From NCBI GenBank assembly GCA_028873535.1, contig JAGWIJ010000017.1, forward strand, positions 1 to 40,127: DNA of 40,127 bases, in the 5' to 3' direction. The stretch is from Pseudomonadota bacterium. GTDB taxonomy: Bacteria; Pseudomonadota; Gammaproteobacteria; Burkholderiales; Ferrovaceae. Shown here one piece after another: positions 1 through 40,127 of this stretch. The notes under the pieces were generated by a model. That model was given only the letters and a program-made list of their open reading frames with translations. It made no database searches and had not been told where the DNA came from. Every line of letters begins with the position of its first letter. Position 1 is the stretch's first letter. The position numbers were made by a program, and so were the translations under genes.

Positions 1-32
1 CGCTGCCGCTGCCGCTGCCGCTGCCGCTGCCG
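1..32. repeat. CCGCTG hexanucleotide tandem repeat at the window edge
   Basis: About five tandem copies of a CGCTGC hexamer occupy the first 32 bases. Read in the frame of the following ORF they encode alternating Leu-Pro, so they may be the 3' part of a longer coding repeat that begins outside the window. The total copy number cannot be known from here. Confidence 0.75.
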
Positions 33-41
33 CCTGCGGCG

Positions 42-863
42 ATGCGCTCTCGGGCCCGGGCTCCAGCGGCGGTAGGGGCGGTAGGGGCGGTAGGGGCGGC
101 CGTCGTTCTTGGCGCGGTCGCGGTGTTCCTGCTGCGGGCGCCGGCTTCGGTGCCGGGCGCGATGCCGTCCGCCGGCCTCGTGGTGTCGTCGAAGGCGGTG
201 CCGGCAACCGCGGTTCGGGCGAAGGTCGAGGCTCCGCCGGCGCTGCGGGCTGCGCCAGCACCTGCGCCCGTGCCGGAGGCCTTCCCTGCATCCGCGCCGC
301 CGCTACGTCGGGCACCGGCGGCTGCGCCCGCTCCTCCCGTTACGCGACGCGAATCGCGGCCGCTGCCGCGCATCGCAGCGCGGGAACCGGTGACAGCGGT
401 GCCGAGGCGTCCGCCGCTCGCCTCGGCCCGAACCCCGGCCCCGGCTCTGCGCAATGGGCCCCTTGCGGAAACCGTCGACGCGGCGCGTCCGTTGGCGGCC
501 CCGCCGCCGGTTGCCCCCCCGGTGGCCGCGCCCATCATCGAGCCCCGGCAAGCCGGGCCGAGCGGCGGCGCGCACGAAGCGCCGGCTGTCCAGGCACCCC
601 AGGCAACCCAGGCAACCCCGGCAACCCAGGTGTTACCGGCGGCGCCCCTTGCGACCCCGCTTGCCGGGATCGCGGCCCCCAGGACAGCGGACCGGAGCCC
701 CCCGCCCGGACCGCCGCAGCCCGCCGCAGATCAGGCCCGAAAGGGCCGCGACGGCGCCGCCGCAGCCACGGCCGCCGAGTCGCGGCCCGCCGCCGCCACG
801 CCTGCGCTGAAGCCGGGCGCTGCGCGGCCCCCAAAGCCGCCTGGGCTCATCCCGTTCTATTGA
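42..863 (+). CDS. Ala/Pro-rich putative membrane-anchored protein (hypothetical; may start upstream of the window)
   Basis: This is a 273-residue reading frame that I do not recognise. Residues about 8-32 form a hydrophobic Ala/Val/Gly/Leu segment encoded partly by a 9-base GCGGTAGGG-type tandem repeat. The remainder is a Pro/Ala-rich chain with scattered Arg, the composition expected of an extended periplasmic or cytoplasmic linker, and it ends in a Pro-rich PPKPPGLIPFY tail. Third codon positions are mostly G or C, which supports coding in this frame, but the whole region is so GC-rich that other frames also stay open. The frame is open back to base 3, where it would read (Leu-Pro)5-Pro-Ala-Ala before the ATG, so the true start may lie outside the window. 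No catalytic motif is visible. It ends 76 bases before the convergent transporter gene. Confidence 0.4.
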   Translation: MRSRARAPAAVGAVGAVGAAVVLGAVAVFLLRAPASVPGAMPSAGLVVSSKAVPATAVRAKVEAPPALRAAPAPAPVPEAFPASAPPLRRAPAAAPAPPVTRRESRPLPRIAAREPVTAVPRRPPLASARTPAPALRNGPLAETVDAARPLAAPPPVAPPVAAPIIEPRQAGPSGGAHEAPAVQAPQATQATPATQVLPAAPLATPLAGIAAPRTADRSPPPGPPQPAADQARKGRDGAAAATAAESRPAAATPALKPGAARPPKPPGLIPFY

Positions 864-939
864 CCGGCGGGCCATGGGCGAGGCGCGCCGCGCCGGCACG
901 CTGGAACGCGGATCCGAACCGCGCCCGCGCCTTGGCGAC

Positions 940-2274
940 TCAGCTCTGGCGCGCGGCCAGCGTGCGGTTCACACGCAAGGCCACCAGCGTGGCGATGCAG
1001 CCCGAAAGCAGGTAGCCGGTCACGGCCAGGGTGCCGAAATAGCTTGACAGGCCGAGGGCGACCAGCGGTGCGAAGGCCGCGCCCATGAGCCACGACAAAT
1101 CGGTCGTGAGCGCGGCGCCGGTATAGCGGTTCTGCGGCTCGAAGCGGGCGCTGACGACGCCCGCCGACTGGCCGTAGGACAGCCCCAGCAGGGCAAAGCC
1201 GATGAGGATGAAGGCGTCCTGCCCCGAGGTGCCGCCGTTGAGCAGTGGCTCGGCGAAGAGCGCGAAGAGGGCGATCAACACGGCCAGCGCGCCCAGGGTG
1301 CGCTTGCGGCCCCAGCGGTCGGCGATCAGGCCCGAGGCGACGATGCCGACGGCACCTAGCCCGGCGCCGATGATCTGGACGACGAGGAACTCGCTGATCG
1401 TCTGGTGCGAGAACAGGTTGATCCACGACAGCGGGAAGATCGTGACGATGTGGAACAGCGCGAAGCTGGCGAGCGCGGCAAAGGCGCCGATGAGGAGCAC
1501 CCCGCCCTGCTTGCTCACGATCTGGCCGGCGCCAGAAGGCTGGAGGTCGCGCTCGTCGAGGAGTTCGGCGTATTCGGGGCTGGAGAGCAGGCGCAGGCGC
1601 GAGAACAGCGCCACGACGTTGATCGCGAAGGCGCAGTAGAACGGATAGCGCCAGCCCCATTCGAAGAGGTCAGCCGGCGTCAGGCTGGAGTAGAGGAAGG
1701 CGAAGAGACCGGCCGCGATGGCGAAGCCCACCGGCGCGCCGAGCTGGCCCAGCGCCGCGTACCAGCCGCGGCGGCGCTCCGGCGCCGACAGCGCGAGCAG
1801 CGAAGGCAGGCCGTCCCAGGAGCCGCCGAGCGCGATGCCCTGGCCGATGCGAAAGACCGCGAGCAGCAGGATCGCGCCCATGCCCAGGGTGGAATAGGGA
1901 GCGACGAAGGCGATGCCGGCGGTCGAGCTGCCGAGCATGAACAGCGCCACGGTGAGCTTGGCCTCGCGCCCCCAGCGGCGCTGGATCGCCATGAACGCCA
2001 GGGTGCCGAAGGGCCGGGCGATGAAGGCGAACGAGAAGATCGCGAACGAGGCGAGCGTGCCTTCGAGCTGGCTCAGGAAGGGGAAGAAGATGCTCGGGAA
2101 GATGAGCGCCGAGGCGATGCCGTAGACGAAGAAGTCGAAGTTCTCGGAGGCGCGGCCGATGACGACGCCGATCGCGATCTCGCCCGGTGCGATGTGCGAG
2201 GAATGGCGGCGCCCCGCGCTTGCGGCGCCAGGCATCGCGGGAACCCCTGAATTTGTCGCGGTCATGCTTGACAT
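940..2274 (-). CDS. MFS transporter, MHS (metabolite:H+ symporter) type
   Basis: The 444-residue protein has about twelve hydrophobic segments and the hallmarks of the metabolite:proton symporter branch of the major facilitator superfamily: an N-terminal ASENFDFFVYG segment resembling the family's E-x-x-D-F/Y-x-x-Y-G start, RPFG at the end of TM2, and a second MFS signature DRWGRKRTLG in the middle loop. Relatives carry small organic acids, osmolytes or aromatic acids; the substrate cannot be read from sequence. The start ATG at 2274 has a second in-frame ATG three codons later. The gene is divergent from cyoABCD across a 152-base AT-richer gap. A transporter next to a cyo operon is a familiar arrangement in Burkholderiales, so linked regulation is possible but not shown. 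Confidence 0.85.
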   Translation of the reverse strand: MSSMTATNSGVPAMPGAASAGRRHSSHIAPGEIAIGVVIGRASENFDFFVYGIASALIFPSIFFPFLSQLEGTLASFAIFSFAFIARPFGTLAFMAIQRRWGREAKLTVALFMLGSSTAGIAFVAPYSTLGMGAILLLAVFRIGQGIALGGSWDGLPSLLALSAPERRRGWYAALGQLGAPVGFAIAAGLFAFLYSSLTPADLFEWGWRYPFYCAFAINVVALFSRLRLLSSPEYAELLDERDLQPSGAGQIVSKQGGVLLIGAFAALASFALFHIVTIFPLSWINLFSHQTISEFLVVQIIGAGLGAVGIVASGLIADRWGRKRTLGALAVLIALFALFAEPLLNGGTSGQDAFILIGFALLGLSYGQSAGVVSARFEPQNRYTGAALTTDLSWLMGAAFAPLVALGLSSYFGTLAVTGYLLSGCIATLVALRVNRTLAARQS

Positions 2275-2426
2275 GTCTTTTGTCTTCCGATCTGGAACTC
2301 ACGGTGTTGCGCGGTCGCGCCTACCGGAAGAATATTGTCGGTGCAAGTGAGGGGTTCTAGTGGTCAACCCTAGGAAATGAAGGTAGATTCTCGGCCTTTC
2401 GTCTTTCGAGTATCCGGCCCCGCGCC

Positions 2427-3332
2427 ATGCACCGAACAAGAACTTCGCGTCGGCTCGCTTCATTGCTGCTGCTGACATTGCCGGTTTTCATGACCGGATG
2501 TGACACGGTTGTCATAAAACCGTCGGGCGATATTGCGGCCCAGCAAGGTCATCTCGTCGTCGTCTCGACGGTATTGATGCTGCTGATCATCGTGCCGGTG
2601 ATTCTGCTGACGCTGTTCTTCGCCTGGCGCTATCGCCAATCCAACAAGTCAGCGGCCTACGACCCCGAGTGGGACCATTCGACCACGCTCGAACTGGTGA
2701 TCTGGACCGCGCCGCTGCTCATCATCATCGCGCTGGGCGCGATCACCTGGATCAGCACCCACACGCTCGATCCGTACCGCCGCCTCGACCGCATCGACGC
2801 GGCGCGGCCGCTGCCCGCCGACTCCCGGCCGCTCGTGGTCGACGTCGTCGCGCTCGACTGGAAATGGCTCTTCATCTACCCCGAACAAGGCATCGCGACC
2901 GTCAATGAATTGGCGGCACCGGTCGACCGGCCGATTCATTTCAACATCACTGCCTCCTCGGTCATGAATTCCTTCTACATTCCGGCCCTGGCCGGCCAGA
3001 TTTACGCGATGCCAGGCATGCAGACCCAATTGAACGCCGTGATCAACAAGGCCGGCAATTACCAGGGCTTCTCGGCCAATTACAGCGGCGCCGGGTTTTC
3101 CGACATGAATTTCCAGTTTCGCGGCCTGAGCGAAGCGGATTTCGAGCATTGGGTGCAAAGCGCGAAATCGGGGTCGGCCCGGCTCGACGACGCGGCCTAC
3201 AAGGACCTGGTCCAACCCAGCGTGCGCGTGCCGGTGCAGCGCTTCGGCGACGTCCAGGCCGAGCTCTTCGACCGCATCGTCGGCGGCTGCTTCGGCGCCG
3301 GGGCGATGTGCATGAACGCGATGGGGCATTGA
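2427..3332 (+). CDS. cyoA: Cytochrome bo3 ubiquinol oxidase subunit II
   Basis: This is subunit II of the heme-copper quinol oxidase, which passes electrons from ubiquinol to oxygen at the inner membrane. The 301-residue product begins with a lipoprotein signal ending in a lipobox (MTGC, lipidated Cys25). Two membrane helices follow at about residues 43-67 and 90-109, then a periplasmic cupredoxin-like domain. The domain contains the CyoA-type stretch [17 protein letters not shown] and lacks the His/Cys CuA ligands of cytochrome c oxidases, as expected for a quinol oxidase. It is the first gene of cyoABCD; its TGA at 3330-3332 is two bases before the cyoB ATG. The sequence before the start codon shows no strong ribosome binding site. 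Confidence 0.95.
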
Positions 3333-3334
3333 GC

Positions 3335-5338
3335 ATGGGCGAGCCCTCGAACCTGCAGACCCTGCTCCTCGGCCGCCTCGGCTGGGACGCGATCCCGATC
3401 CACGAGCCCATCCTCGTCGGCACCTTCGTCGCGGTTGCCCTGGGCGGCCTCGCGGTGCTGGCCGCGCTGACCCGGTTCCGCCTCTGGGGGCCGCTGTGGC
3501 GCGACTGGGTCACCTCGATCGACCACAAGCGCATCGGCATCATGTACATGGTGTTCGGCGTCGTCATGCTGCTGCGCGGCTTCTCCGACGCGGTGCTGAT
3601 GCGCGCCCAGCAGGCCGTGTCCTTCGGCAGCTCACATGGTTTTCTGCCGCCGCACCACTACGACCAGATCTTCACCGCGCACGGGATGATCATGATCTTC
3701 TTCGTCGCGATGCCCTTCGTCGTCGGCCTGATGAACTTCGTCGTGCCGCTGCAGATCGGCGCGCGCGACGTGGCGTTTCCGTGGCTCAACAACTTCAGCT
3801 TCTGGATGACGGTGTTCGGCGGCGTGCTCGTGATGATCTCGCTCTTCGTCGGCGAATTCGCGCGCACCGGCTGGCTCGCCTACCCGCCCTTGTCGGGCAT
3901 CGAATTCAGCCCGGACGTGGGGGTGGACTACTACATCTGGTCGCTGCAGATCGCGGGGGTCGGAACGCTGCTGTCGGGCGTGAACCTGATCACGACCATC
4001 GTCAAGATGCGCGCCCCGGGCATGACGCTGATGAAGATGCCGGTCTTCACCTGGACCGCGCTGTGCTCGAACATCCTCATCGTCGCGAGCTTCCCCGTGC
4101 TCACCGCGGCCCTGGCCCTGCTTTCGCTGGACCGCTACGCCGGCACCCACTTCTTCACGAACGAGCTCGGCGGCAACGCCATGATGTACGTGAACCTGAT
4201 CTGGATCTGGGGCCACCCCGAGGTCTACATCCTGGTGCTGCCGGTGTTCGGCGTGTTCTCGGAGGTCGTTGCCACTTTCTGCGGCAAGAAACTGTTCGGC
4301 TACAGCTCGATGGTCTACGCGACGGTGGTGATCACCATCCTGTCCTACCTGGTATGGCTGCACCACTTCTTCACCATGGGGTCGGGCGCCAGCGTCAACA
4401 GCTTCTTCGGCATCACCACCATGATCATTTCCATCCCGACCGGCGCCAAGATCTTCAACTGGCTGTTCACCATGTACCGCGGCCGCATCCGCTTCGAGGT
4501 GCCGATGCTGTGGACGGTGGGCTTCATGGTGACCTTCGTGATCGGCGGCATGACCGGCGTCATGCTGGCCGTGCCGCCGGCCGACTTCGTGCTGCACAAC
4601 AGCCTGTTCCTGATTGCGCACTTCCATAACGTGATCATCGGCGGCGTGGTGTTCGGCTGCATGGCCGGCATCAACTACTGGTTCCCGAAGGCCTTCGGCT
4701 ACCGTCTCGATCCGGTGTGGGGCAAGCGTTCGTTCTGGTTCTGGCTGGTCGGATTCTGGGTCGCGTTCACGCCGCTTTACGTGCTGGGACTGATGGGCGT
4801 GACACGCCGGCTCAATCATTTCGACGATCCCTCGCTGCAGATCTGGTTCCAGGTGGCCGCCGCCGGCGCCGTGCTGATCGCGCTCGGCATCGGCTGCTTC
4901 CTGGTCCAGCTGGTGGTCAGCTGGCAGAAGCGTGAGGAGCTGCGCGACCATACCGGCGACCCCTGGGGTGGCCGCACCCTCGAATGGTCGACTGCGTCGC
5001 CGCCGCCCGACTACAACTTCGCGTTCACGCCGATGGTGCACGACAGCGATGCCTGGGCCGACATGAAGCGGCATGGCTACGTGCGGCCGCTCGAGGGTTT
5101 CGTGCCCATCCACATGCCGAGGAACACCGGCGCCGGCTTTGTCATCGCCGCGCTCTCGGCGGCATGCGGCTTCGCGCTGATCTGGCACATGTGGATCCCG
5201 GCCGCGCTCGCTTTCGTCGCGATGCTGACGGCGATCATCGTGCACACCTTCAACTACGACCGTGACTACCACATTCCCGCGGAAGACGTGATCCGCACCG
5301 AAGACCAGCGCACCCGGATGCTTGCCCAACATGTCTGA
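3335..5338 (+). CDS. cyoB: Cytochrome bo3 ubiquinol oxidase subunit I
   Basis: The catalytic subunit carries low-spin heme b, high-spin heme o and CuB, and pumps protons. The start at 3335 ([10 protein letters not shown]) gives 667 residues, the usual CyoB length; the open frame upstream overlaps cyoA and is not coding. Quinone-site residues match the E. coli set at an offset of ten: Arg81 and Asp85 (RGFSD), His108 and Gln111 (PPHHYDQ). Metal ligands are all present: TAHGMIM (heme b), WGHPEVY (CuB His and the cross-linked Tyr), LHHFFTMG (two CuB His), and AHFHNV (heme o and heme b His). The last bases overlap cyoC by eight nucleotides. Confidence 0.97.
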
Positions 5339-6002
5339 TTCCATCGCCTCCACCGCGGGACAACTGCCGCTTGCAACGGCCGCGGCCGGCCATCCCTCCG
5401 GCGGCAGCGTGGACCGCACGCGTTTCCACGTGCTCCACCACCATCCGGAAAACGGCACGCTGCTGGGCTTCTGGCTGTACCTGATGAGCGACTGCCTGCT
5501 GTTCGCCTGCCTGTTCGCAGCCTATGCGGTGCTGGGTCGAAACTATGCCGCTGGCCCCACCGGCGCGCAGCTGTTCAATCTGCCGGTGGTCGCCCTCAAC
5601 ACCACCTTCCTGCTGCTGTCGTCGATCACCTACGGCTTCGCCATGCTGGAAAGCCAGCGCAAGCGGGTCGGCGCCACGCTGGTCTGGCTGGCGGTGACGG
5701 CCCTGTTCGGTGCCGGTTTCCTGACCCTGGAACTGGGCGAGTTCGCCGAACTCATCGAAAAGGGGGCGGGTCCGCAGCGCAGCGCCTTCCTGTCCTCCTT
5801 CTTCACCCTGGTCGGCACCCACGGCCTGCACGTGACCTTCGGCATGGTCTGGCTGTTCACGCTGATGGTGCAGTTGGCCCGGCACGGCCTGACGGCCGCC
5901 AACCGCCGCCGCCTGATGTGCCTGTCGATGTTCTGGCACTTCCTGGATGTGGTGTGGATCGGCGTCTTCACCTTCGTCTACCTGATGGGAGTGCTGCCAT
6001 GA
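5331..6002 (+). CDS. cyoC: Cytochrome bo3 ubiquinol oxidase subunit III
   Basis: This five-helix, 223-residue accessory subunit of the bo3 oxidase stabilises the complex. The motif [17 protein letters not shown] near residue 50 and the C-terminal [20 protein letters not shown] are characteristic of the CyoC branch of subunit III. I chose the ATG at 5331 (MSDSIAST); an in-frame TTG at 5322 would add three residues. The start overlaps the end of cyoB by eight bases and the stop overlaps the cyoD start (ATGA), so the four subunits look translationally coupled. Confidence 0.95.
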
Positions 6003-6388
6003 GCGCGCACCACGAACACCACGCCGCCGACGGCCATGACGCGGACCACGACGGCGGCGCGCCCCACAGCACGCTGGGCGGCTACGCCACCGGCTTCGTG
6101 CTGTCGGTGATCCTGACCGCCATTCCCTTTGCGCTGGTGATGGGCCATGTCATCGCCGATCCGGCATGGGCTTCGCTCGCGCTGCTGTCGCTGGCGGCGG
6201 TGCAGATCGTGGTGCACATGGTGTATTTCCTGCACATGAACGCCAGGGCCGAGGGCGGCTGGAGCCTGCTGGCGCTGCTGTTCACTGCCGCGCTGGTGGT
6301 GATCACGTTGAGCGGCTCGCTGTGGGTCATGTACCACATGAACCACAACATGATGCCGACCATGCACCAGATGCACGAGATGCCCTGA
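5999..6388 (+). CDS. cyoD: Cytochrome bo3 ubiquinol oxidase subunit IV
   Basis: The 129-residue, three-helix subunit IV of the quinol oxidase assists assembly of the CuB site. The family motif [13 protein letters not shown] is present near residue 72. Both ends are unusual in composition: the first 22 residues are rich in His and Asp ([15 protein letters not shown]) and the last 18 are rich in His and Met ([17 protein letters not shown]). The ATG at 5999 overlaps the cyoC stop. No cyoE (heme O synthase) follows; the next gene, 16 bases later, encodes SURF1. Confidence 0.95.
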
Positions 6389-6404
6389 GCGCGGCAGGAC
6401 GCCG

Positions 6405-7244
6405 GTGATGCCGAAAGCGGAACGCCAGTCGTGGACGCGCTGGCGCATCCACCTGGCCGGAGCCGCCACGGTGGCCGTGCTGCTGCTCTTGGGCAACTGG
6501 CAGCTGGCGCGTCTGGCGTGGAAGCGCGCTCTGATCGCACGCGTCGAAAGCCGCGTCCATGCCCCGCCCCAGGACCTGCCAGCGCTGGCGCGCTGGTCGC
6601 CGGAGCTGGCACGGGCCGAGGAATACCGTCATGTGCGTCTGCACGGCACCTGGCTCGCCAATCGCGACACCCTGGTGGCCGGAACGAGCGTGCTGGGCAG
6701 TGGCTACTGGCAGTTGGTGCCGCTGCAGCTGGAGGCGGGCGGCATCGTGCTGGTCAACCGCGGCTTTGTGGCCACCCGCGTGAAGGGCGCGCCGGACCTT
6801 GCCGCGCTGCCCGGGCCGGTGACCGTGACCGGACTGCTGCGTGTGCCGCGCACTGGCGGCAGCTTCCTGCGTCGCAACCAGCCGGCCGCCGACCGCTGGT
6901 ACTCGAACGATGTGGCCGCCATCGCGGCGGTGCGCGGCCTGCACGCGGTGGCACCCTTCCTGGTCGACGCGGACGCGGCGGCTGACCGGACCGCGCCGCC
7001 GCCGGACGACGGCGAGCGCCTGGTGCGCGCTGCGCCGACTGCGGTCCCGGTGGGCGGCTTGACGGTGGTCGACTTTCCCAATGACCATCTTGGCTACGCA
7101 CTCACCTGGTTTGCCCTGGCCGCCATGGCGGCGCTGGGGTGGTGGCGGGTACAGGGACTCGGACAAGCCGGCGCATCGCCTGCGCCGCACGGACAGGAAG
7201 GCCTGCATGGATACCCCGCAACAGGGGAGCGCATTCGCGATTGA
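6405..7244 (+). CDS. SURF1 family oxidase assembly protein
   Basis: SURF1 (Shy1) proteins help insert heme into heme-copper oxidases at the inner membrane. The product has the family layout: an N-terminal membrane helix ending in GNWQLARLAWKRALI, a periplasmic domain containing GYWQLVPLQL and IVLVNRGFV, and a C-terminal helix beginning NDHLGYALTWFALA. The length of 279 residues is slightly long because about 30 residues follow the last helix. The frame opens with GTG then ATG (6405/6408); the second may be the true start. Position directly after cyoD points to service of the bo3 oxidase. The 3' end overlaps the start of regB by 38 bases. Confidence 0.92.
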   Translation: MMPKAERQSWTRWRIHLAGAATVAVLLLLGNWQLARLAWKRALIARVESRVHAPPQDLPALARWSPELARAEEYRHVRLHGTWLANRDTLVAGTSVLGSGYWQLVPLQLEAGGIVLVNRGFVATRVKGAPDLAALPGPVTVTGLLRVPRTGGSFLRRNQPAADRWYSNDVAAIAAVRGLHAVAPFLVDADAAADRTAPPPDDGERLVRAAPTAVPVGGLTVVDFPNDHLGYALTWFALAAMAALGWWRVQGLGQAGASPAPHGQEGLHGYPATGERIRD

Positions 7245-8574
7245 TGCCACGATCATCAGGCGGCCGTCCTCCGGCGACGCCGGCGGGTCCGGCCGACTGG
7301 CGTCCATTGCCAGCCATCGCAACATGCTGCAGCTGATCCAGTTGCGCTGGCTGGCGGTGCTGGGTCAGCTGGTGACGATCAGCGTGGTGGTGCTCGGCAT
7401 GGGCATCCAGCTGCCCTTGCCGCCGATGCTCGAGGTGCTGATCTGCCAGATCGCATTCAACATTGCCAGCCTGCTGCGCTGGCGGGAACGCGGCCAGGTG
7501 ACGCAGCGCGAGCTGTTTGTCTCGTTGCTGGTCGATGTGGCCCTGCTCGGCGCCCAGCTCTACTTCACCGGGGGCACCACCAATCCCTTCGTCTCGCTGT
7601 TCCTGCTGCAGGTGATCCTGGGCACGGTGCTGCTCGAGTCGCGGCTCAGCCTGAGCCTGGCGGGCATCATCCTGGCCTGCCTGTGCGTGCTGGCCTTGTT
7701 CTCGCGACCGCTGGCATGGCCGCCTGATCCGCACCAAGGACTGGCCAGCCGCTACATCCAGGGCATGCTGCTGAGCTTCGCGCTCAATGCCGGACTGCTG
7801 GTGCTGTTCATGAGCCGGATCCAGGCCAACCTGCGCCGGCGCGACGCGCGCGTGGCCCTGCTGCGCCAGCGTGCCGCCGAGCAGGACCATATCATCCGCA
7901 TGGGCCTGCTGGCTTCCGGTGCCGCGCATGAACTCGGCACACCGCTGGCGACGCTGTCGGTGATCCTGGGCGACTGGCGGCGCATGCCGAAGCTCGCCGA
8001 GGATCCGGAGCTGAATGCCGAGATCGCCGAGATGGAAGCGCAGCTGCTGCGCTGCAAGAGCATCGTCAGCGGCATCCTGCTGTCGGCCGGCGAGGCACGC
8101 GGCGAGGCGGCACAGCCGACCACCCTGCAGGCCTTCCTCGATGGCGTGGTGGCGGACTGGCGCGCCCGTAGGACCGGCGCTGCGCTCGAATACCGGTCTG
8201 CCCTGGGTGATGCGCTGGCGGTGGTGGCCGACGCGGCCCTGCGGCAGATGATCAGCAACGTGCTGGACAACGCCTTCGAAGCCTCGCCGCAAGGTCTGAT
8301 CCTGGAAGCGGTGCGTACCGGCGATGAGCTCTGCATCGCGGTGCGCGACCACGGCCCCGGTTTCCTGCCCGGCATGCTGGCGCACTTCGGCAAACCCTAC
8401 CAATCGAGCAAAGGGCGCCCTGGCGGTGGCCTCGGACTGTTCCTGGTGGTCAACGTGGCGCACACCCTGGGAGGCGCCGTCGAGGCCTGCAATCTGCCGC
8501 AGGGTGGGGCGGAGGTGCGGATACGCCTGCCGCTTGCCAGCATCGCGTTGACGGAGGCTGGACATGCCGCCTGA
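7207..8574 (+). CDS. regB: RegB/PrrB/ActS-type redox-sensing histidine kinase
   Basis: This membrane histidine kinase belongs to the RegB family, which reports quinone-pool and respiratory redox state. Starting at the ATG at 7207, preceded by an AGGAAG ribosome site, it has 455 residues. Six hydrophobic segments lie between about residues 45 and 205. The family's ubiquinone-binding heptapeptide GGTTNPF is at residues 122-128. The H-box is GAAHELGTPLATL with phosphoacceptor His241. A Cys at 283 (LLRCKSI) matches the position of the redox-active Cys of RegB. N, G1 and G2 boxes (NVLDNAFEA, DHGPGF, GGLGLFLV) complete the ATPase domain. It overlaps surf1 upstream and the regulator gene downstream by 11 bases. 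Confidence 0.93.
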   Translation: MDTPQQGSAFAIDATIIRRPSSGDAGGSGRLASIASHRNMLQLIQLRWLAVLGQLVTISVVVLGMGIQLPLPPMLEVLICQIAFNIASLLRWRERGQVTQRELFVSLLVDVALLGAQLYFTGGTTNPFVSLFLLQVILGTVLLESRLSLSLAGIILACLCVLALFSRPLAWPPDPHQGLASRYIQGMLLSFALNAGLLVLFMSRIQANLRRRDARVALLRQRAAEQDHIIRMGLLASGAAHELGTPLATLSVILGDWRRMPKLAEDPELNAEIAEMEAQLLRCKSIVSGILLSAGEARGEAAQPTTLQAFLDGVVADWRARRTGAALEYRSALGDALAVVADAALRQMISNVLDNAFEASPQGLILEAVRTGDELCIAVRDHGPGFLPGMLAHFGKPYQSSKGRPGGGLGLFLVVNVAHTLGGAVEACNLPQGGAEVRIRLPLASIALTEAGHAA

Positions 8575-9100
8575 GCGTCTGCTGCTGCTGATCGAGGACG
8601 ATGACGCCTTCGCGCGCACGCTGGGTCGCTCGCTCGAGCGGCGCGGCTACCGCGTGCTGCATGCCACGCGGCTGGAGGAGGTCGTGAGCGTGCTGGCCAG
8701 CCATCATCCCGGGCATGCGGTGGTGGATCTGAAACTCAACGGCGAGGCATCCGGCCTGGCCTGCGTGCAGCACCTGCATCGCCACGACCCCGACATGCTG
8801 ATCGTGGTACTGACCGGATTCGCCAGCATCGCGACGGCAGTGGAGGCGGTCAAGCTGGGGGCCTGCCAGTATCTGGCCAAACCCTCCAATACCGACGACA
8901 TCGAGGCAGCGTTTGCCCAGGTCGCCGGCAATCCGGCCGTGGAGCTGAGCCGCCGTACCACCTCGATCAAGACCCTCGAATGGGAGCGTATCCACCAGAC
9001 CCTGGTCGAGACCGGATTCAACATCTCGGAAACGGCCCGCCGCCTGGGCATGCACCGGCGCACGCTGGCGCGCAAGCTGGAGAAGCAGCCGATCAAGTAG
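8564..9100 (+). CDS. regA: RegA/PrrA/ActR-type response regulator
   Basis: This is the cognate regulator of the preceding RegB-like kinase. The 178-residue protein has a receiver domain with acidic pocket EDDD, phosphoacceptor Asp55 (VVDLKLNG), and the conserved KP of LAKPSNTD. A Pro-poor linker leads to a Fis-type helix-turn-helix at the C-terminus, TLEWERIHQ then NISETARRLGMHRRTLARKL, which is nearly diagnostic of the RegA family. In relatives it controls terminal oxidases, carbon and nitrogen fixation and other redox-linked genes. Its position after cyoABCD-surf1 suggests control of the bo3 oxidase; no binding site was confidently recognised upstream of cyoA. Confidence 0.93.
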   Translation: MPPERLLLLIEDDDAFARTLGRSLERRGYRVLHATRLEEVVSVLASHHPGHAVVDLKLNGEASGLACVQHLHRHDPDMLIVVLTGFASIATAVEAVKLGACQYLAKPSNTDDIEAAFAQVAGNPAVELSRRTTSIKTLEWERIHQTLVETGFNISETARRLGMHRRTLARKLEKQPIK

Positions 9101-9109
9101 CCGTGGCTG

Positions 9110-10276
9110 CTAGCGCGCGTAGTCGCCGGGCCCCGCCGGCGCCGCGGGGTCGCCGATCTCCATCAGGCACTGGAAGTAGGCGGCGGCATCCGCCCAGGGC
9201 AGGTGCTGCTGCAGCAGCGTCAACACCAGGTGCCCCGCCGCCACCACCGGCGCCGCCTCGTGAAGCTGGCTCTCGGCAGTATCCGAGCTGTCGCGCGTCT
9301 TGTGCTTGTTGCTGTCCTGGTGGTTGTAGGCATGGAAGGTGATGATCCGGCCGGGCACCGCGCTGACCGCGAATTCGCCGCAGCCACGGCCGGCACTCGC
9401 CGGGTCGCGCTGCACGTGTGCCGCCGACCAGCTGTCCTCGATGGTGTGCAGCAGCGAGCCCAGCGCCATGTCGCGCACCAGCGCGTCGGCGTTCGCGCCA
9501 TGCTGATGCGACTGCGGGACGAACAGCGAGCGGACGCTGAAGCCATTGCGGCCGAACACGTCACGCAGGGCCGGGATCCGTTCGCTGATCGGGGCGTCGA
9601 GATCGGCAATTTCGCCGTCGTTGACGCGGTAGGTCAATTCGAGCCACGCCAGCACGTGCGCGTGCGTGACGGCGGCCGCTTCGCCGTCCCACGAGGCCAT
9701 GGCGTGGAAGAACTGCAGATCGCCGAAATGGACGCGGTAGAGCAGCGCTACCGGCGTCGCGTCGGTGTTGCCGGAGAAGTGCTCGCCGGGTCGCGCGCTG
9801 GCACGCTTCTCGGCGTCATAGAACAGGGTGACCCAGCACAGGGGATCCGAGTCCAGGTCCAGGTAGTAGTCCGGTCTCGCGGCGGCCGGGCAGCGCCTCG
9901 ACTTGCTTGCCAGGCGGAAGATGGGGTTGTCGTTCCAGCGCAGGCCGTCGAGCACGCCTTGCGGAACGGCGTTTTCGGGATTGTCGCCGCAGTCGACGAA
10001 AGCCTCGGTGCAGCCGAACATGCGCGCCGTCAAGGCCTCGTGGGCAGGGTCGCTGAACTGGTCGAGCACGCGCTCGATGATCGGGCGCAGAAAGAATGGC
10101 ACGCCGGTGCTGCCGGGCCCGCCCAGCTGATCCTGGGTCTCTTCGTAGATCGGAGTGAGGTTGTAGGCCGCGGCGCCCGGCGGCGCCAGGAGGGCGGCGG
10201 CTGCCAGCAGCCACGCCAGCAGCGTCGCGACGCCGGCACGGCCGCGGTACCCGGATGATGCGCGCTGACGTGGCAT
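9110..10276 (-). CDS. Exported protein with phospholipase C/P1-nuclease-like helical motifs (tentative)
   Basis: The 388-residue product has a Sec-type signal peptide (Arg-rich start, hydrophobic LLAWLLAAAALLA, cleavage near GAAA-YN) and is expected in the periplasm or outside the cell. I do not recognise it outright. Several stretches look like the metal-binding helices of the zinc-dependent phospholipase C/P1 nuclease fold: HEALTARMF near residue 79, FGDLQFFHAM near residue 185, and LLHTIEDSWSAAHVQRD near residue 275, comparable to the HTxQD pattern of that superfamily. It has several Cys that could form disulfides. It is convergent with regA across nine bases and divergent from the ADP-ribosylglycohydrolase gene. 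The function call is inference from local motifs only. Confidence 0.7.
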   Translation of the reverse strand: MPRQRASSGYRGRAGVATLLAWLLAAAALLAPPGAAAYNLTPIYEETQDQLGGPGSTGVPFFLRPIIERVLDQFSDPAHEALTARMFGCTEAFVDCGDNPENAVPQGVLDGLRWNDNPIFRLASKSRRCPAAARPDYYLDLDSDPLCWVTLFYDAEKRASARPGEHFSGNTDATPVALLYRVHFGDLQFFHAMASWDGEAAAVTHAHVLAWLELTYRVNDGEIADLDAPISERIPALRDVFGRNGFSVRSLFVPQSHQHGANADALVRDMALGSLLHTIEDSWSAAHVQRDPASAGRGCGEFAVSAVPGRIITFHAYNHQDSNKHKTRDSSDTAESQLHEAAPVVAAGHLVLTLLQQHLPWADAAAYFQCLMEIGDPAAPAGPGDYAR

Positions 10277-10555
10277 GGCGACTTCTCCCCGGTGTTCGCT
10301 GGATCGAGCCCCATGTTAGCGCGTCCGCGGTGCGCACCCCAGTCCGCACCCGGTGACTGTCGGCGCGCCGGCCCGCAGGCCAGGTCCGGCAGGGCCTTGC
10401 ATGACATCTTGCTGCGCAGCTGCCGCCATTTGGCGCCTTGCAGGCAGTCTGGCGCCCGCGGATAGTGCATGGGCAAGCACTTACGTCCAGGCCAAGCCCA
10501 TGTCCAGCCGACTGTCATCCGCCGCCGTGCCGCGATCGCCCACCCGGCAGGGGCG

Positions 10556-11455
10556 GTGGTGAGCGGCATCCAGGCATGCCATGCAGATCTGGAACGGGCG
10601 CGCCGCTCGCTGGCCGGGCTTTCGTTGGGAGATGCCTTCGGCGATCGCTTTGACGGTCCCCCCGGACAGGTGCGCGCGCAACTGCAGCGGCGCGAACTGC
10701 CGGGTGGTCCGTGGCGGGTCACCGACGACACGATGATGGCGATGGCGGTGATCGAGGTGCTGTCCGAGCACGGCCGCATCGACCAGGACGCGCTCGCACA
10801 CCGGCTGGGAACGCGCTACCTGCGCGAACCTGCGCGTGGCTATGGTGCCGGCGCGCACCAGATCCTGGCCAGGATCGCGGCGGGCGAGCACTGGTCGCGT
10901 GCCGCCAGGGCCGTCTTCGAAGGTGCCGGCTCGATGGGCAACGGCGGCGCGATGCGTGCCGCGCCGGTTGGCGCCTACTTCGCCGACGATCCTGCACGCG
11001 CGGCGCGCGAGGCGGCGCGCGCTGCCGAGGTCACGCACGCACACCCGGACGGGCAGGCGGGTGCCGTGGCCGTTGCCTTGGCGGCCGCCTGGATTGCCAA
11101 CGGCACGCGCCGGCCCGAACTGCTGTTCGAGCGGGTGCTGGCCATGACGCCAGCCGGCGACACGCGTACGGTGCTGCAGCGCGCGGCGCTGCTTTCGCTG
11201 GCGACGCCGGTCACCGAGGCTGCCGCGCGGCTGGGCAGCGGGCGCCGTGTGCTGTCGTCGGACACGGTGCCGTTCGCGCTGTGGTGCGCGGCACGTCACC
11301 TGGGCGACTACCAGGCTGCCCTGTGGTCCACCGTCGCCGGGCTCGGCGACCGCGACACCACCTGCGCGATCGTCGGCAGCCTGGTGGCGCTGGCCCCCGG
11401 GGTTCTGCTGCCGGCGGACTGGATTGCCGCGCGCGAGCCGATCGACGGCCTCTGA
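10556..11455 (+). CDS. ADP-ribosylglycohydrolase family protein
   Basis: This enzyme is predicted to remove ADP-ribose from a protein, nucleic acid or small molecule using two metal ions. The family motifs appear in order: GLSLGDAFGDRFDG at the N-terminus, TDDTMMA (metal-binding Asp-Asp-Thr), MGNGGAMRAAPVG, VTHAHPDG, and GDRDTTCAIVGS carrying the DxDT metal ligands. The DR in GDRDT replaces the more usual DT but both Asp are kept. I prefer the GTG at 10556 (or 10559) because the 29 codons after the upstream ATG at 10469 begin with codons of atypical third-base composition and the core domain starts only at residue 50 of that longer form. No ADP-ribosyltransferase is nearby. Its stop abuts the mgsA stop. 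Confidence 0.85.
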   Translation: MVSGIQACHADLERARRSLAGLSLGDAFGDRFDGPPGQVRAQLQRRELPGGPWRVTDDTMMAMAVIEVLSEHGRIDQDALAHRLGTRYLREPARGYGAGAHQILARIAAGEHWSRAARAVFEGAGSMGNGGAMRAAPVGAYFADDPARAAREAARAAEVTHAHPDGQAGAVAVALAAAWIANGTRRPELLFERVLAMTPAGDTRTVLQRAALLSLATPVTEAAARLGSGRRVLSSDTVPFALWCAARHLGDYQAALWSTVAGLGDRDTTCAIVGSLVALAPGVLLPADWIAAREPIDGL

Positions 11456-11833
11456 TCAGGCCGGGCGCGCCGCCGCCAGGTGTGCCAGCAGTATGCGGGC
11501 GCTGGAGCCGTTGGTGGCGCAGGGGACGTCGTGCACGTCGCAGGCGCGCACCAGCGCGTTGATGTCAGGTTCGTGCGGTTGCGGCGTCATCGGATCGCGC
11601 AGGAAGATCACGGCATCGACCTCGCCCACGGCCAGCCTGGCGCCGATCTGCAGATCGCCGCCGAGTGGTCCGCTCAGCAGGAGCTCGACTTCGAGCCCGC
11701 ATTCCTGGCGCAGGCGGCCACCCGTGGTGCCGGTGCCCATCAATGTATGGCGGGCCAGCGTCGCCTTGAATTCATGGGCAAGTGCGACCATCGCGTCCTT
11801 GCGGTGGTCATGCGCGATCAGGGCGATATTCAT
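11456..11833 (-). CDS. mgsA: Methylglyoxal synthase
   Basis: The enzyme converts dihydroxyacetone phosphate to methylglyoxal and phosphate in the cytoplasm, a bypass that relieves phosphosugar stress. The 125-residue protein matches the family from end to end: [11 protein letters not shown] at the N-terminus, GTGTTGG phosphate loop, [12 protein letters not shown] with a catalytic Asp, [14 protein letters not shown] with the second Asp and His, and CATNGSSA near the end. It is slightly shorter than the E. coli protein because the N- and C-terminal extensions are missing. The ATG overlaps the stop of the upstream GGDEF/EAL gene (ATGA), so the two are probably co-transcribed and coupled. Confidence 0.95.
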
Positions 11834-14775
11834 GGCGTGTCGGTCTCTCGGGTGTGTTGTGATTCCAGGCGTTCGGCGATCCAGCCTGGCAAGGGTACCG
11901 GACGCGCCAGCAGGTAGCCTTGCAGCGCGTCGCAGTGTGCGTCGAGCAGGAACTCGCCTTGTGCCGGCGTTTCCACACCTTCCGCCACCACCCGCAGGCG
12001 GAACTGGTGCGCGATCGACACGATGGCATTGACCACGCCGACATCGTTGACGTCGTCCGGCAGGCCGGCGACGAACTCGCGGTCGATCTTGACTTCGTAC
12101 AGCGGCAGCTTCTTGAGGTAGCGCAGGCTCGCGTAGCCGGTGCCGAAGTCGTCGAGCGAGAAACGCAGGCCGAGTGCGCGCAATTCCACCATGCGCGCGG
12201 CCGCGAGTTCAGGATCGTTGATCAGCAGGCGCTCGGTGACCTCAAGCACCAGCTGGCGCGCCGGCGCACCGGTGGCGTCGAGGATCTCCTTGACGCGTTC
12301 GACGAAGCGTTCGTGACGGAACTGGCGCGGACTGAGATTCACCGCCAGCGCCAGCGTGATCCCGGCCGCCGCCAGGCGCGCGGCTGCGCGCGCGGTCTGT
12401 TCGAGCACCCATTCGCCGATCGGGACGATCAGGCCGGTATCCTCGGCCACCGGAATGAACTGCGCCGGCGGGATCAGGCCGCGTGTGGGGTGACGCCAGC
12501 GCAGCAGCACTTCGGCTCCGGCGAGACGGCCCTCGCCGTCGTACTGGCCCTGCACATCGAGGCTCAGCTGGTTGCGCTCGACCGCGACCTTGAGGTCGTT
12601 TTCGAGTGCCAGCGATTCCTCGACCTCGGCCTGCATGGTCGCTTCGAAGAACGCGATGCCATCGCGGCCGGCCTCCTTGGCGCGATACATGGCGGTGTCG
12701 GCCTCGCGCAGCAGGTCGTCCACGCTCTCCTCGGCCTTCGGGAACAGCGTGATGCCGATGCTGCCGTGGCTGCTGTAGTCCTTGCCCTCGATCTGGTAGG
12801 GCGCATGCAGCGCGTGGCGCACCTTCTCGGCCACGGCCATGGCGGTGCGTGCTGCCGCCTCGGCATCGATGCCGAGCTCGCCGACCATGATCACGAACTC
12901 GTCGCCGCCCAGGCGCGCCACCGTGTCCTGGGCACGCACCACGCTGTCCAGGCGGCGCGCCACCTGCTGCAGCAGCGCATCGCCGATGGCGTGGCCGCGC
13001 GCGTCGTTGATGCGCTTGAAGTGGTCCAGGTCGACGAACAGCACGCAGCCTTTCAGACCGCTGCGGCGCGCCTTGGCGAGGGCTTGACCCATGCGGTCGA
13101 GCAGCAGGCGCCGGTTGGGCAGTGCGGTCAGTGAATCGAAGTAGGCCAGCCAGTGGGTCTGCTCCTCCTGGCGGCGCCGCTGCGTGATGTCGGTGATGAA
13201 GCCGTGCCACAGCACGCTGCCGTCTTCCAGCCGTTCGGGCACCGCATCGCCCAGACGCCAGCGCGTGCCCTGGCGCGGCAGCGAAACGCGGTATTCGTGG
13301 TGCCAGGGCTGCAGCGTCCGCGCGGAGGTCTCGATCGACGCGACCACGTCATCGACGTCATCGGGATGCAGGCGCGCGTACACCGGCGTGGCATCCTCGC
13401 GCACTTCCTCTGGCGACAGTTCGTAGATGCTGCGGATGCCTTCGCTGGCGAACGGGAAGCAGGTGCGGCCATCGGGATAGATGCGGTACTGGTAGATCAC
13501 GCCCGGAACGCGCTGGGCCAGGCGTCGCAGCAGGTCCAGGCTCTGTTCCAGCTGCTGTTCCAGATGCCGGCGTCCGCTGATGTCGCGCAGGATGGAACTG
13601 GACAGCATGCGTCCCTGGCTGTCGGGATAGAGCACCGACGAGATCTCGGCCTCGAGTGTCGAGCCGTCGCCGCGCACCACGCGCGTCTCGCCACGCGTGC
13701 GCCCGGTCAGCCGGCGCTCCTCGACCATCCGCTGCAGCCGTGGATCGCCCGCATCGAGCACGCCGCTGCGCCCGCGCGCCATCACCTCCTGTTCGCTCAT
13801 TCCCAGGATCGTGCACGCGGCCGGATTGACTGCGGTGACGGTGCCGTCGGCACGGCCCAGGATGATCCCGTCCATGCTGTTGACGAACAGCATCTCGAAA
13901 CGGTCCTGCATCTCGCGTCGCGCGTCTTCCATCTGACGGAAGCGCGACAGGTCCTGGCTCATCAGCATCAGGTGTCCGGTCGACGCGCCTGGCAGCAGCG
14001 TGAAGTCGATGCTGAGCAGGACCGGCTTGCCGAAGCTGCTGATCCCCTGGACCACACCCGAGGCGCGGCCCCCATCGGCGAGCGCACGCAGCGCGATCGC
14101 GTAGATGCCCGAGGTCTGCCAGGAGTCCACGCGGTGGATGTTCTGCGCCAGCAGTTGCCCGGTGGTGCAGCCGACGAGTGCGGCGAGTGCATCGTTGGCC
14201 ATGACGCAGTCGCCGTCGCGGTCATAGATCCCGATGCCGATCGGTGCATTGGCGATGATCTGGCGATTCATCTGCCGCTCGGCGGCCAGCGCCTGTTCAA
14301 GGGCGGCTGCAGCCGCCAGACGCAGGTGCACCTCGGCCTGGCGCGCCATCATGCCCAGGCGTTCGACCAGGCCGGGCGAGGCCTCGCGGGGCACGCGGTC
14401 CATCAGCAGCAGGAAACCCTGCGGCGCGTCGCCGCCGCCGCAAAGGGGGGCGATCGCCACACTGCGCACGTCCGGCAGCGCGCTGGCTGCCCACTCCTGG
14501 TCGACACGCACATCGCCGATCACCTCGATCGCCGCGGCGCGGCATGCCGGAAGCCGCTGCAGCATGGACGCGCCGCCGCCATCGGGTGCCGGACCGTGGC
14601 CCGCCAGCACCTCGGTCGCACGCGGAAATCCCTGGCACACCAGTACCATCGGCCACTCGCCCCATTGGCTGGCCAGGCTGACGAACTCCTGGAGTCCGGC
14701 GTTCACATCGGCAGGTGCGCCGCCGTGCGAGGCCAAGGGCAGGGTGGCGAGTGGCGGTTCGATCGGGTTGGACAA
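11830..14775 (-). CDS. GAF/PAS-domain GGDEF-EAL cyclic-di-GMP enzyme
   Basis: This is a large sensor protein for making and breaking cyclic di-GMP. From the TTG at 14775 (MSNPIEPP) it has 981 residues. A GAF-like domain occupies the first ~170, followed by three PAS domains ([30 protein letters not shown], and a PAS_3-type region before ITDITQRR). The GGDEF domain has an intact [11 protein letters not shown] active site preceded five residues earlier by an RAQD inhibitory site. The EAL domain has an EVLLRW variant of the EAL motif, [10 protein letters not shown], and [10 protein letters not shown] with the catalytic residues kept. Both activities look possible. An upstream in-frame TTG at 14892 would fall in the apparent promoter, so I reject it. 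No ATG is available. It overlaps mgsA by four bases. Confidence 0.9.
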
Positions 14776-14800
14776 GGTATGGCTTCTGTTCTCGGAATGG

Positions 14801-14810
14801 CAAGCGCTTG
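14801..14810. promoter_or_regulatory. Palindrome CAAGCGCTTG in the GGDEF/EAL leader
   Basis: A perfect 10-base palindrome lies 26 bases before the proposed TTG start. It differs by one base from CAAGTGCTTG (14890-14899) in the promoter spacer, so the two could be paired binding sites for one regulator. Confidence 0.35.
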
Positions 14811-14876
14811 AAAGGATATGGGCAAGCGCGCCCGAAGACACCTGGATTCTACAAATGCTTACGGTCTGGTGATCGA

Positions 14877-14906
14877 ATTTTAGTCTGAACAAGTGCTTGT
14901 GAAGAC
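14877..14906 (-). promoter_or_regulatory. Putative sigma70 promoter of the GGDEF/EAL-mgsA unit with a palindrome in its spacer
   Basis: On the minus strand a TAAAAT -10 box (14877-14882) lies 17 bases from a weak TCTTCA -35. The spacer contains the near-palindrome ACAAG-CA-CTTGT (14889-14900). This would give a leader of about 95 bases before the TTG start. Judged by eye only. Confidence 0.4.
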
Positions 14907-14971
14907 AGTTTCAGCGCGTTTGGAATGCCTGGACCGTGGCCGGCGCGGGCGCGGCCCCCTCATGTCGGCGC

Positions 14972-14999
14972 TTGCGTCTGCATGGAATGTGGGTAAAAT
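14972..14999 (+). promoter_or_regulatory. Putative sigma70 promoter of the PA2779/PA2778-type pair
   Basis: TTGCGT (14972-14977) and TAAAAT (14994-14999) are separated by 16 bases and lie about 37 bases before the ATG at 15036. The -10 box is flanked by a GGAAT/ATTCC inverted repeat (14984-15002). The match is by eye. Confidence 0.45.
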
Positions 15000-15035
15000 T
15001 CCCTCGGTTCAACCTTGTCCAACGGAGTTCTGCTC

Positions 15036-15437
15036 ATGTTCCTCAGCCATCGTCCCGTCGTCTTCAGTCTGATCGTCACCCTGTTCTTCGCCGCCCTGCC
15101 GATGCGCGTGGCGCAGGCCGACATGATCGACACCGGCAGCGCCCTGCACTGGCAATCCGGGGGCGACGTGCGCGCCCAGGTGGCAGACCTGCTGACCCGC
15201 GATGACGTGCGTGCCGCACTGCTCCAGCGCGGCGTCAAGCCCGAAGTGGTGGCGGCGCGCGTGGCGGCGCTGAGCGACGCCGAGGCGCGCGACCTGGCCC
15301 AACGCATCGACCAGATGCCGGCTGGCGGCGACGGCATCATCGAAGTGCTGTTCGTGGTGTTCATCATCCTGCTGATCACCGACATCCTGGGTCTGACCAA
15401 GGTGTTCCCGTTCACGCGTTCCGTCAATCATCGTTGA
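15036..15437 (+). CDS. PA2779-type (DUF6627-like) small membrane protein
   Basis: The ATG at 15036 has an AACGGAG ribosome site. The 133-residue product has an N-terminal hydrophobic segment (FSLIVTLFFAALPM) ending at a probable signal cleavage AQA-DM. A soluble helical middle follows, with RDDVRAALLQRGVKPEVVAARVAALSDAEA resembling a short helical repeat (given here only in part: RDDVRAALLQRGV). The C-terminal membrane helix is IIEVLFVVFIILLITDILG. This layout, and the adjacent C39-like peptidase, match the Pseudomonas PA2779/PA2778 pair. Molecular function is unknown. The TGA at 15435-15437 overlaps the TTG start of the next gene, indicating coupled translation. Confidence 0.85.
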   Translation: MFLSHRPVVFSLIVTLFFAALPMRVAQADMIDTGSALHWQSGGDVRAQVADLLTRDDVRAALLQRGVKPEVVAARVAALSDAEARDLAQRIDQMPAGGDGIIEVLFVVFIILLITDILGLTKVFPFTRSVNHR

Positions 15438-16417
15438 GCAGCGTCGCCTGCAGATCCAGGCTTGCCGCTGCCGCGGCGAGCCTGTGGCTGGGCGCTTGCG
15501 TCACCATCCACGAAGGGTCGACGCCCGCCAGCCGCAGCGGCGTCGGTCCGGCGGCCGTCGAACTGGCAGCGGTGCCCTTCTTCCCGCAGGAAATCCACGC
15601 ATGCGGTCCGGCGGCACTGGCCGAGCTGCTGGTGCGGGAAGGCGTGGACATCACGCCCGAGGTGCTGAGTGACGAGGTCTATCTGCCTGGCCGGGAGGGC
15701 ACGCTGGCGCCCGAACTGGTGGCCAGCGTCCGTCGTCACGGCCTGTTGCCGGAATTGCTCCCGGCGCGCAGCGAGGCCGTGCTGCATGCGGTGGCGCAGG
15801 GCCGCCCGGTGCTGGTCCTGCAGAACCTGGGACTGGACATGCTCCCGCACTGGCACTACGCGGTGGTGGTCGGCTACGACCTCGGGCGCCAGGAGGTGCT
15901 GTTGCGCTCGGGACTGGAGCGTCGCCAGCGCATGTCGCTGTTCACCTTCGAACAGACCTGGCTGCGTGGCGGCGGCTTCGCGCTGACCGCTGTCCGGCCC
16001 GACCAGTTGCCGCTTTACGCCACTGCCGCGCAGTGGCTGCAGACATTGACCGATGCGCACGCGCCGGCCGCCGCCTGGGAGCGCGCGGCGAAGCACTGGC
16101 CGGGTTCCGCGGCGGCATCCTTCGGCCTCGCCAACGCGCGGCTCGCGCGGCCGCAGCCGGATCTGCATGCCGCTGAGCAGGCTCTGAGCGATGCCATTCG
16201 CGACGATCCCGACTTCCTGCCGGCATACAACAACCTTGCCTTGGTGCTGGCGCGCCAGAACAACTGGGTCGAAGCGCGCAAGGCCATCGAAGGCGGCATC
16301 GCGCGGATTGGTGTGCCTCCGGCTTCGCCTGCAGCGGCGGCCCTGCTGCCCGCCTTCGAGGATACGCGCCGCCAGGTACTGGCCGGTCGCCTCGATCCGC
16401 CAGCCGGCGCGCGCTGA
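15434..16417 (+). CDS. PA2778-type C39-like cysteine peptidase lipoprotein with TPR
   Basis: The TTG start at 15434 overlaps the preceding stop and gives 327 residues. A lipoprotein signal ends in LGAC with Cys22. A papain-like C39 domain follows: FFPQEIHACGPAALAELL with nucleophile Cys57, and WHYAVVVGYD with catalytic His141. From about residue 195 the protein has two or three TPR-like helical hairpins (AWERAAKHWPGSAAASFGLA, DPDFLPAYNNLALVLARQNN). C39 peptidases usually trim leader peptides at double-Gly sites, but no ABC exporter is attached here, so it may instead process or scaffold a cell-envelope partner, possibly the small membrane protein encoded before it. The pairing is a recurrent one; the substrate is unknown. 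Confidence 0.85.
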   Translation: MSSVACRSRLAAAAASLWLGACVTIHEGSTPASRSGVGPAAVELAAVPFFPQEIHACGPAALAELLVREGVDITPEVLSDEVYLPGREGTLAPELVASVRRHGLLPELLPARSEAVLHAVAQGRPVLVLQNLGLDMLPHWHYAVVVGYDLGRQEVLLRSGLERRQRMSLFTFEQTWLRGGGFALTAVRPDQLPLYATAAQWLQTLTDAHAPAAAWERAAKHWPGSAAASFGLANARLARPQPDLHAAEQALSDAIRDDPDFLPAYNNLALVLARQNNWVEARKAIEGGIARIGVPPASPAAAALLPAFEDTRRQVLAGRLDPPAGAR

Positions 16418-16418
16418 C

Positions 16419-18062
16419 TCAGCCGGCGTGGTCGGGCCATGCGGCCGCCGCCTGCGCCGACATGACCACCACCAGCTTGAGCCGCGCGCGCGTGGCGCCG
16501 ACGAACAGGCGGCGCAACGCCTTGAGGTCGAGTTCGGCGAAGTCCACCTCGCACAGCACCACGGCGGGCGCCGACTGGCCCTTGAAGCGCAGCACGGATT
16601 CGGCCAGCAGCTCGCCGCTGCTGTATTCGGGCATGCCGAACAGGTCGTAGCGCCCGGTGAAGGCGCGCAGTGCGTGACCGGCCAGCGTCGGCTGGGAAAG
16701 CAGCGTGGAATGGCGGTGGCCATGGTAGCTCAGCAGCGCCACGTCCTGCGCCCTGAAGCCCGCCGACCAGCACAGGCGCAAGGCTTCGCGCACGCGCGTC
16801 TGCAGTTCCGCAGGCTGTCCATAGACCAGGAATTCCACCGCATCCCCGGCCAGTGGCGAGACGCACTCGACGGGCGGGTGATCGGACATGTGCGCGAGCA
16901 GCCGGTTCAGCACGCTGACCACGCTGCGTGGACTGCGGTGGTTTTCGGGGGCGTGCAGGGTGGCCCAGCCGGGAAGTTCCAGCGGCGGCCGGTCATAGAG
17001 GTTCTGCAGCGGGTCCTCCAGCCACAGGCAGCGCGCGCCCGGCGCGGCAGCGGCCAGCACCAGGTCGGCCCACTCGCGCGTGAAGTCCTGACCCTCGTCG
17101 ATGATCAGGCAATCGTGGCACTCGTCGCTGGCGAAGGGCAGGGCGGCGGCGGCATCGACCAGCCGTGTGAAGGCATCCGGCTGGTGGTAGTCCCAGGCGC
17201 GTGCGCGCGAACGCAGCCGGTGGTCGCACCACAGGTGGAAGTTGGCGATGACCCCGCCGGGGGGCGCCACGCGCGCGAAATGGTCGGCGAGCGGACGATT
17301 GAAGCACACGTAAAGGGGACGGCCACCGCGCTCCAGGCTGGCGCGGTATTCCGCCAGTGCCAGCTGGGTCTTGCCGGAGCCGGCGGTGCCGTTGACACGC
17401 AGACGCGGCAGCGGCAGCTCGAGGCGGCGTGCCCACAGCGCCAGACCGCCCGACAGCCGGGTCACCAGCACGTCGGCCTGATCGAGCATGGTGCTGACAT
17501 CGGGTTCGAGTGCCACCAGATTCTGCAGGAAGCGGTGGACCTGGGCCGTCGCCGGACGTTCCTCGCCCGCCGGCAGGATCGTCTGGATCAACGCAGCCAG
17601 CTGGCCGGAGCGGCGCGCATCGATGATGCGTTCCGGCACCACGCCAGCGGTCAGGGCGTCGCGCACCCGGTAGTCGGGGCAGTACAGCACGCTGTCCGCC
17701 TGCACCTGCTGGCAGCCCGGCCGCTGCCGCAGGCGGGCGAGCAGGGTGTCACGCGAACGCGACATCTCGAGTGCGACGTCGTGGCGGCGTTCACCTTCGT
17801 GCTTGCGCAGCCCCTGCGCGCTTTCCAGCAGCAGGCCGGTCTTCTGTTCGATCAGCAGCAGGTCGCCGCTGCGGTTGACCACCACGAAGTCGACCTCGCC
17901 GTGCACGGCAAAGCCCTGGTCGATACGCGTCCAGTGCACGGCGTGGTAGATCGTGTAGTCGGCGGGGAGTGCGCTGGCCAGGCGCCCCAGGGTCTCGCGT
18001 TCGCGCGCGGCCACACCGCTCGCGGCCAGTGCGGTCCAGCCGTCAGGCAGGGTGCGTGCCAT
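16419..18062 (-). CDS. NERD-domain UvrD/Rep-like superfamily 1 helicase
   Basis: The ATG at 18062 gives 547 residues; a longer open frame upstream overlaps the response regulator gene and is not coding. The N-terminal ~120 residues look like a NERD nuclease-related domain, with HGEVDFVVVNRSGD and LLLIEQKTG supplying the Glu-Asp-Glu-x-Lys pattern. The helicase core follows: Walker A NGTAGSGKTQL, Walker B CLIIDEGQDF, LEDPLQNLY as motif III, ENHRSPRSV as motif IV, and VGATRARLKLVV as motif VI. Such proteins are thought to act on DNA or RNA and are sometimes linked to plasmids, stress or defence, but their roles are poorly known. It lies ten bases after the stop of an OmpR-type regulator and is probably in its operon. 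Confidence 0.87.
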   Translation of the reverse strand: MARTLPDGWTALAASGVAARERETLGRLASALPADYTIYHAVHWTRIDQGFAVHGEVDFVVVNRSGDLLLIEQKTGLLLESAQGLRKHEGERRHDVALEMSRSRDTLLARLRQRPGCQQVQADSVLYCPDYRVRDALTAGVVPERIIDARRSGQLAALIQTILPAGEERPATAQVHRFLQNLVALEPDVSTMLDQADVLVTRLSGGLALWARRLELPLPRLRVNGTAGSGKTQLALAEYRASLERGGRPLYVCFNRPLADHFARVAPPGGVIANFHLWCDHRLRSRARAWDYHQPDAFTRLVDAAAALPFASDECHDCLIIDEGQDFTREWADLVLAAAAPGARCLWLEDPLQNLYDRPPLELPGWATLHAPENHRSPRSVVSVLNRLLAHMSDHPPVECVSPLAGDAVEFLVYGQPAELQTRVREALRLCWSAGFRAQDVALLSYHGHRHSTLLSQPTLAGHALRAFTGRYDLFGMPEYSSGELLAESVLRFKGQSAPAVVLCEVDFAELDLKALRRLFVGATRARLKLVVVMSAQAAAAWPDHAG

Positions 18063-18072
18063 TCCGGCCGCC

Positions 18073-18783
18073 TCAGGTGCGGTCGACGAACTCGACCGCG
18101 ACGCTGAGCAGATAGCCTTCGCCGCGAATGCTCCGCAGCAGCGATTCGGCGGCACCCGCGGCGCGCAGCTTGAGCCGGACCTTGGAAGCCAGGATGTCGA
18201 TGCCACGCTCCAGCGGGTTCCAGCTGCGGCCATGGACGGCCATCGACAGGCGGTCGCGGTCGACCACCGTCTGGTTGGCGCGCACCAGACACAGCAGCAG
18301 CGTGAATTCCTTTCCGGTCAGGTTGACCGCATCGCCATCCGGGCCGAGCAGGGTACGCTCCTGGGGGTCGAGGCGGAAGCCGGCGAAGCGCAGCAACTGG
18401 TCCCCTTCGCGCTCGGCGACCTGGCCCAGGCGTTGTGCCAGCCGGCGCACGCGCACCAGCACCTCACGCGGCTCGAACGGCTTGGTGAGGTAGTCGTCGG
18501 CGCCGTCCGCGATCCCCTGGATGCGGTCGTCGGCGACATTGCGCGCGCTGATGATGATGATGCCGGCCGAGGGCCGGCGCTCGCGCGCCCAGCGCACGAA
18601 GTCGAGGCCGTCATCGCCGCCGAGCATGCGGTCCACCAGGGCAACGGTGAAGTCTTCGCGCTGGAACAGGAACAGGGCTTCGCGCAGGCTGCCGCAGTGC
18701 TGGCAGTCGATGCCGTCCTTTTCCAGGATCGCCTTCAGCAGTTCTGCGACGACAGCATCGTCTTCGAGTATCAGGACCCGCAT
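18073..18783 (-). CDS. OmpR/PhoB-type response regulator, no kinase nearby
   Basis: This 236-residue two-domain regulator has a receiver with EDD at residues 7-9, phosphoacceptor Asp51 (VALVDRML), and TKPFEPRE carrying the conserved Lys. The C-terminal winged helix contains LTGKEFTLLLCLVRANQTVV and RGIDILASKVRLKL. The winged-helix end (RSIRGEGYLLSV) is typical of the family. No histidine kinase gene is adjacent; the downstream neighbour in the same operon encodes a NERD helicase. Two inverted repeats lie just upstream of the start codon and may be its own operator or leader structure. Confidence 0.92.
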   Translation of the reverse strand: MRVLILEDDAVVAELLKAILEKDGIDCQHCGSLREALFLFQREDFTVALVDRMLGGDDGLDFVRWARERRPSAGIIIISARNVADDRIQGIADGADDYLTKPFEPREVLVRVRRLAQRLGQVAEREGDQLLRFAGFRLDPQERTLLGPDGDAVNLTGKEFTLLLCLVRANQTVVDRDRLSMAVHGRSWNPLERGIDILASKVRLKLRAAGAAESLLRSIRGEGYLLSVAVEFVDRT

Positions 18784-18801
18784 TCTTCAGGGTGTTCAAG
18801 C

Positions 18802-18826
18802 GTTCGGACAGGGTTCGAGTCCGAAC
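18802..18826. promoter_or_regulatory. Inverted repeat upstream of the response regulator
   Basis: Perfect 8-base arms GTTCGGAC and GTCCGAAC are separated by nine bases, ending 19 bases before the regulator start codon at 18783 (minus strand). It could be an autoregulatory operator or a hairpin in the leader. Confidence 0.5.
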
Positions 18827-18855
18827 TTTAGACCAAATCCTTTGCAACAACACCC

Positions 18856-18876
18856 TGTTTGCGACGATCGCAAACA
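18856..18876. promoter_or_regulatory. 21-bp perfect palindrome in the regulator/zwf intergenic region
   Basis: TGTTTGCGA and TCGCAAACA form 9-base perfect arms around a CGA centre. It lies 24 bases from the HexR-like operator and between divergent genes. The sequence differs from the HexR site, so a separate dimeric regulator is implied. Confidence 0.55.
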
Positions 18877-18899
18877 AAGGGGGGGCGGGAGGGCGTCCC

Positions 18900-18916
18900 T
18901 TGTAACTCGGTTACAA
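18900..18916. promoter_or_regulatory. Putative HexR operator at zwf
   Basis: TTGTAACTCGGTTACAA is a 17-bp palindrome with 7-base arms. It fits the published HexR pattern of TGTAAT-like half-sites in inverted orientation. It overlaps the -35 region of the zwf promoter, consistent with repression. An almost identical site lies upstream of edd. Confidence 0.8.
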
Positions 18917-18939
18917 AACAATCCCCGTTTGGTTACAAT
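18911..18939 (+). promoter_or_regulatory. Putative sigma70 promoter of zwf-hexR
   Basis: TTACAA (18911-18916) and TACAAT (18934-18939) are 17 bases apart, about 30 bases before the zwf ATG. Both boxes lie within identical GGTTACAA octamers spaced exactly 22 bases apart, so HexR could contact both. The -35 is part of the putative operator. Confidence 0.6.
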
Positions 18940-18970
18940 GGGTCTTCTCCCCGGATCTGCAGGATGAGCA

Positions 18971-20431
18971 ATGGCCTTCGACCTCGTATTTCTCGGCGGT
19001 ACTGGTGACCTCGCCTGGCGCAAGCTGATGCCGGCGGTGTTCCAGGCCTTCCGCCACGGCGCGTTGCCGCCCGACGGCCGTGTGCTGGCCAGTTCGCGCG
19101 AAAAGCTGGACCGTGCCGGGTACTGCCAGTGGCTGCGCGAGCGCTTCGATTCGCTGAGCTGGGACGAACCCTTCAGCGACGAGGAGTTCGCGCGCTTTGC
19201 CGAACTGCTCGACTTCCGTCCGCTCGACATCTCCAAGCCCGAGGCGCACGCCGAACTGGCCGCCTGGGTGGGCGAGCGCAACGCCGACACGGTGGTGATC
19301 TACCTGGCGGTGGCCCCGGCACTGTTCAGCGGGATCTGCACCGGCCTGGGGCGCGTGGGATTGAACGACAAGCGCGTGCGCGTGGTGCTCGAGAAGCCGC
19401 TGGGCTACGACCTGGCGTCGGCCACGGCGATCAACGAGGCGGTGCGCGCGGTGCTGAGCGAGCAGCAGATCTTCCGCATCGACCACTACCTGGGCAAGCA
19501 GTCGGTGCAGAACCTGATGGCGCTGCGCTTCGGCAACACGCTGTTCGAGCCGCTGTGGCGGCGCGAATGGATCCAGAACGTGCAGATCACCATCGCCGAG
19601 GATCTCGGCGTGGAGCAGCGCGGCGGCTACTACGACCGCAACGCCGGGGCCCTGCGCGACATGGTGCAGAACCACATGCTGCAACTGCTGTGCATGGTGG
19701 CCATGGAGCCGCCGGCCAGCGAGGACGCCGATGCGGTGCGCGACGAAAAGCTCAAGGTGCTGCGTTCGCTCAAGCCGCTTGCCGTCGCCGACGTGCCCAA
19801 TCAGGTGATCCGCGGACAGTACCGCGCCGGCCGGATCGCCGGTGCCGATGTCCCGGGCTACCGCGAAGAGGAGGGCGTGGCGCCGGGCAGCGCGACCGAG
19901 ACCTTCGTCGCGCTGCGCGCCGAGATCGAAAACTGGCGCTGGGCCGGTGTGCCCTTCTTCCTGCGCACCGGCAAGCGCCTGGCGCAGCGCACCGCCGACA
20001 TCGTGGTGAACTTCCGCGCCGTGCCGCACCCGATCTTCGCAAGCCCGAGCGGCTATCAGAACCGCCTGGTGATCCGCCTCCAGCCGGAGGATTCGATCGA
20101 GCTCGACCTGCTGGCCAAGACGTCCAACCGCAGCAAGAGCGAGCAGGGGCGGCTGTCGCCGGTCAAGCTCAACCTGGACTTCAAGGAAGCCTTTGGCAGC
20201 CAGACCATCGAGGCCTACGAGCGCCTGTTGCGCAAGGTGCTGGGCGGCCGGCTGGACCTGTTCGTGCGCTTCGACGAACAGCAGGCGGCCTGGCGCTACG
20301 TCGAGCCGATCCTGGAGTCCTGGGCCAACGATCCCGATACCCTGCGCACCTATAATGCGGGCACCTGGGGCCCGCCGGCCTCGAGTGCGCTGCTGGCGCG
20401 CGATGGTGCCGCCTGGCCCGAGGAGCGCTGA
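18971..20431 (+). CDS. zwf: Glucose-6-phosphate 1-dehydrogenase
   Basis: The enzyme oxidises glucose-6-phosphate to 6-phosphogluconolactone with reduction of NAD(P)+, the entry to the Entner-Doudoroff and oxidative pentose phosphate routes. The 486-residue protein has the dinucleotide loop FLGGTGDLAWRKLMPA, the lysine-containing VVLEKPLGYDL, and the active-site signature RIDHYLGKQSVQNLMALRF with the catalytic His and Lys. C-terminal motifs RTGKRLAQRTADIV and the tail PASSALLARDGAAW fit the family. The ATG at 18971 has an AGGATGAG ribosome site. It sits under a probable HexR operator and four bases before hexR. Confidence 0.97.
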   Translation: MAFDLVFLGGTGDLAWRKLMPAVFQAFRHGALPPDGRVLASSREKLDRAGYCQWLRERFDSLSWDEPFSDEEFARFAELLDFRPLDISKPEAHAELAAWVGERNADTVVIYLAVAPALFSGICTGLGRVGLNDKRVRVVLEKPLGYDLASATAINEAVRAVLSEQQIFRIDHYLGKQSVQNLMALRFGNTLFEPLWRREWIQNVQITIAEDLGVEQRGGYYDRNAGALRDMVQNHMLQLLCMVAMEPPASEDADAVRDEKLKVLRSLKPLAVADVPNQVIRGQYRAGRIAGADVPGYREEEGVAPGSATETFVALRAEIENWRWAGVPFFLRTGKRLAQRTADIVVNFRAVPHPIFASPSGYQNRLVIRLQPEDSIELDLLAKTSNRSKSEQGRLSPVKLNLDFKEAFGSQTIEAYERLLRKVLGGRLDLFVRFDEQQAAWRYVEPILESWANDPDTLRTYNAGTWGPPASSALLARDGAAWPEER

Positions 20432-20435
20432 CACC

Positions 20436-21323
20436 ATGGGCGCGCCGGGACCGTCGGTCGGCCTGCTGGAGCGTGTCGAGGCCAGTCTGGCAGTGTGTTC
20501 GCCGGCCGAGGCGCGTGTCGGCCGGCTGCTGCTGGCGGATCCGCGCCACTTCGCAGCCCAGCCGATCGCCGAGATCGCGCGCCGCGCCGAGGTCAGCAAG
20601 CCCACCGTGGTGCGCTTCTGCCGCCACATCGGCTACCGTGGCCTGACCGACTTCCGGCTCAAGCTGGCAGGCGTGATCAATGAAGGCATGCCATATGTGC
20701 ATCGTGCCGTGACCCAGGGTGACGGCGCCGCGGAACTGATGGTCAAGGTGATCGACAATTCGGTCAGTGCCCTGCTCAATCTGCGCAACCAGGCCAGTGC
20801 CGGCGCCATCGAACGCGCAGCCGATGCCATCGTGGCGGCCATTCGCATGGGGCGCCGCGTCGAATTCTACGGCGTCGGCAATTCCGGCATCGTGGCGCAG
20901 GACGCCCAGCACAAGTTCTTCCGGCTGGGCTGCAATACCGTGGCCTATTCCGATGGCCACATGCAGGTGATGGCCGCCACCATGCTGCAGCCTGGCGACG
21001 TGGCGGTGATCATCTCCAACTCGGGCCGCATGCGCGACCTGCTCGACACCATCGATGTGGTTCGGCGCCGGCGCGCGACGGCGGTGGCCATCACCGCCAG
21101 CGGATCGCCGCTCGCGGCGCGCGCCGATATCCTGCTGGCGGCCGACCACCGCGAGGATTTCGACCGCTACAGCCCGATGGTGTCGCGCATGCTGCACCTG
21201 ATGCTGATCGACGTGCTCACCACGGCGGTGGCGGTGCAGCTGGGACCGGAAATCGTCGCCAACCTGCAGGCCATCAAGCGCAACCTGCGCGTCAAGTACA
21301 CGCCCGACGACAGCGGCCGCTGA
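20436..21323 (+). CDS. hexR: HexR-type RpiR family transcriptional regulator
   Basis: HexR represses or activates central sugar genes and senses 2-keto-3-deoxy-6-phosphogluconate. The ATG at 20436 gives 295 residues; the open frame before it overlaps zwf and is a shadow. An N-terminal helix-turn-helix (EIARRAEVSKPTVVRFCRHI) is followed by a SIS sugar-isomerase domain from about residue 130, with VEFYGVGNSGIVAQDAQHKF and AVIISNSGRMRDLLDT as phosphosugar-binding segments. The context, directly downstream of zwf with a palindromic operator before zwf and another before edd, makes HexR much more likely than another RpiR member. It is probably autoregulated through the zwf promoter. Confidence 0.93.
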   Translation: MGAPGPSVGLLERVEASLAVCSPAEARVGRLLLADPRHFAAQPIAEIARRAEVSKPTVVRFCRHIGYRGLTDFRLKLAGVINEGMPYVHRAVTQGDGAAELMVKVIDNSVSALLNLRNQASAGAIERAADAIVAAIRMGRRVEFYGVGNSGIVAQDAQHKFFRLGCNTVAYSDGHMQVMAATMLQPGDVAVIISNSGRMRDLLDTIDVVRRRRATAVAITASGSPLAARADILLAADHREDFDRYSPMVSRMLHLMLIDVLTTAVAVQLGPEIVANLQAIKRNLRVKYTPDDSGR

Positions 21324-21339
21324 GACCGGCTTGCGCCGT

Positions 21340-22278
21340 TCAGGCCTGCGGGTCGAAGACTGCGGCCGTCAGACCGCACACCTCCGTACCGAGGCCGAGG
21401 TCGTCGAGTTCGATCGCGAGCACGTGACCGCTGGCAGGACGCGCGGCCAGCTCCCCGGCGGGGCGTCCTTTGCCGGCGCTGGTGATGAACAGCGTGCGCA
21501 GCGCAGGGCCGCCCAGGCACACCATGGTCGGCGCGACAACCGGCACTTCGAGCTCGAGCAGCAGCGTGCCGTCGGGGGCAAAGCGCAGCACGCGCCCGCC
21601 CTCGTACATGGCCACCCAGTAGGCACCCTGGTTGTCGATCGCAACGCCATCCGGCCGGCCGCCATAGCGCGCCTCCTCGCCCTTGCGCGCAAAGCGTGCA
21701 AAGTCCCGGGCCGCGCCGAAGCGCCCCTCCTGCAGGTCGAAGGCGAAGCTGCGGATCAGGTGATCGGGCGTGTTGGTCCACCATGCGCGCGTGCCGTCCG
21801 GGCTGAAGGCAAGTCCGTTGGCAGTGACCGCGCCCCCCAGTTCCTGCTGCAGCTCCCAGGCGCCGGCCGGCGAGTGGCGCAGGCAGTAGAGGGCAGCTTC
21901 CGGTCCGGTCCTGGGTTCGAACACCGTACCCACCCAGAAGCGCCCGCGCGGGTCGCAGCGGCCATCGTTGCAGCGCGTGGTGGCCGTGTCGAAGGGAACG
22001 GCGCAGAGTGTCTGCAGGCTGCCGTCGCGCGGGTCGAACAGTGCCAGCCGTGAGCGCAGGGCCACCAGGATGCGACCGTCCGGTGCCGGTGCGATGCAGC
22101 CCGGTTCCTCGTCGCAGGCCCAGCGTCGTTCGCGGCCGTCGAGTCCACGCGCGCGCAGCGCGCGGCCGGCAATGTCCACCCACCACAGCGTGGCGTCGTG
22201 TGCGCACCAGAAAGGTGATTCACCGAGCTGGTCGGGGTCGTCACTGAAGGTGCGCAGGGCGGCGGGATCCGGTTGCAT
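21340..22278 (-). CDS. SMP-30/gluconolactonase-type lactonase, probable 6-phosphogluconolactonase
   Basis: The 312-residue, soluble six-bladed propeller protein belongs to the SMP-30/LRE family of metal-dependent lactonases. Key stretches are GESPFWCAHDATLWWVD with a metal-binding Glu near the N-terminus, RCNDGRCDPRGRFWVGT with metal-binding Asn and Asp, ANGLAFSPDGTRAWWTNT, and RPDGVAIDNQGAYWVAMYEG. It is convergent with hexR (16-base gap) and divergent from edd, sharing the HexR-like operator at 22298. No standard pgl gene is present, so I infer that it hydrolyses the product of Zwf to 6-phosphogluconate, the substrate of Edd. A role in another sugar-lactone route cannot be excluded. Confidence 0.88.
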   Translation of the reverse strand: MQPDPAALRTFSDDPDQLGESPFWCAHDATLWWVDIAGRALRARGLDGRERRWACDEEPGCIAPAPDGRILVALRSRLALFDPRDGSLQTLCAVPFDTATTRCNDGRCDPRGRFWVGTVFEPRTGPEAALYCLRHSPAGAWELQQELGGAVTANGLAFSPDGTRAWWTNTPDHLIRSFAFDLQEGRFGAARDFARFARKGEEARYGGRPDGVAIDNQGAYWVAMYEGGRVLRFAPDGTLLLELEVPVVAPTMVCLGGPALRTLFITSAGKGRPAGELAARPASGHVLAIELDDLGLGTEVCGLTAAVFDPQA

Positions 22279-22297
22279 GATGGTTTGTCACCTGGGG

Positions 22298-22314
22298 TTG
22301 TAACTGAGTTACAA
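22298..22314. promoter_or_regulatory. Putative HexR operator between the lactonase gene and edd
   Basis: TTGTAACTGAGTTACAA has perfect 7-base arms around TGA and matches the zwf site in every arm position. It lies 20 bases before the lactonase start on the minus strand and 34 bases before edd, and overlaps a TACAAT -10-like box (22310-22315). Confidence 0.8.
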
Positions 22315-22348
22315 TGATACGCAAGCGAGGTTTCAGAGGGCAACCGCC

Positions 22349-24112
22349 ATGCATCCAGTCGTCGAACGGGTCACCGAAGGCATCCGCCAGCGCAGTTCCG
22401 GCACACGCAGCGCCTATCTTGCGCGCATCGACGCCGCTGTGGCGCGACCACCGCGCGGCAGCCTGGGATGTGCCAATCTGGCCCATGCCTATGCTGCCCT
22501 GCCCGGTGGCGAGCGCATCCGCGTGCTGGTCGAACGCGCGCCCAACATCGGCATCATCACCGCCTACAACGACGTGCTGTCGGCGCACCAGCCCTTCGCC
22601 GGCTTCCCCGACGTGATCCGCGACGAGGCGGCGCGCCTTGGCGCCTCGGTGCAGGTGGCTGGCGGCACGCCCGCCATGTGTGACGGCGTGACGCAGGGCA
22701 CGCCGGGCATGGAAATGAGCCTGTTCTCGCGCGACGTGATCGCGATGTCGACCGCGGTCGGGCTCTCGCACGAGACCTTCGATGGCGTGCTGCTGCTCGG
22801 CGTCTGCGACAAGATCATCCCCGGGCTGTTGATCGGCGCGCTGCATTTCGGGCACCTGCCGTGCGTGTTCGTCCCCGCCGGTCCGATGACCAGCGGCCTG
22901 TCCAACAGCGCCAAATCCGAGGTACGCGAACGCTATGCCCAGGGACTGGCCAGCCGCGACGAACTGCAGGCTGCCGAATCGGCGGCCTACCACGGCGCCG
23001 GCACCTGCACCTTCTACGGCACCGCCAACAGCAACCAGATGCTGCTCGACGCCATGGGCCTGCATGTGCCCGGCGCCGCCTTCGTGCATCCCGGCACGCC
23101 CGAGCGTGAGGCGCTGACGCGCCAGGCGACGCGTACGGTCCTCGAACTCGCCGGCAAGCAACGCTTCACGCCGATCGGGCGGCTGGTCGACGAGCGCGTC
23201 ATCGTCAATGCCATGGTGGCGCTGCTGGCCACTGGCGGCTCGACCAACCACCTGATCCACTGGGTGGCGGTGGCGCGCGCCGCGGGCATCACGATCGACT
23301 GGACCGATTTCGACGAACTGTCGCACGCCGTGCCGCTGCTCGCCTCGGTCTACCCCAACGGCAAGGCTGACGTGAACCAGTTCCAGGCTGCCGGCGGACC
23401 GCAGTTCGTGATCCGCGAACTGCTCGATGCGGGCCTGATGCACGGCGATGTGCTGTCGATCCATGCCGGCGGCCTGCGCGATGCCTGCGCCGGGGCGCCT
23501 GCGCGCAGCGGCGACCTCGCCGTGGTACGGCCGGCGGCGCAGCCGTTCAGCCCCACCGGCGGGCTGCGCCTGCTCACCGGCAGGCTTGGCCGCGCGGTGA
23601 TCAAGGTTTCGGCAGTGCCCGCCGATCGCCACGTCATCGAGGCCCCTGCGCGCGTGTTCGAGTCGCAGGAGGCGCTGCATGCCGCTTTCAAGGCCGGCGA
23701 ACTGGAGCGCGACGTGGTGGTGGTGGTGCGCTTCCAGGGACCGCGTGCCAACGGCATGCCCGAACTGCACAAGCTGACGCCGCCGCTGGCGGTGCTGCAG
23801 AAGAAGGGGTTCCGCGTTGCGCTGGTCACCGACGGCCGCATGAGCGGCGCTTCCGGGGCGGTGCCGGCAGCGATCCACGTCACGCCCGAGGCACTCGGCG
23901 GCGGAGCGCTGGCGCGCCTGCGCGATGGCGACGTGATCCGCCTCGATGCGGATCAGGGCGTGCTCGAGGTGCTGCTCGACGAGCCGACCTGGGCCGCACG
24001 CGAAGCGGTGGTGCCCGACCTGGAGGCCAATGGCCACGGCTGGGGACGTGAACTCTTCACGCGCTTCCGCGCTGGCGCCACGGGTGCGGAGCAGGGCGCC
24101 TGCAGCTGGTAA
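22349..24112 (+). CDS. edd: Phosphogluconate dehydratase
   Basis: This 4Fe-4S dehydratase turns 6-phosphogluconate into 2-keto-3-deoxy-6-phosphogluconate. The 587-residue protein is of the IlvD/Edd family. Segments include [29 protein letters not shown] and [11 protein letters not shown] and [14 protein letters not shown], which together supply the three cluster Cys, then [10 protein letters not shown] and [18 protein letters not shown] near the C-terminus. The Edd branch rather than IlvD is favoured by its place between the lactonase and eda. A HexR-like operator lies 34 bases before the start, with a GAGGG ribosome site in the leader. Confidence 0.96.
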
Positions 24113-24189
24113 GAAGGCGCAAGGGTCAGGACTGGAAGCCGGGCAGGCGGCGCCCGCGGTGGGCGCCGATGCGTGGCATGGAGAAGCCG

Positions 24190-24819
24190 ATGGAACGCCG
24201 ACTTGAAACCATAGCCTCGCTGGGACCGGTCATCCCGGTCCTGGTGATCGAGGAACTCGCCCATGCTGTGCCGCTGGCCAAGGCCCTGGTGGCCGGCGGG
24301 GTCAGGGTGCTCGAAGTGACGCTGCGCACGCCGGCGGCCCTGGAATGCATCCGTGCCATCGCGGCCGAGATACCCGAGGCCATGGTAGGTGCCGGCACGC
24401 TGCGCACCCCGGCCGATGCCGAAGCGGTGCTGGCGGCCGGCGCGCGCTTCGCGGTCAGTCCAGGCTACAGCAGCCGTCTTGCCCAGGCCTGCCGCGACCT
24501 CGACCTGCCGCTGTTGCCGGGCGTTGCCACCTCGTCCGAGATCATGCAGGCCACCGAGGAAGGCAGCCGCTTCCTGAAGTTCTTTCCGGCGATTCCGGCC
24601 GGCGGTGCCGCCATGCTGAAATCCTGGGCCAGCGTGTTTGCGGACGTCCGCTTCTGCCCCACCGGCGGCATCGGGCTCGCCACGGCGCCGGACCTGCTGG
24701 CGCTGCCCAATGTGGTCTGTGTCGGCGGATCCTGGCTGACGCCCGCTGCCGCGATCCGCGAGGGGCGCTGGGACCAGATCACGACACTGGCGCGCGAAGC
24801 GGCCGCGCTGCGCCGCTGA
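24190..24819 (+). CDS. eda: 2-keto-3-deoxy-6-phosphogluconate aldolase
   Basis: The class I aldolase splits KDPG into pyruvate and glyceraldehyde-3-phosphate, closing the Entner-Doudoroff pathway. I chose the ATG at 24190, which has a GGAG site six bases upstream and gives 209 residues (E. coli Eda has 213); ATGs at 24169 and 24178 are alternatives. Active-site features are present: [13 protein letters not shown] with the catalytic Glu and substrate Arg/Thr, [33 protein letters not shown], the Schiff-base Lys in FLKFFPA, and the phosphate loop CPTGGI. It follows edd by 77 bases and is followed by a strong stem-loop. Confidence 0.96.
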
Positions 24820-24821
24820 AC

Positions 24822-24842
24822 CGACGCGCCGGCGGCGCGTCG
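24822..24842 (+). terminator. GC-rich stem-loop after eda
   Basis: Nine-base perfect arms CGACGCGCC and GGCGCGTCG flank a GGC loop directly after the eda stop. No T-run follows, so it is an atypical terminator or an mRNA-stabilising hairpin. Confidence 0.5.
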
Positions 24843-25007
24843 TGGACAAGACCTTGGTCTCAGCCTTTCGTGCGCAGGTATGAGACTCCCGGCCCATAGG
24901 TCGCGCGCCACGGCCTTGCGAGAATAGCGGCATCCGGTCTTCGTGTTCGCGACGGTCGCGGTGCTGCGGACCGGGCATGCTGGGCCGGATCCCGTCCAGG
25001 AGGTCAC

Positions 25008-25571
25008 ATGCGCATGCCTTGGCGCGGCCGGCCGGCCGCCGGCTTCACGCTGCTCGAACTGGTGGTGGCGATCGTGCTGCTCGGCATCCTGGCCAGCGTC
25101 ACCGTGTTCTCGTTCGACGGCTCGCGTTCGCGCGGCCAGTTGCTGGTGGCGGCCATGCAGGAATACGCCAATGCCCTGACGCGCATGAAGGCGGATACCG
25201 CGTGCTTCCCCGCCCGGCTCAGCGCGCTTGCGCTGCGCGCCGAGGCCGAGACCAGCCTGTGCCAGGTCTCGCTGGTGCAGCAATGGAACGGCCCTTATGT
25301 TCGGGATGCGCGCACCAATGCCAGCGGCCAGGTCCTGCTCGACCAGATCGCGCCCCAGGTGGTGCTCGACCTGCAGACCGCCGTCGGCATCAACGGCGGC
25401 ACAGCCTACCTGGTGCAGGCTTCGCATGTGCCCGCCGATGTGCTGAGCCAGGCCATGAGTGCCTGCAACGGCGCGCCAGCGGGCAGCGAGACCGCCGCTG
25501 CCCGCTGTGGCCGCAACCTGTCTGGCGACGGCGCCGGCAGCCTGACCTTGCGGTTTGCCGAGGTGCAGTAG
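25008..25571 (+). CDS. GspG/pilin-like protein with prepilin N-terminus (cassette gene 1)
   Basis: The 187-residue protein has a class III prepilin leader cut after Gly12 (PAAG-FTLLELVVAIVLLGILAS), with Glu at mature position 5 and a long hydrophobic helix. The globular part has the WNGPYV pattern that resembles the GspG family, and a C-terminal pair of Cys. The start ATG at 25008 follows AGGAGGTCAC, a good ribosome site (an ATG two codons downstream is also in frame). It is the first of six closely packed genes. It could be the major pseudopilin of an accessory type II secretion or type IV pilus-like fibre. Its overall family is not one I can name. Confidence 0.85.
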   Translation: MRMPWRGRPAAGFTLLELVVAIVLLGILASVTVFSFDGSRSRGQLLVAAMQEYANALTRMKADTACFPARLSALALRAEAETSLCQVSLVQQWNGPYVRDARTNASGQVLLDQIAPQVVLDLQTAVGINGGTAYLVQASHVPADVLSQAMSACNGAPAGSETAAARCGRNLSGDGAGSLTLRFAEVQ

Positions 25572-26354
25572 GTGCCGGCGCCTTGCATGCGGCGTGGCCC
25601 ACCGACCCCCGGCGTTGCGCTGGTGGCGGCGCTGGCGCTGCTGGGCGCCTTGAGCCTGCTGCTGCTGGCGCACTGGAACGTGGACACGGCAGTGCGCGCC
25701 GAGCGGCGCGCACTGCTGCGCCAGACGGCCCTGGAGCAGCAGCTGGCCGACCGGCTCCAGGACTGGTATCGCCAGCATCTGGCCGAACTCGACGCACCGG
25801 GCGCAGCCGCTCCGGACCCTGCCACGGTGCTGCAGACGCTGCCGGGGACGGACCGGATCCGGGTGGCGCTGGGTCCGCTCACGTTCGAAGGCGACGTTGC
25901 CGGACGCCTGGTCTACGCTGCAACGGGCAGCGATTCCCGGGTGCTGGTCGATGGTCACGCGCTCGAACGGCTTGCCATCGACCGGGCGCGCCGGCAGCTG
26001 CGGCAGCTGGCCGCGCGCCTGGAAACCTGGTTCGCCGCCAGGATCGCCAGCGACCCGCTGCACCTTGCCGACAGCAACCACTTCCGTCCGGCTGATCCGG
26101 GCTGCTTCGCGGCCAGCGGCGAACTGCCGTGCCTGGCGGAATATGTCGACGTGGCGCAGCTCGAACGCCTCGCCAACGCGCTGGCACTGACGCCGTCCGA
26201 GCTGCACTCGCCATGGGGCAGCTGCTGTCCGCTGGAGGCCAGCAACGGTGCCGATGCCAGCGCCGTCGCGCCCTACACGCTGGCGCTGCGCGTACGCACG
26301 CCCTGGGATCTCACGCTGGTGGCGCGCGCCGTCCAGCCGGCGGGGGGCACATGA
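25572..26354 (+). CDS. GspK/PilX-like minor pseudopilin (cassette gene 2)
   Basis: The GTG start at 25572 follows the previous stop with no gap; an ATG at 25587 is an alternative. Residues 9-36 read GPPTPG then VALVAALALLGALSLLLL, the GspK/PilX pattern in which the usual Glu5 is absent. The 260-residue protein then has a helical segment rich in Arg/Gln and a C-terminal domain with RVLVDGHALERL, RLETWFAAR, and a C-terminal SPWGSCCPLEASNG stretch resembling the DPWG loop of pilins. This C-terminal module is also present in gene 4. Minor pseudopilins lacking Glu5 usually cap fibre tips, so this is a candidate tip component. The ATGA at the stop overlaps the ATPase start. Confidence 0.75.
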   Translation: MPAPCMRRGPPTPGVALVAALALLGALSLLLLAHWNVDTAVRAERRALLRQTALEQQLADRLQDWYRQHLAELDAPGAAAPDPATVLQTLPGTDRIRVALGPLTFEGDVAGRLVYAATGSDSRVLVDGHALERLAIDRARRQLRQLAARLETWFAARIASDPLHLADSNHFRPADPGCFAASGELPCLAEYVDVAQLERLANALALTPSELHSPWGSCCPLEASNGADASAVAPYTLALRVRTPWDLTLVARAVQPAGGT

Positions 26355-27451
26355 TGGCGGACCCGGGGCTGGGCGCTGCCTTGTCCAGGCTGCTGGGCCA
26401 GGGGCCGGCCTTCAGTGACGTGCACCTGCACGAAGGTCAGCCCTTGCGCGTGCGGCGTGGCGGCAGGCTGTGCATCGAGGACGGCGAGCCCGTCAGCCGA
26501 CAGGCGCTGTTCAGCCTGCTTGCCGAGGCCTGCCCCGACGAAAGCTGGGAGGGCCGGCTGGCCGACGGCGGTGGCCAGTGCGACTTCAGCTTCGGCCTTG
26601 GCGGCGCGCGCTTCCGCTGCAACCTGCACCGCTGCGGCGGCGGTGGCGCGCTGGCGATGGTGTTGCGGCGCCTGGATGCCATGGCGGCCGACATCACCGA
26701 CCTCGGCCTGCCCACCTCGGTGCTCGAATTCGTGGAGCGCCGCTCGGGTCTGCTGCTGGTCACCGGCCCGACCGGCGCTGGCAAGTCCACCACGCTGGCT
26801 GCGCTGGTCGAGCACATCAACCGCAGCCGCGACGGCAAGATCGTCACCATCGAGGACCCGATCGAACTGCTGCACCACGCCAGGCGTTGCACCATCGTCC
26901 AGCGCGAGGTCGGCAGCGACGTGGCCTCGTTCGCGCAGGGTCTGCGTGCCGCCTTGCGCCAGGACCCCGACGTGATCCTGATCGGCGAGATCCGCGATCG
27001 CGACACCATGCGCACCGCGCTCGCGGCTGCCGAGGCGGGCCATCTGGTGCTCTCCACCCTGCACACCCTGAGTGCCGCCAAGACTGTCGACAGGATCAGC
27101 GACTTCTTCCCTGGCGAGGAGCAGGGCCTGGTGCGCAGCGTGCTCGCGTCGGTGCTGGTCGGCGTGATCGGCCAGGTGCTGCTGCCGCGCGAGGATGGGC
27201 AAGGGCGCGTGATGGCCTGGGAGCTCATGGATGCCACGCCGGCGATCGCCAGTCTGATCCGCGAGGGGCGCGCCCACCAGATTCCCAACGCCATGGCCAC
27301 CGGTGGCAGCAGCAACCTGCAACTGCTCAATCGCACGCTGCTCCAGTTGGTGCGCGCACGCGTCGTGGGCCGCCGCGCCGCGCGTCACGCCAGTTACGAT
27401 CCGCGCGACTTCGATCGCGAATCCGCCCTGCTGGCTGGCGGTCATGGCTAG
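26351..27451 (+). CDS. PilT-like secretion/retraction ATPase (cassette gene 3)
   Basis: The 366-residue cytoplasmic hexameric ATPase starts at ATG 26351 overlapping the previous stop. An N-terminal domain begins with FSDVHLHEGQPLRVRRGG, like the PilT N-domain. The Walker A GPTGAGKSTT is at residues 139-148; VTIEDPIELLHH is the Asp box; QDPDVILIGEIRDRDTM is the Walker B; GHLVLSTLHTLSAAKTVDRI is the PilT-type His box; and AIASLIREGRAHQI resembles the PilT AIRNLIRE retraction signature. It therefore looks like a PilT-type ATPase rather than an assembly (PilB/GspE) ATPase, which is odd because no assembly ATPase is present in the cassette. Confidence 0.9.
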   Translation: MMADPGLGAALSRLLGQGPAFSDVHLHEGQPLRVRRGGRLCIEDGEPVSRQALFSLLAEACPDESWEGRLADGGGQCDFSFGLGGARFRCNLHRCGGGGALAMVLRRLDAMAADITDLGLPTSVLEFVERRSGLLLVTGPTGAGKSTTLAALVEHINRSRDGKIVTIEDPIELLHHARRCTIVQREVGSDVASFAQGLRAALRQDPDVILIGEIRDRDTMRTALAAAEAGHLVLSTLHTLSAAKTVDRISDFFPGEEQGLVRSVLASVLVGVIGQVLLPREDGQGRVMAWELMDATPAIASLIREGRAHQIPNAMATGGSSNLQLLNRTLLQLVRARVVGRRAARHASYDPRDFDRESALLAGGHG

Positions 27452-28400
27452 CTGCGCGAATGCCGGCGGCTTCACGCTGATCGAGCTGGTGGTCACGCTC
27501 ACCCTGCTGATGCTGTTGTCGGCGATCGTCGCTACCGGCTTCTCGCCGTGGCTGGCATTCCAGCAGGCACTGGAAACCGACCAGCGGCTTGCGGCCCAGC
27601 AGCAGCTTTGGATGGCCTGGCTGGAACGTCATGCCGGCGAGGTCGAACAGGCGGGTGCCGATCCCGGACTGGCGCTGGGCGAGCGCTGGCTGGCGGACGG
27701 CACTCTGCTCGACGCCGCGAGCTGGCAGCTGCCGTTGTCCGCGGCGCTGGGTGCAGCGGGACCGGCGCTGGTCGAGGATGGCTTCCACCAGCCCTGGCGC
27801 ATGCATGTCTCGCGCAGCCTGCTTCGCGACGAACGCGGCATTGCCCTGCACTACCACGTGCTGGCCCTGGTTTCGCCCGGGGCCAACGGGCGGATCGAGC
27901 CGGCGACGCGTTTCGATGCGGCCACGGGCCTGCTGCTGCTGGCCGGCGATGACCGCGGCGTGCTGATCGACGGCTGGCCGCTCGCGCGACAACAGCTCGA
28001 ACGCCTCGATGCGCGCCTCGAGCGGGCTGGCAATGCCTGGCAGGACTGGTTTCGCGCACGTTGGGAAGGGGACGCCGAGCGCGACCCCTCGATCGACTAT
28101 TTTGCCGGGCCCTGTCCCGGTGACCCGCTCGCCAGTGCCTGGGACGGTGGTCCCGACGCGCTGCCGCCCAGCTGCGACGCCGCAAGCGATCCCGCCGCGC
28201 CCGGTCTGCGCCTGGGTCTGTCGATCGGCGAACTGCGCGACCCGACCGGCGCTCCGCTGCATTTCGATGCCAATTCCGCGGCGACGCGCAATCCGGATCA
28301 GGCAGATCCCGGCCTGCGCATTCCGCCTTACAGCGCCATGGTCAGCGGCGGCCTGCCGGGCGGCACGCGCGTCCAGCGATCGGTGCTGGGCACCCTCTAG
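27444..28400 (+). CDS. Minor pilin-like protein with prepilin N-terminus (cassette gene 4)
   Basis: The ATG at 27444 overlaps the ATPase gene by eight bases and gives 318 residues; the open frame before it is a shadow. The leader is cut after Gly9 (NAGG-FTLIELVVTLTLLMLLSA), with Glu5 present. The C-terminal half repeats the layout of gene 2: RGVLIDGWPLARQQLERL, WQDWFRARW, a Cys-containing loop, and GELRDPTGAPLHFDANS in place of SELHSPWGSCC. The protein is larger than an ordinary major pilin, so it is probably a minor component. About 26 bases separate it from the next gene. Confidence 0.8.
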   Translation: MASCANAGGFTLIELVVTLTLLMLLSAIVATGFSPWLAFQQALETDQRLAAQQQLWMAWLERHAGEVEQAGADPGLALGERWLADGTLLDAASWQLPLSAALGAAGPALVEDGFHQPWRMHVSRSLLRDERGIALHYHVLALVSPGANGRIEPATRFDAATGLLLLAGDDRGVLIDGWPLARQQLERLDARLERAGNAWQDWFRARWEGDAERDPSIDYFAGPCPGDPLASAWDGGPDALPPSCDAASDPAAPGLRLGLSIGELRDPTGAPLHFDANSAATRNPDQADPGLRIPPYSAMVSGGLPGGTRVQRSVLGTL

Positions 28401-28426
28401 AAACGTATCCGCTCAGGAGACCTGCC

Positions 28427-29326
28427 ATGAACCGATGCCCTGCAGCTCCATTCCTGCGCCTGTGTCTTCTGGTCTGGCTGGCAGCGCTGGCTGTGCCGCA
28501 GTCCGGCGCAAAGGCGCAATCCGGACCCGAGCGTGCGGTCAATCCGCTCACCGGCGCTCCGCTCAGCCTGGAACAGATGCATTGGTCGCTGGAACAGGCG
28601 CACCTCGAAGAGCAACTGCAGGCGAGCCTGCTCAACCGACGCAAATTCGAACTGGAGCGCCAGCGCCTTGACCTGGGCGGCGGCGCGCCGCCTTCGCCCG
28701 CCGGCAGTGTTGCGGTGCCCGGCGATGGCAGCTGGCCGGGCAGCGGTCTGCTGGGCGGTCGTGTGCAGTCGGCCGCCGCAGCGGCAGCCGTCGCGCCATT
28801 GCCGCTGCCGCCGGTCGTCGGCATTGCGCGCGCTGCGCCTGCCGTGGTGGCCGAACCAGCACACGGGCGGACCAGGCTGCGCAAGGTGTCGACACGACAG
28901 CCCGACGAGGACCCGGCCTTGCAAGTGGTGGGCGCGCGCGCGCGCGGCGCGGCCTGGTGCCTGCTGGTGAGCGAGGCGCAGCAACTGCTGCCGGTGTGCG
29001 CCGGCGAGTGGCGGCGCGGACATCATGTCCAGGCGGTGTCCGCCCAGGCCTACACGGTCGACGGCGTGAGCCGGCAGATCGACCTCCCGGCCGGTCAGCT
29101 GCACGCCGGGCCGTCCGGTGGCACAACGGCCGCTGCCATCGTCACGCCAGCGGGCCTGCCAGAGCCCGACGGCGGTTTCGCTGCCAGCGGTCCCGGTGGC
29201 CCCGGCGATCCCGCGGTTCCTGGCAGTCCTGGCAGCCCTGGTGGTGCCGGCAGTGACGGCGGCGTCGGCGGTGGTGTGGCAGCGGCACTGCGGCTGGCGG
29301 CACCGGTCGCGCTGCCACAGCGCTGA
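28427..29326 (+). CDS. Exported PilP-like protein with Gly/Pro-rich tail (cassette gene 5)
   Basis: The 299-residue product has a signal peptide (cleaved near GAKA-QS), then NPLTGAPLSLEQMHWSLEQ and a helical, coiled-coil-like stretch with EEQLQASLLNRRKFELERQ. A region around residues 165-205 (LQVVGARARGAAWCLLVSEA, VCAGEWRRGHHVQAVSAQAY) resembles the small beta domain of PilP/TcpS-type type IVb pilus proteins. The C-terminal ~50 residues are rich in Gly and Pro with partial collagen-like spacing (GPGGPGDPAVPGSPGSPGG). A weak RBS-like CAGGAGA precedes the ATG. The PilP link is a structural guess; location in the periplasm is well supported. Confidence 0.65.
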   Translation: MNRCPAAPFLRLCLLVWLAALAVPQSGAKAQSGPERAVNPLTGAPLSLEQMHWSLEQAHLEEQLQASLLNRRKFELERQRLDLGGGAPPSPAGSVAVPGDGSWPGSGLLGGRVQSAAAAAAVAPLPLPPVVGIARAAPAVVAEPAHGRTRLRKVSTRQPDEDPALQVVGARARGAAWCLLVSEAQQLLPVCAGEWRRGHHVQAVSAQAYTVDGVSRQIDLPAGQLHAGPSGGTTAAAIVTPAGLPEPDGGFAASGPGGPGDPAVPGSPGSPGGAGSDGGVGGGVAAALRLAAPVALPQR

Positions 29327-30619
29327 ATGTCGGTCCGCGGCCTGGTATTGTCGCTGACTGTGTGCGCGTGCCTGGACGCAGGGGCGGCGCGGCTGGGCGG
29401 CGGTGCGCCATCCCTGCTGATGGTGGATCAGCTGGTCAGCACGGATGCCAATGGGTACGTGCTGCAGTCTTGGCTGCAACTGGCGCTGCGCAGCGTGGCG
29501 TCGACGGCGTCTGGCCTGATGGTGCTGCCCGACGCAGCCGGCGCTGCGCCAGATCCGGGCGCTGCGGCGGCCGGCCTTGACGGCGTGCAGCCCCTGCTGT
29601 GGCGCGACCCGCCGCTGCAACGGGCGCCGCAAGCCGGGGCCGCCCTTGCGCTGTCGTCTGCCGCTTACGCTGCCGCCGCCAATGACACGCCAGCCGCGCG
29701 CGTGACGCAATTGTCGACGCTGGCGACCCGGCAGCTGCAGTCTGCCGCGCCCGCCATGGCCGCCCGGCTGGCGGCAGTGGCGCGCAGCCGTGGTGCTGCC
29801 GAGGCCTGGTTCAACTTCCGTCAGCAGCTGCCGGTGGCCGGCGCGCCGCGCAGCGTGGTCTGGACACTGCACGCAACAGCTGCCGGCACCTGGTTCGCCG
29901 GCACCCCGGTCGTCGACGCACCGGGTGCGGCGCTGCTGCATGCACGCTATGTGCCGCTCACCGTGGCTGCCGGCTTGCCAGCGGGCTATGGCTACCAGGA
30001 TGGGGGCTGGCTGCGTTGGGACCTGAGCGACGCCCTCGGTCATGCGCTGCCCGGCGCCGGCGCGCGCGACACGCACGGCGCCTTCGACGGCGCACAGGGT
30101 CTGGCCTGTCTCACAGGAAGTGCCAGCACGCCGTGCGATCCAGCGCAGGAGGGGATTCCTGGCCTGATGGAGCGACTGGGGGTGGCACAGGCCGAGCTCA
30201 CGGTGGCCGCCAGCCTGCGTCCCGTGTTCGTGGTGACCGCGGCCGGCCAGCGCTATGCCGTGGCGCGGCTGGTGGTGCAGCGCGCACTGTCCGGCGCGGA
30301 TCCCGCCTGCCTGACACCGCCGTGGCAGTTCCGCAATGACTACCAGGCCGCATTCCAGCTCGACGCGCGTCTGGACCGCTACCGGCGCGCGGCCGACGGC
30401 CACTGGTCGCTGCTGGAACGCCGTTCCCTGCGACAGGCCGGCCCACTGCTGCCGTGGAAGAGCGTGCGCATGACATTGCCGGCGGCGCCGCTGCCCGCGC
30501 TGGACGCACTGGCGATCGACCCCGAGCAGGGTGGCCTGGTGCGTCTGGATGCGTTTCCGGCCGGCCTGCAGAGGGTGACGGCAGGAGCGGTGGTGTGCGA
30601 GGCCACGGCCACACCTTGA
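29327..30619 (+). CDS. Exported protein of unknown function (cassette gene 6)
   Basis: The 430-residue product starts at an ATG that follows the previous TGA directly. A signal peptide (LVLSLTVCACLDAGA) predicts export. I do not recognise any domain. The sequence is Ala/Leu-rich, with Trp-containing stretches (AGTWFAG, LRWDLSDA, FNFRQQLPV) and two Cys-bearing loops (ACLTGSASTPCDP, DPACLTPPW) that could form disulfides. Its place at the end of the pilin cassette suggests a surface or periplasmic partner of the fibre, for example a tip or substrate protein. The next gene is 71 bases away and appears unrelated. Confidence 0.65.
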   Translation: MSVRGLVLSLTVCACLDAGAARLGGGAPSLLMVDQLVSTDANGYVLQSWLQLALRSVASTASGLMVLPDAAGAAPDPGAAAAGLDGVQPLLWRDPPLQRAPQAGAALALSSAAYAAAANDTPAARVTQLSTLATRQLQSAAPAMAARLAAVARSRGAAEAWFNFRQQLPVAGAPRSVVWTLHATAAGTWFAGTPVVDAPGAALLHARYVPLTVAAGLPAGYGYQDGGWLRWDLSDALGHALPGAGARDTHGAFDGAQGLACLTGSASTPCDPAQEGIPGLMERLGVAQAELTVAASLRPVFVVTAAGQRYAVARLVVQRALSGADPACLTPPWQFRNDYQAAFQLDARLDRYRRAADGHWSLLERRSLRQAGPLLPWKSVRMTLPAAPLPALDALAIDPEQGGLVRLDAFPAGLQRVTAGAVVCEATATP

Positions 30620-30690
30620 CCCTGAGGAGGGCTGGCCGGGAGAATCGTGGGATTCGGCAGTCCAACCCTTCATCCCCTCTGGAGTCCCTG

Positions 30691-31698
30691 ATGGCTGATC
30701 TGCCTGGCCAGATGCGCTGCATCGAAATCCCCGCGTTCGGCCCGCCCGAGGTGCTGCGTGAATCTCTGCGTCCGCTGCCGCAAGCCGGTCCCGGGCAAGT
30801 CCTGGTGCGTGTCCAGGCTGCCGGGGTGAATCGTCCCGACTGCCTGCAGCGTGCCGGACACTATCCGGTGCCGCCTGGCGCGTCCGATCTGCCGGGCCTG
30901 GAGATTGCCGGCAGCGTCATCGCGCACGGCGCCGGCGACGCTGCCGCAATGCCGGCGCTGGGCAGCCAGGTCTGCGCGCTGGTGCAAGGCGGTGGTTACG
31001 CCGAGTACTGCGTTGCCGATGCGGCCTTGTGCCTGCCGATCCCGGCCGGCCTTGATGCGGTCGAGGCCGCTTGCCTGCCGGAGACCTGCTTCACGGTATG
31101 GTCCAATGTATTCGACCGCGCGCGCCTCGCTGAGGGCGAGACCCTGCTGGTGCAGGGCGGCGCCAGCGGCATCGGGACCACGGCGGTGCAGATGGCACAT
31201 GCCCTGGGGCATCGCGTCTTTGCCACTGCCGGCAGCGACGACAAGTGCCGTGCTGTCGAGGCACTCGGCGCCGAGCGTGCGATCAACTACCGCAGCGAGG
31301 ACTTCGTGGCCGTGGTGCGCGAGCTGACCGGCGGACGCGGCGTCGACGTGGTGCTCGACATGGTGGCCGGCGACTACCTGCAGCGTGAGGTCAAGGCGCT
31401 GGCCGACGACGGTCGCATCGTGCTGATCGCCTTCCTCGGTGGCGCGCGCGCACAGGTCGACTTCGGCGAGGTGATGCGCCGGCGCATCACCATCACCGGT
31501 TCAACGCTGCGCCCGCGGCCGGTGGCGTTCAAGGCCGCCATTGCGCGTGCGCTGGAAAAGCACGTATGGCCGCTGATTGCCCAGGGCCGCATGCGACCCC
31601 TGCTGCACGCGCGATTCCCGCTGGCGCAGGCCGCTGCGGCGCATGCGCTGATGGAGAGCAGCGCGCATACCGGCAAGATCGTGCTGACCCTGGACTGA
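30691..31698 (+). CDS. PIG3-type NAD(P)H quinone oxidoreductase
   Basis: This is a zinc-free medium-chain reductase of the quinone oxidoreductase family, most like PIG3. The ATG at 30691 is preceded by CTGGAGTCC. The 335-residue protein opens with MRCIEIPAFGPPEVLRE and AAGVNRPDCLQRAGHYPVPPG, both typical of the branch, with LPGLEIAGSV at the start of the catalytic domain. The nucleotide-binding loop is QGGASGIGTTAVQMA. AINYRSEDF and RGVDVVLDMVAGDYL follow in order. The likely substrate is a quinone or an electrophilic enone, using NADPH. Confidence 0.93.
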   Translation: MADLPGQMRCIEIPAFGPPEVLRESLRPLPQAGPGQVLVRVQAAGVNRPDCLQRAGHYPVPPGASDLPGLEIAGSVIAHGAGDAAAMPALGSQVCALVQGGGYAEYCVADAALCLPIPAGLDAVEAACLPETCFTVWSNVFDRARLAEGETLLVQGGASGIGTTAVQMAHALGHRVFATAGSDDKCRAVEALGAERAINYRSEDFVAVVRELTGGRGVDVVLDMVAGDYLQREVKALADDGRIVLIAFLGGARAQVDFGEVMRRRITITGSTLRPRPVAFKAAIARALEKHVWPLIAQGRMRPLLHARFPLAQAAAAHALMESSAHTGKIVLTLD

Positions 31699-31702
31699 GG
31701 CC

Positions 31703-32842
31703 GTGCCATCCATGCACAGCGTCGTCGTCGGCGGCAGGCCGCGCGCATCGGCCCACGCTCAGGCGTGGTGCCTGACGGCACTGCTGCTGCTCGTGCTGCT
31801 GCTGGCCGCGGCCGGCGGACCGTCGTGCGCGCTGGCTGACAGCTCGCCGCCGATTCCGTCGGCCGACGACGGTGGCGCCGCGGAGATCCAGGGCGACGCC
31901 ATCGAAGCCGCGCAGCCGCGGCCGCTGGAGTGGCACAACGAACTGGTCGTCGGCGCCGATCTGCCGCGCGAACTGGTGTGGGACAGCGCGCGTCACGCCG
32001 GTGCGCTGGCGGTGCAGGGCAGGGTGCTGATCCTGGCGGAAATGCGCGACCCGGGCGGCGTCTCGGGTGCGCTGCGCGTGACGGCCGTCCACAGCGTGCC
32101 ACGCGTGGCGAGGCTGGGGCTTGGCCACGATGACGGTACTGTCTATGCGAGCAGCACGACCGGCGCGCGCTTGCACGCCATCGATCTCGGCAGCGGCGCG
32201 CAGAAGTGGGTGCTGGCGGCTGGCGGGCCCCGCCCGGAGCTGGTGTTCCACCATCCGGCGCTGCACAGCCTGGCCAGCTTCAATGCCGGCGCCAACACCA
32301 TCACCGTGTTCGAGACGGGGTCGCGCGCCTTCGAAGGGCTGATTCCCCTGGGCGACGCGCCGGTTGCGGTGCGCCTGGCGCCGGATGGACGCGTACTGGC
32401 GCTGCTGCCGGAGCGGCGCGAGCTGGTCCTGGTCGGCCTGCGCCCCTTGCGCATCTACAATCGCTGGCAGCTGCCTGTCGACTGCTTGCATCCGCTTGAT
32501 CTCGACGTCGATCCGGTCGGCCAGCGTGCGCTGCTGGCCTGCGGTGGGGTGGGTGTCGCCGTGTTCGACCTGCGCGAGGCCGAATGGCGCAGCAGTCTGA
32601 CGGGCAGCGCCAGCACCCGCCCGCTGGTGCGTGCCTTCTGGGATGGCGCGCACGCGCGCGTCATCGCTGTCGCTGAGGACGGCGATGTATCTGCGGCCTC
32701 CGGCGATCCGGCCGCTGTGGTGCCGCTCGCCGTGGTGCCGGTCGGCAGCGTGCTTGATTTCGATGCTGCCGGCAATCGCCTGGTCTGGGCCGTGGCGGAT
32801 CCCGCCAGCGGCGTCCGTGTCGGTTTCGCACCACTGCGCTGA
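31703..32842 (+). CDS. Exported propeller-like protein of unknown function
   Basis: The 379-residue product begins with a GTG at 31703 or an ATG at 31712. It has a long Ala/Leu hydrophobic segment (LTALLLLVLLLAAAGG) that could be a signal peptide or anchor, followed by a Ser/Pro/Asp-rich linker. The rest has repeated short strands of propeller type, with TVYASSTTGARLHAIDLGSG, DAPVAVRLAPDGRVLALLPE and CLHPLDLDVDPVGQRALLAC spaced like blades of a seven-bladed YncE- or WD-like fold. No catalytic residue set is visible. It is four bases after the oxidoreductase gene and could be co-transcribed with it. Confidence 0.65.
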   Translation: MPSMHSVVVGGRPRASAHAQAWCLTALLLLVLLLAAAGGPSCALADSSPPIPSADDGGAAEIQGDAIEAAQPRPLEWHNELVVGADLPRELVWDSARHAGALAVQGRVLILAEMRDPGGVSGALRVTAVHSVPRVARLGLGHDDGTVYASSTTGARLHAIDLGSGAQKWVLAAGGPRPELVFHHPALHSLASFNAGANTITVFETGSRAFEGLIPLGDAPVAVRLAPDGRVLALLPERRELVLVGLRPLRIYNRWQLPVDCLHPLDLDVDPVGQRALLACGGVGVAVFDLREAEWRSSLTGSASTRPLVRAFWDGAHARVIAVAEDGDVSAASGDPAAVVPLAVVPVGSVLDFDAAGNRLVWAVADPASGVRVGFAPLR

Positions 32843-32876
32843 CGCAGCGCCAGCGCTCACTTGTTCGGGAGCTTCG

Positions 32877-34469
32877 ATGCATACTCCAGACTGGCAGTTT
32901 CCCTACGCCCAGCCCCGCATGCCGGTGTTCTGTCGGCGCGGCGTGGCGTGCTCGCAGCCGCTGGCGGCCCAGGCCGGGCTGTCTGCCTTGCAGGCGGGCG
33001 GCAATGCTGTCGACGCCGCGATCGCCGCGGCGATCACGCTGACGGTGGTCGAACCGAACATGAACGGCATCGGTTCGGATGCCTTTGCGCTGGTGTGGGA
33101 CGGGGCCCGGCTGCATGGTCTGGATGCTTCCGGTCGCGCGCCCGCCGGTTGGCGTCCGCAACATTTTGCCGGACAGGCCAGCATGCCGCTGCGTGGCTGG
33201 GATGCGGTAACGGTGCCGGGCTGCGTCTCGGCCTGGGTCGCGCTGTCGCGGCGCTTCGGACGGCTGCCCTTTGCGCGCCTGTTCGACGCCGCGATCCACT
33301 ACGCACGGGAGGGTTTCGCGGTCGCGCCGGTGATGGCCGCCAACTGGGCGCGGCAGGCCGAGGAACTGCGTCAGCATCCCGACTTCGCGCGCGACTTCCT
33401 GTGCGATGGCCGGGCGCCCGCGCCCGGCAGCCGCTTCCGCCTGCCGGCGCAGGCCGATACCCTGGCGGAAATCGCACAGACCGACGGCGAATCCTTCTAT
33501 CGCGGCGAGCTCGCGCGGCGCATTGCGCGCCACGCGCATGCCGGCGGCGGGCTGCTGTCGGAGGCCGATCTCGCAGCGCATGCGCCGGAGTGGGTCGCGC
33601 CGCTGGCACTGGATTTCCATGGGCTGACGCTGCACGAAATCCCGCCGGCGGGGCAGGGCATCGCGGCGCTGATCGCGCTTGGCATCCTGCAGGCGCGTCC
33701 GGACTTCGCAGCCCTGGCGCCGGACAGCGCCGCCAGCGTGCATCTGCAGGTCGAGGCCATGAAGCTCGCCTTTGCCGATGCCCACGCCCGGGTCGCGGAT
33801 CGCGACGCCATGCAGGTCGACGCGCAGACGCTGCTCGAACCCGACTACCTCGCTGCGCGGGCCGCGCTGATCGATCCTGCGCGTGCGCAACACTTCGGTC
33901 CAGGAGAGATCGCAGGCGGCGGCACCGTCTACCTGACGGCGGCCGACGAACAAGGGTGCATGGTGTCGTTCATCCAGAGCAACTACATGGGCTTCGGCTC
34001 CGGCGTGGTGGTGCCAGGCACCGGCATCGCGCTGCAAAACCGTGGCGCCTGCTTCTCGCTCGATCCCGCGCATCCCAATCGCGTGGCGCCGCGCAAACGC
34101 CCCTACCACACCATCCTGCCCGGATTTGTCAGCCAGGATGGCAAGCCCTTGCTGAGCTTCGGGGTGATGGGCGCCATCATGCAGCCGCAGGGACACGTGC
34201 AGATGATGGTGCGCATGGGTCTGCATCGGCAGAATCCGCAGGCGGCCTGCGATGCACCGCGCTGGCAGGTCGATGCCCAGCAGCACACCGACCTCGAGGC
34301 CGGATTCGGCGGCGACACCATCGCGGCCCTGCGCGCCATCGGGCATGTGCCGCCTGCGGCCGGATCGGCGTTCGGGTTCGGCGGCGCGCAGCTGCTGTTG
34401 CGCATGCCGAACGGGCTCTATTGCGGCGCTTCCGACCCGCGCAAGGACGGACTCGTCGCCGGAGACTGA
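32877..34469 (+). CDS. Gamma-glutamyltransferase-like N-terminal nucleophile hydrolase
   Basis: The family matures by autocleavage before a Thr and transfers or hydrolyses gamma-glutamyl groups. The ATG at 32877 gives 530 residues. N-terminal GVACSQPLAAQAGLSALQAG and GGNAVDAAIAAAITLTVVEPN are standard. The cleavage site and nucleophile align with Thr350 in GGGTVYLTAADEQG, and the Asp at the family's position follows. The C-terminal half has MGFGSG and NRVAPRKRPYHTILPG. No signal peptide is visible, so the protein is probably cytoplasmic, unlike the periplasmic E. coli Ggt. It may be a related acylase instead of a true Ggt. Confidence 0.87.
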   Translation: MHTPDWQFPYAQPRMPVFCRRGVACSQPLAAQAGLSALQAGGNAVDAAIAAAITLTVVEPNMNGIGSDAFALVWDGARLHGLDASGRAPAGWRPQHFAGQASMPLRGWDAVTVPGCVSAWVALSRRFGRLPFARLFDAAIHYAREGFAVAPVMAANWARQAEELRQHPDFARDFLCDGRAPAPGSRFRLPAQADTLAEIAQTDGESFYRGELARRIARHAHAGGGLLSEADLAAHAPEWVAPLALDFHGLTLHEIPPAGQGIAALIALGILQARPDFAALAPDSAASVHLQVEAMKLAFADAHARVADRDAMQVDAQTLLEPDYLAARAALIDPARAQHFGPGEIAGGGTVYLTAADEQGCMVSFIQSNYMGFGSGVVVPGTGIALQNRGACFSLDPAHPNRVAPRKRPYHTILPGFVSQDGKPLLSFGVMGAIMQPQGHVQMMVRMGLHRQNPQAACDAPRWQVDAQQHTDLEAGFGGDTIAALRAIGHVPPAAGSAFGFGGAQLLLRMPNGLYCGASDPRKDGLVAGD

Positions 34470-34512
34470 ACGGACGGCGGCCTGACCTTGAGCGCAATTG
34501 AATGGGAGAGGG

Positions 34513-34584
34513 TCCCGCCGCCAGGAGTCGAACCTGGATCCCACGCTTAGGAGGCATGTGCACTATCCATTGTGCTACGGCGAG
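34513..34584 (-). tRNA. tRNA-Arg (anticodon CCT)
   Basis: The minus-strand sequence folds to a full cloverleaf: a 7-bp acceptor stem CTCGCCG/CGGCGGG with one U-G pair, D stem GCAC/GTGC, anticodon stem CATGC/GCGTG with loop CTCCTAA (anticodon CCT), and T arm CCAGG-TTCGACT-CCTGG. The discriminator is A. The CCA end is not encoded (ACCC follows). The molecule decodes AGG. Confidence 0.95.
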
Positions 34585-34668
34585 CGAGGCCGCGCCGGCA
34601 TTGGGCGCACAGGCTAGGTGTGCACGCCGGGCGGTACCTTGGGGGGGCACCATGGTGGCTTTCCGCAG

Positions 34669-34714
34669 GCGGTGCGTCAAGCACCGCGATTGCCGACGGG
34701 TGCTATTCTGCACC
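34669..34714 (+). promoter_or_regulatory. Alternating GGTGC/GCACC inverted repeats upstream of the MFS gene
   Basis: GCGGTGC-GTCAA-GCACCGC (34669-34687) is a 7-bp hairpin. It is followed by GGTGC-TATTCT-GCACC (34699-34714). The inner GCACC can pair with either GGTGC, so the two structures can compete. Lies about 60 bases before the MFS start. Confidence 0.45.
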
Positions 34715-34773
34715 GCCAGCAACGCTTGCTTCGCAGTGCCGGTGCACTCGCTTCCAGTCCGGACCCCCCTTTG

Positions 34774-35988
34774 ATGAGTCCCTTGCCGCACACCATTTAC
34801 CTGCTGTCGCTGGTCAGCTTCTTCAATGACGTTGCCTCGGACATGGTGATTCCCTTGTTGCCATTGCTGCTGGCCGGGCCGGCAGGCGGTGGCGCGCTTG
34901 CCCTGGGCGTGATCGAAGGCAGCGCCGACGCGGTCGCCAGCATGATGCGGCTGTGGTCCGGTCGGCGCAGCGACCGCAGCGGCGGTCAGCGCAAGCCGTT
35001 GGCGCTGGCCGGCTACGCGCTCTCCAATCTGGTGCGCCCGCTGCTCGGTCTGATGCCGACGTGGTGGGGCATGCTGGCATTGCGCGCAGTCGACCGTGTC
35101 GGCAAGGGCGTGCGCAGCGCACCGCGCGACGCACTGCTGGCGGACCTGGTGCCGGCGGCGCGCCGGGGTGCGGCTTTCGGCGTGCATCGCGCCTTCGACA
35201 ATGCCGGAGCGGTGCTGGGCGCACTCGCCGCCGCCTGGGTATTGTCCTTCCCGGGCGCGGATGTGCGCGCCGTGGTGCTGTGGTCGGCGCTGCCCGGCGT
35301 GATCGCCGTCTTGCTGCTGGCCTTCGCGGTGCGTGAGCCCGGGCACGCGAAAACGCTGGCGGCCGGCGCTTGCGCCGGCACCGGCGCACAGCAGGAAGCG
35401 CCCGGCGTGGATGTGCTGGCGGCGCCGCCGCCGGCACTGCGCGCCTACCTGCGCGCGCTGCTGCTGTTCGCCCTGTCGCGTGCATCGGAGACGTTCATCG
35501 TGCTGCGTGGTCATGAACTCGGCATGGCGCCCGCTTCGCTGCTGGTACTTTGGGCCGGCCTCAACGCCGCCAAGGCCCTGACCGCCCACCTGGGCGGAGG
35601 CTGGGCGGACGGCCACGGCCGCCTGCAGGTGCTGCGCCTGTCCTGGGCTGGCAACGTCGCGACGGCTGCTGCGCTGGCGTGGGCACCGGGTGCGCTGGCG
35701 CTGTGCGTGGTTTCCCTGCTGGGCAGCCTGCCGGTCGGCCTGGGTGAAGGCGCGGAACGTGCGCACGTCGCCGATCTGGCGCCCGCCACACAGCGTGGCA
35801 CGGCTTACGGCTGGTACAACCTGACCACTGGCGTGGCGGCGATTCCGGCGGGACTCGTCTTCGGCGGCCTGTGGCAGTATGCTGGCGCCCCCGTCGCCTT
35901 CTGTGCGGCCGCCGTGATCGGCGGCCTCGCGCTGTGGCTGTTGCCCGGCAATCCGCCCGCGGTGGCGACGGTCCGCACCCCAGCTTGA
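34774..35988 (+). CDS. MFS transporter (drug/metabolite efflux type)
   Basis: The ATG at 34774 gives 404 residues with about twelve membrane helices; the open frame upstream is non-coding leader. The first helix contains SFFNDVASDMVIPLLPLLL. The RSDRSGGQRKPLALAGYAL loop and AVDRVGKGVRSAPRDALLADLVP near TM4 define a proteobacterial MFS group often annotated only as MFS transporter. A central Ala/Cys/Gly-rich loop (KTLAAGACAGTGAQQEAPG) divides the two halves. The substrate is unknown. A pair of alternative hairpins lies in the leader. Confidence 0.85.
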   Translation: MSPLPHTIYLLSLVSFFNDVASDMVIPLLPLLLAGPAGGGALALGVIEGSADAVASMMRLWSGRRSDRSGGQRKPLALAGYALSNLVRPLLGLMPTWWGMLALRAVDRVGKGVRSAPRDALLADLVPAARRGAAFGVHRAFDNAGAVLGALAAAWVLSFPGADVRAVVLWSALPGVIAVLLLAFAVREPGHAKTLAAGACAGTGAQQEAPGVDVLAAPPPALRAYLRALLLFALSRASETFIVLRGHELGMAPASLLVLWAGLNAAKALTAHLGGGWADGHGRLQVLRLSWAGNVATAAALAWAPGALALCVVSLLGSLPVGLGEGAERAHVADLAPATQRGTAYGWYNLTTGVAAIPAGLVFGGLWQYAGAPVAFCAAAVIGGLALWLLPGNPPAVATVRTPA

Positions 35989-36001
35989 TGGAATTTCTCG
36001 C

Positions 36002-38008
36002 ATGCCTGTCCTTACCCTCGAAGGTGCCTGCCTGGCCTTCGGCCACCACGCCCTGCTGGACCACGCCGACCTGGTGGTGGAGGCGGGCGACCGCATCGCC
36101 CTGATCGGACGCAATGGCACAGGCAAGAGCAGCCTGGTCAAGGCCTTTGCGGGAGAACTCCATCTCGACGACGGCAAGGTCTGGAAACAGCCGGGACTGC
36201 GCGTTGCGCATGTGCCTCAGGAACCTCCCTACGATCCCGCCGGAACCGTCTACGAGACGGTGGCGTCCGGCCTCGGCGCCCTGCGCGAGGCCCTGGTCGG
36301 CTACCATCGTCTCAGCGCGCAGATGGCCAGCGAAGGCCACGCGAGCGATGCCGATCTCGCAAGGCTGGCCGAATTCCAGCACGCACTCGACAGCGGCGAC
36401 GGCTGGACGCAGCACAGCCGCATCGAAGCGGTCATCGACCAGATGGCTCTGCCGCCGGACCGCACCATGGGCGAGCTGTCCGGAGGCTGGCGCAAACGCG
36501 TCGCGCTCGCGCGCGCCTGGGTCGGGGATCCGGAGCTGCTGCTGCTCGATGAACCGACCAACCATCTCGACATCGAGGCGATCGAAGACCTGGAAGCGCA
36601 ACTGATCGCTTTCCGCGGGGCGATCCTGTTCGTGACCCACGATCGCCGCTTCATGGACCGCGTCGCCAACCGGATCATCGAACTCGATCGCGGGCGCCTG
36701 GGCGAATTCGGGCGCTCCTGGGCCGACTACGAGCTGCGCAAGGCCGACCAACTGGCGCGCGAAGCGGTCGAGAATGCCAAGGCCGACAAGTTCCTCGCCC
36801 AGGAGGAAGTGTGGATCCGCAAGGGCGTGGAGGCCCGGCGCACGCGCAGCGTCGGTCGCGTGCAGCGCCTGGACCGCCTGCGTGCCCAGCGCGCGGCGAG
36901 GCGTGAGCGCCTGTCCGGCGTGCGCCTCGCGCTCGATACCGGTGACCAGGGTGGCGAACTGGTGGCGGAACTGAACGACGTCACCATCCAGGTGCCCGGT
37001 CGTACCCTGGTCGCGCATTTCAGCACGCGTATCCTGCGCGGCGACTGCATCGGTCTGATCGGCGCCAACGGCGCCGGCAAGACCAGCTTCCTGCGTGTGC
37101 TGTTGGGCGAGCAGCCGCCCAGCAGCGGGCGAGTGCGCCTTGGCACCCGCCTGCAGATCGCCTATTTCGACCAGATGCGCGCCCAGCTGGATCCCGAGGC
37201 GACGCTGATCGACACCATCAGCCCGGGCTCGGACACCGTGGAGATCCGTGGTCAGCGCAAACACGTGCTGAGCTACCTGGGCGATTTCCTGTTCCCGCCC
37301 GAGCGCGCGCGCGCCAAGGTGAAGTCGCTGTCCGGCGGCGAGCGCAACCGCCTGCTGCTGGCCCGCCTGTTCGCGCGACCGGCCAATCTGCTGGTGCTCG
37401 ACGAGCCCACCAATGACCTCGATGTCGAGACCCTGGAGCTGCTCGAGGAACTGCTGGCCGACTACCCCGGGACCCTGCTCCTGGTGAGCCATGACCGTGC
37501 CTTCCTGGACAACGTCGTCACCCAGGTGATCGCACTGGACGGGCAGGGTGGGGTGGTCGAGAACGCCGGCGGTTATGAGGATTTCCGTCGCTGGCGCGAC
37601 AGCGCCGACGGCCGTGCCTATCGTGCCCGCCTGCTCGAGGTCGCCGCCGCGGCTGCCGCCGAGCCTGGCGACACGGTGTCGCCAGCGCCGCCACCGGCCA
37701 CCCCCGTGCCGGAAAAGGCCCTTGCGCCGGCACCCGCCGAGCGCAAGGGCAGCGATGCCACCGCCAGGCTCAAGCTCAGCTACAAGGAGCAGCGCGAACT
37801 CGAAGCACTTCCCGGACGCATCGAGGCGCTCGAACGCGAGCAGGGCGAAGTGGCCGCCGCGCTGGCGCGGCCAGAGACCTGGCAGGGTGATCCGGGCGAG
37901 GTTCAGCGCCTGAGTGCTCGCGCCGCTGCGATCGATGGCGAACTGCTGGCCGCCATGGAGCGCTGGGATGAACTCGACAACCGGCAGCGCGAAGCGGCCG
38001 GAGGCTGA
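36002..38008 (+). CDS. uup: ABC-F family ATPase Uup
   Basis: ABC-F proteins are soluble twin ATPases that act on ribosomes and DNA structures; they do not transport. The 668-residue protein has two complete cassettes: Walker A GRNGTGKSSL and signature LSGGWRKRVALARA and Walker B LLLLDEPTNHLD in the first, and GANGAGKTSF, LSGGERNRLLLARL and LVLDEPTNDLD in the second. The interdomain linker region contains an Arg-rich stretch (VEARRTRSVGRVQRLDRLR). A Pro/Ala linker (residues ~555-585) leads to a C-terminal coiled coil (KEQRELEALPGRIEALEREQ) that is characteristic of Uup. Confidence 0.94.
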   Translation: MPVLTLEGACLAFGHHALLDHADLVVEAGDRIALIGRNGTGKSSLVKAFAGELHLDDGKVWKQPGLRVAHVPQEPPYDPAGTVYETVASGLGALREALVGYHRLSAQMASEGHASDADLARLAEFQHALDSGDGWTQHSRIEAVIDQMALPPDRTMGELSGGWRKRVALARAWVGDPELLLLDEPTNHLDIEAIEDLEAQLIAFRGAILFVTHDRRFMDRVANRIIELDRGRLGEFGRSWADYELRKADQLAREAVENAKADKFLAQEEVWIRKGVEARRTRSVGRVQRLDRLRAQRAARRERLSGVRLALDTGDQGGELVAELNDVTIQVPGRTLVAHFSTRILRGDCIGLIGANGAGKTSFLRVLLGEQPPSSGRVRLGTRLQIAYFDQMRAQLDPEATLIDTISPGSDTVEIRGQRKHVLSYLGDFLFPPERARAKVKSLSGGERNRLLLARLFARPANLLVLDEPTNDLDVETLELLEELLADYPGTLLLVSHDRAFLDNVVTQVIALDGQGGVVENAGGYEDFRRWRDSADGRAYRARLLEVAAAAAAEPGDTVSPAPPPATPVPEKALAPAPAERKGSDATARLKLSYKEQRELEALPGRIEALEREQGEVAAALARPETWQGDPGEVQRLSARAAAIDGELLAAMERWDELDNRQREAAGG

Positions 38009-38070
38009 GGCGGCTTGCCGGTCCTGAAGCCTGGAACCCGCTGCCAGGCTGTGCTATATTTCGGGATTCC

Positions 38071-38158
38071 GGAGAAGTGGCAGAGTGGTCGATCGCGCCT
38101 GACTCGAAATCAGGTTTACCGCAAGGTAACGGGGGTTCGAATCCCTCCTTCTCCGCCA
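38071..38158 (+). tRNA. tRNA-Ser (anticodon CGA), CCA encoded
   Basis: An 88-base type II tRNA with acceptor stem GGAGAAG/CTTCTCC, anticodon stem CCTGA/TCAGG with loop CTCGAAA (anticodon CGA), a long variable arm (TACCGCAAGGTAAC), and T arm GGGGGTTCGAATCCCTC. The discriminator G is followed by genomic CCA. It decodes TCG. Confidence 0.97.
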
Positions 38159-38168
38159 ACGATGCAGT

Positions 38169-38194
38169 CGAAACGCGCCTCCGGGCGCGTTTCG
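38169..38194 (+). terminator. Hairpin terminator after tRNA-Ser
   Basis: An 11-bp perfect stem CGAAACGCGCC/GGCGCGTTTCG with a TCCG loop starts 10 bases after the tRNA end and is followed by a short pyrimidine run (GCATTTCC). It is a likely intrinsic terminator, though the T-tract is short. Confidence 0.75.
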
Positions 38195-38273
38195 CATTTC
38201 CTGGCCTGCCGCCCGCGAGCAGGGGCGTGGCGGTCCGGTCAGGGCCCGGCCCGTCATTGCGCGATCAGGATCC

Positions 38274-39119
38274 ATGCTCAGCTATCGTCACGCCTTCCAT
38301 GCGGGCAATCATGCCGACGTGCTCAAGCATGCCGTGCTGGTCGCACTGCTTGAACACCTGGGCCAGAAGGACAAGCCCTGGTGGTACGTCGACAGCCATG
38401 CCGGTGCAGGCCTGTATGATCTGCAGGGCGACTATGCCAGCCGCAATGGCGAATTCGAGAATGGCATTGCACGCCTGTGGACGCGCACCGATCTGCCGCC
38501 CATGCTCGCGCCCTACGTCGAGGTCGTGCGCGGACTCAATCCGGACGGCCGGCTGCGCTACTACCCGGGGTCGCCCTGGTGCGCGCTGCAGTGCGCACGC
38601 GCGGAAGATCGCCTGCGGCTGTTCGAACTGCACAGCACCGATCATCGGCTGCTGGCGCAGAATTTCGCCGACGCCGGGCGCCGTGTGCGCATCGAGACCG
38701 GCGACGGCTTTGCCGGCCTGCGCGCCGTGCTGCCGCCGCCCAGCCGTCGCGGGCTGGTGCTGATCGATCCCTCGTACGAAATCAAGACCGACTATGCGCG
38801 CGTGCCGGAGGCACTGGCGCAGGCGTTGGCGCGTTTCGCCAACGGCACCTATGTGATCTGGTACCCGCTGCTGCAGACCTCGGACAGTCGCGCCATGCTG
38901 CAGCAGCTGCGCGCGCTGCGTCCGCCCAGCTGGCTGCACGTGAGCCTCAGCGTGCAGTCACCGGCGGCGACAGGTTTCGGGATGCACGGCAGCGGACTGT
39001 TCATCGTCAATCCGGCATGGACTTTGCCCGGTCTGCTGCAGGCCACATTGCCCTGGCTGGTCGATGCCATGCGCCAGGACGCTGGCGCCGGATTCACCCT
39101 GGATCACGAGATTCCCTGA
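38274..39119 (+). CDS. rlmJ: 23S rRNA (adenine(2030)-N6)-methyltransferase
   Basis: RlmJ methylates A2030 of 23S rRNA using S-adenosylmethionine. The 281-residue protein matches the family throughout: MLSYRHAFHAGNHADVLKH at the N-terminus, the SAM-binding YVDSHAGAGLYDL, PGSPWCALQ, and the catalytic IDPSYEIKTDY, where Ser replaces the second Pro of the usual DPPY, a variation that still fits the motif. C-terminal GMHGSGLFIVNPAW is also typical. Convergent with the regulator gene 31 bases away. Confidence 0.96.
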   Translation: MLSYRHAFHAGNHADVLKHAVLVALLEHLGQKDKPWWYVDSHAGAGLYDLQGDYASRNGEFENGIARLWTRTDLPPMLAPYVEVVRGLNPDGRLRYYPGSPWCALQCARAEDRLRLFELHSTDHRLLAQNFADAGRRVRIETGDGFAGLRAVLPPPSRRGLVLIDPSYEIKTDYARVPEALAQALARFANGTYVIWYPLLQTSDSRAMLQQLRALRPPSWLHVSLSVQSPAATGFGMHGSGLFIVNPAWTLPGLLQATLPWLVDAMRQDAGAGFTLDHEIP

Positions 39120-39150
39120 GGCGCTCGCGCGCCGGTCGTACCGCTTCCCT

Positions 39151-40127
39151 TCAGTCCTGCTGCGGTTCGGCGACGTCGCCGGAGCGTGTGCTTTCGATGG
39201 CGGCGGCTTGGCGGCGCAGTTCAGCCAGGTGCATCTCGAGCGCGCGGTCCTTGCGCAGCTTGTCGGAGATGCGCCCTGCCAGGTCGTCGAAGCCGGCCCG
39301 CAGTCGCGCCGCCTCGCGTTCGGGGTCGGGCGTTTCAGCGGTGTCGGGGGCGGTTTGCATCGCGGCGCGGTCGGTGGGTTCTGACGACTGACTTAACGGC
39401 AGATCCTTCCCTGGGCTTGAGTCATCCACGCTGACCCGTGCGCCCACAGCACCGACTGCGGCCTTGGCGCCGGCAGCCGGCAGCCGGATATGGTCGGGCG
39501 TCCGCACCAGACCTTGCGTGATCGCGTAGGCCGTCACCTCGGACGCCTTGTGCACGTTGAGCTTGCGCATCAGGTTCATGCGATGGGTCTCGACGGTCTT
39601 GATGCTGACTTCGAGTTGCGCGGCGATCCGGCGGCTGGTCATGCCGTCGGCGACCAGTCGCAGCACTTCCACCTCGCGCGAGGTCAGGGACGCAGGGGCC
39701 GAGCCTGCCATCTGCGCAGCCGGGCGCCGGCGCAGGAAGCCGTCGATGACCGTGCCGGCGACATCGGTGCTGATGAAGGGTTCACCCGCCAGCACGCTGC
39801 GTACGCCCAGCAGCAGTTCGCCCGCGCTCACTTCCTTGTTCACGAAGCCGTGCGCGCCGGCCAGCAGCGCTTCGCGCACCGCGCCGGATTCGCTGTGTCC
39901 GCTGAGCACCAGGATGCGCACCTCGGGCCAGCGCCGATGGATCTCCTGGATTGCCAGGATGCCGTTGCATCCGGGCATCGAAAGATCGATCAGGACCAGA
40001 TTGGGCTGCAGCCGTGCACATTCGCGCACGGCCTCGAGCCCCTCGCTCGCCTCGCCGCACACCGCCAGACCAGGTTCCGAATCGAGCAGCGACTTCAAGC
40101 CGGCACGCAGCAGCGCATGGTCTTCGG
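39151..40127 (-). CDS. NarL/LuxR-type response regulator with C-terminal extension (5' end outside window)
   Basis: The open frame runs off the right edge, so the N-terminus is incomplete; the visible part begins at EDHALLRAGL, near the start of the receiver. Phosphoacceptor Asp is in LVLIDLSMPGCNG and the conserved Lys in FVNKEV. The LuxR helix-turn-helix contains LTSREVEVLRLVADGMTSRR and VSIKTVETHRMNLMRKLNVH. After the HTH an unusual tail of about 110 residues follows: a Ser/Pro/Thr/Asp-rich stretch and then a helical, charged segment (REAARLRAGFDDLAGRIS, LEMHLAELRRQAA) that could be a coiled coil. Most NarL proteins end soon after the HTH. No kinase is visible in the window. Confidence 0.9.
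   Translation of the reverse strand, partial: EDHALLRAGLKSLLDSEPGLAVCGEASEGLEAVRECARLQPNLVLIDLSMPGCNGILAIQEIHRRWPEVRILVLSGHSESGAVREALLAGAHGFVNKEVSAGELLLGVRSVLAGEPFISTDVAGTVIDGFLRRRPAAQMAGSAPASLTSREVEVLRLVADGMTSRRIAAQLEVSIKTVETHRMNLMRKLNVHKASEVTAYAITQGLVRTPDHIRLPAAGAKAAVGAVGARVSVDDSSPGKDLPLSQSSEPTDRAAMQTAPDTAETPDPEREAARLRAGFDDLAGRISDKLRKDRALEMHLAELRRQAAAIESTRSGDVAEPQQD

Follow-up and report, generated by a model that had tools for sequence, protein, structure and literature searches.

A six-gene pilin cassette in a Ferrovaceae genome as the probable downstream part of a dispersed type IV pilus operon

The six genes between positions 25,008 and 30,619 of the window, by which we mean the whole stretch of 40,127 nucleotides analysed here, are not free-standing. 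Together they make up one half of an operon for a type IV pilus; the second half is found, along with genes of a conjugation-type type IV secretion system (T4SS), elsewhere in the same genome. Their identity as the pilin, tip-pilin, retraction-motor and exported-protein set of an uncharacterised type IVb-like pilus with a VirB-type link is well supported. We consider it probable that the cassette is the downstream half of such a pilus, the upstream half of which usually follows virB8-9-10, that the system has become dispersed in the window lineage, and that mating is its likeliest use.

All six open reading frames were confirmed on the plus strand (Table 1). The initial annotation had described same-strand genes separated by 0 to 26 bases or by short overlaps, which agrees with the coordinates (gaps of 0, -4, -8, +26 and 0 bases), and it had rightly noted that no platform, assembly ATPase or secretin is encoded between them. 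A scan for promoters and terminators gave nothing useful.

Table 1. Positions and assignments of the six cassette genes in the window
Gene	Position	Strand	Assignment
g1	25008..25571	+	prepilin; N_methyl 29.6 bits (cut-off 21.2), 4.5e-7; GFTLLE motif
g2	25572..26354 (GTG start)	+	pilin-like without Glu5, GspK-like in that respect
g3	26351..27451	+	PilT/PilU-family ATPase; TIGR01420 pilT_fam 363.2 bits (cut-off 319.1), PF00437 159.1 bits
g4	27444..28400	+	large prepilin, GFTLIE; N_methyl 25.0 bits, 1.3e-5
g5	28427..29326	+	exported protein; conserved NPxTGxP segment (five-row alignment)
g6	29327..30619	+	exported protein; no family above cut-off

The g1 product had been called a GspG-like pilin, of which the pilin part stands: the prepilin pattern occurs in 21 of 22 aligned rows, the remaining one reading GLTLVE, whereas the scores against the GspG (40.3 bits, 2.9e-10), GspH (32.7 bits) and GspJ (15.7 bits) models all stayed under the respective cut-offs of 88.85, 80 and 64.85. 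In relatives g1 immediately follows the platform gene; by this position it is probably the major pilin, and the cassette would accordingly hold more than the minor pilins initially proposed. The second prepilin, g4, was borne out by a GFxxxE-type motif in 24/24 rows, and it too scored under the cut-offs of the GspH and GspG models. For g2, annotated as GspK/PilX-like and lacking Glu5, the latter is true of all 23 rows, while no Pfam or NCBIfam family was found above cut-off. This protein is homologous to g4 across 264 columns (hhalign probability 99.8), the C-terminal region being common to both, and is a candidate tip pilin. Profile searches of the PDB gave three matches for g2, all at E > 0.3, and pilins over the N-terminus for g4. 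AlphaFold models from three-row alignments (pLDDT 64.9 for g4 and 50.6 for g6) were too poor to judge tip roles, and Foldseek searches with both returned nothing at E <= 0.001.

The assignment of g3 to the PilT-type ATPases was upheld by its family score and by its motifs, i.e. Walker A GPTGAGKS, EDPIE, Walker B VILIGEIRD, the His box GHLVLSTLHT and AIASLIR. It is probably a retraction motor, the direction of which we infer. Although PilT and PilU of type IVa pili (T4aP) belong to the same family, the g3 rows lie outside the PilT/PilU clade and are parted by a branch with 100/99 support from 34 T4aP-type rows, in a tree which used every fifth T4aP-type row and left out the VirB11-like L039 reading frame, the fragment L083 and rows covering under half of the profile. 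The gene is absent from 3 of the 21 order loci, and the G039 copy appears to have degenerated.

Both remaining proteins are exported, as had been annotated. The likeness of g5 to PilP is weak: 3 of 10 homologues match TIGR03021 (E 0.12, 0.0078 and 0.00097), all under cut-off, and the window protein matches no family above cut-off. The absence of a recognised domain from g6 was corroborated, with no family above cut-off, no Pfam match in 13 members and no sequence relative in a profile search of the PDB. Homologues of g6 occur in 9 of the 21 order loci and on 2 of 3 plasmids, and the protein is a candidate tip or surface protein.

For the identification of relatives, 399 genomes of the order were scanned with a g4 profile, and the 22 genomes (own included) with a full-length or nearly full-length match at E < 1e-50 were counted; one of them, G242, was left out of the gene-order reading. 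At E <= 0.001 the profile matches 327 of the 399 genomes, mostly by the pilin N-terminus among the matches listed. In a scan of the genomes' contigs with g3, two of the best 80 of 409 loci (L096 and L097) hold the cassette, and in the other 78 our profiles matched PilT-family genes only, plus T2SS-like genes in three. L096 and L097 are the same contigs as those of G002 and G001.

In all 21 loci of the order outside the genus, from 19 genomes, the platform gene pilR stands directly 5' of g1, the cassette usually lying within a pilL-N-O-P-Q-R arrangement. The word accessory, used by the initial annotation, is therefore not supported, and the isolation of the six genes in the window is best read as a rearrangement of its own lineage, since elsewhere they form the downstream half of the operon. 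Upstream of the cassette, virB10 was found in 14 of the 17 order loci with upstream sequence at hand, and not in G047, G203 and G292. In three genomes of other orders, virB8-9-10, the pil genes and the cassette form a single array, and in two of these (G725 and G649) virB11 and virB4 lie in the fetched stretch as well. Chance does not explain the order of the cassette genes, which is repeated in further families of the order, in the three genomes of other orders and on plasmids.

Seven plasmid records were matched by g4 and ten by the secretin, three being examined for gene order; a search with the assembly ATPase retrieved mostly GspE genes among the matches listed. In Limnohabitans pTEGF4 the pil array lies beside VirB4 to VirB11, a coupling protein and TcpQ, in Robbsia p3 beside VirB8-10, and in Variovorax SRS16 plasmid 2 beside TraC/F/H/G. 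Most genes of the plasmid copies are annotated as 'hypothetical' or 'type II secretion'.

This array is split up in the window genome: contig 193 carries the cassette, contig 176 carries virB8-virB9-virB10-pilL-N-O-P-Q-R including secretin, assembly ATPase and platform, and contig 22 carries VirB2/4/11 and coupling-protein-like genes. The assembly ATPase of contig 176 falls into one clade (100/98) with the ATPases adjoining the cassette in relatives, to the exclusion of the genome's own PilB- and GspE-type paralogues. The initial proposal of a module that plugs into a machine elsewhere fits these data, and that of a reduced fibre system is rejected, since the matching machine is present. The genome has one prepilin peptidase. 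Pfam matches above cut-off were obtained for VirB2 (TrbC), VirB4, VirB9 (CagX), VirB10 (TrbI), a VirB11-like protein (T2SSE) and TrwB; VirB8 was found only with a locally built profile (6e-48), the VirB6 match is weak, and VirB4, VirB8/TrbF, VirB9 and VirB10 score under the NCBIfam equivalog cut-offs. Among the 23 cassette genomes, TrbI/VirB10 occurs in 22, the VirB4 family in 16 (seven have no PF03135 match) and the TrwB coupling-protein family in 20, 19 above cut-off and many weak.

The protein in the PilL position combines, in the window genome, a CagX match (48.4 bits, cut-off 34.2) with a TcpQ match (29.3 bits, cut-off 27). Both were seen in two of the three chromosomal proteins considered, TcpQ of L045 reaching 21.0 and thus lying under its cut-off, and neither in L187; the Limnohabitans protein matches TcpQ alone (28.4 bits). 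The PilO family PF06864 gave no Pfam match in the proteins of L045, L032 (the window genome's own locus) and L199.

After removal of the near-duplicate loci G263, G090, G407 and G109, the distances of g4 correlate with those of pilQ, pilR and pilN (r 0.50, 0.53 and 0.56; 0/2000 permutations each). Outside the genus, the window genome is closest to G078 by its g1, g4, pilQ, pilR and pilN, and to G133 by its g2, virB9 and virB10. The genome G002, 99% complete, holds the cassette and virB8-9-10 (L220), and its best pilN and pilQ matches show 32% and 35% identity only; both a gap and a loss would account for this, as its virB10 points off the contig end.

Of the known systems, the R64/IncI thin pilus is similar in the core order L-N-O-P-Q-R-S, to which R64 adds pilM between L and N, and in the linkage of pilus to transfer genes. 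In the window genome, by contrast, the gene in the S position and its followers are on a separate contig. A further trait of the R64 type, a TcpQ domain in the PilL position, is present in the window genome's own protein and in that of Limnohabitans. The R64 ATPase, secretin and platform were detected by hhalign (99.9, 96.8 and 75.4), and PilL, PilO, PilP, PilS, PilV and PilM were unmatched in these comparisons with single R64 sequences; g1, g2, g4 and g6 gave probabilities < 2 against PilS and PilV in a run that missed even the prepilin helix. The R64 PilN equivalog TIGR02520 scored 96.5 and 92.1 bits, under its cut-off of 287.65. The places of the R64 transglycosylase, prepilin peptidase and shufflon PilV are taken here by g2, the PilT-type ATPase and g4-g6. 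The best NCBIfam model for the secretin is MshL of the MSHA pilus (160.6 and 146 bits), also under cut-off (250.2), and a TcpQ/CagX PilL and VirB neighbours are not known as features of MSHA. With these scores, membership in the MSHA and R64 types was rejected. As to whether the cassette belongs to a complete, named pilus locus, a point raised by the initial annotation, the locus is complete in relatives, while the scores lie under the cut-offs of every named subtype tested.

In Pseudomonas, the type IVb pilus of PAPI-1 is required for transfer of the island, which encodes VirB4 and VirD4 homologues (PMC12857230, PMC5297154). As far as those accounts go, only two clear T4SS homologues are described there and the cluster ends in pilS2-T2-V2-M2, whereas relatives of VirB2, B4, B6, B8, B9, B10 and B11 occur here, with VirB3 under its cut-off only. 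For the Tfp7 pilus of Burkholderia an operon of the R64 type is described, in which a separate gene, pilT2, encodes an ATPase (PMC3984277).

Among the alternatives, it is possible, though clearly less probable than the reading favoured here, that this pilus serves adhesion or motility and has no part in the transfer of DNA or protein, the nearby T4SS genes being relics or unrelated. Five genomes of one family (G090, G263, G292, G320 and G347) hold VirB10 and the cassette without a VirB4 match, the loci of G090, G133 and G263 lie among genes read as metabolic, and all three plasmids were typed as non-mobilizable by MOB-suite, against a conjugative role. In addition, g4 distances correlate weakly with those of virB10 (r 0.25, 146/2000 permutations) and virB9 (r 0.29, 50/2000). 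However, the distances of pilN show a strong correlation with those of virB9 (r 0.80, 0/2000), the window genome has kept its VirB2-, VirB4-, VirB11- and coupling-protein-like genes, and arrays with T4SS ATPases exist on plasmids as well as in several families and two genomes of other orders.

That the type IVa pilus of the cell, or one of its type II secretion systems, has taken over the cassette, with minor pseudopilins swapped into another machine, appears improbable. The genome does hold PilT/PilU-, PilC- and PilB-type genes and further secretin, ATPase and platform sets on contigs 108, 102 and 32, and the cassette is chromosomal; its flanking genes, which we read as edd at one end and a quinone oxidoreductase with ggt at the opposite end, also occur in G002 at 70-81% identity. 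The scores of g1 and g4 under the Gsp cut-offs, the separation of g3 from the T4aP-type rows, the clade of the assembly ATPase and the position of the cassette, which in all 21 loci outside the genus comes after a platform gene of this system's family, disfavour such a minor-pilin set. A competence pilus, for which tip pilins and an ATPase for retraction would be suitable parts, is slightly more improbable still, as no competence gene was recognised within the loci examined and the recurrent neighbours are T4SS genes.

Returning to the retractile pilus that perhaps serves mating, the upstream half would supply the PilL-position protein, the secretin, the PilO- and PilP-position proteins, the assembly ATPase and the platform, and the downstream half the major pilin, a tip pilin lacking Glu5, the PilT-type retraction ATPase, a second large tip pilin and two exported proteins, the array having been scattered to at least three places in the window lineage. 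The machine of contig 176 would build a g1 fibre, with g2 and g4 as the priming pair, and display its tip, of which g6 may be a part, and g3 would retract it. Conjugation-aiding type IVb pili are known from R64, TP114 and PAPI-1, and by analogy the likeliest use would be to catch another cell and draw it to a partner VirB-type secretion apparatus. A closer union, in which the CagX- and TcpQ-containing PilL docks the pilus secretin onto the VirB8-9-10 core, so that pilus and T4SS are one apparatus and g3 reels in the partner, seems to us rather unlikely. The idea of a type IVb pilus in place of the VirB2 pilus was set aside, since G087 and the window genome both contain a gene for a TrbC/VirB2-like pilin.

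The system is distinguished by the combination of a VirB-type T4SS with a PilT-type motor of its own, in several families and on plasmids. If the link is true, retraction of such a pilus by a dedicated motor would become testable, as would the role of a VirB9-like/TcpQ protein in coupling a type IV pilus and a T4SS. The case is also a warning for fragmentary genomes, in which a lone pilin cassette can belong to a machine whose second half is encoded in another place.

The six plus-strand open reading frames of the cassette (g1-g6) lie where the initial annotation had placed them, on contig 193 (the entire window) of a 3.43 Mb Ferrovaceae genome of 193 contigs which is 92.9% complete. Family scans assigned g3 to the PilT/PilU family above cut-off, in agreement with its description as a PilT-type ATPase, and found the prepilin signals of g1 and g4 to be present; the motor motifs are present in the g3 protein of the window. 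No family was found above cut-off for g2, g5 or g6; the proposed similarity of g5 to PilP is faint and shows in 3 of 10 homologues. The proteins g2 and g4 are homologous across 264 columns (hhalign 99.8); the GFxxxE motif is found in all 24 g4 rows, and the reported lack of Glu5 in g2 holds for 23 of 23 rows. As lack of Glu5 is characteristic of GspK, the pilin that caps the type II pseudopilus, g2 and g4 would form the pilus tip. From its position and apparent export signal, g6 is a candidate tip or surface protein.

The cassette had been regarded as an accessory module serving a pilus or secretion machine encoded elsewhere, or as a reduced fibre system. The module is real, but it is half of an operon, the upstream half being pilL-N-O-P-Q-R (named after the order in plasmid R64), with pilN as secretin, pilQ as assembly ATPase and pilR as platform gene. 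In profile searches, full-length or nearly full-length g4 relatives (E < 1e-50) were found in 22 of the 399 genomes representing the order, and relatives with E <= 1e-25 in three genomes plus our own among 370 drawn from the class; the nearest named cassette-bearing relatives are two metagenome genomes of 'uncultured Ferrovum sp.'. Gene order was compared in 21 loci, drawn from 19 genomes that belong to the order but not to the genus; the two pieces of the G320 locus count once, and G242 is left out. The platform gene is located immediately 5' of g1 in all 21 loci, and all of them contain g2 and g4; g3 is present in 18 (missing from L079, L094 and L095), and 9 gave a g6 match, some of the others running into a contig end. 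Of the 17 loci having upstream sequence, 14 have VirB10 upstream, about 9 kb off in genome G255; the stretches retrieved for G047, G203 and G292 show none. In G292 a VirB10 is located further along the same contig, and we read the array of this genome as broken or interrupted (see table); that of G078 is in one piece. Within the genus, no platform is found at the cassette in G000 and G002, and G001 is cut by a contig end. In two genomes, G087 (L087, L076) and G117 (L092, L093), the pilus array is present twice, in divergent copies, and three loci of family f35 (L088, L090, L091) carry two successive g1-type pilin genes.

Distance correlations (2000 permutations each) were 0.50, 0.53 and 0.56 for g4 with pilQ, pilR and pilN, 0.49 for g2-pilQ, 0.43 for g1-pilQ and 0.80 for pilN-virB9, none of the permutations reaching the observed value in these six cases. 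The values were 0.43 for g4-g2 (reached by 1/2000), 0.43 for pilQ-virB10 (27/2000), 0.29 for g4-virB9 (50/2000) and 0.25 for g4-virB10 (146/2000). The closest relative of our genome outside the genus is G078 by g1, g4, pilQ, pilR and pilN, and G133 by g2, virB9 and virB10.

The assembly ATPases of the system, including that of our contig 176, form a single clade of 22 rows (support 100/98) which leaves the GspE- and PilB-type paralogues of the same genome outside; R64 PilQ sits on a very long branch in this tree, and its placement is unsure. A branch with support 100/99 divides the 23 g3 rows from 34 PilT/PilU rows of type IVa pilus type, the deep order of the g3 tree being unsettled and subject to long-branch warnings. 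An orphan ATPase on our contig 166 nests, on a long branch, among the cassette g3 rows and not with PilT/PilU. The cassette ATPase of G039 looks, from its sequence, as if this motor were decaying.

Our genome contains 10 matches to the T2SSE family, 5 secretins, and 10 T2SSF-domain matches, which we take to represent 5 platform proteins. On contig 176, virB8-virB9-virB10 and then genes for a CagX/TcpQ protein, a secretin, two proteins in the PilO and PilP positions, an assembly ATPase and a platform lie on a single strand. Distances from the cassette to the ends of contig 193 are 25 kb and 9.5 kb, and the contig 176 array ends about 17 kb from one contig end and starts about 15.6 kb from the other; because other genes flank both on both sides, a contig break alone does not explain the split. 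VirB2-, VirB4-, VirB11- and coupling-protein-like genes are found on contig 22, together with a weak VirB6 candidate (E 5.7e-4); the VirB4/VirB11 clusters of G001 and G002 are also off the cassette's contig. Three more secretin/ATPase/platform sets lie on contigs 32 (L033), 102 (L034) and 108 (L035), which we read as resembling the MSHA order, as GspG-F-E with PilN/O-like genes and as a classical gsp operon, respectively.

On plasmids of Limnohabitans, Robbsia and Variovorax, all three typed non-mobilizable, the pil array adjoins conjugation-type genes and is mostly annotated as 'hypothetical' or 'type II secretion'. In G725, a genome of another order, virB11-virB4-virB8-virB9-virB10-pilL-N-O-P-Q-R-g1-g2-g3-g4-g6 are placed on one contig in one direction; open reading frames matching none of the profiles used separate virB11, virB4 and virB8 from one another, and g4 and g6 are set apart by a gap. 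A large open reading frame 3' of g6 on two plasmids and in G255, 'hypothetical' in the plasmid annotation, is possibly a seventh cassette gene.

Coordinates of the cassette and of individual features in related loci
Feature	Source	Coordinates	Observation
Cassette g1-g6	contig 193	25008-30619 (+)
Pilus array	G292	L081:11899-19901	assembly ATPase matches by C-terminal part only; pilN/O/P absent from fetched stretch
Orphan PilT-like ATPase	own contig 166	L040:233-1687	TIGR01420 (PilT/PilU model) 287.8 bits, under cut-off; nearby gene read as DegQ-like
Cassette ATPase	G039	L045:8686-9651	Walker B glutamate missing; C-terminus truncated
Two PilT-type ATPase genes	G649	L213:7220-8350, 9407-11053	flank g4 in one cassette
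ORF upstream of array	G725	L211:1750-2184	repeated SSHPRIHGG-like peptides; looks like translated CRISPR array
Large ORF 3' of g6	plasmid	L199:19512-21161
Large ORF 3' of g6	plasmid	L200:26280-27932
Large ORF 3' of g6	G255	L089:15764-17413

Earlier studies describe R64-type operons with a pilT2 gene for Burkholderia Tfp7 (PMC3984277), the PAPI-1 pilus (PMC12857230, PMC5297154) and its VirB4/VirD4 (PMC12857230), the mating pilus and PilV adhesin of TP114 (PMC9045228), and T4bP as a class within the type IV filament superfamily, in which PilT is often lost, e.g. in T2SS and ComM (PMC6668835). The accessible part of PMC6370655 contains nothing on the pilus/secretion combination seen here, and no description of it was found by title or abstract opening among the matches listed, in a coverage that leaves out most subscription journals. 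The kind of system is ordinary, a type IV pilus paired with a conjugation-type system; its combination and the dispersal of its genes are unusual. The cassette would serve a pilus function, probably together with that conjugation-type system.
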